IMG/VR virus record: IMGVR_UViG_3300020383_000007
Span: 31,340 to 95,339 of that record
DNA: 64,000 nt
Reading direction: 5' to 3' (one strand)
Source: a virus
The notes beneath the pieces were generated by a model. That model saw nothing but the letters and a program-made list of their open reading frames with translations, was not told the DNA's origin and searched no databases. This document shows, in pieces, positions 1-64,000 of this stretch. Both the position numbers and the translations under genes were made by a program. Numbering within the stretch: position 1 is the stretch's first letter; the number at the start of each line of letters is the position of its first letter.

Positions 1-1061
1 TCATCTACAGGTGCTGATTCTGTGGTATCTATAGCGTCGTCTTCACCCGTAGGTTTGGGATCAGACATCGACTTTTGATTATTCCACGCTGCTAAATAAG
101 CATTGATGCCAGTCTCTGAACTTGTGTTGAATTCACCTTTAGGAATATCCATATCAGATAGGTTTTCTTGATACTCCTTCATTCTAGCCCGGAGCTCTTC
201 AAGTGTATTCACCGACGAGTAGGCTTTCTCTTGACGCTTTCTAGCGGCGTCCGCAACACGCTGTTGTCTAGATGCAATCGCATACACATCAACACCACCA
301 CCCTCGTGGTAAACGTGTGGAAGCAACTCGTGATATGCTCGAATGTCTTCAGCTGTATACTCGGGACCATCCATTTTATCGCGAGTATTATAAACAAAAT
401 CATTATCGTCATCATTCTTATCGGAAGTGGTTATCTCCGATGTAGCAGCATTGCTAGCATCCGATAGAACAAGTGGGATGATTCCCATGTTAACACCAAT
501 ACCGTTTGCGATGGTATTTACTGCGTTCCAATACAACGGCATAGCTGGTTTTGAAAAGTAGTACTTACTCGATGGTTCATTCGCCATAAAGCTATAAATC
601 TTACCTGCGAGTAAGAGTGGTTGCAATGGTAGCGTTACCACGAATCCAGCTACCTTACCAAGCTTATAAAAGAAACCCGGCGCTCGACCAGTTCTGGATA
701 ACACACCAGCCTCGTATGAATATGCCCCACCAAAGAATCTTGTTAATGGGTTATACTGAGGTACTCCAAAACGCATGTGAATGAGTTGACTATGATCATC
801 AATCATCTCACTATATTTACGACCCATTCCGTAGCTATATGCTCTACCTTGCGATCCACGACCTGCAAATGCTCCAGCGACTTTCAGGTCAGCATAGCGA
901 GTCCATTGTGGTGGTGGATTAATTGCAAAGTTACCACCGAGTGTTGTGTCTGTGTATTTGTTAAAAGCAGTTGTGTCACTGCGATCCGAAACCATCGTCG
1001 TCGCAGACTTAGGCAACATAAAACTTGTCTTGACCCACTGCGAATCTGTAATTCTTGGCAT
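1..1061 (-). CDS. Probable virion structural protein, C-terminus cut by window edge
   Basis: An open frame runs from an ATG at 1061 off the left edge (353 codons visible, no stop). The start follows the tape-measure-like gene on the same strand, with a GGAG about 8 bases upstream. The protein begins MPRITDSQW and has a hydrophobic stretch (KLGKVAGFVVTLPLQPLLLA) and a second weaker one (NGIGVNMGIIPLVL), followed by an acidic, charged, helical C-terminal part rich in Q, R, K and E. I do not recognise a family. By position (immediately downstream of a gp181-like gene) it would correspond to the next phiKZ virion gene. The hydrophobic segments could suit a protein that travels with the tape measure or crosses the host envelope at injection; that is inference. 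The reading frame is solid, the function is not. Confidence 0.8.
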   Translation of the reverse strand, partial: MPRITDSQWVKTSFMLPKSATTMVSDRSDTTAFNKYTDTTLGGNFAINPPPQWTRYADLKVAGAFAGRGSQGRAYSYGMGRKYSEMIDDHSQLIHMRFGVPQYNPLTRFFGGAYSYEAGVLSRTGRAPGFFYKLGKVAGFVVTLPLQPLLLAGKIYSFMANEPSSKYYFSKPAMPLYWNAVNTIANGIGVNMGIIPLVLSDASNAATSEITTSDKNDDDNDFVYNTRDKMDGPEYTAEDIRAYHELLPHVYHEGGGVDVYAIASRQQRVADAARKRQEKAYSSVNTLEELRARMKEYQENLSDMDIPKGEFNTSSETGINAYLAAWNNQKSMSDPKPTGEDDAIDTTESAPVD

Positions 1062-1076
1062 GACGATCTCCATTAG

Positions 1077-1108
1077 AGAAAATAACGGGAGGGCACTCAG
1101 GCCCTCCC
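1077..1108 (-). terminator. Terminator after the tape-measure-like gene
   Basis: GGGAGGGC (1087-1094) pairs with GCCCTCCC (1101-1108) over a 6-base loop. Read on the minus strand the stem is followed by GTTATTTTC. It lies between the stop of the giant gene and the start of the next minus-strand gene, so it may only attenuate. Confidence 0.75.
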
Positions 1109-1116
1109 TAATAGCG

Positions 1117-4100
1117 TCAACGATTCATATTTACGGCAGGTTTAACATCACCGTTACCGGTTGTGTTTTGCCGCTGTTTAGGTTTGTTGTCTTTTTTGTC
1201 TTTCGACTGAGACTCATCCTTCTTAGCAGCACCTGTACTATCTCTTAAGTAACTACTTATCTGAGACAGTTGATCCACCATAGTTTTCTGAACGCCAACG
1301 CTTTGATTCAGGATTGATACCATACGATTGGTGTTCTCTGTTAACTTGGTGTTATGTACTTGGTTCTGAGCAGCAGCAGCTGCTACTGAACGTTCTTGAC
1401 GTCTAGCGTCTCGATCAAGTACCTGTCTCGCTACAGCAGCTCGCTCATCCCGCTCATCGTCTACCGCAGTCGGTTTAGCATATTGACTACCATATACGCC
1501 GCGCTCTAACTCATTAGCTTTACGCAACATCATCTGTTTAGCACGCGGATTAGTTTGTCTCTCAGCAGCCGCACGTAATCTATCGGCAGCGCCGCGAGGG
1601 TCTAATCCACCATCAGATTCTTGGTCTCCCTCAACCCTTTGGGTGTCCCCTTGAGTATCGTTAGGTTCGTTTGGTTTAGAACCAGGAGATTCGAAATCTG
1701 CAAACAATGCTGCATCGGTTTGATAACCGTCAGCCTTCTGACCACCCAAGCGACCGAGCTCTTCTGTTTCATCCTTACCGAAGTCTGGACGACTCTTCTG
1801 AACATCAGCCTGACTTGATTGATCTTTACGCGTTAAGAGTTCATTTAAAAACTCCCTTACTTGCGCTGAGTTATCACTTAGCTTGTAGTCTGGCCATGGT
1901 GGCGCAAAGACTGTCCATACAGACATCTGCGAACCATTAACCGCACTACGCATATTTGAAGCAACTTCATAAGGTCCTTGACCTTTAAGTGACATAGGAC
2001 TATAAAACGAGCCTTTCATAGCACTCATCTTACTCATGTATGTTGCTAACACGGGTATGAATCGTTTAGTGAACCATTCGGTCCATATCGTCCGATCTTT
2101 GTCAGACTCAGGATCACGACCAAACATGGAAGCGTATTCGTTGAATAGCTTCACACGAGACCCCTTAAACGTAGCCTTACCATTTGATATTTGCATCATT
2201 GGTTTGACGACACGTTCAAGTTCTAGTAAGTGTTGAACCTTTTCAGTTTCATCTGTCGATTGTAGGCCGTATGTAACTATACGAGTTTTACCAACAGCAT
2301 CATTCACTAGACTCGCGTCTGGTAATTCAGCTACTTGACCCTCTTGGAGTTGTAACTCAATTGGACCCTCACCGTTTGCGGCAATTGCCATACCGGCTAA
2401 AGTTGTACCTTTAGAACCTTGACGTTTCTCCAACCGATTTGCAGCGTCTAACATCTTACGCTTTATTCGCGGATTATCCTGACGACTAGCGGATGCTCGC
2501 AACCGTTCGGCTGGCGTCATTGCCATGAGTTCTTCTTTGGTATGCTCAGTCTTCTCAGTCTGAGCTTCGGCTGTAGACGTATCCGTTGACTCACCCTCGC
2601 CTTCATCTTCAAGTTGTGACTCTAATAACTCCATCACTTCATTGTAGACTCTATCGACTTGTGAGAAGCCAACGACACCACTATCTTCCTTGTATGGTGA
2701 GGTCATTTTACGATAGGGTGAATCTGGTCCATCTTCGAACTTCGACCGTTTCATCACCTCGATCTTTTCTTTAACCTCTAGCTGATCCTCCATATCCTCA
2801 ACATCGAAATCTTCCATGTAAGGTTGGCCTGCTGCAATCCACGATAGATAGACTGGCTTAAAGCGATCATTCAACCACTGGTAGAACCGCTCTATCTGCT
2901 CTTCATCCTCTTCAGGATCAAGGTCGATTTCATCCAACAGATCTTCAGGATCAACACCTTCAAGTTTAGGTGGTTGGTCTTTTGGCATGACGACGTAGTC
3001 TTGGAAAAAGTTTTCCAGCTTGTACATCATACCAACATGCTCATCGTTCTCTAGGTCTGCACCGTATTGAGTATAACGAGCACGGTTGACATCGTCTAGA
3101 TCGGCCTGATCTGCCCACTTATACAAGAAGTAAGCTCCAGCACCGATCGCAACAGCTGCACCGACTGCAAGTGCTACAGGAGCACCTAAGATGGATACTG
3201 CTGCTGTACCCAATGCCCATAGACCACGTATGGCCCAAGAGGTACCTGAGCGAATGACATTATTCCAAAGGAAACTACCAGCGGTTTTCAAACCCCCACC
3301 GATAGCATTTAGACCCAATGCCCCACCGACTCTACTACCGACGTTCTTGACACCTTGCCAAAGTTTACCAAGTTTAGTCTTAGGCTTATTGTTCTTGTTA
3401 TTGCGGTTCTTATCGCGATCCTTATCATTATCGCCATCACCACCGACATCGACGTAGCTATAATCGTTACCATCATCGCCACCGTCTCCGCCGCCAAGAC
3501 CAAATAACCCACCAAGCTTACTTAGGATGCTATTTCCTTTATCGGCAAACTCACCTTTATCCTTACCATCTTTACCCTCGGCATCATCTTTCGATTTATC
3601 ACCGTAAAGTTTAGAACGCCAACCGCCATCGCGTAGTCCGTCATCATCTTGATCGAAGAACTTATCAGGCGGATTAACGCGCTCGTTAATCAGGTCACGG
3701 ATTTCAGTAAGTAATTGAGTTTGCTGTTCTGAATCAGACAGTAGTTTCTCAGCGTTTTCACCTTTCAGTTTACCGCCGAACATTCCACCGAATAATCCAC
3801 CTACAGCACCACCGATACCTTTAACAACGCTCTTACTAGCCTTGAAGACACCTTTGGTTAACCCAACTGTCATATCTAGACCCTTACGGGTTAGGTTCAT
3901 CGCATGTTGAACAAGACCATTACTTTTGCCAGTTGATAGATCCAACGGTTTCCCTCTGGAGTCAACTAAACCTTTCTTAATGTCTTCATGCGACAACACG
4001 ACATTGCCATCGAGATCTAACACCTCACCATCGATATCTTGGATGGTTCTAATGGGCTCCTCAGTTTCAGCCGATAGATAACCACCGGTTTTCATGATCA

Positions 4101-7100
4101 CTGCACGGAGTCTAGGTTCTGTCTCACCTTTAACGTAAACGTCTTTAGCGGACTTCTCTTTTTCCTTACCAAATAACAAGCCTGGTAAGAAACCACCGAC
4201 TTTCTTCACCGCAGTAAAAATACCGCTTTGAATAGAACGTGCAGCATTCCAATATCCACCGAATAAACCTTTAGCGCCTTTACCAAGTAATGATGCACCA
4301 CCCTTTAAGAAATCAGCAATGGGTCGTGTTTCTTTTCCTGAAAGGACATACAACTTACCCTGCTCTACATCTTCGGATGTAATTACAACATCCCCATCGG
4401 AATTTATAACGGCACCATCGATATCATCGAATGAATGTATCGGATCACCAGATTCGAGGTCACTATATAACCCGCGCTTAAGGTCTCTAGCTAGGATGAT
4501 GGGTTCTTCGACACCTTCAAGGTAGATATCCGCAACCGTACTACTTCCCGATTGCTTCTCTCTTTTATTGAATAACCCACCAAGTAGATTACCCGCACCT
4601 TGTCCAGCGCCTTTGAATAGACTACCAATACCGCTAAACGTTTTACCATAATAACCCATGAGGTTACTACCTACGCTAGCTGCACCAGAACGCAATGTAT
4701 CGAAGGTCTTACCCAATACACCTCGGTTATCTTGAGCTGCTATGGCGCGTATCAACATTTCAGTCTTAACATCCAAATGTTGTTTCAGCTCATCCAACCA
4801 TGGTCTAAATGGTTCATCAGTTGCACTATAGCGACCGCCTGACGATGGTTCACTATCACTAGGGTGTGGGAGTTCACCTGTTGGAGGCTCGTCGCCACCA
4901 CCACCAAAGAAACGCGACTTCGCATTATTCAGCAATCGATTAAACGATGCTCTAAACCGAGCAGTACCCGCAAGCTCATCTACCTTATCTGGCGATATGT
5001 CCGAATCGTCTAACTGACCAACGACCTCATCCACCTCACCATTTGAGTTACCGAAATGCTCCGTTAGGTAAGAACGTAATTGCTCTACCTTACTACCGGC
5101 ATTCTCTTTAAGGTCTGAAAATGAGTCTTGCATGGAAGCTCTAGCATCATCAAAACGACCTTTAGCTTCGTCCAGTTTAGGTTTGAACTTAGTGAACGTT
5201 TCCGATTGCTCTACGCGCTTACGTAGATCACCATAACGAGTCGATAAGTCGTCAACCTTCGGACTGAACTTAGTGTATATATCCGAACTTTCCACACGAC
5301 CTTTAATGTCATCGAAACGATCAGATATACCACTCACGAGATCATCTTTAACGAAACCAGCTCGACGAGCGAGTTCACGACGACCCTCTTCAGTTTGCAT
5401 GTGATCGTAGATGCTTTCGCTTAAATTAACCGCGTTTTCTTTAGCAGTATTTAGACTATCGAGAGCCTTATCCTTAGCATCTTGATATATCTCACCACGA
5501 GCATCTTTGTCAGACAAGATCTCCAATGCTTCGGAAGAGAAATCACTCAAAGCACCTAACCGTTTTTCTAACTCCTCGACGTACGGTTGGCCTTTAGCTT
5601 GTGCATCCTGATAAAGTCCTTGTATGTAAGCTTCACCATCTTCGGCTAACTTAACAACGTCGATACCGTTGTCCAATAAAAACTCATTGACATCACTCGA
5701 AACTTCATCAAACTTAGAACGCGCCTTACCAACGTAGCCTTGCAGTTTAGATCCCTCATAACGCTCTGAGAGGTCGGCTCTTGCTTGATCCCACTTTCCC
5801 TTGGCTGAGTCGGTTAATCGACTTGCATCGCCTTTGAGTTCGTCTAACACTGATTCAGAACTACGATAGCGACGGTAAGTACTCTCTACTTCACCGAGAG
5901 CTCTGTTTCCATACTCAGACGCCTTAGAACGTAGACCTTCGGTCTTATCTTTAGCTTTACTGAATAGGTTTCCAGCCATAGTACCTAATTTCTCACCCAT
6001 GGAACCTTCGCTATTGGGATTATAGGTACTTTCACTAAAACCAACGTTAGGTTGTGGTTGACCAACGTCTCTATCCCAAGGCGACGTCACCATCGATTTA
6101 AATGAACCTACCGCTCTGTCCCAAGGAGAACTACCGCTAGGACCAGTCCAAGTTGGTCGATCCCAAGGGGAGCCGCCCGGTGGTGGTGTTCCGCCGCCTG
6201 ATCCATCAGGTGGATCGCCATCAAAACGTTCTATAAGGAAATCGTAAATCCCTTCAATGAACGCTTTAGACTCATCCATCGTTTCCCACAGTACTTGTAG
6301 GTAAGGTTCTACCCACTGTTTAGCACTATCCATCAGTTTGTCCCAACGTGAGACATCGACTTCAGGTTGTGGGGCGTATACAGGTTCACTGGACCCTACA
6401 TCAGCGTTAGATATGTCATCTAGAACATTGCGCTGACTACCTTGGACTTCAGTACGTACAACATTGCGATTGTCGTCTAGGTCTTTAAAGATGTCTCTTA
6501 CAGTTTCAGAACGAGTTTCATGTAACCCATCCTTACCTGTATATTCAGACAACCCAGCACGCTCAAGGACTCCAGAGCCATAGGTACTCGCACTTCTAGC
6601 AATAACCTCTTTATAGTTAGGTACACCCCGCTTAGCATCACCATACACCTTAGATGCATCCTTACGGATTTCACTAGCCTTTCTGTCTTTCTTAAACTTA
6701 CCATCTTCCATGTATTGGTTGTTGATAAGTTGTGTAACTTTATCGGCTTCATCGCTTGATAACATATCGAGGTTATCAGCGTCGGCGTAATTTTCGATAG
6801 TAAACGCTTTGTTTTGGAAAACGTCTTTCTCAATCTGGTCTGCTAATTTAGCACGAGTCTCATTATCGAGTTTACCTTCACCATCTAAAAGGTCGACTAC
6901 TTTGTTAACCTTTTCAGTTAGACCTCGAACATCACCCGAATCGACAATCTTCTGACGAATGTCATCCTGTAATTGAGACTCTCTTACTACCTGTCCCTTA
7001 TCGAAATCATAGACTTGTCGCTCTGCATCGCTTGATCCTGTGCGGATCATTTCAGCTTCACGTAAGATTTCAGAAAGTAAGTTAGGGATAGTTTCGGTAA

Positions 7101-8478
7101 TCGTCTTATCGGTAAGTTCCGTATACGTCGATACTTCTTCAGCTAACGTATCTGATGACATCCCGAATCGGCCTTCCTCCGTATAACGAGGAATCATGTC
7201 AGCGATACGCTCTAATAACGCCAGTTCGCCTCTCTCTCGAAAACTGACCTTCTCACCCTCTAACTCTTTACGATCGATCTCCTTACGGAGCGACTCTACT
7301 CGAGCATCGACATTACCTGCAACTGATTGGGCTGCCCTATCTGTACCGCCTTGAGCAAGATATTCAAGGTCAGAACCTACTCTAGCTAAGGTATCGTTAT
7401 CCTTAGTAAAGCGACCGATAAGTTTACCGATTTTACCAGCAGCCCAATTACCACCCTCACTACCTACAAGGTTACCTGCTAGGTCTAACGGGTCAACACC
7501 ATCCCCTGCCATATCCATCGTTTCGGCAGTTTCAGTAATGTTATCCGCTATCGATTGGGTAAAGTCGCTGACCTTACCTTTTATATTCTCAAATAGGTTA
7601 CCAGTGAAATCTTGACTAAAGCCATATAGGCTATCGCCGATCTTACCTAGGGTTTTATCCCTAAGCATTTCACGTACCCGCTCAGAACCACGCATCTTAA
7701 GAAATTCAGGCAGGGCTGTATTCTTACGAATATCAACCAATGACTGACCTGACTCTTCAGCATATTCCTTTAATAGCGAGTATTGGTCTTTAGCGACGAA
7801 GTATTGACGGAATTGAAGTTCTAAAGATTTCTTTTGGAACTTCGATGCAATATCTTCTTGATAACCCACGACACGACCAATAGCTTCTTGGATGTGTTCA
7901 AGCTGGCTCTTATTGTCCAGATGACGCGCATCTTCTAAAGCACGGTCGGTCTGCTTCTCCGTTTGTTCCTCTACGTCATCCTGAGCTTTCTGCTCTTGTT
8001 GCGTTTGGAATATTTCACCTAACGTCGTTTGGATTTCATTTTCTTGAGGATCATAAGCTTCACCACGACTATCGTCTGGATCTTCTTTAGTCCAACTATC
8101 AAGTTTATCATCCAACCACTTAGGGATATAAGGAGAAGCCTTTTCTCTTACTTTTCTCCCGATCTTTTTAGCATCTTTAGCCGCAGGTCTGAGTCGATCT
8201 TTTGCGGTATCGTATAGATCCTCGGCAGCATCGGCAGCATCAGTTACGCCTTGATACGCACTACCATAACCTTTCGGTAATGCATTATCTAACAGTTTCT
8301 TTTGTGTGCTGCGACTTATTGCCGACTGCTTGATGCCGTCAGCAAACCCACGACTTGCTCGATCGACGGGCGATCGGTCGGAGGGGTCTGATTCGGGATC
8401 ATCAAAATCGAGATCGGGGAGATCCAGATCATCATCTAAATCATCATCTAGATCGAGGTCATGGTCTTCGTTAGCCAT
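1117..8478 (-). CDS. Giant virion protein, tape-measure-like (phiKZ gp181 type)
   Basis: 2,453 residues. The ATG at 8478 is chosen over one 27 bases upstream because AAAGGAGATC precedes it. The N-terminus is very acidic (runs of D). Residues about 850-1180 are long charged helices; before them, near 763-805, is a Gly/Pro-rich linker with three SPWDR copies. A module of about 75 residues occurs twice (about 1316-1390 and 1446-1515), each with EPI, DIDG and a D-G-(N/D)-VV strand. A Gly/Asp linker follows, then an Ala/Gly-rich transmembrane hairpin at about 1755-1790, the hallmark of tape-measure proteins. The C-terminus is charged and Gln-rich. Length, central hydrophobic segment and position next to a beta-prime polymerase gene match my memory of phiKZ gp181, a virion protein reported to have peptidoglycan-hydrolase activity; I see no clear lytic transglycosylase motif here. 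It would set tail length and go through the tail tube. Confidence 0.8.
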   Translation of the reverse strand: MANEDHDLDLDDDLDDDLDLPDLDFDDPESDPSDRSPVDRASRGFADGIKQSAISRSTQKKLLDNALPKGYGSAYQGVTDAADAAEDLYDTAKDRLRPAAKDAKKIGRKVREKASPYIPKWLDDKLDSWTKEDPDDSRGEAYDPQENEIQTTLGEIFQTQQEQKAQDDVEEQTEKQTDRALEDARHLDNKSQLEHIQEAIGRVVGYQEDIASKFQKKSLELQFRQYFVAKDQYSLLKEYAEESGQSLVDIRKNTALPEFLKMRGSERVREMLRDKTLGKIGDSLYGFSQDFTGNLFENIKGKVSDFTQSIADNITETAETMDMAGDGVDPLDLAGNLVGSEGGNWAAGKIGKLIGRFTKDNDTLARVGSDLEYLAQGGTDRAAQSVAGNVDARVESLRKEIDRKELEGEKVSFRERGELALLERIADMIPRYTEEGRFGMSSDTLAEEVSTYTELTDKTITETIPNLLSEILREAEMIRTGSSDAERQVYDFDKGQVVRESQLQDDIRQKIVDSGDVRGLTEKVNKVVDLLDGEGKLDNETRAKLADQIEKDVFQNKAFTIENYADADNLDMLSSDEADKVTQLINNQYMEDGKFKKDRKASEIRKDASKVYGDAKRGVPNYKEVIARSASTYGSGVLERAGLSEYTGKDGLHETRSETVRDIFKDLDDNRNVVRTEVQGSQRNVLDDISNADVGSSEPVYAPQPEVDVSRWDKLMDSAKQWVEPYLQVLWETMDESKAFIEGIYDFLIERFDGDPPDGSGGGTPPPGGSPWDRPTWTGPSGSSPWDRAVGSFKSMVTSPWDRDVGQPQPNVGFSESTYNPNSEGSMGEKLGTMAGNLFSKAKDKTEGLRSKASEYGNRALGEVESTYRRYRSSESVLDELKGDASRLTDSAKGKWDQARADLSERYEGSKLQGYVGKARSKFDEVSSDVNEFLLDNGIDVVKLAEDGEAYIQGLYQDAQAKGQPYVEELEKRLGALSDFSSEALEILSDKDARGEIYQDAKDKALDSLNTAKENAVNLSESIYDHMQTEEGRRELARRAGFVKDDLVSGISDRFDDIKGRVESSDIYTKFSPKVDDLSTRYGDLRKRVEQSETFTKFKPKLDEAKGRFDDARASMQDSFSDLKENAGSKVEQLRSYLTEHFGNSNGEVDEVVGQLDDSDISPDKVDELAGTARFRASFNRLLNNAKSRFFGGGGDEPPTGELPHPSDSEPSSGGRYSATDEPFRPWLDELKQHLDVKTEMLIRAIAAQDNRGVLGKTFDTLRSGAASVGSNLMGYYGKTFSGIGSLFKGAGQGAGNLLGGLFNKREKQSGSSTVADIYLEGVEEPIILARDLKRGLYSDLESGDPIHSFDDIDGAVINSDGDVVITSEDVEQGKLYVLSGKETRPIADFLKGGASLLGKGAKGLFGGYWNAARSIQSGIFTAVKKVGGFLPGLLFGKEKEKSAKDVYVKGETEPRLRAVIMKTGGYLSAETEEPIRTIQDIDGEVLDLDGNVVLSHEDIKKGLVDSRGKPLDLSTGKSNGLVQHAMNLTRKGLDMTVGLTKGVFKASKSVVKGIGGAVGGLFGGMFGGKLKGENAEKLLSDSEQQTQLLTEIRDLINERVNPPDKFFDQDDDGLRDGGWRSKLYGDKSKDDAEGKDGKDKGEFADKGNSILSKLGGLFGLGGGDGGDDGNDYSYVDVGGDGDNDKDRDKNRNNKNNKPKTKLGKLWQGVKNVGSRVGGALGLNAIGGGLKTAGSFLWNNVIRSGTSWAIRGLWALGTAAVSILGAPVALAVGAAVAIGAGAYFLYKWADQADLDDVNRARYTQYGADLENDEHVGMMYKLENFFQDYVVMPKDQPPKLEGVDPEDLLDEIDLDPEEDEEQIERFYQWLNDRFKPVYLSWIAAGQPYMEDFDVEDMEDQLEVKEKIEVMKRSKFEDGPDSPYRKMTSPYKEDSGVVGFSQVDRVYNEVMELLESQLEDEGEGESTDTSTAEAQTEKTEHTKEELMAMTPAERLRASASRQDNPRIKRKMLDAANRLEKRQGSKGTTLAGMAIAANGEGPIELQLQEGQVAELPDASLVNDAVGKTRIVTYGLQSTDETEKVQHLLELERVVKPMMQISNGKATFKGSRVKLFNEYASMFGRDPESDKDRTIWTEWFTKRFIPVLATYMSKMSAMKGSFYSPMSLKGQGPYEVASNMRSAVNGSQMSVWTVFAPPWPDYKLSDNSAQVREFLNELLTRKDQSSQADVQKSRPDFGKDETEELGRLGGQKADGYQTDAALFADFESPGSKPNEPNDTQGDTQRVEGDQESDGGLDPRGAADRLRAAAERQTNPRAKQMMLRKANELERGVYGSQYAKPTAVDDERDERAAVARQVLDRDARRQERSVAAAAAQNQVHNTKLTENTNRMVSILNQSVGVQKTMVDQLSQISSYLRDSTGAAKKDESQSKDKKDNKPKQRQNTTGNGDVKPAVNMNR

Positions 8479-8534
8479 AGACGATCTCCTTTGTGAAAAA
8501 TACAATTTGTCATAGCATTTAAAGTGAGGACGCT

Positions 8535-10172
8535 ATGAGTATAGAGCGCTTACCCTTTAACATTAGTTTGTTAAAGTTAACTCCAGGACAGATACGTTTA
8601 TTAAAACCGATCACGAGTTTAGATACCGTAGATGCCCCCGGTTCAAGTGACTTTCATTCTGAAGGTCTTTTTTCAACTGAAATATTTGGGCGTGTAGGTG
8701 AAGACGCACGTGATGAGACCTTCGCTTATATACCACTTAAGACTAAGATACTTCATCCAATTGTTTATCAACGGCTTGAGCGTTTGAAGCGTCTATATGC
8801 TGGGATATTATCAGGCAAAACCTATGCGGTTTGGGATGATAAAGAAAAAGACTTTGTGCAAAGTACTGAGGTGGAAGGAAAAACTGGTTTCCACTTCTTC
8901 ATGTCTAAGTGGAAAGATATTGTCTTTAAGAAAGGCGATAGTGAGATACGTAACCAACGAATCGACTTGATCAATAAGTATCGAGAGGAAGCGGTCATCA
9001 GCGACGTACTTGTTATGCCTGCTGGGTTACGGGATGCTGAGATAGATGCTATCGGTCGAACTCAAGAAGATGAGATCAACACACACTACCGTCGATTGAT
9101 TGGTATTGTAAACACCATTGGTGATGGTAATAAGAATGATGGACCCATCCTTGATAATGCTCGGTACTCACTACAGATGACGTTTAATGAAATCTACTTT
9201 ACCATTGAGAAAATGTTAAGTGGTAAGAAAGGTTTCATTCAGAACAAATATGGTTCACGTCGAATCATGAATGGTACTCGTAACGTTATATCGGCGATGG
9301 AGTTGTCACCACCTGACTTAGATGAGTCTAACTTCCCTGAAGCAGACGATACAGTAGTGGGTCTATTCCAGTGTTCAAGAGGCGCACTCCCAATCACCAT
9401 CAATCGTTTGATGAACAATATTCTGCAACCGGCTTTTGGTGATGAGGAAGGTCAGGTAAAACTTATCGATCGAAAAACACTTCGTTCTGAGTTCGTTAAT
9501 GTGTCTGCACAAACGTTTGACCGTTGGACTACTACTGAGGGTTTAGAAGCAGTTATCTCATCTCAAGAAATGACTGAGGCCCGTGCTAAACCTGTGGTTG
9601 TGGAAGATCGCTATTTAGCTTTGGTGTATAAACCTAAAGATCGTAAAGTGTTTAAGGTATTCTACGACATCGATGAGCTACCTGATGACTTTGATAAAGA
9701 TGACGTATATCCAATCACATTACATGAAATGATTTATTTGTGTAACTATAGTGGTTGGAATGATTTACGCATCCAATCAACTCGTTATCCGGTGACCGGT
9801 GAAGAGAGTTCTTATCTATCGCGTGTCTTTGTACGAACCACAGTTAAGAGTGAAGAACGTGTCGAGTTGAACTCTAACTGGGAAGATCAAGAACCCAGTA
9901 AAGAGAATACAGCTTACGTTTATCCCGTATTCGAACCTGAGTCTTATATCGATTCTCAAATGGTTCATAGCTATCGCTTGGGTGGACTCGGTGGTGACTT
10001 CGACGGTGATACGGTATCGGGTAACATCATTTATACAAAAGAAGCAAAAGAAGAAGTTGATAAGTATCTCAACTCAAGAGAAGCCCACGTAGATCCATCA
10101 GGGGGACTGCGTGCGTCTGCCTCGATTGATACGATTCAGCTTGTTATGCACAATATGACTGGAGACGCGTGA
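8535..10172 (+). CDS. Virion-type RNA polymerase, beta-prime subunit N-terminal part
   Basis: 545 residues, start with GAGGACGCT just upstream. The catalytic signature DFDGD is at 488-492 inside GGDFDGDTV, matching the NADFDGD motif that holds the active-site magnesium in all multisubunit RNA polymerases. The start LLKLTPGQIRLLKPI and the segment NKYGSRRIMNGTRNVISA fit the beta-prime N-terminal clamp and double-psi barrel region. The chain stops about 50 residues after the metal site, so the funnel, trigger loop and C-terminal clamp must come from another gene outside this window, as in phiKZ, whose beta-prime is split. It is divergent from the tape-measure-like gene across 56 bases and overlaps the beta gene by one base (TGATG), so the two are translationally coupled. 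Position beside virion genes suggests the packaged polymerase rather than the non-virion one; that is inference. Confidence 0.92.
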   Translation: MSIERLPFNISLLKLTPGQIRLLKPITSLDTVDAPGSSDFHSEGLFSTEIFGRVGEDARDETFAYIPLKTKILHPIVYQRLERLKRLYAGILSGKTYAVWDDKEKDFVQSTEVEGKTGFHFFMSKWKDIVFKKGDSEIRNQRIDLINKYREEAVISDVLVMPAGLRDAEIDAIGRTQEDEINTHYRRLIGIVNTIGDGNKNDGPILDNARYSLQMTFNEIYFTIEKMLSGKKGFIQNKYGSRRIMNGTRNVISAMELSPPDLDESNFPEADDTVVGLFQCSRGALPITINRLMNNILQPAFGDEEGQVKLIDRKTLRSEFVNVSAQTFDRWTTTEGLEAVISSQEMTEARAKPVVVEDRYLALVYKPKDRKVFKVFYDIDELPDDFDKDDVYPITLHEMIYLCNYSGWNDLRIQSTRYPVTGEESSYLSRVFVRTTVKSEERVELNSNWEDQEPSKENTAYVYPVFEPESYIDSQMVHSYRLGGLGGDFDGDTVSGNIIYTKEAKEEVDKYLNSREAHVDPSGGLRASASIDTIQLVMHNMTGDA

Positions 10173-13100
10173 TGGTTGTTTATCCAACTTTCTATCGCAA
10201 ACACGGTATTTGGAAATCTCAGGATGTCGCTAGCCCAAGCGTTAGCGACTACTCTGAATTGGTTATGCCAAAAGAAAGTATCCTTCATTATCTTACTTTT
10301 GAAGATTCTTCTATTGGTCCAGATCCAAATGATCCGTTCTTTGTGAATTCAGATAACCGAGTATTGGTAGAGCATGTGACTCAACATATCAAACCGATCG
10401 GTAATCCAAAACCCAATAAAGGCGTAACAGAAGAACGCCTTAAACGCGACTACCATCGTCGTTATCGTAAGATGCGTCCACTTAACGATTTCTCTCGTTC
10501 ATTGAGAGATGAGAAAACACTTATCGTTGAGAACTACGCTGGGTTAAGTGACTTGTATATTTACATGCGTTCTGTTTATGGTCTTTACTATCGCAACTAC
10601 AACATTTTAAACACATTGTTTAAAGTAGTCAATGATCGTTGTAAAGATAATGAACGTCAACACTTTATTCCAGTAACGTTACCGCGTCGTTTACCTTCAC
10701 TACAAATGTTGAAGAAAGCATCGGGTGAATATTCAAAGATACCACGCGACCTACTGACTGTATTCTCACAACCACAATACTTGATGGTTCTTGAGATTTT
10801 CAAATGGTTAGGTGAAGATAGACAATATTCTACTTTGTCAAACATCGATCCTCAGAATTATGATAAGGTTAACTTCATTTGGATGGAGTCTGGTAAGTTT
10901 GTCGTATTCAATTTGGGTAAAGTCTTAGAGGTTACCCAAAACGAAGTTGGGGAAGATGACGAAGATGTAGGATCTAGTAAACTACAGCGTCTATTCCTAC
11001 GTATGCTCATTTCTTTATTTGAACTTAGAAACGCTGGTGTCAAAACAAGTGTTAATGAGGGTGAGGAAGAAAAGCCGGAGGATTCTGATGAGGTTGAGGG
11101 TGTCTCGGTTAAAGGTAAATCGGAAGCGCAGGTTGATGAGGAGAAGATTGAGAAGGATATCGAGAAGTTAAGTGAGATATCTGATCGAGAAGTTCCCGAA
11201 GAAGAATTAACCTTTGATGATATTCCAGGCGACGTTAAAGATCCGACTGACTCATTAACCCAACGCATTCAACAGTTGGCAGAAGAAGGTGGTTTATCTC
11301 CCGCTCAAGTTCGTCGTTATGAAAAGATCATTGAGAAGACACGCAATATACCTAACCCCTATGGCGATGGTAAATTGTTAGACTTCTCTAAGATTACAGA
11401 CGAAGATTTACAACTGTCAGAGGAAGAGATAAAACTTCCCGATGTGGCTGGTGTAACCGATGAGTCAATGACCGAATCGACACTTAAAGCGTTTGATAGT
11501 AAATACCTAAATGAAGTATTGAAGAAAGACATCGTTAATTGCGCGATGGATATTCAGCGTGCAGGTGTAACGGTTTTAGCTTACGATGTGGAAGAAGTTA
11601 AAGACGCTGCTAACGATTATCAAGTCGTCACTATGCAGTTGTCACCTGTTGATGGTGAGACGTCTACCATCCGGTTTAAGGTTCCTAATGTTAAAGAAAA
11701 TGGCGAGTTCGTTTCTAACAACGTTAAGTATCGTCTACGTAAGCAGAGGGCCGATAAACCCATCCGTAAAGTTTCGCCGTCGACCGTGTCGTTAACGTCT
11801 TACTACGCTAAAGTGTTTGTTGATCGTTCTGAAAAGTCAGTGGTGAACTATCCACGCTGGATCATTAAACAGACGCTTGGTTTGTCTGAACAAGAGAATC
11901 CAGTCGTAACCGGAACTCGATTGGTTAATTGTTTCGACAATACTGTACGACTTCCTCGCATATACACCATTATGTCTGAACGCTTCCGAGAGTTCACTGT
12001 TAATGGTCAATATCGTTTGTTTTTCGACTACAATAAACGTACCGAAGAGTTTGGTGAAGATTTCATCAAACAACACGAGCAGGAAGGATTCGTCGTTGCG
12101 GGCGTTAGTCTAGAACGTGGTAAGGCACCTATCTTGGTTGATGAGAATAATGTATTCTACATCAAGAAAGGCGACCAATTGGATATCCTAGGTCCTATCG
12201 AAACGATCTTGGGTCTCGATCCAAGTAAAGCACCGGTTGAGATTGCAGAGTTCCGTCTATTCTCTAAAACTATACCTGTGGCTATGGTGTTAGGTTTCCG
12301 TTTTGGTCTAAGTCGCCTCATGTCTTTGTTAGGCGTACAACCACGTCGAGTACCTGTTGGTTCTCAAGTGAACATGTCTGACAATGAGTTCGGCATTCGC
12401 TTTGCTGATGAAACTTTGGTATTGACTAAAGACGACCCTAAAGCACAACTCATCTTAGCGGGATTTAATCGTTACCATAAAACCATTGCTCGATATAACG
12501 TTGACAGTTTTGATGATCCTGAGATCTATGAAAATGTCTTAGAGGACAATGGTCTTCGCGTTGGCTTCATTCGAGAGCTTGAGCTTGCAATGGATATGTT
12601 TGTCGATCCTATCACTCGTGACTTACTTGAGCAGATGGGTGAACCTACCGCATTGGACCGTCTTCTCATTCGTGCTTGTGAATTGTTAACGATTGATTGG
12701 CATCCAGATGAGACAGATATGGAAGCAATGCGTATTCGTGGATACGAACGTATGGCTGGTGCTGTGTTCTCAGAAATCACGCGAGGCGTCCGGCGCTATC
12801 GTTCTCGTGGTGTAGGTAGTAAAGCTAAGATCGAGATTAACCCTGAAGCCGTATGGCAGGTCATCAACCAAGATCCTAGTATTTCTCAAGTCGAAGAATC
12901 TAACCCGATTCAAAACTTGAAAGAAAAGGAATTGGTGACTTACATGGGTACGGGTGGCCGTAGTACACGAAGTATGGTTAAACATACTCGTCGCTATCAC
13001 CCATCTGACATGGGTGTAATCAGTGAGGCTACACCAGACTCAGGTGCGGTGGGTGTTAATACTTACCTGACAGCAAATCCACAGTTTGCTAACTTGCGTG

Positions 13101-14320
13101 GTTTAACCAACAAATATGAGTCGGGTAAAACGGGTGCGGCATCAATGTTGAGTACGTCTGCATTGTTAGCACCAGGTTCTGATATCGATGATCCTAAACG
13201 TGTTAACTTCGTGTCTATTCAAAATACTCACGTGGTTTCTGCTGAAGGCTATGAAACTATTCCACTGCGTACTGGCTATGAGCGGGTTATTGCGCATCGC
13301 GTTGATGATCTGTATGCATATACAGCTAAGGCAGATGGTGAGATTGTAGCGGCAGATGATGAGCACGTTAAGGTGAAATATAAAGATGGTACTGAAGTTG
13401 CTGTCGAAATAGGGACTCGTTACGGTAGTGTTACTGGAACGACTGTACCACACCAAGTACGTTCTAACGTCAAGGTGGGCGATAAAGTCAAAGAAGGTAA
13501 TGTCATTACGTATAACTCTGGGTTCTTTAGTGTCGATCCACTCGATCCTAAACAAGTACTTATGAAAGGCGGTATCTTAGTTAAGACGGCCATCATGGAG
13601 CGTTCACACACGTTTGAAGATGCGTCAGTTATTTCTGAGAAACTATCTGCTCGATTAGGTACTAAAATAACTAAGGTAAGAACCGTGTTGGTTTCGTTTG
13701 ACCAAAACATTCGTAACTTGGTTAAACCTGGAGATGAAGTCGACATCGATAGTCTTCTGTGTATGATCGAAGATTCATCAACAACAGACACTGACTTGTT
13801 TAGTGAGGATAGCCTCGACAGCTTGAAGTTAATGTCGTCTAATGCACCAAAGGCTAAAGTGGCTGGTAAGGTCGAAAAGATCGAAGCGTTCTATCATGGT
13901 GACATGGAAGATATGCATGAATCAGTTAAGTCTATTGCTAAACGTTCTGATCGTCAGAGAGTTAAGCGATTAAAAGCATTGGGTGAAAAGGCAACGACAG
14001 GACAAGTAGATGGTACTGTTCGCATCGAGAAAGATCCTTTAGATATCGACACCATGGCGATTAAGATTTATATCACAAAAACGTTAGGTGCTGGTATTGG
14101 CGATAAGGGCGTTCTTGGTAATCAGATGAAAACCGTCTTTAGTAGTGTCATGACAGGTACCAACCAAACTAAGTCAGGTACTGACCTTGATATGTTGTTT
14201 GGTTACATGAGTATCAACAACCGGATTGTGTTAAGTCCGGAACTCATGGGTACGACAAATACACTACTGAAACTTATGTCTAAGAAGGTTGCCGACAAAT
14301 ACTTCGCCACGAAAAAGTAA
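10172..14320 (+). CDS. RNA polymerase beta subunit, single chain
   Basis: 1,382 residues; ATG at 10172 overlaps the preceding stop and has GGAG upstream. The C-terminal half carries two clear beta signatures: HTFEDASVISEKL near 1146-1158 (compare YNFEDAIxISERL) and GIGDKGVLGN near 1308-1317 (compare GRHGNKGV), followed by a DLDMLFGYMSINNRIVLSPE stretch like the beta C-terminal hybrid segment. The N-terminal third (Arg-rich, then KIPRDLL and an RLFLRMLISLFEL helix) fits the protrusion and lobe. Residues about 285-385 form a strongly acidic insertion absent from bacterial beta. Both halves of beta are therefore one chain, while beta-prime is split. It would pair with the preceding gene product in the virion polymerase. 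No sigma-like gene is visible nearby. Confidence 0.9.
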   Translation: MVVYPTFYRKHGIWKSQDVASPSVSDYSELVMPKESILHYLTFEDSSIGPDPNDPFFVNSDNRVLVEHVTQHIKPIGNPKPNKGVTEERLKRDYHRRYRKMRPLNDFSRSLRDEKTLIVENYAGLSDLYIYMRSVYGLYYRNYNILNTLFKVVNDRCKDNERQHFIPVTLPRRLPSLQMLKKASGEYSKIPRDLLTVFSQPQYLMVLEIFKWLGEDRQYSTLSNIDPQNYDKVNFIWMESGKFVVFNLGKVLEVTQNEVGEDDEDVGSSKLQRLFLRMLISLFELRNAGVKTSVNEGEEEKPEDSDEVEGVSVKGKSEAQVDEEKIEKDIEKLSEISDREVPEEELTFDDIPGDVKDPTDSLTQRIQQLAEEGGLSPAQVRRYEKIIEKTRNIPNPYGDGKLLDFSKITDEDLQLSEEEIKLPDVAGVTDESMTESTLKAFDSKYLNEVLKKDIVNCAMDIQRAGVTVLAYDVEEVKDAANDYQVVTMQLSPVDGETSTIRFKVPNVKENGEFVSNNVKYRLRKQRADKPIRKVSPSTVSLTSYYAKVFVDRSEKSVVNYPRWIIKQTLGLSEQENPVVTGTRLVNCFDNTVRLPRIYTIMSERFREFTVNGQYRLFFDYNKRTEEFGEDFIKQHEQEGFVVAGVSLERGKAPILVDENNVFYIKKGDQLDILGPIETILGLDPSKAPVEIAEFRLFSKTIPVAMVLGFRFGLSRLMSLLGVQPRRVPVGSQVNMSDNEFGIRFADETLVLTKDDPKAQLILAGFNRYHKTIARYNVDSFDDPEIYENVLEDNGLRVGFIRELELAMDMFVDPITRDLLEQMGEPTALDRLLIRACELLTIDWHPDETDMEAMRIRGYERMAGAVFSEITRGVRRYRSRGVGSKAKIEINPEAVWQVINQDPSISQVEESNPIQNLKEKELVTYMGTGGRSTRSMVKHTRRYHPSDMGVISEATPDSGAVGVNTYLTANPQFANLRGLTNKYESGKTGAASMLSTSALLAPGSDIDDPKRVNFVSIQNTHVVSAEGYETIPLRTGYERVIAHRVDDLYAYTAKADGEIVAADDEHVKVKYKDGTEVAVEIGTRYGSVTGTTVPHQVRSNVKVGDKVKEGNVITYNSGFFSVDPLDPKQVLMKGGILVKTAIMERSHTFEDASVISEKLSARLGTKITKVRTVLVSFDQNIRNLVKPGDEVDIDSLLCMIEDSSTTDTDLFSEDSLDSLKLMSSNAPKAKVAGKVEKIEAFYHGDMEDMHESVKSIAKRSDRQRVKRLKALGEKATTGQVDGTVRIEKDPLDIDTMAIKIYITKTLGAGIGDKGVLGNQMKTVFSSVMTGTNQTKSGTDLDMLFGYMSINNRIVLSPELMGTTNTLLKLMSKKVADKYFATKK

Positions 14321-14402
14321 GCTTAGTGCTTTAAGCTGAACAATCGTATGGTATTGTCGCGGTAAGCTTGACAAACACGTTTATCCATTCATGGGGTGTA
14401 CA

Positions 14403-14651
14403 ATGAGTACTGAAAACAAAAATACAGTCGGGTCAGTTCCTACTGGCTCGGCGGGGGTGTCTAAGTTTGGCACCCTTACCGTCCTGTGTAACGCTACTCA
14501 GTTAGGCAGTAACGTAATTAAAAATATCGCTGGTAACGACATCGCCAGTGGTTTTGATGGAGAAGAGATTTCTCCACGTGAGCTTCACAACATTTTCTCA
14601 GCTAAGTTGTCGAGCTACGTCAACAAAGGTAAGAGTGGGGGTCAACAATAA
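14403..14651 (+). CDS. Small protein between RNA polymerase and head genes
   Basis: 82 residues from the ATG at 14403, preceded by GGGGTG; an in-frame ATG 12 bases upstream lacks a ribosome binding site. The N-terminus is Ser/Thr/Gly-rich and the middle reads GTLTVLCNATQLGSNVIKN. The stop overlaps the next start (TAATG), so it is coupled to the 480-residue head-type gene. An 82-base gap with a weak AGCTTA/TAAGCT hairpin separates it from beta. I do not recognise it; a minor head or scaffold component would fit the location. Confidence 0.75.
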   Translation: MSTENKNTVGSVPTGSAGVSKFGTLTVLCNATQLGSNVIKNIAGNDIASGFDGEEISPRELHNIFSAKLSSYVNKGKSGGQQ

Positions 14652-16093
14652 TGCTCACTAATCAAGCACTGAATGCGGTTATGTTACCCGCTGATAAACT
14701 CGAAGAATCTGGTCGGAGTCTATCTCCGATCCCAGGTACTGAATTGGCGAAGCTGTTTGATGCTTCGATTACCGCATCGACTGCGGCGAGCATCAGTACG
14801 ATGGATACTGAGATTGCCGTACAAGAAATGATCGAAGGAAGTCAAGTAACTGATAATGGCGCAGTAACCCACGATGAGGTTATGGCGAACTCAGTTAACT
14901 TGGTTTCTAAAGTTGTATTGGCTAACCTCGACTTAGCTCGTAACCACGTTATCCCAACGACTAAGACACTCCGTGAAAAGTATCAAACTTACATGGAACG
15001 TGCTGAGTTGGATATCGCACAACCGGTTATGGTTATTCCAAATGTCTACCATGACATCTGGTCAACAAGTGAATTGCATGGTTTGGTAACCCGTTTTGAA
15101 AACGTACCGGTTAACCAATACAGTATGCGTTTCTCACTACCGCGTGTAACTGGTGATGAACTTCGCGCCATGATGAAAACTGGCATTGGTCAGTTAGATG
15201 AAATGGTTGATGGTTGGATTGAAGACATGCAAACTGATAAATTATTGCATGCTTACGATCGCATCTTCATCGAGGGTACACCAATCGGTAAAGTTCCTGG
15301 TGCTAACCACTTAACGGATACTGGACTTGATCGCAATGATCTATTGATCGCACACTTGATCAGTATTGGGTTTGAAGAAGAGATGCCGGATGGCGTTAAC
15401 GCTGATCTATCGAGTCTGCGTGAAGCGTTGTCTAATGTACGTCGTCAAAGCGGTCGTGCCATCGTTGGTATCTTAAATCGTCGCGAGCGTGACATTCGTC
15501 AGAAGATTCTTTCTTTTGCGGTAACAAACGTTCCTTGGGAATTCGCTACCAACAAGACTCGTGTAACCGTCCAACTGAACAATGATGTTTATATCAAGTT
15601 CCTTGAAGAAGGTGGTTCGGTAGAAACTATTTATGGTGCGGCACTTAAAGGTGATCGTGTAGACTACAATGCGTTGCTTGAGAAGAAAGCGATGTATGAG
15701 CAGTTCTATGAGCGTCGCATTAGCTTACATCGCCAGGAGGTAGGTTCTAAAGTCTATATGGCTCAACAGGAAGCTGCTCGCCTTGCGATGCGTGACCTTG
15801 TTAATGAACTGGAAGAAGATCAACTACCTTATAGTCGTTCTGACTTACACGCTAAAGCACGTGAGCGTTTAGGTTGTTATGAACCTCGCTACTTTAAAGA
15901 TGAAGTCTATGTACTTCGTAGTTTGGTATGCGAAGTTCTATATTCTGACACCAACGTTAAGATGGTACTGGATGCTATGGATGCTGCTGAACAAAGCGAT
16001 CCTGAGATCAGTCCACGTGAGTGTGCATTACACGCAACAATCGATTTAATTGCTCGTTGGTTAGCAAGTCAAATCAACGTCAACTACAAATAA
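14651..16093 (+). CDS. Probable head-associated structural protein
   Basis: 480 residues, mostly helical with a mixed centre (VIPNVYHDIWSTSELHGLV, then EGTPIGKVPGANHLTD). It starts at the TAATG overlap with the preceding small gene and is followed after 10 bases by the next gene with a strong AAGGAG site. No family motif that I know. The block of this gene, the 238-residue gene and the prohead protease mirrors phiKZ genes 177-176-175, where the first two encode virion head proteins; the assignment rests on this synteny and is not verified. It is not obviously the major capsid protein, which in phiKZ is larger and lies elsewhere. Confidence 0.75.
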   Translation: MLTNQALNAVMLPADKLEESGRSLSPIPGTELAKLFDASITASTAASISTMDTEIAVQEMIEGSQVTDNGAVTHDEVMANSVNLVSKVVLANLDLARNHVIPTTKTLREKYQTYMERAELDIAQPVMVIPNVYHDIWSTSELHGLVTRFENVPVNQYSMRFSLPRVTGDELRAMMKTGIGQLDEMVDGWIEDMQTDKLLHAYDRIFIEGTPIGKVPGANHLTDTGLDRNDLLIAHLISIGFEEEMPDGVNADLSSLREALSNVRRQSGRAIVGILNRRERDIRQKILSFAVTNVPWEFATNKTRVTVQLNNDVYIKFLEEGGSVETIYGAALKGDRVDYNALLEKKAMYEQFYERRISLHRQEVGSKVYMAQQEAARLAMRDLVNELEEDQLPYSRSDLHAKARERLGCYEPRYFKDEVYVLRSLVCEVLYSDTNVKMVLDAMDAAEQSDPEISPRECALHATIDLIARWLASQINVNYK

Positions 16094-16103
16094 GGAGTAA
16101 GCG

Positions 16104-16820
16104 ATGAACTTAGATGCATACAAACGCGATGCTTCCAAAGTTCAAGCCTATCTCAAAGAGTTGAAAGATGGTAGTGTGATTACGACGAAGGGATGTAAGA
16201 TCTACATCCCGACTCGTTTTCGCGATAAGAGTCTTGCGACAATCGGTAAGGAGACCTATATTCTAGGTCTCTTTATGATCGCTGTTGAAGATAAGTATTA
16301 TGCGGTTAATAATGTTAATGCAATGATCCGCATCGAACCGAGTTCCATCAATACGGTATCGATTGATAACAAAGACTATTTTGAATTTGTATTCGAACAA
16401 AACGATACGGTATTTCCATCGACCGATTTAGTTAAAGACGATACGCTTTTGTATTACATCTTTGATGAGGTCGTTAGTAAGGGTAACATTCCTGCTTACC
16501 TTAACTATTTGGACTTGGGACATCTATTTGACACCGCACAAGAGTTTGCTGGGGTTAAATTAGTTAGCACACCAACAGTCATGCATATGCTACTTTCTAA
16601 GTTAGCACGTGATCCAGGTGATCTAAATACTTATTTCCGACAGGTATCCAACGGCGATGATTTGGATAATGCAAAATTCTTACAACTTCGAAGCAGTACG
16701 CATGGCGCTACCAACACCACAGCCCGAATGATGGGTAGTTACTTCTCAGATAACATCACCAGCGCTTTGGTCAACCCGGCTGGTCGAGAAGAAAACATTG
16801 AACGCATCTTAAGAAGTTAA
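16104..16820 (+). CDS. Probable head structural protein (phiKZ gp176-like position)
   Basis: 238 residues with AAGGAGTAAGCG before the ATG. The protein begins with a charged helix (YKRDASKVQAYLKELKDGS) and a beta-rich part with several KDY/YYAVNN strands, then a helical C-terminal half. No signal peptide, membrane segment or known motif. It sits 10 bases after the 480-residue gene and 10 bases before the protease, so the three are one operon. Function is inferred only from that location; a head protein that is a substrate of the protease is the simplest reading. Confidence 0.75.
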   Translation: MNLDAYKRDASKVQAYLKELKDGSVITTKGCKIYIPTRFRDKSLATIGKETYILGLFMIAVEDKYYAVNNVNAMIRIEPSSINTVSIDNKDYFEFVFEQNDTVFPSTDLVKDDTLLYYIFDEVVSKGNIPAYLNYLDLGHLFDTAQEFAGVKLVSTPTVMHMLLSKLARDPGDLNTYFRQVSNGDDLDNAKFLQLRSSTHGATNTTARMMGSYFSDNITSALVNPAGREENIERILRS

Positions 16821-16830
16821 GGAATTTACA

Positions 16831-17592
16831 ATGGCCGATAAAGTTACCTATGGTAATACTGTCTTAAAAGGCATTAATAAGGCAGGCAATTTAAAACCTG
16901 ATGAGAACGGTTACTATACTGTTGTATTGGGCGCTATCGGTGTTATGAACTCTGGGGGTGAATGTTACCCAGATACTGAAAAGGCTCGTAACACGTTTAA
17001 CCGTAGCAGCAGCTTACTACGTCGGATTAACCAAGGATTACTTCGTGGTGAATATGCTCACCCAGATCCTGCTGGTTATCCCAACATGATCGCCTTTGAA
17101 CGTCGTGTTCGTCAAATCAAAGAAGACCGCATCTGCATGCACATTGCCGATGTTTGGTTGGAAGAGATTGAACATGAGGGTAAGAAACTTACTGGTATCC
17201 TAGGACGCATTCGTCCGACCGGTCCTTATGGTAAGGTTCTTAAAGAAATGTTAGACAACCCTGAAGAGAACGTTACTTTCTCTGGGCGTTACTACAGTGA
17301 TGTCTACATGAAGAACGGTGTGCGCCATCGTGAGATTCATACGGTAGGTACTTGGGACTTTGTTTCTGAACCTGGCGTAGCAGCATCACAGAAGTATTGT
17401 TCACCGACACTTGAGTCAGCTGACGATACAGTCTTCTACCGCACTCAGTTAGAAGGTGCTGTTGTTGCTGAAGAAAACGATAAAGAGATGGCCATGAGTA
17501 TGGAGTCATCTGGCATCACAGCTCAAACACTAGTTGAAGAACTTGGTTTTAGTCGTAAGACTAAAGGTAGTCGCGCTTCTTTAGACTGGTAA
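16831..17592 (+). CDS. Prohead protease (T4 gp21 / phiKZ gp175 type)
   Basis: 253 residues, ATG preceded by AAGGAATTTACA. The candidate catalytic triad of the S77-like prohead proteases is visible: His77 in LRGEYAHPD, Ser151 in NVTFSGRYY, and Asp176 in GTWDFVSEPG. The fold begins with VVLGAIGVMNSGGECYP, typical of this serine protease. In T4 and phiKZ the enzyme is packed in the prohead core, cleaves scaffold and capsid proteins and then itself; the phiKZ enzyme cuts after S/A-X-E. An SME motif near residue 224, in the non-catalytic C-terminal tail, would be a self-cleavage site under that rule (inference). It ends the head operon and is followed by a stable hairpin. Confidence 0.9.
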   Translation: MADKVTYGNTVLKGINKAGNLKPDENGYYTVVLGAIGVMNSGGECYPDTEKARNTFNRSSSLLRRINQGLLRGEYAHPDPAGYPNMIAFERRVRQIKEDRICMHIADVWLEEIEHEGKKLTGILGRIRPTGPYGKVLKEMLDNPEENVTFSGRYYSDVYMKNGVRHREIHTVGTWDFVSEPGVAASQKYCSPTLESADDTVFYRTQLEGAVVAEENDKEMAMSMESSGITAQTLVEELGFSRKTKGSRASLDW

Positions 17593-17621
17593 TATGTGGG
17601 GAGGGTAATCCTCCCCATATG
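17593..17621 (+). terminator. Hairpin ending the head operon
   Basis: A stem of about 12 pairs centred on GGGGAGG (598-604) and CCTCCCC (610-616) with a GTAAT loop starts right after the protease stop. The following bases are only moderately T-rich (GCCGATTGCTCAAATTT). Confidence 0.65.
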
Positions 17622-17643
17622 CCGATTGCTCAAATTTATAGAC

Positions 17644-17652
17644 ATATATCAT
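17644..17652 (+). promoter_or_regulatory. Candidate promoter motif ATATATCAT
   Basis: The 9-mer ATATATCAT lies 71 bases before the next gene, in a 130-base gap. The same 9-mer occurs in front of three other accessory operons (19439, 50526, 58039). Promoter function is inferred from this recurrence. Confidence 0.45.
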
Positions 17653-17722
17653 TGATGTGACTTGTAGTTAATCTAGATGTATGCAACACATGTATTGATG
17701 TAATTTAATTTAAGGATATCTC

Positions 17723-18067
17723 ATGTCTAATCGAAATAGCATTTTGGAGATTAGTGATAAGCTTGCGTTAAAGGCAGCTATCAATACTTTGATCCATGAT
17801 TTGGGTTTAGTAAAAGAGAAATGTACCGATCTGATGAATGATGAAAATTGTTCTGAAGAGGATAAGGTTGCATGTGAAACAATACTGAAAGATTACGACG
17901 GTCACCTTGAAGACCTTCAAGATCAAATGGACTCTGTTTATCTAACGCGTGGTGAGGAACAATTTAAAGTTGCTTTGAATCGTTTCGCTGATACTGCGCA
18001 GGCAATAACGGACCTGATTAGTGATAATCTGGGAGCTAGCAATGATGAGGAAAACTCAGAACGCTGA
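17723..18067 (+). CDS. Small acidic helical protein, unknown
   Basis: 114 residues preceded by TTTAAGGATATC. Almost all helix: a first part with KLALKAAINTLIHDLGLVKE, a central Cys/acidic segment, and DYDGHLEDLQDQMDSVYL, suggesting a short coiled coil. First gene of an accessory operon behind a candidate promoter; its end overlaps the next start. No recognised family. Confidence 0.75.
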   Translation: MSNRNSILEISDKLALKAAINTLIHDLGLVKEKCTDLMNDENCSEEDKVACETILKDYDGHLEDLQDQMDSVYLTRGEEQFKVALNRFADTAQAITDLISDNLGASNDEENSER

Positions 18068-18257
18068 CTTCCTTAAACAATTACATGATGTACTTGATTT
18101 AGACGAGGATGCGAAAGTATCCTCTATTCAAGAGATATTGGATAAGGACGTCGGTCCAATCGGTGGTACTCGAAGAAAGAATGAACGTCGCTTTTTATGT
18201 GGCGAGATTACTTTCGATGAATACCTTGAATTATTAGAAAATCCATTAGGAGGTTAA
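18042..18257 (+). CDS. Small protein overlapping the preceding gene, unknown
   Basis: 71 residues from the first of two tandem ATGs at 18042, with GGGAG seven bases upstream; a GTG 21 bases earlier lacks a site. It overlaps the previous gene by 26 bases. It is helical with an acidic start (FLKQLHDVLDLDEDAK), a basic TRRKNERRF patch and an acidic end. No motif recognised; the overlap implies coupled expression. Confidence 0.65.
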   Translation: MMRKTQNADFLKQLHDVLDLDEDAKVSSIQEILDKDVGPIGGTRRKNERRFLCGEITFDEYLELLENPLGG

Positions 18258-18297
18258 TTATGACGTTTATTTTAAATTAATAAAAATAGGAGAAACT

Positions 18298-18678
18298 ATG
18301 AAAAAATACGAAAACACTACAATAAAAACTATTGCAACAACACTATTCGGCATCTTGATGTATGATGCGTTAAAGTCTGTGGGAATAATCCCAATGCTTA
18401 TAACCGTACTCGTATGTTTGGGTGTCTTGATTTTATTCACAATAACAACGTGGATAGATTCACCTCGTGAAAAGCGAAGTGATAACCTGATAGCTATTAA
18501 TCAATTGATGATATTACCGATACTAGATTTCATGTGTAATACAGTCATTGGACTATCTATAGCCATATTGACTGACGATGGAATCGTTCTTGATACCTAT
18601 CACGTTGTCACTCTCCCGTTGTTGACCGCGACGTTAGCTCTATTTACGATCTATGCGTCACGTAAGCTGCAAGAGTAA
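18298..18678 (+). CDS. Small integral membrane protein
   Basis: 126 residues, AATAGGAG before ATG. Four hydrophobic stretches are visible: IATTLFGILMYDAL, IIPMLITVLVCLGVLILFTI, LMILPILDFMCNTVIGLSIA and VVTLPLLTATLALFTIYA, with a charged SPREKRSD loop between the second and third. No signal peptide cleavage site. It is the last gene of its operon, followed at once by a strong terminator. A host inner-membrane role is likely; nothing more specific can be said. Confidence 0.8.
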   Translation: MKKYENTTIKTIATTLFGILMYDALKSVGIIPMLITVLVCLGVLILFTITTWIDSPREKRSDNLIAINQLMILPILDFMCNTVIGLSIAILTDDGIVLDTYHVVTLPLLTATLALFTIYASRKLQE

Positions 18679-18686
18679 TGCGTATC

Positions 18687-18716
18687 GAGGAACCTTCGGG
18701 TTCCTCTTTTTTTTTT
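18687..18716 (+). terminator. UUCG-loop terminator
   Basis: GAGGAACC (687-694), TTCG loop, GGTTCCTC (699-706), then ten T. A textbook intrinsic terminator after the membrane protein gene. Confidence 0.93.
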
Positions 18717-18764
18717 GACATGACTGCATTATCTAGTGACTAATAATAACTCTAGGGAAATGTC

Positions 18765-19337
18765 ATGGAACCGAAATATCGCCATTTAGATATTGATCGA
18801 GAAAAACCCGTTGTATTTTTAGATTTATGTGGGGTCGTTAACCATGTGCTAGCCTTTAGACCATGGTGGATGACTGTGGCTAATATGTCGGTAAGTAAAC
18901 ACGATTGGGCTGATACACACATGATCAAGTTACTCGGGGAGATATTCAGACAAACCAACACACAGATAGTCATCGTATCCTCTTGGGCACCAAGCTTTAA
19001 AGGTCCGGAACATGAGACCATCCGGCGGATCGCTAAAGATCTTGAATTGGATAATGTATTGGGTAGCGCACACACAGGTGGTGGCGACTTTAGAGCGCAG
19101 TGCATATTGGAGTGTGTTGCTGAGAAAAAGCTAGAGAAGTACCTTATCATTGATGACGCGATGCCGATGTACGAGAAATCGACAGATCTGCATGACAATC
19201 TAATTTCTCCAGATGGTCGTTGGGGCATCACATACCGTGAACTCGATGAGATCTACATCACGTTAAAGCGTATGTTGGGTGAAGAACTCAACCAAGATGA
19301 GGAGTTTACTGCTAACGTAATCGATAATGGTAGGTAG
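18765..19337 (+). CDS. HAD-like protein with altered motif I
   Basis: 190 residues; TCTAGGGAAATGTC before ATG. The start VVFLDLCGVVN (residues 17-27) matches HAD motif I of the HAD_SAK-like group (usually FLDIDGVLN), with Asp20 kept but the second Asp replaced by Cys22. Motif II is VIVSSWAP (Ser72/73); motif IV is YLIIDDAMP (Asp130, Asp131). HAD enzymes of this small type act as phosphatases, often on nucleic acid ends or nucleotides; the second motif I Asp is normally the acid/base of phosphatases, so activity may be reduced or changed. It stands alone between two intergenic regions. A TTGACA 18 bases into the preceding gap plus a TAATAA could form a host-type promoter. Confidence 0.75.
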   Translation: MEPKYRHLDIDREKPVVFLDLCGVVNHVLAFRPWWMTVANMSVSKHDWADTHMIKLLGEIFRQTNTQIVIVSSWAPSFKGPEHETIRRIAKDLELDNVLGSAHTGGGDFRAQCILECVAEKKLEKYLIIDDAMPMYEKSTDLHDNLISPDGRWGITYRELDEIYITLKRMLGEELNQDEEFTANVIDNGR

Positions 19338-19438
19338 GAGCTCCTGTATGCGCCTGTACGAGGTTTAAACTCTTAACTCGACAACTTATGCATCTTTTGA
19401 TTATATCTCCTTAGAATGTAAATAAAACAATGTGAGAT

Positions 19439-19447
19439 ATATATCAT
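19439..19447 (+). promoter_or_regulatory. Candidate promoter motif ATATATCAT
   Basis: Second copy of the 9-mer, 143 bases before the 151-residue gene and upstream of the palindrome described next. Function inferred from recurrence. Confidence 0.45.
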
Positions 19448-19500
19448 CAATTTGATTCTGCGTTAAAGAATCTCCTTATAAATACCAATTATAAAACATA

Positions 19501-19558
19501 CGTGTAAAGTTTTACACGACTGCATCGTTATATAGCGACGATAGTGTCGCATCGTTAA
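19501..19558 (+). promoter_or_regulatory. Palindrome and repeat cluster in leader of the 151-residue gene
   Basis: CGTGTAAA (501-508) and TTTACACG (511-518) form a near-perfect palindrome with a 2-base centre. It is followed by two direct copies of GCATCGTTA (about 522 and 550) that bracket a GCGAC-GATAGT-GTCGC hairpin. The rest of the 252-base gap (19338-19589) is AT-rich with no gene. Either an operator for a dimeric DNA-binding protein or a structured 5' leader. Confidence 0.5.
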
Positions 19559-19589
19559 ATCAACAAACCATAATTAAGGAAAAAGACAC

Positions 19590-20045
19590 ATGTCTGATAT
19601 CAGTCCAAATGTAAACAAGCTTGCCGAACAATTCCAGGGTCAAATGGAACAAGGCGAGGGTGGTGTACTTAACCTTCCGGCTAAAGCCTATGAGCAGAGT
19701 CTTCCTGAAGATCTGTCTATGGATACCGTAAAGCGTGTCAAATCACATGACGAAGATGTGGTCGCAGCACTGACTCTGGCAACCGGTCGTCAGGGTGAGC
19801 AGATGATGAAGAATGACAAAGGCCTTCAGTCTGTATCGTCTTCTATGAAGTTTGGTAAGTTCGGTGATGTTAACGTACAGTATGACCGCGCTAAGGTTGG
19901 TCCTAAGTCAATCACTGACCGCACTGAAGTTACTCGCTATGGTCAGACGCAAGCCCGCGTTCGCACGTTCGCTGGTAAACCTCGCGGTGATCTGAAGAAG
20001 GTCCGTGAGACTCTGGCGTCTAATGCTGAGAAACTATTCGGTTAA
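19590..20045 (+). CDS. Unknown 151-residue protein, likely strongly expressed
   Basis: Starts after AATTAAGGAAAAAGACAC. It is a soluble, charged protein: helical acidic N-terminus, middle VKRVKSHDEDVVAALTLATG, a basic C-terminal half (RYGQTQARVRTFAGKPRGD). It is a single-gene unit with its own leader (palindrome, repeats) and its own very strong terminator, and it uses CTG and CGT codons more than its neighbours, which suggests high expression. It could bind nucleic acid through the basic tail. I do not recognise a family. Confidence 0.8.
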   Translation: MSDISPNVNKLAEQFQGQMEQGEGGVLNLPAKAYEQSLPEDLSMDTVKRVKSHDEDVVAALTLATGRQGEQMMKNDKGLQSVSSSMKFGKFGDVNVQYDRAKVGPKSITDRTEVTRYGQTQARVRTFAGKPRGDLKKVRETLASNAEKLFG

Positions 20046-20057
20046 GTTTCCTGCGTA

Positions 20058-20103
20058 GGTGGACCTACCTCTTCGGAGGTGGGTCTGCCAACTTTTATTT
20101 TTT
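20058..20103 (+). terminator. Long UUCG-loop terminator
   Basis: Fourteen pairs (three G-U) between 20058-20071 and 20076-20089 close a TTCG loop, followed by AACTTTTATTTTTT. Confidence 0.93.
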
Positions 20104-20116
20104 GAGGTGACTCATC

Positions 20117-20701
20117 ATGAATGTTAAAATACACTTTTTGTTAAATCCACAAGTCATCACCATGATGTCTAATACCTATTCTTGGGCGCTCAAGTCTAAA
20201 GAGGAATTTGATGAGTTGCCCGATAAAGAAAAATCAGAAATACGAGATGTACGTGGTAAATTCAATTACATCGATCAAGCTGTTGAACTTATCAACTTAG
20301 AATTAGAAGATCAATATCGATATGTCGGTCTTAAACGTATCGATGAGACTGACTTAAAACGGGCCTATCGAATTCAACTGGGTCAAGAACCCGATGACCG
20401 CTTAGGTACTATCTACAACTGGGTTATGGCTAAATTCCCATTATTGCTTCCATATGAGGGCAACAAGTGCGTTAAACATCTATGTGACTGCAACACTAAG
20501 CATGAAGTACAACTCAAGCTCTATGACGATTTCATAGAGGATATGGAAGATCGTGGTAAGTTAACCTCCATCACTCGTATTCCCGGTGGATATTTAGACG
20601 CACACACCATCGAGCAGTTATTCTTAGATGTATTGGAAGTTATTGAAGATTATAATCCTGAGATGGCTAAGATCTATGACTTTAACATGGTGAAGGAATG
20701 A
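20117..20701 (+). CDS. Unknown 194-residue protein
   Basis: ATG preceded by TTTGAGGTGACTCATC. Charged and mainly helical; residues 111-130 contain a Cys/His cluster (KCVKHLCDCNTKHE) that could bind a metal. The C-terminus is acidic. It overlaps the following DUF488-like gene by four bases (ATGA), so the two are coupled and may act together. No family recognised. Confidence 0.75.
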   Translation: MNVKIHFLLNPQVITMMSNTYSWALKSKEEFDELPDKEKSEIRDVRGKFNYIDQAVELINLELEDQYRYVGLKRIDETDLKRAYRIQLGQEPDDRLGTIYNWVMAKFPLLLPYEGNKCVKHLCDCNTKHEVQLKLYDDFIEDMEDRGKLTSITRIPGGYLDAHTIEQLFLDVLEVIEDYNPEMAKIYDFNMVKE

Positions 20702-21078
20702 TTGAGTTATATACTGTTCAGATTAGTAATGTAAACAATATTGACGATGAGACGATTGAGGTATTGGATACAACAGTAAAGTCTGGCTACGGTATGTTAG
20801 CGCCCACTTGGAATATGGTCTGGGATTTTAAGTCAGGAGAATTAAGCTGGCGGGACTATACAAGGCGTTACTTAGAGATGATGCGCGAGTCATTAAGTGC
20901 GAATCGTCCGTTGTGGTCTAAGTTGTTTTCGAATAACACCAGTGGCAATAGGAAAATAGCACTTGCTTGTTATTGTAAACCTAACGCTTGTTGTCATCGT
21001 TATCTGTTAAGGGACTTTATCATTGACTGGAAAAGTTCGGAAGGTGAGGAGATTCTAGATATGGGTGAATTGCTATAA
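20698..21078 (+). CDS. DUF488-like protein
   Basis: 126 residues. The segment IALACYCKPNACCHRYLL (88-105) resembles the CxC-x(n)-CHR motif of DUF488-type proteins, in which a short hydrophobic strand is followed by C.CKP..CHR and a helix. The N-terminal part lacks a clear nucleotide or metal motif. DUF488 members are small cytoplasmic proteins of unknown activity, found in bacteria and large phages. Expressed with the preceding gene (ATGA overlap) and followed by terminator hairpins shared with the converging tail tube gene. Family call is from the motif only. Confidence 0.65.
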   Translation: MIELYTVQISNVNNIDDETIEVLDTTVKSGYGMLAPTWNMVWDFKSGELSWRDYTRRYLEMMRESLSANRPLWSKLFSNNTSGNRKIALACYCKPNACCHRYLLRDFIIDWKSSEGEEILDMGELL

Positions 21079-21080
21079 TC

Positions 21081-21110
21081 AAAAAAAAAAGAGGGAGGTG
21101 TTACCCTCCC
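21081..21110 (-). terminator. Minus-strand terminator facing the tail tube gene
   Basis: GGGAGG (93-98) pairs with CCTCCC (105-110); on the minus strand the stem is followed by CTC and ten T. It would stop transcription of the tube/sheath unit. A further CACTCG/CGAGTG stem lies at 21125-21144. Confidence 0.75.
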
Positions 21111-21169
21111 CCAAATCAGTCAGACACTCGCCAGGGATCGAGTGCCTATACCATTAAGGCGGATAAAGA

Positions 21170-21199
21170 GGGAGGCCGAAGCCTCCCCTTTATTTTTTG
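21170..21199 (+). terminator. Plus-strand terminator in the convergent gap
   Basis: GGGAGGC (170-176), loop CGAA, GCCTCCC (181-187), then CTTTATTTTTTG. It ends the DUF488-like operon just before the end of the converging tube gene. Confidence 0.85.
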
Positions 21200-21201
21200 T
21201 C

Positions 21202-22077
21202 TTACTGACCTGTTCCAACGCCAGACTCGCTCGCACGCTGGATACTTTCACGGTAACCATTGTTTTGAGCGCGGATGTCTGCTTGAATCTGATCAACGAA
21301 TGCTGGGCGCTGATGCGGTCCGGCATTGATATAGTTGATTTCATCAAGACGTGCTTGGGCAAAGTCCATAACACCACGCGATTGAACTGGGATACCAGTA
21401 AACTCGATTGACAACTCCGGTACTTCTTGACCAGTAGTTAAGTCACGAGTAGACTCGATGATACCAGAACTCAGAGGGAACATGTTAGTTACCATCCAAG
21501 CGTGGACAACTTTACGACGCAACGGATCTGGTTCGATGTACAACGTAGTGAAGCTGTACATGTCTGCCAACTGATCGTCGATAGCATCAGGGTTGATCGT
21601 CATGATACCCGGTTGCTTAGTCGTTGGATCAGCAATCAAGTTGCGGATGAAGTAAGACCAGAAGGTACTGATCGCTGCACCGTAACGCTCGTCGTAAGCG
21701 TGAGTCGGTGTGATCTGTTCTTCCGTCACATTGTTAGGGTCACGTTGCATGTGGCCTGCACCACCAATTTGACGTTCACCTGCTTCAACCGTCAAACCAC
21801 GAGAGATGCCCGTGATGTTCTTCGATTGAGTTTCAATAAGAGACTTCAGAGTAGCTACCAATTGATCAGAATCCGGTAACCCAGAGAAACCACGAGGAGC
21901 CTCAACAAGTAATGGGATAAGATTCTGTGGTACGTAACCTGTGTTAGAAACGTACGTATCAATATCAGGCTGGTAGCCATACTGACCGTCTACGGCAAGG
22001 TTGACTTGGGGAGCGAGATTCTCGCGTCCCCGTGTATGACCTACGCCGCGTTTGAAAATGTCTTTAGTTCTGCTCAT
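21202..22077 (-). CDS. Tail tube protein
   Basis: 291 residues; ACGGAGCG before the ATG. It lies directly downstream of the tail sheath gene on the same strand, as the tube gene does in phiKZ-like and other contractile-tailed phages. The sequence has tube-like mixed beta segments (PGIMTINPDAIDDQL, SFTTLYIEPDPLRRKVVHAW, PELSIEFTGIPVQSRGV) and no membrane segment. Hexameric rings of this protein would form the inner channel of the tail round the tape measure. Assigned from context and general character; I cannot confirm it by alignment. Confidence 0.75.
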   Translation of the reverse strand: MSRTKDIFKRGVGHTRGRENLAPQVNLAVDGQYGYQPDIDTYVSNTGYVPQNLIPLLVEAPRGFSGLPDSDQLVATLKSLIETQSKNITGISRGLTVEAGERQIGGAGHMQRDPNNVTEEQITPTHAYDERYGAAISTFWSYFIRNLIADPTTKQPGIMTINPDAIDDQLADMYSFTTLYIEPDPLRRKVVHAWMVTNMFPLSSGIIESTRDLTTGQEVPELSIEFTGIPVQSRGVMDFAQARLDEINYINAGPHQRPAFVDQIQADIRAQNNGYRESIQRASESGVGTGQ

Positions 22078-22102
22078 ATTTCAACGCTCCGTAATCGGTG
22101 TA

Positions 22103-24160
22103 TTAACCAGCGAAATCGGCACGACGACGCGCGACGATTGTGTACGATCCAACACTACGCATGTTGTTCATGTATAGCTCGATGGTCGTAGACCATGCAT
22201 AACCCAGCTCTTCATCGATGTCAGTGAATTCTGTGCGAGGCACAACAATCACACGATCATCAAAACGACCTTGGGTCATGTCAGCGATGAGGTCATCACT
22301 GCGCTCAATGAACTGATCGGCAGTAAGTTTACTGTTACCAGTAAGCTGACGCCATGCGCGCTCTGCAACTTTCTCAACTTCAGCAACAATGAACATGTTG
22401 ATAGCTGAGTTCAACGTTGAAGTTGAATCATCATAAACAGTTTGAATTGCTGGGAAGAACAAGCTGCGACGATCGAAGTTCTGTACCCAAACCAGACCAG
22501 CGTCCCAATCATTGTCGTAGACGTTTTGTGGTTTGTAGGTAGCGTTGACGTTCTTGAACATGTCAACTTGGTTGTATGGTGCAGTATCGAAACCACGATC
22601 GGCTTTCCAGATACCATCACCAGCACCCATGAAGCTCGAACACATATCTGCAAACTGGATAGTCAACGGCAATAGACCTTTGTAAGGGCTACGCAGTAAT
22701 TCACCAGAGTGACCGATAACAACGGCACGACAGACAGATGTACCATAAACTTCTGACTCAGGGAAAGCACGAGCAGCTGCACGTAACGTGGTAGCCATTG
22801 CACTTTCTTGCTCGGCAGTGTTCTGCGGTAGCAATACATCTTGTGTAGACAAGATGGTCACGACGTCTTTCCGGCGAGACATTGGGATAAGCATTGCTTT
22901 CTTAGTATCCAAGTCAAAACCAGTGTCGTAGAATACGCTGTGTGGGTACATCGCTGTATCCAACAGTGGGAATTCACCGTCACCATATTGCTCACATTCG
23001 TTCTTAACTAACTTGTTAAGGTTTTCGAATGAGATGGTACCATCAGAACCGCCAGCGGCATAATGGTTGGTGTTTGGTGTAAATACTGCACCGCCACCTG
23101 CTACGCCTTCAAGTTTCAGCGTATGGTAAGCATTACCTTCCAGATCTTCACCACCAACGAAGTTAAATAGATATTTAGCTTCTTCAGGGTCAGTAGGCCA
23201 ATCCGGTTGTTGTGGCTGCTCGGCAGTGTACAGCATTTCTAAAACAGTATCGATATCGTCTTGGTAGACGTGCAGTCCATTGAATGGACCATACTGTTTA
23301 GGCAATACATCCAGGTCACGGTAAGCATCCAACAGGATGTCGCCAGCATAAAGCTCTGCATCGAAGTTCTTATCGATACTACCTGGTTTCAATGAGAACT
23401 CAACCGTTTGAGAACCGCGTTTGGTCTCAATGATGTTTGGTTGAGAACGGGCGTCTGGACGCTCGATCATCTGCATACGGAATAAGAATGCAGATTGGTC
23501 AACGATGGCTGACTCGTTAGCAACCTGAGAAGAACTCAGTGTTGGAGCAAACATACGCAGACCTTTCAGGTTGCCGTGTGCACCAAAATCGCTAACTTGT
23601 AAATCCATGATTGGATATACAGTAGACTGCTCGTCGTTGGCATTTAACATTTCACCGGCTTGCGCTTGCGCATTGCCGATTTCGCCAGTCTCAGAATGAG
23701 TAACCAACCAACGCGCGCGATTACCGGCGACAGTATCACCAGTTTCGATTGGTTTGCCGTCAACGTCTAATGCGACGCTACCGTCTGGGTTACGCTGATA
23801 AACTGGAACCTGATCAGATACAACTTCAAGAGACAAACGAATCGTCGCTGGAGCATTTGCATCTTCAGGCTTAAGACGCTGAACCATCATCGCGTTGCCG
23901 TTGCCATTTAAGACACTAGCCAACACAGTCTGATGCGTTGCGTACTTACTGCGCAAGTCGAAGGACTTCGAACCATACATGCGCTGAGCTGAAGAGCCAG
24001 ACACGATTTGAGGTTCTAATGGTCCTTTTTCTGTGAATAGGAATACATGAGGTAAATGCGTGGGGATTTGCTCGGGGATAACTGGAAGGTTACCACCGGA
24101 CTCATCACGCACCCCTTTTAAGATCGCCTTTGGGGCGGCTTTTAACTTGTTGGTGCTCAT
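22103..24160 (-). CDS. Contractile tail sheath protein
   Basis: 685 residues from the ATG at 24160, preceded by AAAGGAGGG; the frame extends 18 codons upstream without a site. Sheath features: an N-terminal AAPKAILKGVRDE followed by HVFLFTEKGPLEP (handshake strands), a variable middle, and a C-terminal domain with KADRGFDTAPYNQVDMFKNV, VWVQNFDRRS and SAINMFIVAEVEKVAERAW, ending in an ELYMNN strand like the arm that joins neighbouring subunits. Length agrees with phiKZ gp29 (about 695). Contracts to drive the tube into the host. In one minus-strand unit with the tube, divergent from the next structural genes across 135 bases. Confidence 0.88.
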   Translation of the reverse strand: MSTNKLKAAPKAILKGVRDESGGNLPVIPEQIPTHLPHVFLFTEKGPLEPQIVSGSSAQRMYGSKSFDLRSKYATHQTVLASVLNGNGNAMMVQRLKPEDANAPATIRLSLEVVSDQVPVYQRNPDGSVALDVDGKPIETGDTVAGNRARWLVTHSETGEIGNAQAQAGEMLNANDEQSTVYPIMDLQVSDFGAHGNLKGLRMFAPTLSSSQVANESAIVDQSAFLFRMQMIERPDARSQPNIIETKRGSQTVEFSLKPGSIDKNFDAELYAGDILLDAYRDLDVLPKQYGPFNGLHVYQDDIDTVLEMLYTAEQPQQPDWPTDPEEAKYLFNFVGGEDLEGNAYHTLKLEGVAGGGAVFTPNTNHYAAGGSDGTISFENLNKLVKNECEQYGDGEFPLLDTAMYPHSVFYDTGFDLDTKKAMLIPMSRRKDVVTILSTQDVLLPQNTAEQESAMATTLRAAARAFPESEVYGTSVCRAVVIGHSGELLRSPYKGLLPLTIQFADMCSSFMGAGDGIWKADRGFDTAPYNQVDMFKNVNATYKPQNVYDNDWDAGLVWVQNFDRRSLFFPAIQTVYDDSTSTLNSAINMFIVAEVEKVAERAWRQLTGNSKLTADQFIERSDDLIADMTQGRFDDRVIVVPRTEFTDIDEELGYAWSTTIELYMNNMRSVGSYTIVARRRADFAG

Positions 24161-24295
24161 TAAGAGCCCTCCTTTGTCTAATCTGGACCAGATTCTATGG
24201 ATAATGTTGATCATACATCATCATAGAATTAACGCTATATTGATGGTAATGTGATTTTTTACACAACCTTCTAATAGGACGGAGTAACAAAAACT

Positions 24296-25195
24296 ATGTT
24301 TACCACACCTTACCAGACTACGGTTTGCCGATCACATAAAGTGGACGACATCGTAAAAGAATTAAAAGAACGGATTATCGCGCATACGTTGCACAGTACC
24401 AATCCCTACATTCTATTTGTAACACAGCAGGATACCGAAGTAAAACCCTTCGTACATCCCATGCTCATAGAGATGGACAGGGACGAGCGGTACATTGTAT
24501 CCGACCTTCGTCCAGTAAGCCGCATTAATTCAAATGGAGAGATCGTCCAGACGAGTGATTTCCAATACATGAACTACCGTTGTGTTCTGATGAAAGAAGC
24601 ATGGATTGATGGTAATGTAGAAGATCTATTGAACTTGGGTGATTACCAAATAAAAGTATTCAGTAAGTTGATGGCTGAGAACTTAGGTCGCCGGATGAAC
24701 CTTAAGATTGAAACACAGCTTCGCATCCAAGTTCTATCTTGCTTCTACTACTTATCTTTGTTTGAAGAGCAAGACGATTATGATTACAACGATGAAGACC
24801 AGTTGATGCGTCGTGCTAAACGTTGTAGTCGAATTTCTGGTTTGCCGATTCAAGACGTGTTAGAGATCATTGATTCTCTTCCAAATATCGGAACAATGAA
24901 TATGTTCACTGAAGCATTGCGTGAACGCACTCAAAGTGTTCGACTTGAAAAGTTATCTGCGGGTGTGATCTACACCATGTTAGGTGGTGTATGGTTTGGC
25001 AATAATGCATCTGAGCAGGTAGCTGTAGCACTTGAACATCCGCCGACGTGGTGCGCCATGTTGTATATGGCTACTGTAAATCGTGGTTATCGTAAAACCA
25101 TCTTGGGACAACTGACACAACAAATGAATAAACGAAGTGACTTAGGTGACACATTTATTCGCAACTTCGGTGCGTTGACTCGAGACTACTCCTAA
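24296..25195 (+). CDS. Structural protein next to the sheath (phiKZ gp28-like position)
   Basis: 299 residues, GGACGGAGTAAC before ATG. Mixed N-terminal domain with TNPYILFVTQQDTEVKPFVH and a helical C-terminal half (RLEKLSAGVIYTMLGGVWFG). No known motif. Four genes in one direction (this, 853, 555 and terminase) mirror the phiKZ order sheath-28-27-26-terminase, in which 26-28 are virion proteins. A tail-completion or tail-head connector role is possible. Confidence 0.75.
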   Translation: MFTTPYQTTVCRSHKVDDIVKELKERIIAHTLHSTNPYILFVTQQDTEVKPFVHPMLIEMDRDERYIVSDLRPVSRINSNGEIVQTSDFQYMNYRCVLMKEAWIDGNVEDLLNLGDYQIKVFSKLMAENLGRRMNLKIETQLRIQVLSCFYYLSLFEEQDDYDYNDEDQLMRRAKRCSRISGLPIQDVLEIIDSLPNIGTMNMFTEALRERTQSVRLEKLSAGVIYTMLGGVWFGNNASEQVAVALEHPPTWCAMLYMATVNRGYRKTILGQLTQQMNKRSDLGDTFIRNFGALTRDYS

Positions 25196-25204
25196 GGAGT
25201 ACCC

Positions 25205-27766
25205 ATGTTAGAATATTTAATTGATCATGCGAGGGACAATATCTGGTGCTCACCAGATCAAGATTATCAGTCCATCGTAGCACCTCACCGACTTAGCGGT
25301 CGGTTTGGTGCGCTCGACTATCAAGTGGTCATGTGGGATAAAGTCTATCTACCAACTTGGGATGAACGTTATCACGTTTTCCAAATTGGACACATCCACC
25401 CCAAATTGTTGGGTATGTTAACCATTAGCGATAAATGGCAGAAGCTGACAGACTTGATCAACGATTCAGATCTAACGGCTGAAGTCTATTTTGAAGATGG
25501 CGTTCAAGTACCTCGTTGTGAGTGTTGGTTGCGTTATGGCCGCCATCGCAATCTTATCATGGCTGTAAAAGACCATGTCCGCATCCCTAAGATCAAAACT
25601 GAAGCACCCTACATTCGAGTTTATACCAATGCATATTACAAATCGGATCGCTTCGATGGAGTACCTGCTACAACTACAACGCAGGGTCGTGTTGTATCCA
25701 CGTCAGATGAGATACTTGCGTTCCAACGTAAGTTCCACGACGCTCTTCAGTTAGAAGGTGCGGCTTTAGCGTTTTGTAATGGTCGACTGGTTAACGACTT
25801 AAGTCCTTTTAATGTACGAAATGGCGACTATGTTGAATTCGTACAAGACAATTCGGTCTACCGGACGGTTGACTTTAAAGTATCTGATCTACAATCGTTT
25901 GAAAGTGAGTTAGATAACAAACGTAAGTTCTTACTGAGTTATCCTGAATTTGGAAACGATACGATCGACTTTGAAGATGATATCGATTTGTATATCTATA
26001 AACCAGGTGAGCAGGGTCGATATTGGGGTGTTTATTATCATAACAACCAAAAAGATGCAATCCGCATGCTAACACATAAGGACTATTCTGTTCCTGTGTC
26101 TTACGTACAAGGTTATGCTAACGATAATGGTTGGGGCGACATAAACGATCTAGTCATTCGGATGTATGTTCGTAAATCTGGATTTAAACGCCAGTTGGTT
26201 CAAGAAGCTAACCGCATCTTTGAGCTATATCGCTTGAGTCACGATAAAGTGAAACAAGCGATGTTGGGCATTGACTCCACAGTACCTAATTGGAGAGCTG
26301 AACACCTCGAGCAATCACCTTACGTTAAGATCATGCGTTCGATTTCATCCGACCTTGATCCTATCATGGTTCAAAAGACCTTCGGCTACAATGCAATGTC
26401 TCGCCTACTAGGTGATACACCAACCGAAGTTCAGTTTGAAGAGAACTGGCCTTATGTGGAACTGCCACCGGGTTTGTACGTCGACTCAACTGCATACGAG
26501 TATGATGAAGATGGTTTATTGTTAGGTTTCTACCACCATCAAAATGGCGTTACGTATCGTTGTAATAACAAGGCGGCGAGAACCGTGGAGATGTTGGGCG
26601 GTATTGGCGACTCTTCTTTGGATGTAGAATTCCATAAAAGTGAGTTAACCATTGATCCTACCTACGACTACCGCGTTTACCTTTGTACGTTATTGGGTAA
26701 TCAGCCTGCTTGGGATTGGGTGGATATATCGAATACGAACATCGTCTCTATTATCAACGACGAGATGTCACTCAACATCAATCCGTTAGTTGACTACTCC
26801 GCTATTGTAAGTAACAAGAAGTTCCTTTCTTACGAAATGCAATTGGAACCAGTCAACGGTGTGATGATATTTAGCGTCAACGTCGATGAAGAACACTTCG
26901 GTGTTAATGAGAAGATGGTATCGACCATACCACCACGTCGAATCGATCTGTGGATGAATAAACACCCGTTGATTGAAGGGCTTGATTTCCACGTAAAATG
27001 GCCTGAAGTCGTCATCTGTAATAAGCAATATCACGACGAATCTAAAGCCAAACAAGACATCGTAGTTCGCTGTACAGGTTTCTGCAATGAAGACCTAACT
27101 TTAGATAATCAAAGAGAGTTTGGTTTTGTTGAACACGGTTACTTAAGTGCGGATCGCCGCTATGATGTTCGAGACGATAAAGTATTGTCTTGTATTGTTG
27201 GTGGTAAGCTAGTTCATCGTGATAACTTGGAGTTTGCAGAAGACAACTTAGGTGTGAGTATTCCGGGGATTGATAATGGTACACCATATTCAGTTCGTGA
27301 GAATATCGTGCCGATGCGTGGGGAGATGATGGATGACACGTATGTCATGCGTGAACGGTCTATGGAAGTGGATACAATCATCAGTGACTACATGACGGTC
27401 AAATATCCAGAACCAGAAATCCCTGAAGTAAACGCCATCCCTCAGCGGTATCGTTTGTACAGTCCGTTTCTATCGCGGTTGATTAATAACTTACTGGAGG
27501 GTCACATCGACAATGAACCATTGAAGGAGCACTTTTCAAACTCCGATATGGTTGACATGGTCAAAGAGTATGAGTACTTGTTAGAATTTGATCCTGCACA
27601 TTTAGGCTACAATGAAGATTATGTAACGGTACATCCACACCGTTATACTGGTAAGATTCAGCTTGATGTCTACCAGAATAATTTCATCCGCAGAATCATT
27701 CAGTATTACTTTGACGATAAGATTGATGCAAGTCGCTTCATCGAAGTGACCTTACCGATAAATTAA
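25205..27766 (+). CDS. Large structural protein (phiKZ gp27-like position)
   Basis: 853 residues, CTAAGGAGTACCC before ATG, nine bases after the previous stop. The sequence is rich in Tyr, Asp and Val with many short beta segments, typical of baseplate or tail-tip proteins; no membrane segment or enzyme motif seen. The last quarter is acidic (DTYVMRERSMEVDTIISDY). Position within the sheath-terminase cluster supports a virion role, but the particular part of the virion is unknown. Confidence 0.75.
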   Translation: MLEYLIDHARDNIWCSPDQDYQSIVAPHRLSGRFGALDYQVVMWDKVYLPTWDERYHVFQIGHIHPKLLGMLTISDKWQKLTDLINDSDLTAEVYFEDGVQVPRCECWLRYGRHRNLIMAVKDHVRIPKIKTEAPYIRVYTNAYYKSDRFDGVPATTTTQGRVVSTSDEILAFQRKFHDALQLEGAALAFCNGRLVNDLSPFNVRNGDYVEFVQDNSVYRTVDFKVSDLQSFESELDNKRKFLLSYPEFGNDTIDFEDDIDLYIYKPGEQGRYWGVYYHNNQKDAIRMLTHKDYSVPVSYVQGYANDNGWGDINDLVIRMYVRKSGFKRQLVQEANRIFELYRLSHDKVKQAMLGIDSTVPNWRAEHLEQSPYVKIMRSISSDLDPIMVQKTFGYNAMSRLLGDTPTEVQFEENWPYVELPPGLYVDSTAYEYDEDGLLLGFYHHQNGVTYRCNNKAARTVEMLGGIGDSSLDVEFHKSELTIDPTYDYRVYLCTLLGNQPAWDWVDISNTNIVSIINDEMSLNINPLVDYSAIVSNKKFLSYEMQLEPVNGVMIFSVNVDEEHFGVNEKMVSTIPPRRIDLWMNKHPLIEGLDFHVKWPEVVICNKQYHDESKAKQDIVVRCTGFCNEDLTLDNQREFGFVEHGYLSADRRYDVRDDKVLSCIVGGKLVHRDNLEFAEDNLGVSIPGIDNGTPYSVRENIVPMRGEMMDDTYVMRERSMEVDTIISDYMTVKYPEPEIPEVNAIPQRYRLYSPFLSRLINNLLEGHIDNEPLKEHFSNSDMVDMVKEYEYLLEFDPAHLGYNEDYVTVHPHRYTGKIQLDVYQNNFIRRIIQYYFDDKIDASRFIEVTLPIN

Positions 27767-27778
27767 TGGAGTCACCAA

Positions 27779-29446
27779 ATGGCTAACAGTAATGTTGTAC
27801 CAATCGTAGATCCGGATCGCGGATTTAAGATGTGGCACATAGATGAAATCTTCACAGGTCAGGCCGGTATGACTGAAGATGATAAGCGCTACGTCCCGAA
27901 TGAACGGGACTTAGTCTTTTCAGCTACCGAAGGTTTCTTCGTAGTCGAAGAAGTCGACTACACCACCGGATTAAGTGTATTGAAGCCTTGGGATGAGGTA
28001 CGTGAAACAGGGTTTGGTGAAAACGATCGTGATCTTTTATTAGGTCAAGGACCGGGTAAGATATCTGAGTCCTATCGCGTGTATCTCGATACATCTGTTA
28101 CACCACATACTTTAGCATTCGATGCCCGTCTCAAGGTCTACGGTACCACAACGAAATACGTTAAAGTGTTTAAAGGTACCCGCATTGAAAATGGTGATGT
28201 CATATCCCGTCAGTATGACCAGAACGGTTCTCTGTTAGGTGAAGACATTCCACTTGAGATGGCTCGTACTGAGGACGCTAGCAATTTAGCGATTAAAGCA
28301 CCTCAGGTTGGATACAGCGCTAAAGCGATGGAAGATGGTGAAATCGTAACGGCTGTATTCTACGATGATGCAGGCGATGTTGTATCGATCTCACATCTGC
28401 TTGTGAAGAATACTTCTTTCATTCGCACGATGAATGAATCGACGAAGTATATCACAAGTATCGAAATCGAGTCTCCGTTCTTGTCTAAGTCTGACAACCG
28501 TGTATTGGAATGTCCTATCAATATCCCAATCGAAGCTATTGCTCGTATGGGTATTGTTAAGTACAGCAACGGTGAAGAAGCGCGCATGCCGATCGATGGT
28601 ACTAAATTCGATCTGTACGGCCTCAGACGCTTCGTTTCCACCATACTGGGACAACGACAGCCAATTACGCTTACATACCGCCTGTCGCCTAATGAGGTGG
28701 CGTACGGGTCAGTTCCAGGTGCCACTAATCACATCACCGAAGATTATCTGGCAACAACGACTAAAGTTGATGGTGCATACAGCGTTAAGTTGTTTAGCTA
28801 CCCTACTTGGGTTGATGAAACGAGCGGTTATCGTTTAGAGCACTTCTTGTACAACTTGGAACGCGATGAAGTCTTCAACGTAACTCAGTATGTAGAGCTA
28901 GCTGCTAACTCAAAAGCATTCGAACCAAAAGAATACGGTGTAGCGCAAGATATCACATTTGCGGTTGACCTTTCTAAAGTATCGAATCGCTTTAAGAACT
29001 ATCGCCACCTTCAAACGACGCGTATCGTTCTACGTCGTCCTGGTTTAGATACCAATACGACCAACTGGACTGTACAGTTTGATCGGGGCGAGGAAGCTTA
29101 TGGTGAAGGCCTCAAGGCAGAACTTGAATTCGTTAACTCAAACTTATGGAACCTGAGAGTCGATAATGACTTTGGTTCTATGGAACATTGGTTGCGTGAA
29201 GTGTATGAGAAAACCTTACCGCTTTACGATAAAACGTCTGAAGACAAACCACCGACACCGACTCACTTCCGTCTGATTGCAGGCAACTACTCTAACGAGT
29301 GGCCTGTCAGTATGTGGAATGAAGTATTTACCTTGAATACGATTCAAGAAGCAGGTGAAAACGTTTACTTGCAATTCTTCCGTCGCACATCGCAGACTGA
29401 TTTAGAGTTGAGTACGGCTGGTTTAATCATCCGTCAAATCAACTAA
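27779..29446 (+). CDS. Structural protein (phiKZ gp26-like position)
   Basis: 555 residues, AATGGAGTCACC before ATG, 12 bases after the previous gene. Beta-rich throughout, with NVVPIVDPDRGFKMWHIDEI at the start and an IgG-like strand pattern; the end (GNYSNEWPVSMWNEVFTLN) is beta too. No catalytic motif. A strong terminator follows, so it closes the operon of three structural genes. Likely baseplate or tail component by context. Confidence 0.75.
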   Translation: MANSNVVPIVDPDRGFKMWHIDEIFTGQAGMTEDDKRYVPNERDLVFSATEGFFVVEEVDYTTGLSVLKPWDEVRETGFGENDRDLLLGQGPGKISESYRVYLDTSVTPHTLAFDARLKVYGTTTKYVKVFKGTRIENGDVISRQYDQNGSLLGEDIPLEMARTEDASNLAIKAPQVGYSAKAMEDGEIVTAVFYDDAGDVVSISHLLVKNTSFIRTMNESTKYITSIEIESPFLSKSDNRVLECPINIPIEAIARMGIVKYSNGEEARMPIDGTKFDLYGLRRFVSTILGQRQPITLTYRLSPNEVAYGSVPGATNHITEDYLATTTKVDGAYSVKLFSYPTWVDETSGYRLEHFLYNLERDEVFNVTQYVELAANSKAFEPKEYGVAQDITFAVDLSKVSNRFKNYRHLQTTRIVLRRPGLDTNTTNWTVQFDRGEEAYGEGLKAELEFVNSNLWNLRVDNDFGSMEHWLREVYEKTLPLYDKTSEDKPPTPTHFRLIAGNYSNEWPVSMWNEVFTLNTIQEAGENVYLQFFRRTSQTDLELSTAGLIIRQIN

Positions 29447-29457
29447 GACTAATAATG

Positions 29458-29486
29458 GGAGGGCAGTAGCCCTCCTTTATTTTTTG
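29458..29486 (+). terminator. Terminator between structural operon and terminase
   Basis: GGAGGGC (458-464), AGTA loop, GCCCTCC (469-475), then TTTATTTTTTG. Confidence 0.92.
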
Positions 29487-29533
29487 AAATGGTATGATTC
29501 TTAGAAGAATAACGCATTTAAAGGTATTAGAAA

Positions 29534-31678
29534 ATGATCGTTTTTAAACAAGATTGGAGAAAATACCCTAAAGCGATTGTGGATACCAAGACGCCCAATA
29601 AATCATTCCTTAACATGGCGGCCCTACTTAGGGATATGGGCGTCGATCATTACTATTTCCACTTGGCTCTTTTACAGCCAGAGCTCCAGGGAGTTAATCC
29701 TCACGCAGAGGGTCTTACTCGAGATGAAAGAGCACGCGTTTTATACGAGTGTGATAATAATCCTTGGTATTACCTTCGTGAGATTGTTATTGACCACGGT
29801 GCCGGTATTGAGATAGACGATAAACGCTTCAGAGCGAATCGTGCGAATATCGCTGCTATGTGGTTACTGTTAGCCTGTATCGATTATATCCAGATCCAAC
29901 CCCGTCAGACGGGTAAGTCCTATGGTACGGATAATAACTCGTTATGGCTGATGTATTTCTGTTATACAGACACACAACTTAACTTGATTACTAAAGATGA
30001 GTCGTTGCGTAAAAACAACATTGCTCGTCTAAAGAAACTTAGAGATGGTTGGCCTGATTGGCTAAACCGTAATACAAAGAAAGATGATAACAACCAAATC
30101 TCTTTGAGTTGCCAAGATCGCAACAATAAGTATTATACTCACGTATCTCAAAGTTCAGAAAAAGCAGCCAACAACCTTGGTCGTGGTATGACGTCGCCGT
30201 TCATACACATCGATGAGGGTCCGTTCATCAATCACATTGAGACAACTGTTTCTGCGGCAATGGGTTCAACCAACACGGCTCGTGAGATAGCGAAACGAAA
30301 AGGTGTTCCTTATTGCACTATCTTTACCACAACAGCTGGTAACCAAGAAGATAGAGACGGGCGTTATGTCTACAACCTGATGAACGAGGCAGCAGTTTGG
30401 ACTGAGCGTTTCTACGATTGCTTTGATCGAGATGATCTTGTTAAGCTGATTAAGACTAACTCATCTGGACGTTCGGTTATGGTTAACCTGACTATGTCCG
30501 CATTGCAGTTAGGATTTAGTAAACAATGGTTGTATGAAGCTATTGCTAACGCACGCAGTGATGGTGATAATATCGATCGTGACTATTTCAACGTTTGGAC
30601 GTCGAGTAGTAACTCATCGCTTATCCCTCAACATTTAGCTAAGCAAATACGTGCTTCTGAAATGCTACCGACCGATCAATGGATATCAAAAGAAAACTAC
30701 ATCTTCCGTTGGTATGAAGATGTCGATCCATCTACATGGTACGTCCTGTGTGTGGATACTTCCGATGCCATTGGTCGAGATGATATTGCTGTTACGCTGT
30801 TGAATTCTAAAACGGGAGCCACTGCTGGTTCTGCTACGTTTAATGAAACAAACCTAATGCGTTTTGCACAGTGGTTGTTAGAGTTCATGCTAACTTACAA
30901 GAACAGCGTATTGGTAATCGAACGTCGGTATAACGCGCAAACGATCATTGACTACTTGTTGTTAAAACTACCTGTCAATGGAGAAGATCCTTTTGTTCGG
31001 ATTTTTAATCAGATCGTTCAAAAGCGTGATGAGCGTGGTGATGACTTTAGTAAGATATCCACTACGAATGTTTCGCGCCCTAAACATGTATACGATCGAT
31101 ATCGTCGTGATTTTGGTTTTCTCACTAATAGCGATACTCGTAAATTACTTTATAATAACGTTATGATGAACGCTGCCAAGGACGTAGGTAGTAAGGTTCG
31201 CGATAAAACGTTAATTCACCAAATGCTTAACCTAGTTATTAAGAACAACCGCATCGATCATGGGTCGGGTGGTCATGATGACTTAGTCATTAGTTGGCTC
31301 ATGGGTCATTGGTTCTTAAACTACGGTATCAATCTGAGTCATTATGGTTTAGATTCTAAGATGGTGATGATCGACAGAAATAGTGGTGGTAAGAAAATGT
31401 CTCCTAAAGAACGGATGGAGAGAGAAGAGCAGGAAGCTCTCATGAGTAAAGTTAAGACACTACACGAGAAGCTGAAAGAAGCAACCAGTCAGTTGGATAT
31501 CATTCGATTGGAGATGGAACTTTCCTCAGTAATGTCGAAAGTGAAATCAACCGAGGATGATGGTATGACTCTAGACGCTTTATTGCAAGAAGCTAATGAA
31601 GCGAGAGACGTTCGTCGTAATAACAAATATGGCGGTCGCAACCGACAGGCTTCCGAGCTTTTGCGATATCATAGCTAA
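29534..31678 (+). CDS. terL: Terminase large subunit (DNA-packaging ATPase/nuclease)
   Basis: 714 residues. ATPase: Walker A-like QPRQTGKS (122-129), Walker B FIHIDEG (223-229), coupling motif TTTAGN (266-270). RNase H-like nuclease: first Asp in LCVDTSDAIG (Asp408), Glu463 in VLVIERRYN, and paired Asp582-583 in GGHDDLVIS. The domain order and size fit large terminases of T4/phiKZ type. It would pump DNA into proheads through the portal and cut concatemers; no small subunit gene is recognisable in the window. The C-terminal 90 residues form a charged coiled coil (MSPKERMEREEQEALMSKVK). A terminator stands upstream and the first fibre gene follows after 15 bases. Confidence 0.96.
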   Translation: MIVFKQDWRKYPKAIVDTKTPNKSFLNMAALLRDMGVDHYYFHLALLQPELQGVNPHAEGLTRDERARVLYECDNNPWYYLREIVIDHGAGIEIDDKRFRANRANIAAMWLLLACIDYIQIQPRQTGKSYGTDNNSLWLMYFCYTDTQLNLITKDESLRKNNIARLKKLRDGWPDWLNRNTKKDDNNQISLSCQDRNNKYYTHVSQSSEKAANNLGRGMTSPFIHIDEGPFINHIETTVSAAMGSTNTAREIAKRKGVPYCTIFTTTAGNQEDRDGRYVYNLMNEAAVWTERFYDCFDRDDLVKLIKTNSSGRSVMVNLTMSALQLGFSKQWLYEAIANARSDGDNIDRDYFNVWTSSSNSSLIPQHLAKQIRASEMLPTDQWISKENYIFRWYEDVDPSTWYVLCVDTSDAIGRDDIAVTLLNSKTGATAGSATFNETNLMRFAQWLLEFMLTYKNSVLVIERRYNAQTIIDYLLLKLPVNGEDPFVRIFNQIVQKRDERGDDFSKISTTNVSRPKHVYDRYRRDFGFLTNSDTRKLLYNNVMMNAAKDVGSKVRDKTLIHQMLNLVIKNNRIDHGSGGHDDLVISWLMGHWFLNYGINLSHYGLDSKMVMIDRNSGGKKMSPKERMEREEQEALMSKVKTLHEKLKEATSQLDIIRLEMELSSVMSKVKSTEDDGMTLDALLQEANEARDVRRNNKYGGRNRQASELLRYHS

Positions 31679-31693
31679 ATTAGGTACCTAAGT

Positions 31694-34600
31694 ATGAATA
31701 TCGAACAACTCTCTAAAGAGATAAATAAAGTCGTCCGAGTACTGGGCGATAAGCTATCGGCTAGACATAATGAATTGGATAACCGAATAGCTTCACATGA
31801 GCAACGTACTGATAATCCACATGCCGTTACTAAACAGCAAGTGGGCTTAGGTGAACTACCTAATGCAACTACCATCAGTCGGAGTGATGAGTCGACGGAC
31901 AAGTTACTCCTTGCTAGATCGCTCGCCGATCACACGAATAATAGTACCGATCACGACGATCGGTATTATACTCAAGTGCAAGTCGACGATAAGGATACGT
32001 CAGTTCTAAATGCGGCTAAGGGATATACTGACACTAATGTCAATAATACCAATGAAGCATTGGAATTCCATAAATCGTCTACTGACCATGATGACCAGTA
32101 TTACACTCAAAGTCAAGTAGACGATAAAGATGCGTCTGTATTGTCGCAAGCAAAACAACATGCAGATAACGTATCTCAACAAAATTCCACTGAAGTAAAC
32201 AACAGTCTAGAAACCCATAAGTCGTCAAACGACCATGATACGCGTTACTATACTCAACTTCAATTGGATGATCGTTTTGAAGGTCTTGTTGGGGACATTA
32301 ATTCTGCGTTGTCTAATCGTGACGAAGCATTCGAGACACACAAAGACTCGAATGATCACGATGAGCGTTATTATACGAAAACTCAAATCGATAGCCAAGT
32401 AAGCACTATCAATACGACTATTTCCGATAATGATACTGCACAAACGCAGGCGCTTGAGACACATAAAACATCGACAGATCACGATTATCGTTACTACACT
32501 AAAACGCAGATCGACGATCAGATGTCTTTGGTAAATCAAACGATCAACCAGAACGATACCGATCAAACTCAAGCTCTGACAACACACAAAGGGTCTGGCG
32601 ACCATGATGGTCGCTATTATACTCAGACACAAGTGGATACGTTAGCCTCGACTATACGGGATGAAATATCTCAAACTGGAAGTTCGGCTACGACTGATCT
32701 AGAAAACCACAAGACTTCAACAGACCACGACTATCGTTATTATACGAAAGCACAGGCGGATGCTCAGCTTGCTCTTAAAACGGATATCAGTAGCATTGTA
32801 GATAATTTAACATCTACATTAGTGGATGTTCCTTTAAGTGCTAATCAGGGTCGAGTGTTGAAAGGTTTAGTCGATCAAATCAACGCCACTATTATGTCCG
32901 ACGATGCAACCCTTGATGAGTTGCAAGAGATTGTGGACTTCATTAAACTCAATCGAAATGAGTTAGATGCATTGTCGATATCTGGTGTAGCTGGACTACA
33001 AACTGCACTTGATGGTAAAGTTGATAAGGTCACTGGTAAAGCGTTGTCGACTAACGACTTAACTGACGTGTTGTTAGCTAAATTGCAAGGCATTGAAGAT
33101 GGTGCTCAAGTAAACCGACCCATCACCAATAGTCGCACTACAAACAGTGCTGAGACAGCATTATCGGCCAAGGGCATGAATGATCACGTGATGAGTGGTG
33201 ATCATGATGGTCGCTACTACACGCATACTCAGGTAGATAGTAAAGATGCTGCTACTTTACAATCAGCAAAAGAATACGCCGATAGCGTTGGGTCAAATAC
33301 CGGTACACAGGCTACTCAAGACTTAGATGCGCATAAAACGTCTACTGATCATGATACTCGTTATTATACACATCAACAAGTAGATGATGCGATTGCCGCT
33401 GCAAAGAGTGAGGCTATTTCATCTGCGAACAGTTCTTTGACGACACATAAATCGTCAACAGATCACGATAGTAGATACTACACACAGACTCAAGTTGAGT
33501 CTATGTTGGCTGATACTCAAAGTGCGGCTGAAAGTACCGCTAGTGGTGCATTGACTACACATAAGAGTTCGGGCGATCACGATGGTCGATATTACCGTAA
33601 AGGTGAAATCGATACGAAATTATCTCAAACTCAATCTGCTGCGGAAAGTACTGCAAGCACTGCGCTATCGAATCACAAATCTTCTGGCGATCACGATGGG
33701 CGTTACTATACGCAATCTCAAATCGATCAGAAGTTTGCGGATGTTCAATCCACTATCGACCAAGGTGTGGCCGACGACCTTAATGCTCACAAATCTTCAA
33801 GTGACCATGATAGTCGTTACTACACTCAAAGTCAGGTGGATGCGAAAGTATCTGGTGCAGAAAGTCGAGCTACATCATTGACTGAAACTCGTTACGAGCA
33901 AGTCCTATCGGAATTCGTTAAGACGGATGTTAAGATAGCTGCGCGTGGTGATGATGTTGAGGCGATGAAAGGTACTGAGCAATCTTTCCAAGAGATATTT
34001 AACTCTTGGATGAGATTCAGTCGTAGTACTAGTGGTTTAGGTAATGAAGCCAATCCAGCAGAACTCACTGAATGGATCTACAATTCAACAGACGACACGA
34101 TCGAGTGTGCTATAAACTCAGGCTCTTACATTGGGTTTATTTCACCCGATAAGTTTGAAGAATATGTGTTTGAAGTTAAGATGAGTTCGACCAGTACTGA
34201 TGACGATTGGATTACTGTTGTTGCGGCTTATGCTGAAGACAATAATGGTAATGGCTTCACGCTTGACGTTGTTCGTGCTCTCAATGGCGATGCACCTATG
34301 GTTATTAATTATAATCATAGTTCGCAGGGCACCATTAAGTTGGCTGAAGTGCTTGACCCACTACACTGGGGTGATGGAAATATCGCTACTGGCCCAATCG
34401 GTGGTAATACGCTACCGGGTTGGGGTAATGGTTCACCCAACGGTGTTCGTGTTAAAGTTACTCGCAATGGTGACATATTCACTATTGAGACAACTCAAAC
34501 GAATGATGGTAGCGACAACTACCTACCGGGTGCTACAGTAACGATTGACTTAAATAGTCGACCTGAACTATCGGTGTTTAAAGGTCCTAAGCAATACGGT

Positions 34601-34966
34601 ATCGGTGCACAATCTCAGGCTAACTCAACTTGGGATTTCATTCAGAAACCAAGTTCACTAGAAGACATCGTGGATGTCGTCAATGGTGTAGTTTGGCGGT
34701 ATGATTCGGTCAGCGGGTGGACTTCTTCAGCGATCACTGATGCAACTCAATACGTTACACCAGATCGTGTTTATCGAAATGATGGACGCATATTTGTATC
34801 GGATGGCGAAGGAAACATCTTAGAGGTTGCTACAAAAGATCCTCTAACTGGTAGTATTCATGCTGGCGACAGCGTGACCCTCGGTGGACCCGACGCTTCG
34901 GGTGCTCGTTATAGCGTTTCCTATGACAGCGACACCGATTCTTTGGATGTTACCCATTTGGGATAA
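31694..34966 (+). CDS. Tail fibre with 13 DHDxRYYT repeats
   Basis: 1,090 residues. It opens with a coiled region and a phage fibre repeat (NPHAVTKQQVGLGELPN). Then come seven repeats of about 45 residues with the core HKxSxDHDxRYYTxxQ(V/I)D, a non-repeat insert (about 375-495, with PLSANQGRVLKGLVDQIN and an LTDVLLAKLQGIEDGAQVN strand), and six more repeats. After residue about 750 a non-repetitive C-terminal domain (about 340 residues) has a jelly-roll character (EYVFEVKMSS, GVRVKVTRNGDIFTIETT) and is the likely receptor-binding part. Repeats of this kind build trimeric fibre shafts in many jumbo phages. First gene of the adhesion cluster after the terminase; followed by a terminator. Confidence 0.9.
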   Translation: MNIEQLSKEINKVVRVLGDKLSARHNELDNRIASHEQRTDNPHAVTKQQVGLGELPNATTISRSDESTDKLLLARSLADHTNNSTDHDDRYYTQVQVDDKDTSVLNAAKGYTDTNVNNTNEALEFHKSSTDHDDQYYTQSQVDDKDASVLSQAKQHADNVSQQNSTEVNNSLETHKSSNDHDTRYYTQLQLDDRFEGLVGDINSALSNRDEAFETHKDSNDHDERYYTKTQIDSQVSTINTTISDNDTAQTQALETHKTSTDHDYRYYTKTQIDDQMSLVNQTINQNDTDQTQALTTHKGSGDHDGRYYTQTQVDTLASTIRDEISQTGSSATTDLENHKTSTDHDYRYYTKAQADAQLALKTDISSIVDNLTSTLVDVPLSANQGRVLKGLVDQINATIMSDDATLDELQEIVDFIKLNRNELDALSISGVAGLQTALDGKVDKVTGKALSTNDLTDVLLAKLQGIEDGAQVNRPITNSRTTNSAETALSAKGMNDHVMSGDHDGRYYTHTQVDSKDAATLQSAKEYADSVGSNTGTQATQDLDAHKTSTDHDTRYYTHQQVDDAIAAAKSEAISSANSSLTTHKSSTDHDSRYYTQTQVESMLADTQSAAESTASGALTTHKSSGDHDGRYYRKGEIDTKLSQTQSAAESTASTALSNHKSSGDHDGRYYTQSQIDQKFADVQSTIDQGVADDLNAHKSSSDHDSRYYTQSQVDAKVSGAESRATSLTETRYEQVLSEFVKTDVKIAARGDDVEAMKGTEQSFQEIFNSWMRFSRSTSGLGNEANPAELTEWIYNSTDDTIECAINSGSYIGFISPDKFEEYVFEVKMSSTSTDDDWITVVAAYAEDNNGNGFTLDVVRALNGDAPMVINYNHSSQGTIKLAEVLDPLHWGDGNIATGPIGGNTLPGWGNGSPNGVRVKVTRNGDIFTIETTQTNDGSDNYLPGATVTIDLNSRPELSVFKGPKQYGIGAQSQANSTWDFIQKPSSLEDIVDVVNGVVWRYDSVSGWTSSAITDATQYVTPDRVYRNDGRIFVSDGEGNILEVATKDPLTGSIHAGDSVTLGGPDASGARYSVSYDSDTDSLDVTHLG

Positions 34967-34977
34967 AAACAATAATC

Positions 34978-35019
34978 GTGTGTGGGGTGGGCTGGTCCTA
35001 CCCTACACGCGTTATTTTT
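34978..35019 (+). terminator. Terminator after the repeat fibre
   Basis: CGTGTGGGGTGGG pairs with CCTACCCTACACG (two G-U pairs) over a CTGGT loop and is followed by CGTTATTTTTC. Confidence 0.8.
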
Positions 35020-35032
35020 CTGTGAGGCAAAA

Positions 35033-37885
35033 ATGGCTATCAAATACCACTTACCCTTGAATGGTAACCTGGACGAGGTTATATCTGGACACCCCATTAC
35101 TTCAGTGGGTAATGTTCGGTTTGTAGATGGTCCAGGATTGCAAGTTTTAGAACAAACGAGTAATGACCCATGTGGCGTTACTTTAGAAGATCCAGATATT
35201 AACATATTGAATTTCTGTGTAGCTTTTTGGGTAAGACCAACAGCTGTACCGGATACCGAATTCGATATGGTCATGAGTGGTGTAGACCAACAAGGCGAGC
35301 GCATAATCCAAGTTGATACACGGACTCCCGATAATGCGTTTTTACTTGCTGCGTTTAAATCTAACAGCGAACGAGTTTGGACAACGCACAACCTATCCAC
35401 TACGTCTGAATTAAATCAATTCAGATGGATGCATATTGTGATTGGTGTGAGTGAAGGTCACGCATATTTCTATCGCGATGGAGAATTAGTTGGCCGTAAA
35501 GAAATGAACCACCTTTACAATGAAAACACACCGCTTAAAGAATTGCGATTAGTGGAAGTCAACGCAACAAACGATTTTAATGGTGCGTCTGAAGTACGTG
35601 GTGGTGACTTTGAAGTGAGTGACTTCAGAGTTTACGATTCCATGCTATCGCAACAACAAGTCTTCACGTTGTATAAGCGACCCATATTCCACTTCCCACT
35701 GATAGATGAACAATCGGTTAATTCGGGAACATTCGTTTATAGTGAGAATCAAGGTTCAGCATTTAATCATCTGTTAAAAGGTCATGATTTCACTAACGGT
35801 GGGATTGTTACAGATTGGAATCCAAGATATTTACCGGGGCAAATCCATTTCACCATGTCTGCTGAGGTTAAATTGGAATCTGCTGGAGATGGTAGGATAT
35901 TGGAAGTTAGAGATGCTAACAAGCCGGGTGCTCCTTTGATAACGTTTCGTCAAGAAAGCGGCACCATATACGCTCTATTAAGGGATGATGCGGGCGGTAG
36001 AAAAGACTTGACTCATTCAATGGAAGTCGATGGTAAATGGCATACTGTAACCATTGTTGTTTTAGATGGTAGAGCATCCATATACATCGATGGAGAATTT
36101 ATTAAGTCACACCCAGATAAGTTAGCTGGGACTATCGATCTTAGGGGTCAGTATTTTGTTGTTGGCGCTAGAAATATTGACGGTACGATAGATTATCCTT
36201 ATCAGTCGGTACTTAGAAATGTCTTTTGGTTCGATACAGCATTGACTAAATCTGAGATAAGAAAATTAATCATCAATGGTAACGGTAACGATGGTGAAGG
36301 CGGTTTCATGGTTAAGAAAGGGTTGTGGGAGCAACCTGTATATGATCCTCTTGTAGATGGATATAACTTGCTGATGGCGGGTGATGAGGAATATGGATAT
36401 CGCCATGCTAACGACTCTTTCCAATACATCCCTAGAGAAGATGGCAATCACGAATATATCGTCGATATACAACACGCAGTCATCTGGTTTGATCAAGCCA
36501 TTGAGGTTTATGGAAATGGTCTAGATACATTTGACAACTACGGTATTTATAGCGAAGTAAAAGCGCTTGATGTTGTTTCACAAACTTACTTCATGATTGT
36601 CTGTTACGATAAAAACATGCGTAGAATAGCCATTCAAGATGTAAATATTCAAAGTGGAACGACCACGACGGTGACGCAGCAGGTGAACCCCGGAGATCAA
36701 TGGGTGTATGTCGATAATGTAGCTGGTTGGACAACGGGTAGTACTAGACCAAGTACATATCACAACATGGTTTATTGGCTAGATGATCCGTCACCTTATG
36801 ATGTCTATAAATACGCTCGTCGTCGGGAGAATTACACATCTACCGATGTAGACAACAATCGTGTCTATTTTGAAAACGGTTGGCCTGGACCCACACTACC
36901 TGCTGGGACTCCAGTAGCTAATTCTTTTTCAGGTGGAACGTTCTCTTACATCGGTGCTTCGGGAAGAAACCTCAATCCGACTGAGGGTTGGGTAGGTCTT
37001 GAAGGACAGACTGGTAACTCCGATAGCGTCGGCGGACTACGCTATGGTACTAAATTCATCAAAGTGGGTTGGTTACTAAACCGGTATACGAGTGAACACT
37101 CGAGGTCTGCACTTCGACGCATTCGCTGTTGGAATAAAGACTCACATCAACGTATTGACTTCCTTAAAGGTAAGTTCTTTGCCGATAGAGAAGGTCGAAC
37201 TAATATCTACGAGTTGAATGAAGGTGGGTCAATAAACGAACCCGACCACTGGTTTCCATTCATTGGGAACGTGGATGACTATGGTAAGTCATCCTCAGTA
37301 TCTAACGTTGATGTTTATTACGATTACGAGAGTGTCTACTTTAACGGTACGTCGTCTCACGTAACTATCGAGGACCACGTACCATTAGGGGTGGAGTTTA
37401 CGGTATTTACTTGGTACAAGATGAGTTCTAATGATAAATATACTCATTTACTGTCTAACAACAACCAATATGTCTTCGCGTTCAAGATAGGTATTACTGA
37501 CCCGTACGATGCTGATGCGTACATACACACCGGTAAAACCGGTAGTAAACGATTTGGCATAAAGGTACCTGTAGATGAATGGGTATCGTTGGCGGTGACC
37601 TATAAAGACGGTGCGTTGAAACAATACTACAATGGTAAACTGGTTAACACGCACTACGTTAACTTCGACTCCATACCTGGTGGTAGATACCAAATCGGAA
37701 GAAATGGTCAGACGACTGGGGAATGGTCACATGGCAACCAAAAAGATCTCTTTGTCTACACTAAGAAATTAGAAGACATAGATCTTGCCAGACTACATTC
37801 TTCAACTGGACCTAGTAAGAAGAATAAGATATCTCACGTGCAAGATAAACTACTCGTAACTGGGGAAGTTTATAGTACAGTTTAA
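35033..37885 (+). CDS. Tail fibre/adhesin with LamG (concanavalin-like) domains
   Basis: 950 residues from the ATG at 35033, with GTGAGGCAA upstream; a GTG 51 bases earlier lies within the terminator and is unlikely. At least three LamG-type beta sandwiches are visible by their paired signatures (WMHIVIGVSEGHAYFYRDGE; KWHTVTIVVLDGRASIYIDGE; EWVSLAVTYKDGALKQYYNG), near residues 20-220, 230-415 and 770-940. Between them is a beta-rich region with Tyr/Trp clusters. LamG modules bind glycans, suggesting binding to host surface sugar. Paralogous in design to the next gene, from which it is separated by 15 bases with a TAGGAG site. Confidence 0.85.
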   Translation: MAIKYHLPLNGNLDEVISGHPITSVGNVRFVDGPGLQVLEQTSNDPCGVTLEDPDINILNFCVAFWVRPTAVPDTEFDMVMSGVDQQGERIIQVDTRTPDNAFLLAAFKSNSERVWTTHNLSTTSELNQFRWMHIVIGVSEGHAYFYRDGELVGRKEMNHLYNENTPLKELRLVEVNATNDFNGASEVRGGDFEVSDFRVYDSMLSQQQVFTLYKRPIFHFPLIDEQSVNSGTFVYSENQGSAFNHLLKGHDFTNGGIVTDWNPRYLPGQIHFTMSAEVKLESAGDGRILEVRDANKPGAPLITFRQESGTIYALLRDDAGGRKDLTHSMEVDGKWHTVTIVVLDGRASIYIDGEFIKSHPDKLAGTIDLRGQYFVVGARNIDGTIDYPYQSVLRNVFWFDTALTKSEIRKLIINGNGNDGEGGFMVKKGLWEQPVYDPLVDGYNLLMAGDEEYGYRHANDSFQYIPREDGNHEYIVDIQHAVIWFDQAIEVYGNGLDTFDNYGIYSEVKALDVVSQTYFMIVCYDKNMRRIAIQDVNIQSGTTTTVTQQVNPGDQWVYVDNVAGWTTGSTRPSTYHNMVYWLDDPSPYDVYKYARRRENYTSTDVDNNRVYFENGWPGPTLPAGTPVANSFSGGTFSYIGASGRNLNPTEGWVGLEGQTGNSDSVGGLRYGTKFIKVGWLLNRYTSEHSRSALRRIRCWNKDSHQRIDFLKGKFFADREGRTNIYELNEGGSINEPDHWFPFIGNVDDYGKSSSVSNVDVYYDYESVYFNGTSSHVTIEDHVPLGVEFTVFTWYKMSSNDKYTHLLSNNNQYVFAFKIGITDPYDADAYIHTGKTGSKRFGIKVPVDEWVSLAVTYKDGALKQYYNGKLVNTHYVNFDSIPGGRYQIGRNGQTTGEWSHGNQKDLFVYTKKLEDIDLARLHSSTGPSKKNKISHVQDKLLVTGEVYSTV

Positions 37886-37900
37886 AGTAGGAGATAAATA

Positions 37901-40900
37901 ATGTCATTAGTAGCAAGATGGCCACTCAATGGTCATGCTAGAGACATAGTGGGTGGCTTAGATGCCACCCGAGTTTCTGGATCTGGCCTAACTTGGAATA
38001 CGTCGCCTATTGGGCTAGGTGCACAATTTAATGCAAACGATGACCGCATCATCATTCCACATGACGACTATATAAACAACCGCTGTTTTGGTAAATCAAA
38101 AGAATTTTCAGTATCGTTCTTTTATTACCCGATAAGTTATTCGGATTATGGGTGTGTCATTCAAAAAGCAAGAGCAGGTAGTTGGTCTAACAGCACGATG
38201 GGTGTCTGGATATATAGTGGTGGAATAAGATTCATCATGGGATCTGATGTATCGGGTAATCCATCGGCTAGCTATACTGCCATAACTAAAAAACCCCCAG
38301 TCAATCAATGGGTTCATGTAACGTGTATCGCCGATAGTAAAGAGATGGGGATGTACCTAAATGGTGAATTGGTAGGTAGAGTGGATATATCCACCATATC
38401 ACACCCTAGGACGTCCAACGACGCACCCATCACCATAGGTCCAAGATACGATAATGATGGCACCTACAGTAGTCTTAGGGGCGTTATAGCAGACATCAAG
38501 TTATATGATCACGTTTTAAGTAAACAAGAGATAATGGAAAATGGACTTGGGTTAATGTCTCATTGGCCGTTAACCAATCCACCCATTAATGGTGAGATAT
38601 CTGGCGATTGTATAAACTCATCAAATGCAACGTTGTTACCGGACTACCTATATAAAGGAGGTATACCGGGTGAAATAACGTCTTACATTGAATTTACTGG
38701 AACGTTAAATGGTGGCGTATCGTTACCTAAAGATGATTTCTCTCAGAACTCAAAGTGGGGATCTGTTAGTTTTTGGTTTAAGATAGATCAGCTAACAAAC
38801 TACAAACAATGGTTGTGGCATACCTATGTAAACCGAGATCGTGGAACCTATATCTCGGAAACAGGTGAAATAGTTGGTTTAGTTATACGTGGCGGTACTG
38901 ATCCTAGTGCAGGTGAGTTTGCGACAGGTAAAACAATAAATGTTGGTGAGTGGCACCACCTAACGATGAGTTGGAATATATCCACTGGTGCAATCCATTT
39001 ACATCTAGATGGTGTGTTAATACATACTGAGAATACTGGAAGTTGGACTGATGTTGAAAATGGCGATGAGACAACTATAGGTACCAGTACTGTGGGCGGT
39101 AGAACCATATTAGGTAAAGTTGCACACTTTAAAACGTTTGCTAGTCCACTTAGCTCACATCAAGTTAAGTTGTTGTATAAAAAGAGAACATCTATGTCAA
39201 TGGAGGGTGCTCTCAATATCGAGAACTTAGATGAGGGATATGATCGAATTGCCGCAAAGGGTGAATTTCTTGTTGTAGATAGTGGGTTTTATGGTGACAT
39301 ACCCATATACGCCTATGAGGACAATACAGACCTTTATATCGGTGGGTATAAGGTAGCTACCCTATCACGAGGGGAGAGTTATACGTTACCTACGTCGATG
39401 CAGTCAGTTGGATTATCGATAAGTGCTTTTGGCAAACCCATCAGTATCGGCGGTACCCGCAACTGCATTTCAACACGTTGGGCCGGTAAAGCATTTGGTG
39501 TATGGGTCGATAGAGATCCAGGTGAAATTGTTATATTCGCACCTTTCTCAGATGCGACTGTAGAGGTCGTTAGTACTCCGTTTGCAGATGCGACAGAGAC
39601 AATCTCAACCATAACCATTCCGGCTGGAGAAAGTCATGCGGTGCCAAATGAGATACAGTACTTATATTTCATTCGATCGAATGTTGATATATGCGTTTAT
39701 GCGATGGGTGTGAATTACGATAATCGACCCGTATATCCCGCATCTAAAGAGCTGTATGGTATCGCCAGTGGACACGCGGATCTCGTTTCTCTAACTGATG
39801 GTGATGTTGAGGTATTTGGATCTGACGGTAGTTATGTCGACTATGGATTCAAAAGAAAGAATAGTGGTACCGGGAATGTAGCGGCGACTGGGGGTCTTTA
39901 TACTGGGGCATCTAGTTTAATAAAAGCTACCGGGTTAGTTTGCGTACATGCACAAGCAGATAGTGACGGTGGTGAAATAACCCCGTTTATAACTAAAGAC
40001 GCTATGTCAACACATTTCTTACTCCCTAGCGATTGTGACTTTGTTGCATTTGTAGGATTGGAAGATAACGTCGCAGTTAAACATCTCGATACTAACATGA
40101 TTGAACAACAATCCACCACAGCCATTTCTAATGGTGAAGGATTCCCGAGTAAGGCTAGGTTAGAAGGTGGTCTTTTAGCTGGACATTGGATTATCTGTGA
40201 TCGTCCCGTGTACGCTATAATGCAACCTACAGCAACAGACGACGAAACTGTCCTTTATGGATATAATCCGGATGTAGACAACGTATATCGTGAACACATC
40301 GATAAGTTTAGTGAAAACGGTTTATTCCCACAGGAATACATAGCCTACTTACCATTACACTCCGATGTGGTTGATCATGGCGTAAATGGTTTATATCACG
40401 ATTCTATCAGCAAACCAGTTAAGTCAGATCGTGGATTCACGTTCGATGGGATAGATAACTACTTAATGGTCTTATCTAACCAAGAAGCTGCCGATTTTAT
40501 CGGTCAACCGGAAACTCAGTCAATCACGATAGCTATGTCGTTTAAGAGTCTTGGCTCTTTAGCAACGAGCTCTGCATCGGCTAGGTTAATAACGAGGGAT
40601 GCTTCCGACTATTGGGCTGTTGGTATCGACCAGACGTCTGGGTTCCCACAACGCTTGAGGTGGTGGGATGCTTCTTCTGCATATAGTGAAGTCGGAGCAA
40701 TAACTGATGGTTGGCACCGCTTGGTTATGATTAGAGATTTGAATACTAATGTCGGTAAAATGTATCTCGATGGTAACTTACTTGGTGAATTTGTCGCTAG
40801 CTCAGGACCCGGTTCAAGTAGACCGATCTTAATTGGAGCCAATACCGAACAACAAATCAATAACACCGGAGATGCTTTCTACGGTGACATCGAAGATGTT

Positions 40901-41026
40901 CACGTTGTGGCTGGAGTTGTATCGGAACAACATGTTAAGTCTGACTATCAGAGATTCGTGAAAAGAAATCGATCTTTATCGTTTGATAGATCTAGCAAAA
41001 ATGTATATCAATTAATCGAGAGGTAA
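37901..41026 (+). CDS. Second LamG-domain tail fibre/adhesin
   Basis: 1,041 residues, AGTAGGAGATAAATA before ATG. Three LamG domains with the same signature: QWVHVTCIADSKEMGMYLNG (about residue 135-155), EWHHLTMSWN...HLHLDG (about 350-370) and GWHRLVMIRD...KMYLDG (about 940-965). The start ARWPLNGHARDIVGG parallels the preceding gene (YHLPLNGNLDEVISG), so the two fibres are diverged duplicates. The central 450 residues are different, beta-rich and Gly-rich. Likely glycan-binding tail fibre or side-fibre. Confidence 0.85.
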   Translation: MSLVARWPLNGHARDIVGGLDATRVSGSGLTWNTSPIGLGAQFNANDDRIIIPHDDYINNRCFGKSKEFSVSFFYYPISYSDYGCVIQKARAGSWSNSTMGVWIYSGGIRFIMGSDVSGNPSASYTAITKKPPVNQWVHVTCIADSKEMGMYLNGELVGRVDISTISHPRTSNDAPITIGPRYDNDGTYSSLRGVIADIKLYDHVLSKQEIMENGLGLMSHWPLTNPPINGEISGDCINSSNATLLPDYLYKGGIPGEITSYIEFTGTLNGGVSLPKDDFSQNSKWGSVSFWFKIDQLTNYKQWLWHTYVNRDRGTYISETGEIVGLVIRGGTDPSAGEFATGKTINVGEWHHLTMSWNISTGAIHLHLDGVLIHTENTGSWTDVENGDETTIGTSTVGGRTILGKVAHFKTFASPLSSHQVKLLYKKRTSMSMEGALNIENLDEGYDRIAAKGEFLVVDSGFYGDIPIYAYEDNTDLYIGGYKVATLSRGESYTLPTSMQSVGLSISAFGKPISIGGTRNCISTRWAGKAFGVWVDRDPGEIVIFAPFSDATVEVVSTPFADATETISTITIPAGESHAVPNEIQYLYFIRSNVDICVYAMGVNYDNRPVYPASKELYGIASGHADLVSLTDGDVEVFGSDGSYVDYGFKRKNSGTGNVAATGGLYTGASSLIKATGLVCVHAQADSDGGEITPFITKDAMSTHFLLPSDCDFVAFVGLEDNVAVKHLDTNMIEQQSTTAISNGEGFPSKARLEGGLLAGHWIICDRPVYAIMQPTATDDETVLYGYNPDVDNVYREHIDKFSENGLFPQEYIAYLPLHSDVVDHGVNGLYHDSISKPVKSDRGFTFDGIDNYLMVLSNQEAADFIGQPETQSITIAMSFKSLGSLATSSASARLITRDASDYWAVGIDQTSGFPQRLRWWDASSAYSEVGAITDGWHRLVMIRDLNTNVGKMYLDGNLLGEFVASSGPGSSRPILIGANTEQQINNTGDAFYGDIEDVHVVAGVVSEQHVKSDYQRFVKRNRSLSFDRSSKNVYQLIER

Positions 41027-41030
41027 TAAG

Positions 41031-41450
41031 ATGGCTAATCTAAAAGATACCACGGTCAATGGTGAGTTGCGCGTGACGCGTGGTGTTAAAATGCTAGGGC
41101 CTCTCTTGAGGTTTTTCAAGAGTCCGACGTATGGTACTGGTGAGCCAATAGAATATGTTAAGGTCGTCGATACTGACGTCAATATCGGTGCCAATACGAA
41201 TATCCAATATAACTTAGGCGATTACGTTAGTGATGTTTCTAAGTTTGATATTCGAGGGGCTCGTATTGAAGTTACCGCCTTGGATACCGAAACGGGGTCT
41301 CCTACAAATGGCGACTACGTAAACTCAGAAGCAATGATCACTAAAGCTATCTCTGGTGGTAATGCTGTTAAACTACATAACTACTCTAACGCAACTGCTC
41401 AATGTAAGGTATATATCGCACTTCCCATTAAAGCAAGGGCTAATGCATGA
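41031..41450 (+). CDS. Small fibre-associated structural protein
   Basis: 139 residues, GAGAGGTAATAAG before ATG. It begins ANLKDTTVNGELRVTRGVK, a pattern often seen at the start of phage fibre/baseplate small proteins, then a beta-rich domain ending in CKVYIALPIKARANA. It sits between the LamG fibre and the Hint-containing fibre and overlaps the latter by four bases (ATGA), implying fixed stoichiometry. Could be a fibre connector or chaperone; no known family. Confidence 0.75.
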   Translation: MANLKDTTVNGELRVTRGVKMLGPLLRFFKSPTYGTGEPIEYVKVVDTDVNIGANTNIQYNLGDYVSDVSKFDIRGARIEVTALDTETGSPTNGDYVNSEAMITKAISGGNAVKLHNYSNATAQCKVYIALPIKARANA

Positions 41451-44400
41451 TAGTAAAACCGAATAAGGTACCGGGACACTACCCGGTACCCATCGACTTG
41501 AGATTAAAAGGCGAGTCGTTAGTAGACACTGTTGCATTGTCTAAAAACGCTGCGCCTCCGGCTAACTCTAAATACATCGGGTATGATGAGTTAACGCCAC
41601 CTAATCCATTTCTTGCTGTTACTCAAGATGGTAAAGGTAATGTTGTATATGACGGTGGTTTTCCTAAGTTCTACAATACTAGATCTTTACCTGCTGGAAC
41701 ACCTTTCAGTGAGTTGAATGCACAACATAAATTCCTTTGGAATGCTGTAAACTTTATTGCCAATAAGCAAAAGGTTGCATCTGGTAATAAGGAAGTGTTG
41801 TTAATTGGCGATCGAACTGCCGATAATTACTGGGTGAAGTCGACCATCGGTAATGGTTTTAAGACCACATTCACCAACGTCATTACGACGATGGGTTACA
41901 ATCTAACCATTAAGGATGCAAACGATTACGGTGGTATCATCGATGCGACCTTAAGTGAGTTGGAACAATACTGTTGCGTTATCTTCATGTCGTCTTGGTA
42001 TACAGACCAGCCAAAGATAACACAAGCATGTATCAATAACTTCCTGACATATCGTCAAAACGGTAGTGGTTTGTTTTTCATCACTGACCACGGTAACGTC
42101 ATTAATGATTTTGATACAGCAGTTAACGGTAGTTATAGTGGTTTCTTTAGAACTGCCAATGCCATTACGGTTAACTTTGGTGCTTGGTTCTCTGGGAACT
42201 ACGATAGAACGAGTGTAAATGTTGGTTACCTACGAAACAACTATGGCGATCACCCACTTTATAGTGGTTTGTCTGATGCTGAAAACATTTCTGCGGGTGG
42301 TAGTGAGTCTGAGGTTGTTTTGGCGAGTAATGACACATTCTCGGGTGATGCGATACCTGACATAAACATAAACTCTAGTGGCGTCAATACAGTCAACGTT
42401 TTATCAGTTACAAAAGATGGTGAGGTTGTCACTGAGCGATATCTATACACCATTGGTAGTAATCCGCTTGTTAGCGTTAAAACTCAAGGTACGAGAATTC
42501 CATTCGGTGGAACTATTGAGACCTATAAAAAGTTTGCTGACTTTGACTTCATCAATAACTTTCCTGAACTGGGTACGCTAGTGGGTGAAGTTTACATCGA
42601 TGGCGTTTATCTGGGTACGGTGAATATAGACGGTAATAGATCCACCTACAAGTGGATAACCGATCCATTGACACCGATTATATCTGGTAGCGATCTACGG
42701 CTTGAAATCATACAACCATATCGCTATACGTTAAATTGGACCATCAATCAGTTGAGTACTGGTTTTGGCGATGCTAGAAGTAAATGGCGGTTGTTTGATA
42801 CTGATTTCATAAAAGGTAGGGGTTTGGGTTTAATACGCAACATAAACTCTCACTTTGCCGAATCAATCAAACCGACATATCGTCCGGATAGCGCGAGTGT
42901 ACTTGATGATTTGGAAGTGTATGAAAGTGGTGAGGTTGACTTTGGATCAATCGAGGTTTACTTAGTTGGTGATTTTCAGGAGATATTCAACAACAGACTA
43001 TTCAGTCCAACCGAGAAAGTCACTGTGGTGAACAGAAACACTCGGGAGGTATATCTACCTACTGATAATGGTTGGGTTTTATCCGATAAGTCCGCTGGTG
43101 AACTTTTGGGCGTGGGAAGGACATTGATTGATAAGTACAATCGTTCCACTTACGTAACAACAGATCAACCTAGAGTTAACGTTACTTATCCAGAACAGAC
43201 ACCGCTTTACGATGACCAAAAGAAATATGGTTACTGTAGCATCGTCCAATCTCCGTATCTAACTTGGTGGGTTCCAATTGAAGTATTGACCGCCAAATGG
43301 ATCTGGGATAGAACTACAGCAGGTAGTACAGCTCCTGTAAATGAATCTGTACATTTAAGAAAGTGGTTCAATAGCCCCTATACTGGAACGGCAACTTTAA
43401 AAGTTGGTTGTGATGATGCTGTAAACGGTCTGTGGGTAAATGGTGAGCTGGTTAAATCTGGTAGTATAAACCATCAACTGGGTGAAACGCACACCATTAA
43501 CGTAAGGCAAGGCATGAATTTGATTCATGCAGAATGTTACAACAGTGGTGGACCTGCTGGTTTCTTAGCCTACATCTTAAGTAGAGATGGTGACTTACTT
43601 ACTAAGACCGATTCTAGTTGGTTGAAGTACTCGATCCCCAATAAGGACATTGGTGCCATTCGCGTTACTAACGATGACGATATATCGATTCCTTACGATG
43701 AAAATATGGTTTTATCGCCAGATGACGTCATTGAGTATGAAGTCGATTTTCGTTCCAATGGACCACCTGGTGGGTGTCTGGTATCTATACACTATTACAG
43801 GGATTCTGTTGGTGGTACACACCGTGGATTAGATATCTATAGTGGTAGCGGTAGTTCATCGTTAGCGGCTCACCTAATACATAATTGGGAAAGTTCTGGT
43901 GGCGATCAGGCCATTCGCATAAATACCGATGTGGGTGGTAATGGTTTTGTAGATGTCTGGGATAATCAATGGCACAATATTAAAGTTGTCTACGATGGTT
44001 CTAGATTGGAAAGTGGTTTGTCGATGTATGTCGACGGAGTAAAACAACCACTACAGACTGCTCCAGACAACCCAAGAGCGGGAAACCAGTCATTGTTGAA
44101 TGCTGGTGTTCTAAGTGCTAAAGGGGCACCCGTTAGAGTTGGGGGTAGAACTAATGTGGACGACACACCTTACTATCCATTAAATACGGGCGACTATAAG
44201 AACTTTAAGATAAAGCGCAATGGTGTAGTGATTGGTTACTACCCGATGCATGAGTCTTATAATGGTCGTTTCTTCGACTATGGTGTATATAGCGTCCATT
44301 CAGATGTTGCTCCACCAACGACCACATCATGGACGACTAGCTGGAATACGTCCAGATCTACCGAATGGACAACAAGTTGGACGAGTAATAAAACAACGAG

Positions 44401-45361
44401 TTGGACGACGTCGGTGGATACAAGTCGTGGTACATCACACACGACAAATTGGACAAGTAGCTATACCACAAGTTGGGGAACTTCAAGAGGAACAAGTCGT
44501 AGTACTACGATAAGTACATCTTGGAGTACATCAAGGACAACCACTTGGGATAGTAGTCGTACGACAAGTTATACTACTAGCTGGACTGGTAGTCGGACTA
44601 CGAGTCGGGTGGAATCTAAAACCACTAGTTGGACAACCAGTTGGTCGGGTAGTCGCAGTACTAGTCGAACTGAGTCTAGGACGACATCGTGGACTACGTC
44701 ATGGAGTGCCAGCAGAAGTACCAGTCGAACCACTAGTAAGAGTTACTCTCGTTCTACTTCGAAAGGTACTTCATGGACGACGAGTTGGACTGGTAGTCGT
44801 GGTACTAGTCGTAGTACTAGTAAGAGTACTTCTAAATTGACGAGTCGATCTACCTTTATCGGTCCTATCGACGTTTGTATTTCTTTAGATACTAAATTAA
44901 TGTTAGCGTCTGGGGAAACAATGGATGCGAGACACGTTAAAGTTGGTGATGTCCTTAAGGGTGTTGATATCGAAGGTATGATCGATGAATCAGACCCACG
45001 TTGGGAAAGTTGGTCTACTCGATATTTAGAAAACCCTAGGATAAAAGACGTAACTGTAAAACACGTTAGATTTGGGTCATTTAGGGCTATCTATCTCGTT
45101 AACAACAAGTTAGCTATAACCAAGCAACATAAGGTACTAGCTAAACACAACGGACGGTGGTCTTGGTGGGATATACGAGATATTGAACTTGGCGATATCA
45201 TGTTGGATCAAAACCTAGGTGAGGTAGAGGTAGAAAAATTAGACTATTTAGATGGTGACGTAGAAACCGTAACTATTGATGTTGAAGAGTCTGATACTTA
45301 CTTTGCTGGTGGGTTGTTGGTTCACAACATACCCGGTGGCGGAAGCCAAGTTAAGAGATAA
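41447..45361 (+). CDS. Tail fibre with tetrapeptide repeats and a C-terminal Hint autoprocessing domain
   Basis: 1,304 residues. Residues about 110-300 look like a flavodoxin or glutamine-amidotransferase-like fold (KEVLLIGDRTADNYW, CCVIFMSSWYTDQP, GSGLFFITDHGNV). Around 620-750 is a carbohydrate-binding-like beta domain (LKVGCDDAVNGLWVNGELVK), then a LamG domain to about 940. Residues 958-1137 are about 45 tetrapeptides of the form (T/S/G)-T-S-(W/R/K). A Hint domain fills 1144-1294: Cys1144 in VCISLDTKLML, a TxxH motif in AITKQHKVL, and a terminal VHN. Ten residues (IPGGGSQVKR) follow. It overlaps the previous gene by four bases; the next gene, 12 bases on, begins at once with the same tetrapeptides. 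Self-cleavage at Cys1144 would release the fibre from the Hint part. Confidence 0.88.
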   Translation: MIVKPNKVPGHYPVPIDLRLKGESLVDTVALSKNAAPPANSKYIGYDELTPPNPFLAVTQDGKGNVVYDGGFPKFYNTRSLPAGTPFSELNAQHKFLWNAVNFIANKQKVASGNKEVLLIGDRTADNYWVKSTIGNGFKTTFTNVITTMGYNLTIKDANDYGGIIDATLSELEQYCCVIFMSSWYTDQPKITQACINNFLTYRQNGSGLFFITDHGNVINDFDTAVNGSYSGFFRTANAITVNFGAWFSGNYDRTSVNVGYLRNNYGDHPLYSGLSDAENISAGGSESEVVLASNDTFSGDAIPDININSSGVNTVNVLSVTKDGEVVTERYLYTIGSNPLVSVKTQGTRIPFGGTIETYKKFADFDFINNFPELGTLVGEVYIDGVYLGTVNIDGNRSTYKWITDPLTPIISGSDLRLEIIQPYRYTLNWTINQLSTGFGDARSKWRLFDTDFIKGRGLGLIRNINSHFAESIKPTYRPDSASVLDDLEVYESGEVDFGSIEVYLVGDFQEIFNNRLFSPTEKVTVVNRNTREVYLPTDNGWVLSDKSAGELLGVGRTLIDKYNRSTYVTTDQPRVNVTYPEQTPLYDDQKKYGYCSIVQSPYLTWWVPIEVLTAKWIWDRTTAGSTAPVNESVHLRKWFNSPYTGTATLKVGCDDAVNGLWVNGELVKSGSINHQLGETHTINVRQGMNLIHAECYNSGGPAGFLAYILSRDGDLLTKTDSSWLKYSIPNKDIGAIRVTNDDDISIPYDENMVLSPDDVIEYEVDFRSNGPPGGCLVSIHYYRDSVGGTHRGLDIYSGSGSSSLAAHLIHNWESSGGDQAIRINTDVGGNGFVDVWDNQWHNIKVVYDGSRLESGLSMYVDGVKQPLQTAPDNPRAGNQSLLNAGVLSAKGAPVRVGGRTNVDDTPYYPLNTGDYKNFKIKRNGVVIGYYPMHESYNGRFFDYGVYSVHSDVAPPTTTSWTTSWNTSRSTEWTTSWTSNKTTSWTTSVDTSRGTSHTTNWTSSYTTSWGTSRGTSRSTTISTSWSTSRTTTWDSSRTTSYTTSWTGSRTTSRVESKTTSWTTSWSGSRSTSRTESRTTSWTTSWSASRSTSRTTSKSYSRSTSKGTSWTTSWTGSRGTSRSTSKSTSKLTSRSTFIGPIDVCISLDTKLMLASGETMDARHVKVGDVLKGVDIEGMIDESDPRWESWSTRYLENPRIKDVTVKHVRFGSFRAIYLVNNKLAITKQHKVLAKHNGRWSWWDIRDIELGDIMLDQNLGEVEVEKLDYLDGDVETVTIDVEESDTYFAGGLLVHNIPGGGSQVKR
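44318..44857 (+). repeat. Tetrapeptide-coding repeat tract 1
   Basis: About 45 tandem units of 12 bases encode (T/S/G/N)-T-S-(W/R/K/Y). The protein phase is strict while codons vary (ACG/ACA/ACT, AGT/TCG), so selection acts on the peptide. The same repeat recurs in the next two genes. Confidence 0.9.
44876..45328 (+). other. Hint (Hedgehog/intein) domain coding segment
   Basis: Codons 1144-1294. Block A starts at the Cys in CISLDTKLMLASGETMDARH; Block B has TKQH (TxxH); the last strands read VETVTIDVEESDTYFAGG, and the end is LLVHN. All residues needed for the N-S acyl shift and Asn cyclisation are present, but the residue after Asn is Ile, not Cys/Ser/Thr, so cleavage rather than protein splicing is expected. 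No homing-endonuclease insert: about 151 residues is the minimal size. Confidence 0.88.
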
Positions 45362-45372
45362 CGGGAGCTACT

Positions 45373-45936
45373 ATGGCAACAACGAGTTGGACGACGTCTT
45401 GGAGTACGTCTAAAGGTACGTCGTGGAATACAAGCGTTGGAAAAAGTAGGGGGACGAGTCGTTCCACGTCGAAGGGGACGTCTTGGAGTTCTAACGTAAC
45501 AACCTCTTGGACTACTCGATGGACAGCATCTCGCGGTACTAGCGTGACGACGTCGTGGTCGACGTCTTGGAACACTTCGGTTAGTTATAGTCGCTCGACA
45601 TCTAGGTCGACCGATAAAACAACTAGTTGGAGTACCAACGTTGCATATAATCGTACGACAAGCTATACGACGACTTGGTCTAATAGTCGAACGACAACAT
45701 GGAACACTAGTATAAGTACCACGATCACTACCTCATGGACAACTAGTTGGAATACGTCTAAAACTACTTCGGTGGCGAAGAGTAAGACAACGAACTATAG
45801 TACATCGTGGAATACTAGCTGGACTACATCTAAGACGACATCGGTTAGTGGTTCTAGGTTGACTTCAAGGACGACGACGTTTCAGACGTCTAAATCGACA
45901 TCGACTACATTAGGTATAAAGCAACTAACGCTGTGA
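45373..45936 (+). CDS. Protein made almost wholly of TTSW-type tetrapeptide repeats
   Basis: 187 residues, GGGAGCTACT before ATG, starting 12 bases after the Hint gene. From MATTSWTTSWSTSKGTSW on, nearly every fourth residue is W, R, K, V or Y with T-S before it, to the cap TTTFQTSKSTST and a short tail LGIKQLTL. Such periodicity without charge clusters predicts an extended or solenoid-like, probably oligomeric rod. It looks like the continuation of the preceding fibre after the Hint domain. The DNA shows no frameshift: the stop and new start are clean. Either a separate small fibre or a partner that joins the processed fibre. A hairpin terminator follows. Confidence 0.8.
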   Translation: MATTSWTTSWSTSKGTSWNTSVGKSRGTSRSTSKGTSWSSNVTTSWTTRWTASRGTSVTTSWSTSWNTSVSYSRSTSRSTDKTTSWSTNVAYNRTTSYTTTWSNSRTTTWNTSISTTITTSWTTSWNTSKTTSVAKSKTTNYSTSWNTSWTTSKTTSVSGSRLTSRTTTFQTSKSTSTTLGIKQLTL

Positions 45937-45942
45937 TATAGT

Positions 45943-45964
45943 AGGGAGGGCGAGTGCCCTCCCT
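45943..45964 (+). terminator. Hairpin after the repeat-only protein
   Basis: AGGGAGGGC (943-951), GAGT loop, GCCCTCCCT (956-964). T-tract weak (CTATGATGTCTTTA). Confidence 0.65.
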
Positions 45965-46024
45965 CTATGATGTCTTTAATCCTATGGCCAATGTATACCT
46001 ATATTAACGTTAATAGGGTGTTTT

Positions 46025-48736
46025 ATGAGTGAATTAAATTTCAAATACCCTCTAGATCTAACTGGTGTTGATTCTGTCAACCGGGTCTTAGGGGAAGGAC
46101 ACTCAATAGGCGAAGGTTTTAATCGACTAATCGTTCCTATTGAAGGTGCTTTTTATACCGACGGGTTGATTGTTCGAGATACCGTGAATGGCGGTGAACT
46201 TGTTCCTAAAGATCAATACCTACCTATTTTATTCTACCAAGAACCTTCCGAGCGAAGTGGTAAGGAAGTATGTTGTGCTATCGCTATCGTTGATCGTAGC
46301 GTTAGTACAGAAGTTGAGATTGAGTACCAAGCGGTAGGTGATGTTTACTCTAACATCACTAGTTTGATACTTGATAAAGTAACCGACATTAACCTCGATG
46401 ACTATAATCTCATCTGGGGTGATCTACTGGGAAACCTAGATGTTTTTCCCGGTGATGGCGATCTTAGAGAGTTGGGCGCAATATATGGCTTTGAGTTCGT
46501 AGCTAAAGCACTCAATGATTTAAGGGATGCGATCTTCTTTGGTGATATCGATGATCACGATCGATTAAAGCAAGTGATAGAAAATAAATATCAGTTAGCT
46601 TACAACAAAGCTGTCAACATCAATGATGAGGCTGAAGCCCATTATGCTCGCACTGACGATCCTCATGATGTTACTAAACATCAGATTGAGTTAGGTAAAG
46701 TTGACAATCATCCAACTGCATCGGTTGAAGATGATGTTCAGGGTACGAATAATCAGAAATATAGTACGCCTGCTGGTATTCGTGATTCTATTCGCATCAA
46801 CGCTATAGAGCCTTTGAATTCCCACATCAACAATACTGACGATCCTCATGATGTAACGCAAACGCAAATAGGTTTGTCTCGGTTGCATAACTGGTCGACT
46901 CCAGATAAAGCAACGGCTGAACTGGGTGAGTCTACCGAACACTACATGACGCCATTGTCGTTATCTCAAGCGATTGCGGCTCAACTTGGTGATGCGATAG
47001 AAGAACATGTAGCAAATAAGAGCAACCCACACCAAGTGACAAAAGCGCAAGTGGGACTATCACGTTTGGGTAACTATCCACCCGCTAGTGAAGCTGAAGC
47101 TGTCGAGGGTGTCCGGTATGATCGGTTAATAACTGTTAAGAATGCGGGCGATGCAATAAACGCTAGCGCTAAACCTCTTCTAGAGGAGCACGTTAACGAT
47201 TTCAATAACCCACATGAGGTTACTGCTGCTCAAGTAGGGTTGGGTAATGTGGATGATGTATCGTTTGCTCAAATGCAAAACCGATATATTGAGAAAGGGA
47301 AAGCATCGACCGTTACTGTTGTGGGACCAACTCAAGCTCTGCAAGGTGAAACTGTAGAATGGGTTATCACCAATTACGATATCTTTACCAATTATGATAT
47401 CTCCGGTGATTTCGGTGACCTTACAGTTAATGGTGATACCATCAGTAAAACTATTGATTCGTCAACACCAACGGGCGATCGGACGCTGTCTATTCGTGTG
47501 GGTAATAATACTCGTGAATTACCAATTAAGATCATTGGTCGTGGTGTTAATAAACCAAGTATCACTAGTCCGAATGATGATGCTCGCGGCATCTCACTTA
47601 ACACGACGATGACGAGTAGTTCATTTACAACAACACCTTCTGGTATCGATAGTCATGAGTCTAGTCAATGGCAACTATCTAAAGTAGTTGACTTTAGTAG
47701 TATTGCTGTCAACGAAACTGTGGGTGGTAGTGAACGTACAGCTTGGAGTACACCTACACTCGATAGAAACTCTGTGTATTATGCACGTGTTCGATATAAG
47801 GGTGCTGGATCTGGTTGGAGTCCTTGGTCTGATGTAATCATGTTTAAGACTGCCGATATCACAACGACTAGTTTCTCCACTAGTCGCACCACCGATAAGG
47901 CAACTAACTGGAATAGTAGTTACACTACTCAATGGCAGAGCTCTCGGGCAACGAGTCGTACGACTAGTCGTCAGACTGTTGTGGGTAATGTGTATACTAC
48001 TCAATATCAGACTAACTTCACTACAAGTTGGACTGGTAGTCGCAACACTAGTGTACCGCAATCTAAACAAACATCTAGAACGGTAAGTCGTACAACGAGT
48101 TGGACGACAACTTACTCAGTTAGTCGTAGTACTACGAAAACTACGAGTAGGTCAACTTCGGTGGCTACCACTAGAATTACATCGGTAACCACGTCAAGAA
48201 CTACGAGTAAGACTACGAGTAAGACTACTAACTACACCACTTCGTACATGTACGATGATGGTCGAAGCCCCAGTAGTTGTTTGCAGGGTTACTACGATGG
48301 TCCTTACTATAGATGTATGGAACCTGGTGTACCTAAGCGGACATATTACACTACGCAGAAATCTACTAGTTACACCACTTCTTGGACTACTAGTTGGAGT
48401 ACGAATAGATCAACATCCATTAGCGTCAATAAGACAACCTCTTGGAGTTATAGTGCCAACACCAGTGTGCAGACGACAGAAACGTTATCTCGCAATACTA
48501 GTTGGACTACGACATATACAACCAATTGGTCTGTCGATAGATCAACAGATGTTAATTATAGTCGCAGCACCAGTAGAACGACCGAACAAATATTGGACAA
48601 CAGTGATGTTCGTACAACATCATGGACCACCAATTATACTTCGTCGTGGACAAACTCTAGAACAACAGAGTCAGCCACAAATCGCACTACTGCTAAGACG
48701 ACAACGTTCCAAACTTCACGCCCAACCGAAGTTTAA
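46025..48736 (+). CDS. Tail fibre with phage fibre repeats, FN3-like domain and tetrapeptide repeats
   Basis: 903 residues, AATAGGGTG before ATG. The N-terminal 190 residues form a mixed attachment domain. Four fibre repeats of the (N/D)PH-V-T-Q-G-L type follow (DDPHDVTKHQIELGKVDN; DDPHDVTQTQIGLSRLHN; NPHQVTKAQVGLSRLGN; NPHEVTAAQVGLGNVDD), then an Ig-like domain (about 425-500) and an FN3-like domain (about 505-610, NSVYYARVRYKGAGSGWSPW). The last 290 residues are the TTSW/TTSR tetrapeptide repeat, interrupted once by a Cys-containing insert (SSCLQGYYDGPYYRCMEPG). It ends TTTFQTSRPTEV, almost the same cap as the 187-residue neighbour. Third member of the repeat family. Confidence 0.87.
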   Translation: MSELNFKYPLDLTGVDSVNRVLGEGHSIGEGFNRLIVPIEGAFYTDGLIVRDTVNGGELVPKDQYLPILFYQEPSERSGKEVCCAIAIVDRSVSTEVEIEYQAVGDVYSNITSLILDKVTDINLDDYNLIWGDLLGNLDVFPGDGDLRELGAIYGFEFVAKALNDLRDAIFFGDIDDHDRLKQVIENKYQLAYNKAVNINDEAEAHYARTDDPHDVTKHQIELGKVDNHPTASVEDDVQGTNNQKYSTPAGIRDSIRINAIEPLNSHINNTDDPHDVTQTQIGLSRLHNWSTPDKATAELGESTEHYMTPLSLSQAIAAQLGDAIEEHVANKSNPHQVTKAQVGLSRLGNYPPASEAEAVEGVRYDRLITVKNAGDAINASAKPLLEEHVNDFNNPHEVTAAQVGLGNVDDVSFAQMQNRYIEKGKASTVTVVGPTQALQGETVEWVITNYDIFTNYDISGDFGDLTVNGDTISKTIDSSTPTGDRTLSIRVGNNTRELPIKIIGRGVNKPSITSPNDDARGISLNTTMTSSSFTTTPSGIDSHESSQWQLSKVVDFSSIAVNETVGGSERTAWSTPTLDRNSVYYARVRYKGAGSGWSPWSDVIMFKTADITTTSFSTSRTTDKATNWNSSYTTQWQSSRATSRTTSRQTVVGNVYTTQYQTNFTTSWTGSRNTSVPQSKQTSRTVSRTTSWTTTYSVSRSTTKTTSRSTSVATTRITSVTTSRTTSKTTSKTTNYTTSYMYDDGRSPSSCLQGYYDGPYYRCMEPGVPKRTYYTTQKSTSYTTSWTTSWSTNRSTSISVNKTTSWSYSANTSVQTTETLSRNTSWTTTYTTNWSVDRSTDVNYSRSTSRTTEQILDNSDVRTTSWTTNYTSSWTNSRTTESATNRTTAKTTTFQTSRPTEV
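47863..48733 (+). repeat. Tetrapeptide-coding repeat tract 3
   Basis: About 70 units of the 12-base type encoding (T/S)-T-S-(W/R/Y/K). One non-repeat insert of about 40 codons lies near 48247-48360. Its similarity to the tracts at 44318 and 45373 gives direct repeats in one orientation over 4.4 kb, a substrate for recombination. Confidence 0.85.
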
Positions 48737-48748
48737 TATACGGCATAT

Positions 48749-48772
48749 GTGGGAGGGGTCAAACCCTCCCAC
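48749..48772 (+). terminator. Hairpin between convergent genes
   Basis: GTGGGAGGG (749-757), GTCAAA loop, CCCTCCCAC (764-772). It stands between the fibre gene and the converging minus-strand gene and may serve both, though T-tracts are short. Confidence 0.7.
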
Positions 48773-48790
48773 TATTATGTCTGTCTTACC

Positions 48791-50065
48791 TTACAGGAGG
48801 CTGTCAAGAAGACCAGGTTCCGCGTTCTCCATCGAACCCCCACCACTATAGTAATCCATGGTAAAAGTCCTTAGAACGATATACAGAAGCAATCCTGTTC
48901 GTACTGCTGCTAACAATGAACTGTTGTTTGACTTAACAGACTTCTCAACAACTCCCAATGCTAACTCACGTATCTTAAGTAGCGATGGATTCGTCGAACG
49001 AGACGACATGTAAAGCGAACGTAGTCGAGATAACAATAAGGCTAAGTTCAAGTTTCGATTAAACTCTTTCTTATTTGCATTGATAAAGTCAAACGCATGT
49101 AGTACAGTTTCCTCTACAAGCTCCTCAACGCGTCTGTCACCACGATAACCGTAGTTGTCTGACATATACTCCAATGCCGACACTAAATGTCTCTCAGGCA
49201 TCGTGTGCATGCCATCACCGATGATCGATACTAAGTCATCCCGGATAAAAGAACGCTTCTCAGAAATCACCGAGTGGATGTATCGCTTATACTGACTATG
49301 TTTACGGATCAAGTGTCTAACGTGGATATCGCCATCAATATCAATCGTAGATGACTTCGTGTTGACACGACTTCCAGATTGTGCTACCTCAACGAATACC
49401 CGATACATCTTTTTAACGACTTCACGGATACGACCCTGCGTATCAGACAATAAATACTGGATACGCTCATCATCGTTAAACTTAGCAATCGCATCTCTAT
49501 GGATATTGCCTGCTGAGATAATATCTTGAGCACGTGCTTCAATCAATTTGGCCCAACTACCATAGCGCTTCAGTGAGAACTTATAGTTAAGCTCTGCATA
49601 CACTGCTTCCAATATACGCCGATCAGGCTCGTACTTGAAGTAGTGCGCCATCAGTGAAGATAAGAAACGATAATGTAAGATCTTAAGTGCCGCCATCATA
49701 CCTGATTCTTTTTGCGAGGCACTGATGTCTTTTGAATTGAAAAGTGCATGTAGAACCCAAGCGACCGATAGATTCAATACATCACTAATAACCTTGTGCT
49801 CCGGATTCACACTCGGTAAAGCATGGATCTCGTTTTTAAGGATCACGTCATCTGTTTGGATAACTTCATCAAACCACTCATGGCGATCTGATGTGTGGAA
49901 GCGTAGCGGTGGTGATCCAAGTAGGACACCACCTAAGAACTCAATATGGTCTTCTGATCGATTCACGAAGTCACGCTCGTACTGCATGATGCGCTTAACG
50001 AACCGACTGTCTATCTTTAAGTGACCACACTCAGACTTAAAGACATCTTTAATACTGTTTGCCAT
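48791..50065 (-). CDS. Conserved-looking protein of unknown function (424 residues)
   Basis: ATAAGAGGCTTACC precedes the ATG. The protein is helical and charged, with a basic middle (RHLIRKHSQYKRYIHSVIS) and a C-terminal hydrophobic helix (AAVRTGLLLYIVLRTF) followed by an acidic, Gly-rich tail. No signal peptide or enzyme motif is visible. It stands alone on the minus strand, separated from the fibre cluster by a shared terminator and divergent from the small-gene operon across a 514-base noncoding region. A virion or late protein is possible, but I do not recognise it. Confidence 0.8.
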   Translation of the reverse strand: MANSIKDVFKSECGHLKIDSRFVKRIMQYERDFVNRSEDHIEFLGGVLLGSPPLRFHTSDRHEWFDEVIQTDDVILKNEIHALPSVNPEHKVISDVLNLSVAWVLHALFNSKDISASQKESGMMAALKILHYRFLSSLMAHYFKYEPDRRILEAVYAELNYKFSLKRYGSWAKLIEARAQDIISAGNIHRDAIAKFNDDERIQYLLSDTQGRIREVVKKMYRVFVEVAQSGSRVNTKSSTIDIDGDIHVRHLIRKHSQYKRYIHSVISEKRSFIRDDLVSIIGDGMHTMPERHLVSALEYMSDNYGYRGDRRVEELVEETVLHAFDFINANKKEFNRNLNLALLLSRLRSLYMSSRSTNPSLLKIRELALGVVEKSVKSNNSSLLAAVRTGLLLYIVLRTFTMDYYSGGGSMENAEPGLLDSLL

Positions 50066-50103
50066 GGTAAGCCTCTTATGTGAGTAAAAGCTGCTATACG
50101 ATA

Positions 50104-50506
50104 CGGCGCGGCGACCGTTGCCGCCACTGCCTTTCTAATTGGTATCTTTTATCTCTTTTAGGGTTCTATGAAATTTAAGATTAAATGTAAAATGATTTAT
50201 ATCTAAATACCATTTGTCATTATGATTAACTTTTTACTGATGACTTTTTATAATTTGAACTTAAAGGATGGAATGAGTGAACGGTAGTGAACGAATGACA
50301 ACACTTTCCCTTTGGGGGGAAAGGGGGGTTGAGAGAAGAGAGGATTTAAAGGAGAGAAGAGAGAAGGGGGAAAACCCCCCTTATGGTTTTAGCTATAACA
50401 GTCAAGCGATAGGAGGTACCTCAAGTACCGACCTCTAAGCGTAGCATGCACTGTACATATCAAAATTTTTCTAATTTTTTTGATTTCGCATTTCCCCGCC
50501 GCGCCG
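50104..50506. repeat. GC-rich 10-base inverted repeat bracketing a purine-rich noncoding region
   Basis: CGGCGCGGCG (50104-50113) and CGCCGCGCCG (50497-50506) are perfect inverted copies 383 bases apart in an otherwise AT-rich stretch. Between them: AT-rich DNA (50155-50260), two AGTGAACG copies 10 bases apart (50276, 50286), a CTTTCCC/GGGAAAG hairpin (304-323), AAGGGGGGTT (321-330) matched by AACCCCCCTT (373-382), two GAGAGAAGAGAG copies (331-342, 352-363), and a GGTAC/GTACC stem (415-429). There is no credible gene in 50066-50579. Regulatory region, origin or structured RNA are all possible. Confidence 0.7.
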
Positions 50507-50525
50507 ATCCTACCTAAGGTCAAGC

Positions 50526-50534
50526 ATATATCAT
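50526..50534 (+). promoter_or_regulatory. Candidate promoter motif ATATATCAT
   Basis: Third copy of the 9-mer, 46 bases before the first gene of the small-gene operon. Confidence 0.5.
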
Positions 50535-50579
50535 CTCGTTGAGTACTCGAAACGTATAAACAAATAAGGATAACGTATC

Positions 50580-50960
50580 ATGGATAAATTACCACCTTAT
50601 CCACTTAGACCACAGTTCCCATTTGAAAAAGACATAACCGATCAGATCAGATCAAGATTACCAGCCCACGTCTTAAGCGATGTCCAATGCATACAGCATC
50701 AATTAGAATCGCATCGACAACATGTACTGATGAGTGCGCGCTCTATGGGTAAATCAATATCGCCCTCGGATGTGTACCCAACGCAACTACACCATGGGTT
50801 TTATGACACTGAAGGACATTATAATGTCGGTGTCTTAGTAAAACCACGGGAGGTGGATTTTAAACAAGCGCTGGTTGACAGACTTAATGATGAGAATACT
50901 GAAAGTCGCATCAAAGAGTTTATGGCTTTAACTGTTAATGTACCGAAAGGGGATTGGTAA
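50580..50960 (+). CDS. Small protein, unknown; first gene of accessory operon
   Basis: 126 residues, AATAAGGATAACGTATC before ATG, behind a candidate promoter. Starts with a Pro-rich stretch (KLPPYPLRPQFPFEK), then helices (DIRSRLPAH-like, HQLESHRQHVLMSARSM) and a beta-ish YNVGVLVKPREVDF. No known motif. Six genes from here to 52632 are packed with overlaps of 1-4 bases or gaps under 25 bases and form one operon. Confidence 0.75.
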   Translation: MDKLPPYPLRPQFPFEKDITDQIRSRLPAHVLSDVQCIQHQLESHRQHVLMSARSMGKSISPSDVYPTQLHHGFYDTEGHYNVGVLVKPREVDFKQALVDRLNDENTESRIKEFMALTVNVPKGDW

Positions 50961-50961
50961 G

Positions 50962-51369
50962 ATGGATGATCACAAAAGGCTTTATGAAAATATTAAATGT
51001 CGCACGGTGGATCGCTTCACACGGTGTATGGGTTGGATGTTAGTGTTGACGACGATATTGTTAGCGTATGTAGTATTCAGAGATGAGATCGACTGGTTGA
51101 CTCGATTCTTTATCATCGTCGCTGGGGTATTGTTTATCTATGGCTCGTTTTTACTGAAGAAGTCGGCGGTTTATGAGATCCACTTATCGATACGCAATCA
51201 ATGGCGATTTGTACCGCCGGAGGATCAAGGTCCTTCTTGGAGATCATCGATCAATGCGATCGAGAAGTATCTTTATCAAGACCTGCGTAAGTCAAAGCGT
51301 TATCGCATGGTGACGGTACTTAACGCGATACTGATCGTACTGACAGCCATAGGAGATTTTTCACTATGA
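50962..51369 (+). CDS. Small membrane protein
   Basis: 135 residues from the ATG one base after the previous stop, with AAAGGGGATTGG upstream. Two adjacent hydrophobic helices (MGWMLVLTTILLAYVVF and FFIIVAGVLFIYGSFLL) near 23-65 and a C-terminal third (VLNAILIVLTAIGDFSL). The middle loop is soluble and basic. Probably in the host inner membrane. It overlaps the next gene by four bases. Similar in design to the 156-residue protein at the end of this operon. Confidence 0.8.
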   Translation: MDDHKRLYENIKCRTVDRFTRCMGWMLVLTTILLAYVVFRDEIDWLTRFFIIVAGVLFIYGSFLLKKSAVYEIHLSIRNQWRFVPPEDQGPSWRSSINAIEKYLYQDLRKSKRYRMVTVLNAILIVLTAIGDFSL

Positions 51370-51776
51370 AAGGACCTGTAAATGTTGCTATTGATAAAAC
51401 GTCACCCGATCCAATCGATAGAGATTATAGTGGATTACCATGTCCGATAGTTACCATCGATAAAGATGACTACACATGGCGACAAATATCTGAACGGATT
51501 AAAGGGTTTAGGCGCAATAATCAATCTCTAGTGGCTGAACCTTTAGCTGTTGTAGTAAGTGACCGCTATTTTGAAGGGTTGGATGATAGCTACCACAACG
51601 TCAACGAGAAAGGGGCTAATTACTGCATCGATCGTTGGGCATGTGAAGTAGGTGCTACCGTAAAACCAGTGGTTACAGAGTACACGTTCCAAGTACCAAA
51701 GGGAGAATATCCGATTTATGTGTTAGAGGCATGTCTTTGGTTAAGGGACCACTACACATTTAATCCAAGTTTATAA
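51366..51776 (+). CDS. Small soluble protein, unknown
   Basis: 136 residues; ATGA overlap with the membrane protein gene, AGGAGATTTTTC upstream. Mixed fold with strands PLAVVVSDRYF and a VTEYTFQVPKGEYPIYVLEA segment leading to a helix; two Cys (NYCIDRWACEV). No recognised domain. Coupled to its membrane-protein neighbour. Confidence 0.75.
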   Translation: MKGPVNVAIDKTSPDPIDRDYSGLPCPIVTIDKDDYTWRQISERIKGFRRNNQSLVAEPLAVVVSDRYFEGLDDSYHNVNEKGANYCIDRWACEVGATVKPVVTEYTFQVPKGEYPIYVLEACLWLRDHYTFNPSL

Positions 51777-51799
51777 AAACACAAAACAAGGGGATAGTG

Positions 51800-52162
51800 A
51801 TGTACGAATATTCAAGAGGTCATGTTCGACTCGAAAAAGGTTTCTACACAAAAGAGACCTTAGATAAGATCATCCAAGAAGTGATCGAGTCTGAAGGTCC
51901 TGCGTATGAAAGTGCGTTGGATATTTTTAGACTCTCAGGTGGCGACACATCAAAGTTGCTTGATACAAACGAATACGGACTCGACCTTAAAGCAACGGAA
52001 GGGTTGTGTGAGGTATTGGTAGGTGGCGTGCGTATTGGGGAAGTGGAAGGTAAAATGAACTACCTTCACGTTGAAGATGTCCCTCGCCGAGTGTGTGGTC
52101 TAGAAGTGATTGCATCTAAACTCCACTTTGCGAGTGAATTAGGATTAGCTGGGGTATCGTGA
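51800..52162 (+). CDS. Small acidic protein, unknown
   Basis: 120 residues from the ATG at 51800 (AAGGGGATAGTG upstream). Begins MYEYSRGHVRLEKGFYTKET and has a helix ETLDKIIQEVIESEG, then alternating strands with Gly (VLVGGVRIGEVEGKMNYLHV). No motif recognised. Its stop overlaps the next start (TGATG). Confidence 0.75.
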   Translation: MYEYSRGHVRLEKGFYTKETLDKIIQEVIESEGPAYESALDIFRLSGGDTSKLLDTNEYGLDLKATEGLCEVLVGGVRIGEVEGKMNYLHVEDVPRRVCGLEVIASKLHFASELGLAGVS

Positions 52163-52632
52163 TGAGTAGATTGGAAACAATAAATTCTCTACCTAGGGAA
52201 GCAAGACGTTGGGTGATGGATTTTCATTCAGACTGTTTTAAATATACTGCATTGATTGTTACTACGGCGATGGTATATTTCTTTTTCTTCATGGGTACGC
52301 CAAATGAGGCTTCATTCTCAGTATTTATGATACCTATCATGATAGGTATCTATATTACGCAGAAGAAGCTGATACGCAAATATGTTACGTATGTAGAAAT
52401 GGACTTAACGATGCATAAGTTCATGGCTCACATGTCAGTAGGTGCACATGGTCGCCCGCCGACCGACCTTAAGGAAATCGAACAGAATATAAAAATGCGC
52501 CATGCATTAGCTAAAGCTAGAGCGTTAATTGTCAGCGGCGCTATCAATACCGTCAATCGATTTGCGTGTTGGTTGATGTTAGGTTTCTATACTTCAGGTG
52601 TAGCGATCTACCTCATTGAGCGATATCTATGA
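52162..52632 (+). CDS. Small membrane protein, last of the operon
   Basis: 156 residues. Hydrophobic helices at about 26-45 (FKYTALIVTTAMVYFFFFM), 53-70 (FSVFMIPIMIGIYITQ) and 130-153 (RFACWLMLGFYTSGVAIYLI), with a cytosolic-type basic loop between the second and third. The layout (two helices, loop, one helix) is the same as in the 135-residue membrane protein upstream, so they may be distant paralogues. A terminator follows. Confidence 0.8.
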   Translation: MSRLETINSLPREARRWVMDFHSDCFKYTALIVTTAMVYFFFFMGTPNEASFSVFMIPIMIGIYITQKKLIRKYVTYVEMDLTMHKFMAHMSVGAHGRPPTDLKEIEQNIKMRHALAKARALIVSGAINTVNRFACWLMLGFYTSGVAIYLIERYL

Positions 52633-52637
52633 ATATG

Positions 52638-52665
52638 GGGAGGCGTGTCCTCCCTTTATTTTTTC
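52638..52665 (+). terminator. Terminator of the accessory operon
   Basis: GGGAGG (638-643), CGTGT loop, CCTCCC (649-654), then TTTATTTTTTC. Confidence 0.9.
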
Positions 52666-52702
52666 TTTAACCTATGAAGAACAATAACAATATAGGTGAG
52701 AT

Positions 52703-52954
52703 ATGTTAGGGTTATGTTTAGGGACATTCATTTTTTGTCAACAACCGGTTGATTACCAACCAGAAAAGATAGTATTTAAGGTAGAGAATCCTGAGGTTAA
52801 TTGGGAGTTTGATTGGATAACGGTTTGTCGCTATAGTGGCGATTGGCAATACGACCAATTTCTAGATGCGTACGTATTAAAATGTGTGAATCAATCGGGT
52901 GACCCAGAATACGACGATAAGATAAATATGTTCAAGGTAACGTATAAATTCTAA
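52703..52954 (+). CDS. Small protein with hydrophobic start, possibly secreted
   Basis: 83 residues, TAGGTGAGAT before ATG. The first 13 residues (MLGLCLGTFIFCQ) are hydrophobic with Cys at 5 and 12 but have no basic n-region, so a signal peptide is doubtful. The rest is acidic with aromatic residues (VNWEFDWITVCRYSGDWQY). No recognised family. Stands alone after a terminator, 45 bases before the methyltransferase-like gene. Confidence 0.65.
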   Translation: MLGLCLGTFIFCQQPVDYQPEKIVFKVENPEVNWEFDWITVCRYSGDWQYDQFLDAYVLKCVNQSGDPEYDDKINMFKVTYKF

Positions 52955-52999
52955 CATAAAGGCTTAATATAATAGACTTTATAAAAACCGGGTGCAGTT

Positions 53000-53692
53000 A
53001 TGGAATTTTCAGAAGATTATCAAAAGATGCTCGATCTACATGAACAAGCACATAAAGAAGGCGCAGTACGAAATCTAAACGGTGAAGATATCGAGACGGA
53101 AGGTCGTAAGATTTTTGAGGGTAGTGAATTGTTACCTATGTTACCGACCATAAAGGAAATAAAAGACGATCTTAATCTAACCAGTCTTTTGGATTACGGT
53201 TGCGGTAAAGCCAATGCATATTACCTAGCGTTTGAACTCGATGGTGTGATACATCCCAATGCATATCAGTATTTGGGTATCGCGCCAGCGGCAGTACATT
53301 TATACGATCCTTGCGTGGAACAGTTCCGCAGTAAACCACGTCAAGAGCAAACGTATGATATCGTTGTTTGTACCGATGTGTTGGAGCATATACCAGAGCA
53401 GGATGTAGATACTGTCATTGAAGAGATGGTTTATCATGCTAATAAGTTAATGGTATTCAAAATTGCAGCCCACGAATCCTTTACCAAATTTAAAGACGGT
53501 ACAAACGTACATGCTACCGTCAAGCCTCCGAGTTGGTGGTTTGATAAAATTATTCGTATCGCCACTGAATCGGGTCGAACCATATTACTTCATATCGAAG
53601 TAGAGGAACGCGAAAGTGGTTCCGATGGTAAACGTAGTCACATCAGTCGTCATATCGTAAACCAGGGGAATAAAAATGGCAATACTGGCTAG
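53000..53692 (+). CDS. SAM-dependent methyltransferase (class I fold)
   Basis: 230 residues. Motif I is LLDYGCGKA (63-71), the glycine-rich SAM loop; motif II-like acidic residue in HLYDPCVEQF; motif IV region YDIVVCTDVLEHIPEQD (about 119-135), as in the Methyltransf_11/23 families. The C-terminal strands (KLMVFKIAAHESF, PPSWWFDKI) complete the fold. No target-recognition domain, so the substrate (nucleotide, small molecule, RNA or protein) is unknown; a DNA methylase would usually show an (N/D)PPY motif, which is absent. Overlaps the next gene by 17 bases. Confidence 0.88.
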   Translation: MEFSEDYQKMLDLHEQAHKEGAVRNLNGEDIETEGRKIFEGSELLPMLPTIKEIKDDLNLTSLLDYGCGKANAYYLAFELDGVIHPNAYQYLGIAPAAVHLYDPCVEQFRSKPRQEQTYDIVVCTDVLEHIPEQDVDTVIEEMVYHANKLMVFKIAAHESFTKFKDGTNVHATVKPPSWWFDKIIRIATESGRTILLHIEVEERESGSDGKRSHISRHIVNQGNKNGNTG

Positions 53693-54032
53693 ATTAGAAG
53701 TGGGGGTCTATCTGGATAGTGAGACGTGTCGATATTTAAAGCGTAAGATGAAAGAGACCAGTTGGTTTTGTAATACGTTAATGATCGACCCAGACCATGT
53801 TACAGTGCACCCAGAATACATCGAGATAGACGATGTAGGTTTACTTAGAACAGAACGACTCGTCCCAAAGGTTAAACCGATCTACGTAAGTATCATACGT
53901 AGTTGGATGACGGGTAACTGGTTAGTCTATATCGACTATGATGCAAATATCTCTGACGAACATCAGCGCAGTCGAAACAATTCAGTTAGGCAAGTGGTTA
54001 AGGTAAAACCGCGCATACCTGTTACAATTTAA
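53676..54032 (+). CDS. Small protein coupled to the methyltransferase
   Basis: 118 residues, CAGGGGAATAAAA before ATG, starting within the end of the methyltransferase gene. It begins AILARLEVGVYLDSETCRYL, with alternating strands and a short helix, and ends basic (RQVVKVKPRIPVTI). No recognised motif. The tight overlap suggests the two products work together. A structured noncoding segment follows at once. Confidence 0.75.
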   Translation: MAILARLEVGVYLDSETCRYLKRKMKETSWFCNTLMIDPDHVTVHPEYIEIDDVGLLRTERLVPKVKPIYVSIIRSWMTGNWLVYIDYDANISDEHQRSRNNSVRQVVKVKPRIPVTI

Positions 54033-54068
54033 CAGGTTGTCCTATTATATAGACCTATAACCAGTTTC

Positions 54069-54300
54069 CGCCAATATCACTGTGCTTCTTTACACCATTC
54101 GTGCCACAGTGATACGGCGTGGGAAGGGTCGCGAGATGGTGGGCCATTCGCGACCTTGTTGTCAGGGTGGGGAGTGTATTATTCTTCGTGATAGGGCAGA
54201 CGCCAATTCTGCATCCGGTCCCGCAATATCCAAAGCGGTGTTATCTCAGCGGCGTCCACTCCCCACCCTTGGCAGCTAAACCCACTGTACTGAATTTGGG
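54069..54300 (+). ncRNA. Candidate structured RNA with three strong stems
   Basis: Stem 1: TATCACTGTG (54075-54084) with CACAGTGATA (54105-54114), extended by CGCC/GGCG (69-72, 116-119). Stem 2: GGTCGCGA (127-134) with TCGCGACC (148-155), a bulged G, then ATGG/CCAT closing a TGGG loop. Stem 3: GGGTGGGGAGTG (165-176) with CACTCCCCACCC (257-268), continued inside by GACGCC/GGCGTC (199-204, 251-256). Inner stems such as CCGC/GCGG (221-238) are possible. No tRNA, RNase P or tmRNA signature. GC content is well above that of the flanks. No credible gene. Strand is set by the boxA and terminator that follow. Confidence 0.7.
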
Positions 54301-54333
54301 CCGTGCGCCTAAATAACTGCAAGAGTGATTTAT

Positions 54334-54351
54334 TGCTCTTTAACAATTTGG
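54334..54351 (+). promoter_or_regulatory. boxA antitermination element
   Basis: TGCTCTTTAACAATTTGG matches the boxA of gammaproteobacterial rRNA operons (core TGCTCTTTAACA), the RNA site bound by NusB-S10. It lies just after the structured segment. An AAGAG/CTCTT hairpin (321-325, 336-340) overlaps it and could mask it. Confidence 0.85.
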
Positions 54352-54363
54352 TAATAATAATGA

Positions 54364-54379
54364 CTCGATATAGATCGAG
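54364..54379 (+). promoter_or_regulatory. boxB-like hairpin
   Basis: CTCGAT (364-369), ATAG loop, ATCGAG (374-379), 12 bases after the boxA match. The order boxA then a small hairpin recalls lambdoid nut sites. No N-like arginine-rich protein is seen nearby. Confidence 0.5.
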
Positions 54380-54438
54380 ATAATAATATCCTTTTACTAA
54401 AGTGATATAGAAGTTTATCTTCTAATCGGCGATACACA

Positions 54439-54466
54439 GGGACCTTCGGGTCCCTTTATTTTTTGT
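54439..54466 (+). terminator. UUCG-loop terminator ending the noncoding unit
   Basis: GGGACC (439-444), TTCG, GGTCCC (449-454), then TTTATTTTTTG. Confidence 0.93.
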
Positions 54467-54506
54467 TCTTAGGATATAATAAAAAAATACAAAGTGGAGT
54501 AGTAGT

Positions 54507-54854
54507 ATGACTTATAAAGTCGCGGACCGTCCAAATACAAGTATCCAAGCTGAAGGACACAATCCAAAGTCTGGTGCTTGTAACGATTACATCATTACTG
54601 AACGTGACAACGATCGTAATGTGTTAACTGAGATTGCGTTTCAGAATGGACCCATTACTGAGAACGTTAACGGTTGTCAGTTAGAAGATCTGTTGGTTGT
54701 TTGTCGACATCGACTACACTCATTCCAAAATGGTAAGTTTCCTTGTGAGGAGAATGCGGTTGCCATTGATCATCTGACTAAAGCCATCGAAGCTTTGGAC
54801 TCGCGTACCGCAGATCGAATCAAACGAGGAGTACAGGATGAGCAGACGAAGTAA
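54507..54854 (+). CDS. Acb2/Tad1-like protein (predicted anti-CBASS/anti-Thoeris sponge)
   Basis: 115 residues, GTGGAGTAGTAGT before ATG. The C-terminal two thirds follow a pattern I know from phage proteins annotated as Acb2/Tad1 domain: IAFQNGPITENVNG (about 48-61), then LLVVCRHRLHSFQNGKFPCE, ENAVAIDHLTKAIEAL and RTADRIKRGV. The usual end is RGVEGT; here it is RGVQDEQTK. Acb2 binds cyclic dinucleotides and trinucleotides of CBASS, and Tad1 binds cyclic ADP-ribose isomers of Thoeris. The helical hairpin with conserved FQxGxFxCxENA would fit. Role is a family inference from memory, not from a search. Directly after the structured RNA and before two small genes that overlap each other. Confidence 0.75.
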   Translation: MTYKVADRPNTSIQAEGHNPKSGACNDYIITERDNDRNVLTEIAFQNGPITENVNGCQLEDLLVVCRHRLHSFQNGKFPCEENAVAIDHLTKAIEALDSRTADRIKRGVQDEQTK

Positions 54855-55023
54855 AAGTAATAAAAGCCACAAGGCGCGAGTTAAACATAAACAGCGTCAT
54901 GATGACTTTTATCCAGCGCAGTTCCCACGAGGCATCGCGGTAGCTGCACTTTTGGGGATATCGAGTATTATCTCGATATCGGTAATATTTGGTATCATTG
55001 GAGTATTTACAGGCAATGGATGA
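54838..55023 (+). CDS. Small basic protein with one transmembrane helix
   Basis: 61 residues, CGAGGAGTACAGG before ATG, starting inside the end of the sponge-like gene (17-base overlap). The first 25 residues are very basic (SRRSKSNKSHKARVKHKQR) and the rest is a hydrophobic helix (IAVAALLGISSIISISVIF). Basic side in the cytoplasm, possibly touching nucleic acid. Co-expressed with the Acb2/Tad1-like gene. Confidence 0.75.
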   Translation: MSRRSKSNKSHKARVKHKQRHDDFYPAQFPRGIAVAALLGISSIISISVIFGIIGVFTGNG

Positions 55024-55159
55024 TTTTGATCTAGATAATGTAGATTTTGATGACATCGAAAAGCGCAACCAGGAAAAAATCGACAAGGCTAACGAAGAAG
55101 CAGAAGCGTTAGCTGATGATGATGAAGATGGGTGTGCAGGTGGTGCTTGTAAAATCTAA
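55016..55159 (+). CDS. Tiny very acidic protein
   Basis: 47 residues overlapping the previous gene by eight bases; GGAG lies 12 bases before the ATG. Almost half the residues are D or E (MDDFDLDNVDFDDIEKRN, ALADDDEDG), and it ends CAGGACKI with two Cys. Could mimic DNA or bind metal; nothing specific recognised. Clean stop just before a bidirectional terminator. The frame is short, so moderate confidence. Confidence 0.6.
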   Translation: MDDFDLDNVDFDDIEKRNQEKIDKANEEAEALADDDEDGCAGGACKI

Positions 55160-55170
55160 ATCAAAAATAG

Positions 55171-55190
55171 AGGAGGGCTGATGCCCTCCT
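55171..55190. terminator. Bidirectional terminator between convergent operons
   Basis: AGGAGGGC (171-178), TGAT loop, GCCCTCCT (183-190). T-tract TATTTTTGA on the minus strand, CTTATG on the plus strand. Confidence 0.8.
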
Positions 55191-55191
55191 C

Positions 55192-55566
55192 TTATGATCC
55201 GTAATCCACGGCAACTATCTTACCTTTATAATAGCCGACTGAGTCGACTTTCTGTTCCACGATGTTGTGGTACATCATCCTTTCCCCGTAGTCAAGTGTC
55301 GATAAGTTGATTAACCAACGTCTTAAACAACGCTCACCTGCCAATCCAGATTTAACTTCTACCCGAGGCATGATGACAATAAAGCCACCCCATGATATCC
55401 AAAGGACGGGTGCGAGTTTAGAAAACCCACACCGACCGAACTCGTGTTCTTGTATATTAGCTAGAATCCCTTTTAGAAACAAGCGCCAATTTCTGTAGTT
55501 GGGTATCTTTATAGCGTACTTACCCACTAAGAATGTGACACGTGTAGTACCACGTTTAATTGCCAC
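55192..55566 (-). CDS. Small kinase-like-fold protein (lacking HRD)
   Basis: 124 residues from a GTG at 55566; no ATG or other plausible start is near. The order of motifs recalls a reduced protein kinase fold: VTFLVGKYAIKIP (VAIK-like Lys), helix NIQEHEFGR (C-helix Glu), LAPVLWISWGGFIVIMPRV (hinge-like), and KIVAVDYGS (DFG-like). There is no HRD catalytic loop. I recall phage and bacterial proteins of this pattern of about 120 residues; activity is unknown. Start overlaps the stop of the preceding gene by 11 bases, so it is coupled to it. Confidence 0.65.
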   Translation of the reverse strand: MAIKRGTTRVTFLVGKYAIKIPNYRNWRLFLKGILANIQEHEFGRCGFSKLAPVLWISWGGFIVIMPRVEVKSGLAGERCLRRWLINLSTLDYGERMMYHNIVEQKVDSVGYYKGKIVAVDYGS

Positions 55567-56377
55567 GACCTAACATACTTCCAACAAAGTTACGCATACG
55601 ACCACGGTCATTCGTAAAGCTAGCCTTCTGCCAACGTGTGGTAAATAACTCACGATACATTTCATTGGCATCAGCATAATTGTCTACGATTTCACGGATA
55701 CGCCCAAGGTTCATACCAGCATGTAACACCCCTTGATCCATCGGGATATTAATTTGGTTGTAAACGTGTGCTTTAGTAGCTAACTCAACTAATTGAGAAT
55801 ATAAAGGGAATGTACCTGGATTGAGGGTATTCATTTCAGGGTCATTGTCAACAGTACAAACCAACATAAGTTGATTCGTTAGATGATTGACGTTATCCTG
55901 CACCATTACGATATTATCACCAATCACTTGACAGTTAGCCGTGGATACGATTGGCATAGATGACGCCATCTGCAATAAATCACGCGCAGCACTTAGACGT
56001 TGATCGCCATGATAACCATGTACGTAGTTAGACGTAGCCTGATAGTTCAGGTAATTTAAAGACTGGACTGAAACAATAGAACGACCATTCGTTTTACTGC
56101 GTGGTATTTCAAAAACACGTGTGGCCATGTCGATCTGATCAAACGGAACATCTGATAAATCGATACCCACCTGTATAGCACCATAAAGGTTACAATCGAT
56201 ATTAACTCGATCGTAAATAACCTTCTGTCGGATGTTACTATCAATCGAATGATTAGCACCACCTTGACTCCATCGAGATGGGACAGGTGCAATATTCTGA
56301 TGTGAGAACGTCAATTCAAGTATCTGTAACGGTATGGTGTGCCGTACTTGATTTAACGCATATTGAATTGCATTCAT
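55556..56377 (-). CDS. Unknown 273-residue protein, possibly virion
   Basis: TAGGAGGAGAGTTT before ATG. Beta-rich in the first two thirds (LYGAIQVGIDLSDVPFDQID, NGRSIVSVQSLNYLNY) and helical near the end (QLVELATKAHVYNQINIPMD). No recognised motif, signal or membrane segment. The minus-strand pair with the kinase-like gene is divergent from the phage tubulin across 149 bases, which include a GAGAG/CTCTC hairpin (56474-56486). A structural protein is the most likely reading, but this is weak. Confidence 0.75.
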   Translation of the reverse strand: MNAIQYALNQVRHTIPLQILELTFSHQNIAPVPSRWSQGGANHSIDSNIRQKVIYDRVNIDCNLYGAIQVGIDLSDVPFDQIDMATRVFEIPRSKTNGRSIVSVQSLNYLNYQATSNYVHGYHGDQRLSAARDLLQMASSMPIVSTANCQVIGDNIVMVQDNVNHLTNQLMLVCTVDNDPEMNTLNPGTFPLYSQLVELATKAHVYNQINIPMDQGVLHAGMNLGRIREIVDNYADANEMYRELFTTRWQKASFTNDRGRMRNFVGSMLGRGN

Positions 56378-56526
56378 AAACTCTCCTCCTATAGGGTCAT
56401 AGTATCCACATATCTCGGCGATCGTCTATATTTGAAATATACATTATGTACATGACCTGTCAATGTTATTGACGAGAGTCGCTCTCAGTAATAATATCTT
56501 TTGCAAAAGAAAATAGGAGCTCTATA

Positions 56527-57486
56527 ATGACAAATAAAGTACGCTTATATGGTTGCGGTGGTGCTGGTGTAAACATCGTATCCAATTATGCGACACGTGG
56601 GAAAGAGCCGGGTTGCGCTGAACTCATTCCATCACTTATCGACACATCTGCCAGTAACTTGCGCAGTCGCGAAGTACCAGAAGAAAGCGTCTACCAAGTG
56701 GAAGGGTTAGATGGATCTGGTAAGATCCGTAGTGAAAACCACGCTGAGATCAACAAGGTTATCAAAGAAGTCTTGGTTAAAATGCCACCAACTGACTTCA
56801 ACATCGTTGTGTTCTCAACCTCTGGTGGTAGTGGTTCTGTCATCGGTCCTCTTCTGATGAAAGAATTGATGTCTCGTGGTATCGCCACAATTGCAGTAGT
56901 TGTTGGTTCCGATGAATCGGTTATCGCTGCGGAAAACACACTTAAGACATTGCAGTCTCTGGAGCTTATCTCTAAGAAGACTGAAACGCCATTGGTTATG
57001 TCATATCACCACAACGACCAAAATACTCGCCGTAGCCAAATCGATAAAGAAATGTTGGCGGAAATCGGATCACTTGCAATCCTTGCCTCTGGTGAAAACC
57101 TAGAGATGGATCGTTTGGATCTGGTGCATTGGTTGAACTACACTAAAGTAAATGGTGGTACACCACGTTTGAGCACGCTTGATATCGCGATGTCTGGCGA
57201 AGCGTATAGCTCTTTGTCTGGTGTATTGTCAGTTGCATCACTTTACAACGATGCCGATCAAGAGCGTATCGTGACTTCAGCTGACTATCATAGCGATGGT
57301 CTAGCGGATCTTTCATCTATCGATCTGAAAGAAGTTCACTTTGCCATCGGCGTTGAAGGTGTTGGTAAAATTGGTGAAGACATCAAGAAGCGCGTAGCGC
57401 AAATGAAAGAAACACGTGAAGCACGCGTTGAGCGTAACTCACTGTTAGACGGTGTTAACTCTGACGACGATGATCTCGTCCTTTAA
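56527..57486 (+). CDS. phuZ: Phage tubulin (PhuZ-like)
   Basis: 319 residues, AATAGGAGCTC before ATG. GTPase features of the tubulin/FtsZ/TubZ superfamily: N-terminal YGCGGAGVNIV (8-18), IDTSASNLRS after strand 2, and the tubulin signature loop FSTSGGSGSVIG (96-107). The C-terminus is an acidic tail (NSDDDDLVL, 311-319) as in PhuZ, where it holds neighbouring subunits in the three-stranded filament. Size matches PhuZ of phiKZ and 201phi2-1 (about 315). In those phages filaments centre the replication nucleus and carry capsids to it, so the phage probably makes a nucleus; the shell protein ChmA is not in this window. Own terminator, so a single-gene unit. Confidence 0.9.
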   Translation: MTNKVRLYGCGGAGVNIVSNYATRGKEPGCAELIPSLIDTSASNLRSREVPEESVYQVEGLDGSGKIRSENHAEINKVIKEVLVKMPPTDFNIVVFSTSGGSGSVIGPLLMKELMSRGIATIAVVVGSDESVIAAENTLKTLQSLELISKKTETPLVMSYHHNDQNTRRSQIDKEMLAEIGSLAILASGENLEMDRLDLVHWLNYTKVNGGTPRLSTLDIAMSGEAYSSLSGVLSVASLYNDADQERIVTSADYHSDGLADLSSIDLKEVHFAIGVEGVGKIGEDIKKRVAQMKETREARVERNSLLDGVNSDDDDLVL

Positions 57487-57497
57487 GTTAACATGAT

Positions 57498-57529
57498 ATG
57501 GGGTGGTCCGCCACCCCATTTAATTTTTT
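57498..57529 (+). terminator. Terminator after the phage tubulin
   Basis: ATGGGGTGG (498-506), TCCG loop, CCACCCCAT (511-519), then TTAATTTTTTG. Confidence 0.9.
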
Positions 57530-57567
57530 GTCTTAATTAAAGAGCCAGCCATAAGAGTGTTATAACC

Positions 57568-57771
57568 GTGTTAACCAATAATCCGGTTGATTGTATGAAC
57601 ATCGTTAACGGTGAAGTACGTGCGTATTTCGATAACCGAATACAACGATTAGATAATGCAATCGATCTTACCTCGATAGAATCTATGAAGGAAAAACTCA
57701 GTATAGAGCGTGAACGGATTGTGGCTGCTCGTGATGATGTCTTATCAACACTTAAGCAACACATGAAGTAG
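57568..57771 (+). CDS. Small helical protein, unknown (weak start)
   Basis: 67 residues from GTG at 57568, or 58 from the ATG at 57595; neither has a good ribosome binding site (AAGAG lies 11 bases before the GTG). One predicted helical hairpin or coiled coil (NRIQRLDNAIDLTSIESMKE, ERERIVAARDDVLSTL). Stop is followed by a terminator-bearing gap. A minus-strand frame over the same bases is less convincing because its composition is poor. Kept at modest confidence. Confidence 0.5.
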   Translation: MLTNNPVDCMNIVNGEVRAYFDNRIQRLDNAIDLTSIESMKEKLSIERERIVAARDDVLSTLKQHMK

Positions 57772-57893
57772 TAATACTGAGTTGATTTCCCTTAATGATA
57801 TGAAGTAGTGTTTCCGTTGTTGTACAGCCAGCGATAATGGGCCTTTAGGTAGGTTTTTCGTTACTTCTCCTTCTTTTCGTGAAAAAGTGATAG

Positions 57894-57913
57894 CGGGGAC
57901 CTTCGGGTCCCCG
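57894..57913 (+). terminator. UUCG-loop terminator in the 57772-58083 gap
   Basis: CGGGGACC (894-901), TTCG, GGTCCCCG (906-913), followed by TCTATTACCGTTTTAC, a weak T-tract. The rest of the 312-base gap is AT-rich with no gene visible. Confidence 0.75.
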
Positions 57914-58038
57914 TCTATTACCGTTTTACTTTTTATCTGGCTCTGAATGACTCTGTGAGAATAAAATAAATTAATCAGTACAGTACTGGCGATTAATATG
58001 TGAAAAGCCCTTAGAAAGGATTCTAGAGCGTTTTAGAA

Positions 58039-58047
58039 ATATATCAT
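58039..58047 (+). promoter_or_regulatory. Candidate promoter motif ATATATCAT
   Basis: Fourth copy of the 9-mer, 37 bases before the first gene of the small-paralogue cluster. Confidence 0.5.
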
Positions 58048-58083
58048 GAGGGTGGTATGTAGTATAAACAATAAGGAACCCGC

Positions 58084-58500
58084 ATGCAGCTAAAGATATT
58101 TGATCTGTGTGAACCAATATCCTTAATGCGTGGTAGAATAGAAATAGAACGCGAACTTCGTGATGTTATCTCTTACCTTTTATACCGGGAGTTCTACACT
58201 GACTTCGGTGTGTACAGTCTACCCAATAGACTACTCTCTGTATATTGTAAGAATCAACGTACCCTGCTCACGCTACTTAGGCCGTTAGGTAAGGATATTG
58301 TAAAGCTCTCAGCTTACCATGGCAGACTAGAAATAATCGACGATGACCTTTGGGTCTTACTGTCAGATAAAGAGGTTTTATTAAATGGCCCCCAAATCGA
58401 AAATAATCAGCATCGAAGAATGGTCGTTCCTAGCGACAGCACACGTAAGGAACTTCTTAAGCGAGCAATTATCGAAGCTCGATTATCAAATAGAGTTTGA
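58084..58500 (+). CDS. Small-paralogue cluster, member 1
   Basis: 138 residues, AATAAGGAACCCGC before ATG. N-terminus QLKIFDLCEPISLMRGRIEI resembles the 132-residue protein at 60192 (IKMNIFDLSEVISYVMQRYE). A YLLYREFYTDFG helix follows, and residues about 80-95 form the end strand LEIIDDDLWVLLSD, like VNIIGDDAWILVE in the gene at 59198. The last 38 residues overlap the next gene in another frame and look unlike the family. Unknown role; the first gene of an operon behind a candidate promoter. Confidence 0.75.
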   Translation: MQLKIFDLCEPISLMRGRIEIERELRDVISYLLYREFYTDFGVYSLPNRLLSVYCKNQRTLLTLLRPLGKDIVKLSAYHGRLEIIDDDLWVLLSDKEVLLNGPQIENNQHRRMVVPSDSTRKELLKRAIIEARLSNRV

Positions 58501-59182
58501 AGACATCTGTAAACTCTGGACAGATGAAGACTCTGAGCAATACATCCACCTTGTAGTAAGGGATGAGTTATCGGATATTCTGGAATGGTCAGAACAAACC
58601 GATATTGCACACCCTTTTGTAACAAAGAAGATTGTCGAGGTACCCAGTAAGTTAAATCTATACGACCTTGATGATGAAATATCAGACATCTACAGTTTTG
58701 ATGATCTTAATATCCCACTAATAAGTACCGATGATATTAAGAATAGAAAGTATGTCTTAGGTAACACCAAACACCCATTCATGAAGTTGAGTGATACACA
58801 TCAACCAGTTAAGTGTGTTAAGACCGGTAGAGTGTTATTCACCACTAAAGAGGTGTTATCGGGAGAGGTATTTAATGCAGCATTCAGAGATTTGATGTTG
58901 CACATACCGACATTGATGGACCCAGTCGATATGTTGATCCGACAGTCTTTACTGGAGATGGTTGGTAAACAACGTTGGTGGGTAATACAGGTACATAGAT
59001 ACGCAGATGCTATCTACCTTAAATCAATCGAGGATTATCGTATCTTGTGGTATCACGAGCATCATGATGGTGAGAAGAATAAATTGAAGTCGCTAGAAGG
59101 CGATGAATTTTTAGACGACATGGTCTCCGATAATCCTGAACTTGATGACGTTAACCGGTTGATCTTGAGTCAGATGAATTAA
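58385..59182 (+). CDS. Larger protein in the paralogue cluster, unknown
   Basis: 265 residues, AAAGAGGTTTTATTAA before ATG; starts 116 bases before the previous stop, in another frame. Helical N-terminus (ISIEEWSFLATAHVRNFLSE), acidic middle (DLDDEISDIYSFDDL), and QRWWVIQVHRYADAIYLK near the end as a beta-hairpin like that of its neighbours. It may be a double-length family member. The strong ribosome binding site supports the start despite the long overlap. Confidence 0.75.
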   Translation: MAPKSKIISIEEWSFLATAHVRNFLSEQLSKLDYQIEFEDICKLWTDEDSEQYIHLVVRDELSDILEWSEQTDIAHPFVTKKIVEVPSKLNLYDLDDEISDIYSFDDLNIPLISTDDIKNRKYVLGNTKHPFMKLSDTHQPVKCVKTGRVLFTTKEVLSGEVFNAAFRDLMLHIPTLMDPVDMLIRQSLLEMVGKQRWWVIQVHRYADAIYLKSIEDYRILWYHEHHDGEKNKLKSLEGDEFLDDMVSDNPELDDVNRLILSQMN

Positions 59183-59197
59183 GTCGAGGTGATTTAC

Positions 59198-59587
59198 ATG
59201 AAAGATTATCACCACGTAGTTACTGTGGCAGAACCTCTTTCATACCTCGGTGCCAGATTATCTGAAGTCAGCCTAGAGGCATCCATGTTGGATGTTAGGA
59301 AACTACTATTAACTCATATAGAGCAACACTTGATGGGGTGGGTAGCGCAACCTAAAAACCTATCATCTATGTTATCGGATATACTTCCAAGCGACTTAAA
59401 GGATGAGATATCTGAAGTCACCCACGATATGATACACGGATGCTTTTACCGATTTAACCAATTAATCGATGGTGATACAGTCGTCGGTGTTAACATAATC
59501 GGGGATGATGCTTGGATATTAGTAGAACCTACTGAAGAGATCAATCACGTCATCGATCAGAATGAAGAGATGTTTCAACAGTACTAA
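59198..59587 (+). CDS. Small-paralogue cluster, member 3
   Basis: 129 residues from the ATG at 59198 with TCGAGGTG six bases upstream (a GTG nine bases earlier is part of that site). Pattern as in the family: N-terminal VTVAEPLSYLGARLSEVS, helix LDVRKLLLTHIEQHL, then GVNIIGDDAWILVEPTEE and an acidic end. Followed by a hairpin at 59591-59615. Unknown function. Confidence 0.75.
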   Translation: MKDYHHVVTVAEPLSYLGARLSEVSLEASMLDVRKLLLTHIEQHLMGWVAQPKNLSSMLSDILPSDLKDEISEVTHDMIHGCFYRFNQLIDGDTVVGVNIIGDDAWILVEPTEEINHVIDQNEEMFQQY

Positions 59588-59590
59588 ATA

Positions 59591-59615
59591 TAAGAGGGGT
59601 GTGTATCCCCTCTTA
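59591..59615 (+). terminator. Hairpin between cluster genes (possible attenuator)
   Basis: TAAGAGGGG (591-599) pairs with CCCCTCTTA (607-615) over a TGTGTAT loop. Only a short T-tract follows (TGCCGTTTTG), and the next gene starts 19 bases later, so it may reduce rather than stop transcription. Confidence 0.5.
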
Positions 59616-59633
59616 TGCCGTTTTGAGGTATAT

Positions 59634-60188
59634 ATGAGTAACTTCTTTAGTGTAATTGACCTTACCGATCACATCGTTAGATATAAAATACAATATCAAC
59701 AACTGATGGATAGGTTCAAAGAGAAGGAATTAAAGATTAACCAAGATCCAGATTTCTTATTTATCGATCTATTGCACATATGCATACAGACATCATCTAA
59801 CAACTTACTATGGATAGATGAAGGTGCGGGTCGAGGATGTCTTTTTCGATTCATAAAAGGTGGTGCTATACCACCGCACTATCATCAAGAATATAACTTC
59901 CACGACTATACATGTTATCTTGAAGAGTCGGAGTTGTGGACTGAAGAATCTAATGAATCTATGTCGGTGCAGGATCATTTCAAGATGGAAATAGCATCAC
60001 TTATGGTTTCTTGGACGGAAGATATTCTTAAACAGGTCCTGCGCCATGTTATAGCTACCGATGTTGGTAAGGCTTACTTTAACACAGAATCTAAGAGCGA
60101 CCTTATTACATCGGTTGAGTATGCCGCCATCTTTCCATTTAGAGATAGAGGCGATGTCATGGTGAATATACAATTTAATGGGTCATAA
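59634..60188 (+). CDS. Small-paralogue cluster, member 4
   Basis: 184 residues from the ATG at 59634 (TTTTGAGGTATAT upstream). Start NFFSVIDLTDHIVRYKIQYQ repeats the cluster pattern (strand, (D/E)L.E/D, helix). Longer than its neighbours, with a GAGRGCLFRFIKGGAIPPHY central stretch, and an end strand RGDVMVNIQFNGS like ENDVV/GDVIL of the others. Unknown function. Confidence 0.75.
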   Translation: MSNFFSVIDLTDHIVRYKIQYQQLMDRFKEKELKINQDPDFLFIDLLHICIQTSSNNLLWIDEGAGRGCLFRFIKGGAIPPHYHQEYNFHDYTCYLEESELWTEESNESMSVQDHFKMEIASLMVSWTEDILKQVLRHVIATDVGKAYFNTESKSDLITSVEYAAIFPFRDRGDVMVNIQFNGS

Positions 60189-60191
60189 CTG

Positions 60192-60590
60192 ATGTCTATT
60201 AAGATGAATATATTCGATTTAAGTGAGGTTATCTCCTACGTGATGCAGCGTTACGAAATGACTCGCGATGAGGCGATGGATTATATCGACCTCATCTTGT
60301 TCGCTAAATACGAATCGTTAAGAACAAAGAACATCACCTGGGTACACGATCCCGATGGTAATTTTCTAGGGACTGACTCTATACTTATTGAGTTCATAAA
60401 GGACGATCCACTGACCCATTCTAATCGGGACTTTGATGATGTTATCGAGATAGCACTCGACGTAGAACATATTGTCAATGGTTCTGTGTTATTTAGATTT
60501 TGGGATATGGTGGATAGAACCGATAGTTCCCTAGATAAGTTTGAGCGCTCGTGGTCTCGCAGTGGGGATGTAATTTTGGAGATAGTGTGA
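60192..60590 (+). CDS. Small-paralogue cluster, member 5
   Basis: 132 residues, three bases after the previous stop; the site is weak (GGGTCATAACTG), so translation is probably coupled. IKMNIFDLSEVISYVMQRYE, then helix and an acidic middle, ending in SRSGDVILEIV. It resembles member 1 at the N-terminus. Stop overlaps the next start (TGATG). Unknown function. Confidence 0.75.
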   Translation: MSIKMNIFDLSEVISYVMQRYEMTRDEAMDYIDLILFAKYESLRTKNITWVHDPDGNFLGTDSILIEFIKDDPLTHSNRDFDDVIEIALDVEHIVNGSVLFRFWDMVDRTDSSLDKFERSWSRSGDVILEIV

Positions 60591-61000
60591 TGGCTATATT
60601 GTGTTTTGATGGTAAACAATTAAACTCAGATATTGCGGCGGATCTAAACCAATTGCACATCCTACCCACTAACCAACTAGTTAAGCAATTACTTGGATAC
60701 GCTCAGGCTATGAATAGTCATGATTATGACATCGATGAGCTCATTCGTATTTGCTTAGAGGGTCTCGATAATGCAAACAGATACCCTTATAGTTTTGAGA
60801 ATGAGGTTAGATTACCACCACAACCAGAAACGGGATATTGTGAAAACGATTACATGATTATCCATGAGATGTTGAAGTTAGCGTATGAGACATTATATCG
60901 AGCTATTGTAGCAACCCGGCTATACGACACGAATGGAAATTTGACATGTCCCTGTTTCTTTATATACCAGGATGATGTGGTGCTGTTTTCAGTAGGATAA
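60590..61000 (+). CDS. Small-paralogue cluster, member 6
   Basis: 136 residues from the ATG at 60590, which overlaps the previous stop. Acidic and helical (QLVKQLLGYAQAMNSHDYDI), then TLYRAIVATRLYDTNGNLT and the terminal strand CFFIYQDDVVLFSVG. The final beta-strand matches the family ending. Start choice rests on the TGATG overlap and TTGGAGATAGTG. Unknown function. Confidence 0.75.
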   Translation: MAILCFDGKQLNSDIAADLNQLHILPTNQLVKQLLGYAQAMNSHDYDIDELIRICLEGLDNANRYPYSFENEVRLPPQPETGYCENDYMIIHEMLKLAYETLYRAIVATRLYDTNGNLTCPCFFIYQDDVVLFSVG

Positions 61001-61005
61001 AAACA

Positions 61006-61359
61006 ATGAAAGTGAGACTATTGACACTTGAGGACTTCTGTTCTATACGCGACGAAATGACGTTCGCTATGGAGCAAGAGTTTGACGATGATGCACCGGT
61101 TGATAAAAAGGTAGTGTTGGATAAAATCAATTCTATGATTGATGAAGCTTTCTTTGATCAAGATCTAATGTCCGACATTGTCGGTGAGTATGATCGTAAC
61201 AGAAAATCTGGAGAGCTTCAGGATGCCACACTTGAACCATTGGGTTTATTGTTGAGCTCACTGTTGACAACGGTGATGCTTGTTAGGCAGCCAATATACA
61301 CCATCTGCGAGATTAAGTTCGTAAACTCAGTTGGTGACTTTATCATTCGGATTAAATGA
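61006..61359 (+). CDS. Small-paralogue cluster, member 7
   Basis: 117 residues, AGTAGGATAAAAACA before ATG. KVRLLTLEDFCSIRDEMTFA and acidic DDDAPVDKKVVLDK, a helical middle, and final strand FVNSVGDFIIRIK. Shares the ~130-residue size and the end pattern, but the resemblance at the start is weaker. Followed after seven bases by the next gene. Unknown function. Confidence 0.72.
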   Translation: MKVRLLTLEDFCSIRDEMTFAMEQEFDDDAPVDKKVVLDKINSMIDEAFFDQDLMSDIVGEYDRNRKSGELQDATLEPLGLLLSSLLTTVMLVRQPIYTICEIKFVNSVGDFIIRIK

Positions 61360-61366
61360 GGTTATC

Positions 61367-61768
61367 ATGGCAAACATGAACGAGTTCCAATTGCAGTCGG
61401 TGTATGATTTCACGACACATGCACCGAGTGTGTTGGGTGACTTTAAGAAAGTAAAGGTAGTTGCCTTTGGTGACTGGAATATCGCCCAGACGTATATTGA
61501 CGTTGCAGCTATGCATGTCAACGTATACGGTACACTACCAGCAGGAACTATCAATGATTATAAGAGCTACTCTTACATCATCATAGTCTTGCAAAATGGT
61601 GAGCGTACAGCCCTTGGGCTACCTTGGATTGATTCAGCATCCATTCAATTATTTGAGCGTAACACCATATACGCCACGATAGAGGATGTGGGTCCTGATG
61701 ATGTGGATAAGATCAAACGTGTCTTATCTTCCAATGGGTACGGTAACGTTACATTAAGAATTGATTAA
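61367..61768 (+). CDS. Small protein, possible SH3-like barrel
   Basis: 133 residues from the ATG at 61367 (TGAGGTTATC upstream); the frame extends 12 codons earlier without a site. Mostly alternating strands: VKVVAFGDWNIAQTYIDVAA, YSYIIIVLQNGERTALGLPW and NTIYATIEDV, which resemble phage small beta-barrel proteins (the GERTALGLPWI turn). C-terminal helix DVDKIKRVLSSN. Not of the paralogue type, although in the same operon. Family call is tentative. Confidence 0.65.
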   Translation: MANMNEFQLQSVYDFTTHAPSVLGDFKKVKVVAFGDWNIAQTYIDVAAMHVNVYGTLPAGTINDYKSYSYIIIVLQNGERTALGLPWIDSASIQLFERNTIYATIEDVGPDDVDKIKRVLSSNGYGNVTLRID

Positions 61769-61851
61769 TTAATGTTCAACAGATGTACCTATTGTATGAC
61801 TAGTGGCGGTCCGGGAAACTTTGTCACTACGTTTTGACTCCTGAGTAAGCC

Positions 61852-61913
61852 TGGGGCCCGCTTTGTGGCCCCAACGCTTTCCTCTTATTTTTTTGTCTTC
61901 TTTATTTTTTGTC
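61852..61913 (+). terminator. Terminator before the DNA polymerase gene
   Basis: TGGGGCC (852-858) and GGCCCCA (867-873), then ACGCTTTCCTCTTATTTTTTTG. A second T-rich stretch follows. The gap 61769-61970 contains no other gene. Confidence 0.8.
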
Positions 61914-61970
61914 TTTAAAAAATTACTCTTCGGCATCATCATTTGGGTCAAACGTAGGAGGAATAAAATA

Positions 61971-64000
61971 ATGTTCGTGAGACCAACTGAGCAGTACCAA
62001 CGCCAATTTGATTTGGTAGGTGCTTACCATAGAAACATGGCCTTAGGCCTAGCGAGAACCACTGGTCGAGATTATGACTCGTGTTTAGAATACGTTAAGC
62101 GTGTTACAGCGGAAGACGGTAGATTACCTATTAAAGATCCGCCAATGAAATACGTTGGACGTGTTAAAGGTGGTGACCGTGAGTTTAAAATAACATCGTT
62201 TTTGAAGTATGTAGGTACGATCGATCGCCACGACCTAATTGTTTCACCGTCGATGACTGTTTATAAACCTAAACACATGGAGCGTTCCGTAACAGCTGAC
62301 TATATCGCTAAAAACGTTGGTAACCGTAACCGACAAAAGAAAGAGATGTTTAATGCTCGAGAGAGTGGCGATGAAGCGATGGCTGAGTTCAAGAACAATG
62401 AGCAAAAGACATCGAAGATTAAGAATAACTCGTTGTCGGGAGCACACTGTAGTGACTCCACGATATTGTTTATTGACACCATCCACAGTAGCCTTACATC
62501 GACTTGCCGTAGTGCAACGGGATATGGTAATGCTAACAATGAGAAAGTGATCAGTGGTAACCGTCATTATTGGTCGTCAGAAGTTGCGATTGATAATATC
62601 TTCACGGTCATTAACCACGTGGATATTGAAGCGTTTGGTAAAATGATGGAGCGTTATGGGTTAAGAGCACCGACCCCGTCTGAGATGGTTGAATGTATCG
62701 AGTATAGCACTCGTGCTTATTGGCGTGATGAAAACAAGATGAGTATTATACGTCGTATAGCAGACACACTACAACCGGTAGAACGTGCAGCTTTTGTATA
62801 TACTGGCGATCTTTACCATACAGCCAAATACAACGATTCAATGATGCGGGAATTCTTAGATAAGTTGTCACACCGTCCGAGTGAAGGTGTCGATAACCCT
62901 AAGCAATACATCAACTCACTAACTGAAGAGATGACAGCATTCGTTGCTATGTTGTGTTCTGAACTTATCCCAGGTAAGTCATTGGGTAAGTTTGACGAGT
63001 TCGATAAAGAGACGCAAGGTATCATTGGTGCTACGGCTAAGTATATCTCTGAGGTATTGGAAGAGTATAAAGAATTCATCCAATTCATTTTGGTGTCCGA
63101 TGTACTACCATCATCTGTAGCGGCATTACCTAGTATCGTACGTAAGTCTGCTGTAACGTCTGATACAGATTCTACCATCTATACTGTAAAAGCTTGGCTT
63201 GAATGGTTCAGTGGTAATATCTCGTTTGAGAAGAAGTCTGTCAACGTTGGACATGCGGTATCGTTCTTAGCATCATCTTCCATTACACACATTCTAGCTA
63301 AGATGTCGGCTAACATTGGCGTGGCTAAAGATCAGTTACACCAATATGCGATGAAGTCAGAGTTTTACTATCCTGTATTTGCACTTACATCGCGTGCTAA
63401 GACATACTTTGCACACGTGGGCGCAACGGAAGGTAAGATTGCTGAAGATGGTGATCCCGAGTTGGATATGAAGGGTGCAGTATTGAAAGGTTCTCAGTCG
63501 CCTAAGTTTATCACTGACGGCGTCAAGGGACTGATCAATCGTGTCCTTAAAATGACAGCGGAAGATAAGAAGATCCCGCTTTTCGATATCATCAAAGAAG
63601 TCGCTGATATTGAGCGTAAGATCTATAAATCTATCGCAGAGGGTGATACCACGTTCTATAAATCTGGTGAACTAAAGTCTGCTGATAGTTACAAACAGGC
63701 ACCAGAGCGTAGTCCGTATTTCCACTATCTATTGTGGCAAGAAGTCTTTGCCCCTAAATACGGTGAAGTTCAAGAACCTCCATATGGCATGATTAAAGTA
63801 TCGATTGCTGCTACCAGCAAAACAGAACTCAATGCGTGGTTGGAAACGTTCGACGACAATGGACTTAGAGATCGCTTGGTTAGATTCCTCGATAAGCACG
63901 GTAAGAAGGACTTGAGTACCATCAACGTTCCTAAACCAATCATCGAGGTATCTGGTATACCTAAAGAAATCATCAATGGTGTATCGGCTCGTCGTATTGT
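61971..64000 (+). CDS. Family B DNA polymerase, polymerase portion (runs off right edge)
   Basis: 676 codons visible; AACGTAGGAGG nine bases before ATG. Motif B is KIKNNSLSG (149-157; usual Kx3NSxYG with Tyr replaced by Ser), after a finger helix RNRQKKEMFNARESGDEAMA. Motif C is SDTDST (397-402), matching YGDTDS. A thumb-like segment QYAMKSEFYYPVFALTSRAK and LDMKGAVLKGSQ follows near 460-510. A candidate motif A is DLIVSPSMTVY (88-98), weaker than DxxSLYPS. No exonuclease domain precedes it, so proofreading would be in a separate gene. It would replicate phage DNA. Confidence 0.85.
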   Translation, partial: MFVRPTEQYQRQFDLVGAYHRNMALGLARTTGRDYDSCLEYVKRVTAEDGRLPIKDPPMKYVGRVKGGDREFKITSFLKYVGTIDRHDLIVSPSMTVYKPKHMERSVTADYIAKNVGNRNRQKKEMFNARESGDEAMAEFKNNEQKTSKIKNNSLSGAHCSDSTILFIDTIHSSLTSTCRSATGYGNANNEKVISGNRHYWSSEVAIDNIFTVINHVDIEAFGKMMERYGLRAPTPSEMVECIEYSTRAYWRDENKMSIIRRIADTLQPVERAAFVYTGDLYHTAKYNDSMMREFLDKLSHRPSEGVDNPKQYINSLTEEMTAFVAMLCSELIPGKSLGKFDEFDKETQGIIGATAKYISEVLEEYKEFIQFILVSDVLPSSVAALPSIVRKSAVTSDTDSTIYTVKAWLEWFSGNISFEKKSVNVGHAVSFLASSSITHILAKMSANIGVAKDQLHQYAMKSEFYYPVFALTSRAKTYFAHVGATEGKIAEDGDPELDMKGAVLKGSQSPKFITDGVKGLINRVLKMTAEDKKIPLFDIIKEVADIERKIYKSIAEGDTTFYKSGELKSADSYKQAPERSPYFHYLLWQEVFAPKYGEVQEPPYGMIKVSIAATSKTELNAWLETFDDNGLRDRLVRFLDKHGKKDLSTINVPKPIIEVSGIPKEIINGVSARRI

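Follow-up and report, generated by a model that had tools for sequence, protein, structure and literature searches.

A ribosomal RNA-type boxA lies inside a gene-free, strongly folded and terminator-closed segment in the genome of a phiKZ-like jumbo phage, an arrangement that sets two lineages of PhuZ-encoding phages apart from the leader-type boxA sites of other phages. The stretch of DNA analysed here (the window) comprises 64 kb of the 95,339-base IMG/VR contig IMGVR_UViG_3300020383_000007, and the segment is located on its + strand between the end of an open reading frame at 54032 and the start of a gene at 54507. We tentatively propose that it gives rise to a terminator-ended phage ncRNA that may offer its boxA to host NusB-S10 and have a role at the RNA level. 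While boxA, phage boxA leaders and the UTR-derived ncRNAs of phiKZ (PMC8545117) are already known, the literature searched contained no case of a boxA within a strongly folded jumbo-phage RNA that is closed by a terminator.

Results

Gene neighbourhood of the segment

The contig was assigned to a phiKZ-like jumbo phage by its PhuZ tubulin (56527-57486; phrog_4733; best named match 39.9%, Xanthomonas phage LucasX), a DUF7484 protein and a phage RNA polymerase beta-like subunit (8535-10172). Genes on the same strand flank the segment both upstream and downstream. The last upstream open reading frame (53676-54032, +) encodes 118 aa of no known family, and no terminator was found between its end at 54032 and the RNA segment, so that the RNA may be the 3' UTR of the upstream operon. 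A weak promoter-like site (GTTACA-16-TATTAT, 9/12; 54021-54048, +) is a candidate RNA start that may be due to chance, and the number of such sites was not above that in shuffled sequences.

The gene 3' of the segment (54507-54854, +; phrog_2428) had been described from sequence alone as anti-defence-like, and this was borne out by its match to Thoeris anti-defence 1 (Tad1) in the PDB (8kbb, E 3e-11) as well as to SPG24 Tad1 (47.7%). Its product also matches PDB entry 8y6v, 'gp184' (E 2.4e-9), and the Tad1 fold may thus be common to another phage protein. The nearest PhuZ relatives (L085 and L086, 54-56%) differ in gene content in the Tad1/RNA zone; since they carry different genes and no Tad1 was seen in the corresponding zone, the region that holds the RNA is an accessory one. 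The Tad1 relatives (L002 and L003) belong to unrelated phages, from which the RNA is absent.

Further gene-free stretches were noted in these genomes. On the far side of the accessory region, positions 50066-50579 of the window harbor G-rich tracts (around 50312-50385) and a GGGGGAAAACCCCCC hairpin. Positions 57780-58080, 3' of a small open reading frame downstream of PhuZ, carry a terminator-like hairpin (GGGGACC-UUCG-GGTCCCC) of the type found at 54438. L085 (3957-4300) and L086 (4040-4400) share a gene-free block, TTACAGGACGGATTTATTATTTGC.AGAAAGAGGAGCG..AGCGACCA.CCTTTCGAGC followed by GGGGTAGCGATAGT, which has the look of another conserved structured RNA; when L085 was scanned, no Rfam family was returned.

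The segment is non-coding and strongly folded

No coding signal was detected at 54033-54480. Three open reading frames of 55-65 aa inside the segment had codon scores of -0.20 to -0.28 bits/codon, compared with +0.12 to +0.24 for three neighbouring genes, and a protein-coding reading was ruled out by these negative scores; a 7-codon frame 3' of the boxA (54359-54382) was judged to be a chance occurrence. Neither a tRNA nor a tmRNA was found in the segment, and the Rfam scan that the first-pass annotation had recommended returned nothing above the gathering score. The best sub-threshold match, Atu_C8, was rejected; it covers only the 3' end including the terminator. The first-pass annotation had seen no credible gene between 54033 and 54506, in agreement with the codon scores, and had taken the stretch for a structured non-coding unit, in agreement with folding, codon scores and the empty Rfam scan.

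Compared with shuffled sequences, folding z-scores of -5.6 (448 nt), -5.9 (54070-54290) and -4.8 (54061-54299, 500 shuffles) were obtained, although some coding stretches equal the folding of the segment for their GC content. In the predicted fold, a compact RNA domain (54061-54299, +; z -4.8 to -5.9), closed by an outer pairing of 54061-54068 with 54292-54299, holds all three strong stems that had been proposed earlier. Stem 1 (54075-54114, +) pairs TATCACTGTG (54075-54084) with CACAGTGATA (54105-54114) over 10 bp, or up to 14 with flanking pairs, at pair probabilities of 0.67-1.0. Stems 2 and 3 are enclosed by a GUGGG/CCCAC helix (54119-54285, +; pair probability 0.89-0.98), which results in a three-way junction. 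Stem 2 (AGGGTCGCGA...TCGCGACCTT; 54125-54157, +) is formed by 54125-54134 and 54148-54157 and continued by 54137-54139 and 54144-54146. Stem 3 (54158-54276, +) has a core of GGGTGGGGAGTG (54165-54176) and CACTCCCCACCC (54257-54268), which amounts to 13 perfect pairs if A54164-T54269 is counted, and continues outwards through 54158-54164 and 54270-54276 to a total of 19 pairs with one bulge.

Apart from the core of stem 3, the window contains no perfect inverted repeat of at least 12 within 150 nt. This core had been called far beyond chance, which is true locally, as repeats of at least 12 occurred in 0.08% of the segment shuffles and repeats of at least 13 in 0/5000, but not for the window as a whole, in which 0.5 and 0.1 such repeats, respectively, are expected by chance. 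Two short sequences in the domain were also noted: GGUCCC (54217-54222) could pair with the GGGACC of the terminator, over 6 bp only, and GGCAGCTAA (54271-54279) resembles what we take to be the end of a CRISPR type I-F repeat, but is too short to count.

DNA searches of phages and plasmids with the segment returned nothing but fragments of the terminator or boxA and short matches attributable to chance, and an exact pattern scan for the folded domain revealed no relative. The covariance model R1 (54119-54285) matched only itself when run over 50 PhuZ-phage records and 68 loci; this empty answer is weak, because R1 was built from a single sequence. A PhuZ profile search yielded 80 loci, and methyltransferase queries and single-sequence PhuZ queries yielded no relatives. 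These searches thus gave no relative of the folded domain in which the stems could show compensatory changes.

A single boxA of the rRNA spacer type

An exact rRNA-type boxA, TGCTCTTTAACA, is present at 54334-54345 (+) and is the sole exact copy in the window. The stretch GCTCTTTAACA (54335-54345) fits the core of the boxA consensus, GYTCTTTAANA (PMC5725501). The match extends to the 22-mer TTGCTCTTTAACAATTTGGTAA (54333-54354), which was found in one bacterial genome contig among those searched, the gammaproteobacterial L168, where it is located in the 16S-23S spacer between tRNA-Ala and 23S rRNA. The boxA that had been noticed in the first reading is thus confirmed by an exact copy and by 22 nt of identity to a 23S-proximal spacer boxA; its identity as an rRNA spacer-type boxA is secure, and it is a candidate NusB-S10 site. 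A predicted hairpin formed by AAGAGUGA and UUGCUCUU (54321-54340, +) would cover the 5' part of the boxA (54333-54340).

The longer boxA form TTGCTCTTTAACAATYTGG is present in 66 IMG/VR contigs, and sequences related to it occur in hundreds of phage records, including T7-like early leaders. This extended form is found widely among the leaders of phages and plasmids (L019-L084, L012, L015-L018), where it is often located directly 3' of a terminator-like hairpin, and is little described in the literature searched. Among 50 PhuZ-phage records, three exact matches to the boxA 12-mer were obtained, one of them intragenic, with about one expected by chance, and no enrichment was demonstrated in these records. 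Besides that of the window, only one lineage in this set (L107/L114) has an intergenic boxA. The perfect extended boxA of L172 was discarded, as it lies inside an open reading frame.

About 18 nt downstream of the boxA, a small hairpin follows (CTCGAT-ATAG-ATCGAG; 54364-54379, +). The first-pass annotation had termed it boxB-like; a hairpin is indeed present, but its 6 bp stem carries an AUAG tetraloop, and neither this loop nor the distance from the boxA is boxB-like.

Terminator-closed boxA segments occur in two PhuZ lineages

The segment ends in an intrinsic terminator (54438-54465, +), in which the stem AGGGACC-UUCG-GGUCCCU (54438-54455) is followed by the T-rich tail UUAUUUUUUG; the UUCG terminator proposed earlier, with AGGGACC/GGTCCCT as stem, is therefore present. 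boxA sites in the fetched loci were scored for an intrinsic terminator within 300 nt downstream, with a perfect stem and a T-rich tail as the strict rule. None of the approximately 50 other scored phage and plasmid boxA sites was followed by one, whereas the distance from boxA to terminator is 103 nt in the window and 133 nt in L107/L114.

In L107 (IMGVR 3300031933_000083; 2959-3168) and L114 (3300036546_000144; 9169-9379), a boxA RNA with terminator follows the PhuZ operon, and the gene-free stretch 3' of this operon in L114 (9165-9385) has a fold z of -6.2. Homology between the two extends to the end of the terminator and resumes past an extra gene of 239 aa, which lies directly 3' of the terminator in L114 (9426-10145) and is absent from L107. 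Since the downstream gene is present only in L114 and the boxA RNA is kept in both, the boxA RNA of this lineage is not bound to one gene as its leader. The near-identical L107 and L114 represent one independent case, so the terminated-boxA pattern rests on two lineages.

Discussion

phiKZ-like phages are not known to depend on the host RNA polymerase, and a host rRNA boxA in a terminated, folded RNA was therefore unexpected. In the explanation that we tentatively put forward, an RNA of about 400 nt would be transcribed as a unit, either as the 3' UTR of an operon or from its own promoter, with the multi-stem domain (54061-54299) followed by the single rRNA-spacer-type boxA, the hairpin and the intrinsic terminator. 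The boxA would be bound by the host NusB-S10 (NusE) pair, as rRNA boxA is, and the folded domain would protect the RNA. Acting in trans, the RNA might engage or titrate host Nus factors, and rRNA synthesis or maturation would be weakened during infection. Because the predicted transcript ends about 100 nt past the boxA and the boxA is not joined to a gene, a role at the RNA level seems most likely. There are precedents for parts of this scheme: lambda nutL RNA transcribed at a high level titrates Nus factors, with a drop in rRNA expression (PMC4807359), and phiKZ produces UTR-derived ncRNAs with terminator-like stems (PMC8545117).

Several findings argue against this explanation. The folded domain had no homologues in the DNA searches or with R1, and the predicted hairpin that hides part of the boxA would hinder NusB-S10 binding. 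With one boxA per RNA, titration by a decoy would be weak except at very high abundance of the RNA. Moreover, only one other PhuZ lineage with an intergenic boxA was seen in 50 records, in which the count of the bare 12-mer is near chance. We regard as unlikely the broader idea that nucleus-forming jumbo phages with their own RNA polymerases make dedicated, terminated boxA decoy RNAs which capture NusB-S10 and divert Nus factors from rRNA operons, and that such RNAs have arisen at least twice on unrelated scaffolds. If NusB-S10 is bound, the segment would encode a phage RNA aimed at ribosome synthesis; the boxA RNA suggests that the virus uses or soaks up host factors that read boxA, a signal normally used for making ribosomes. 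The presence or absence of a nearby terminator at phage boxA sites offers a simple rule for finding more such RNAs.

Alternatively, the segment could be a cis-acting leader or attenuator of the Tad1-like operon, for which host polymerase would start upstream, the boxA would recruit NusB-S10-SuhB, and the modified polymerase would resist Rho or partly read through the terminator into the Tad1-like gene. The boxA lies 173 nt 5' of the Tad1-like start, near the leader positions seen in many other phages, and rRNA boxA blocks Rho termination in reporters (PMC4807359). Nevertheless, we consider this somewhat doubtful: an intrinsic terminator separates the boxA from the gene, rRNA-type boxA is documented to act against Rho-dependent and not intrinsic termination, and no other scored leader-type phage boxA has such a terminator. 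Furthermore, an RNA polymerase beta-like subunit (8535-10172) is among the phage's own gene products, and L107 and L114 keep the boxA RNA but differ in the gene that follows it.

It is unlikely, to a slightly greater degree, that the segment is an ordinary structured 3' UTR and terminator of the upstream operon, in which the stems protect the mRNA end and the boxA is a relic or gives local Rho protection to the untranslated tail. The missing terminator after 54032 and the same-strand flanking genes would fit, as would the processed 3'-UTR RNA of phiKZ, the second stem of which may be a terminator (PMC8545117). Yet it is difficult to see how, without selection, a relic would still match an rRNA spacer boxA over 22 nt, and the folded domain is far larger than an end-protecting stem needs to be. 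We consider it very unlikely that the boxA is incidental to some other, unrecognised type of RNA (a ribozyme, an anti-defence RNA or a packaging RNA), as the boxA identity is too long for chance and no homologue defines such a class, even though the compact 240-nt fold belongs to no family and adjoins an anti-defence gene where gene content varies. The nut-like unit of the first-pass annotation, a lambda-type boxA plus boxB serving a phage N-like antitermination protein, is hardly credible despite the hairpin 3' of the boxA, since its 4-nt AUAG loop is not a lambda-type GNRA-like pentaloop, the spacing is about 18 nt, the 19-base boxA agrees with rRNA and with rRNA-like leaders of phages, and the families found for the scanned proteins of the 95-kb contig included none that is N-like (N proteins being short and divergent).

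Comparison with known systems

With lambda nut sites, the segment shares the order of boxA and hairpin, but here the boxB pentaloop is missing, no N was found and the RNA is terminated. The rRNA-type boxA leaders of T7-like Przondovirus, Drexlerviridae Vc1, Markadamsvirinae KEY and other IMG/VR phages have the same or nearly the same extended TTGCTCTTTAACAATYTGG; in contrast to the segment, they are open, and no intrinsic terminator follows within 300 nt. The spacer copy of the gammaproteobacterial rRNA operon boxA, a NusB-S10 site, is identical over 22 nt in L168 and fits the same GYTCTTTAANA core, whereas the boxA of the window is not upstream of rRNA, has an unrelated folded domain on its 5' side, is closed by a terminator about 100 nt further on and lies partly under a predicted hairpin. 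The phiKZ ncRNAs (from the PHIKZ298 3' UTR and the p40 5' UTR) likewise come from a nucleus-forming phage and are structured, gene-free RNAs whose last stem resembles a terminator, but they have two stem-loops and lengths of about 100 and 180 nt, and the likeness is one of description (PMC8545117). In L107/L114, the 240-nt folded domain is absent 5' of the boxA, the boxA is predicted to be open and there is no sequence similarity outside it; nevertheless, both RNAs belong to PhuZ phages and combine a gene-free, strongly folded stretch with a boxA, a hairpin and an intrinsic terminator.
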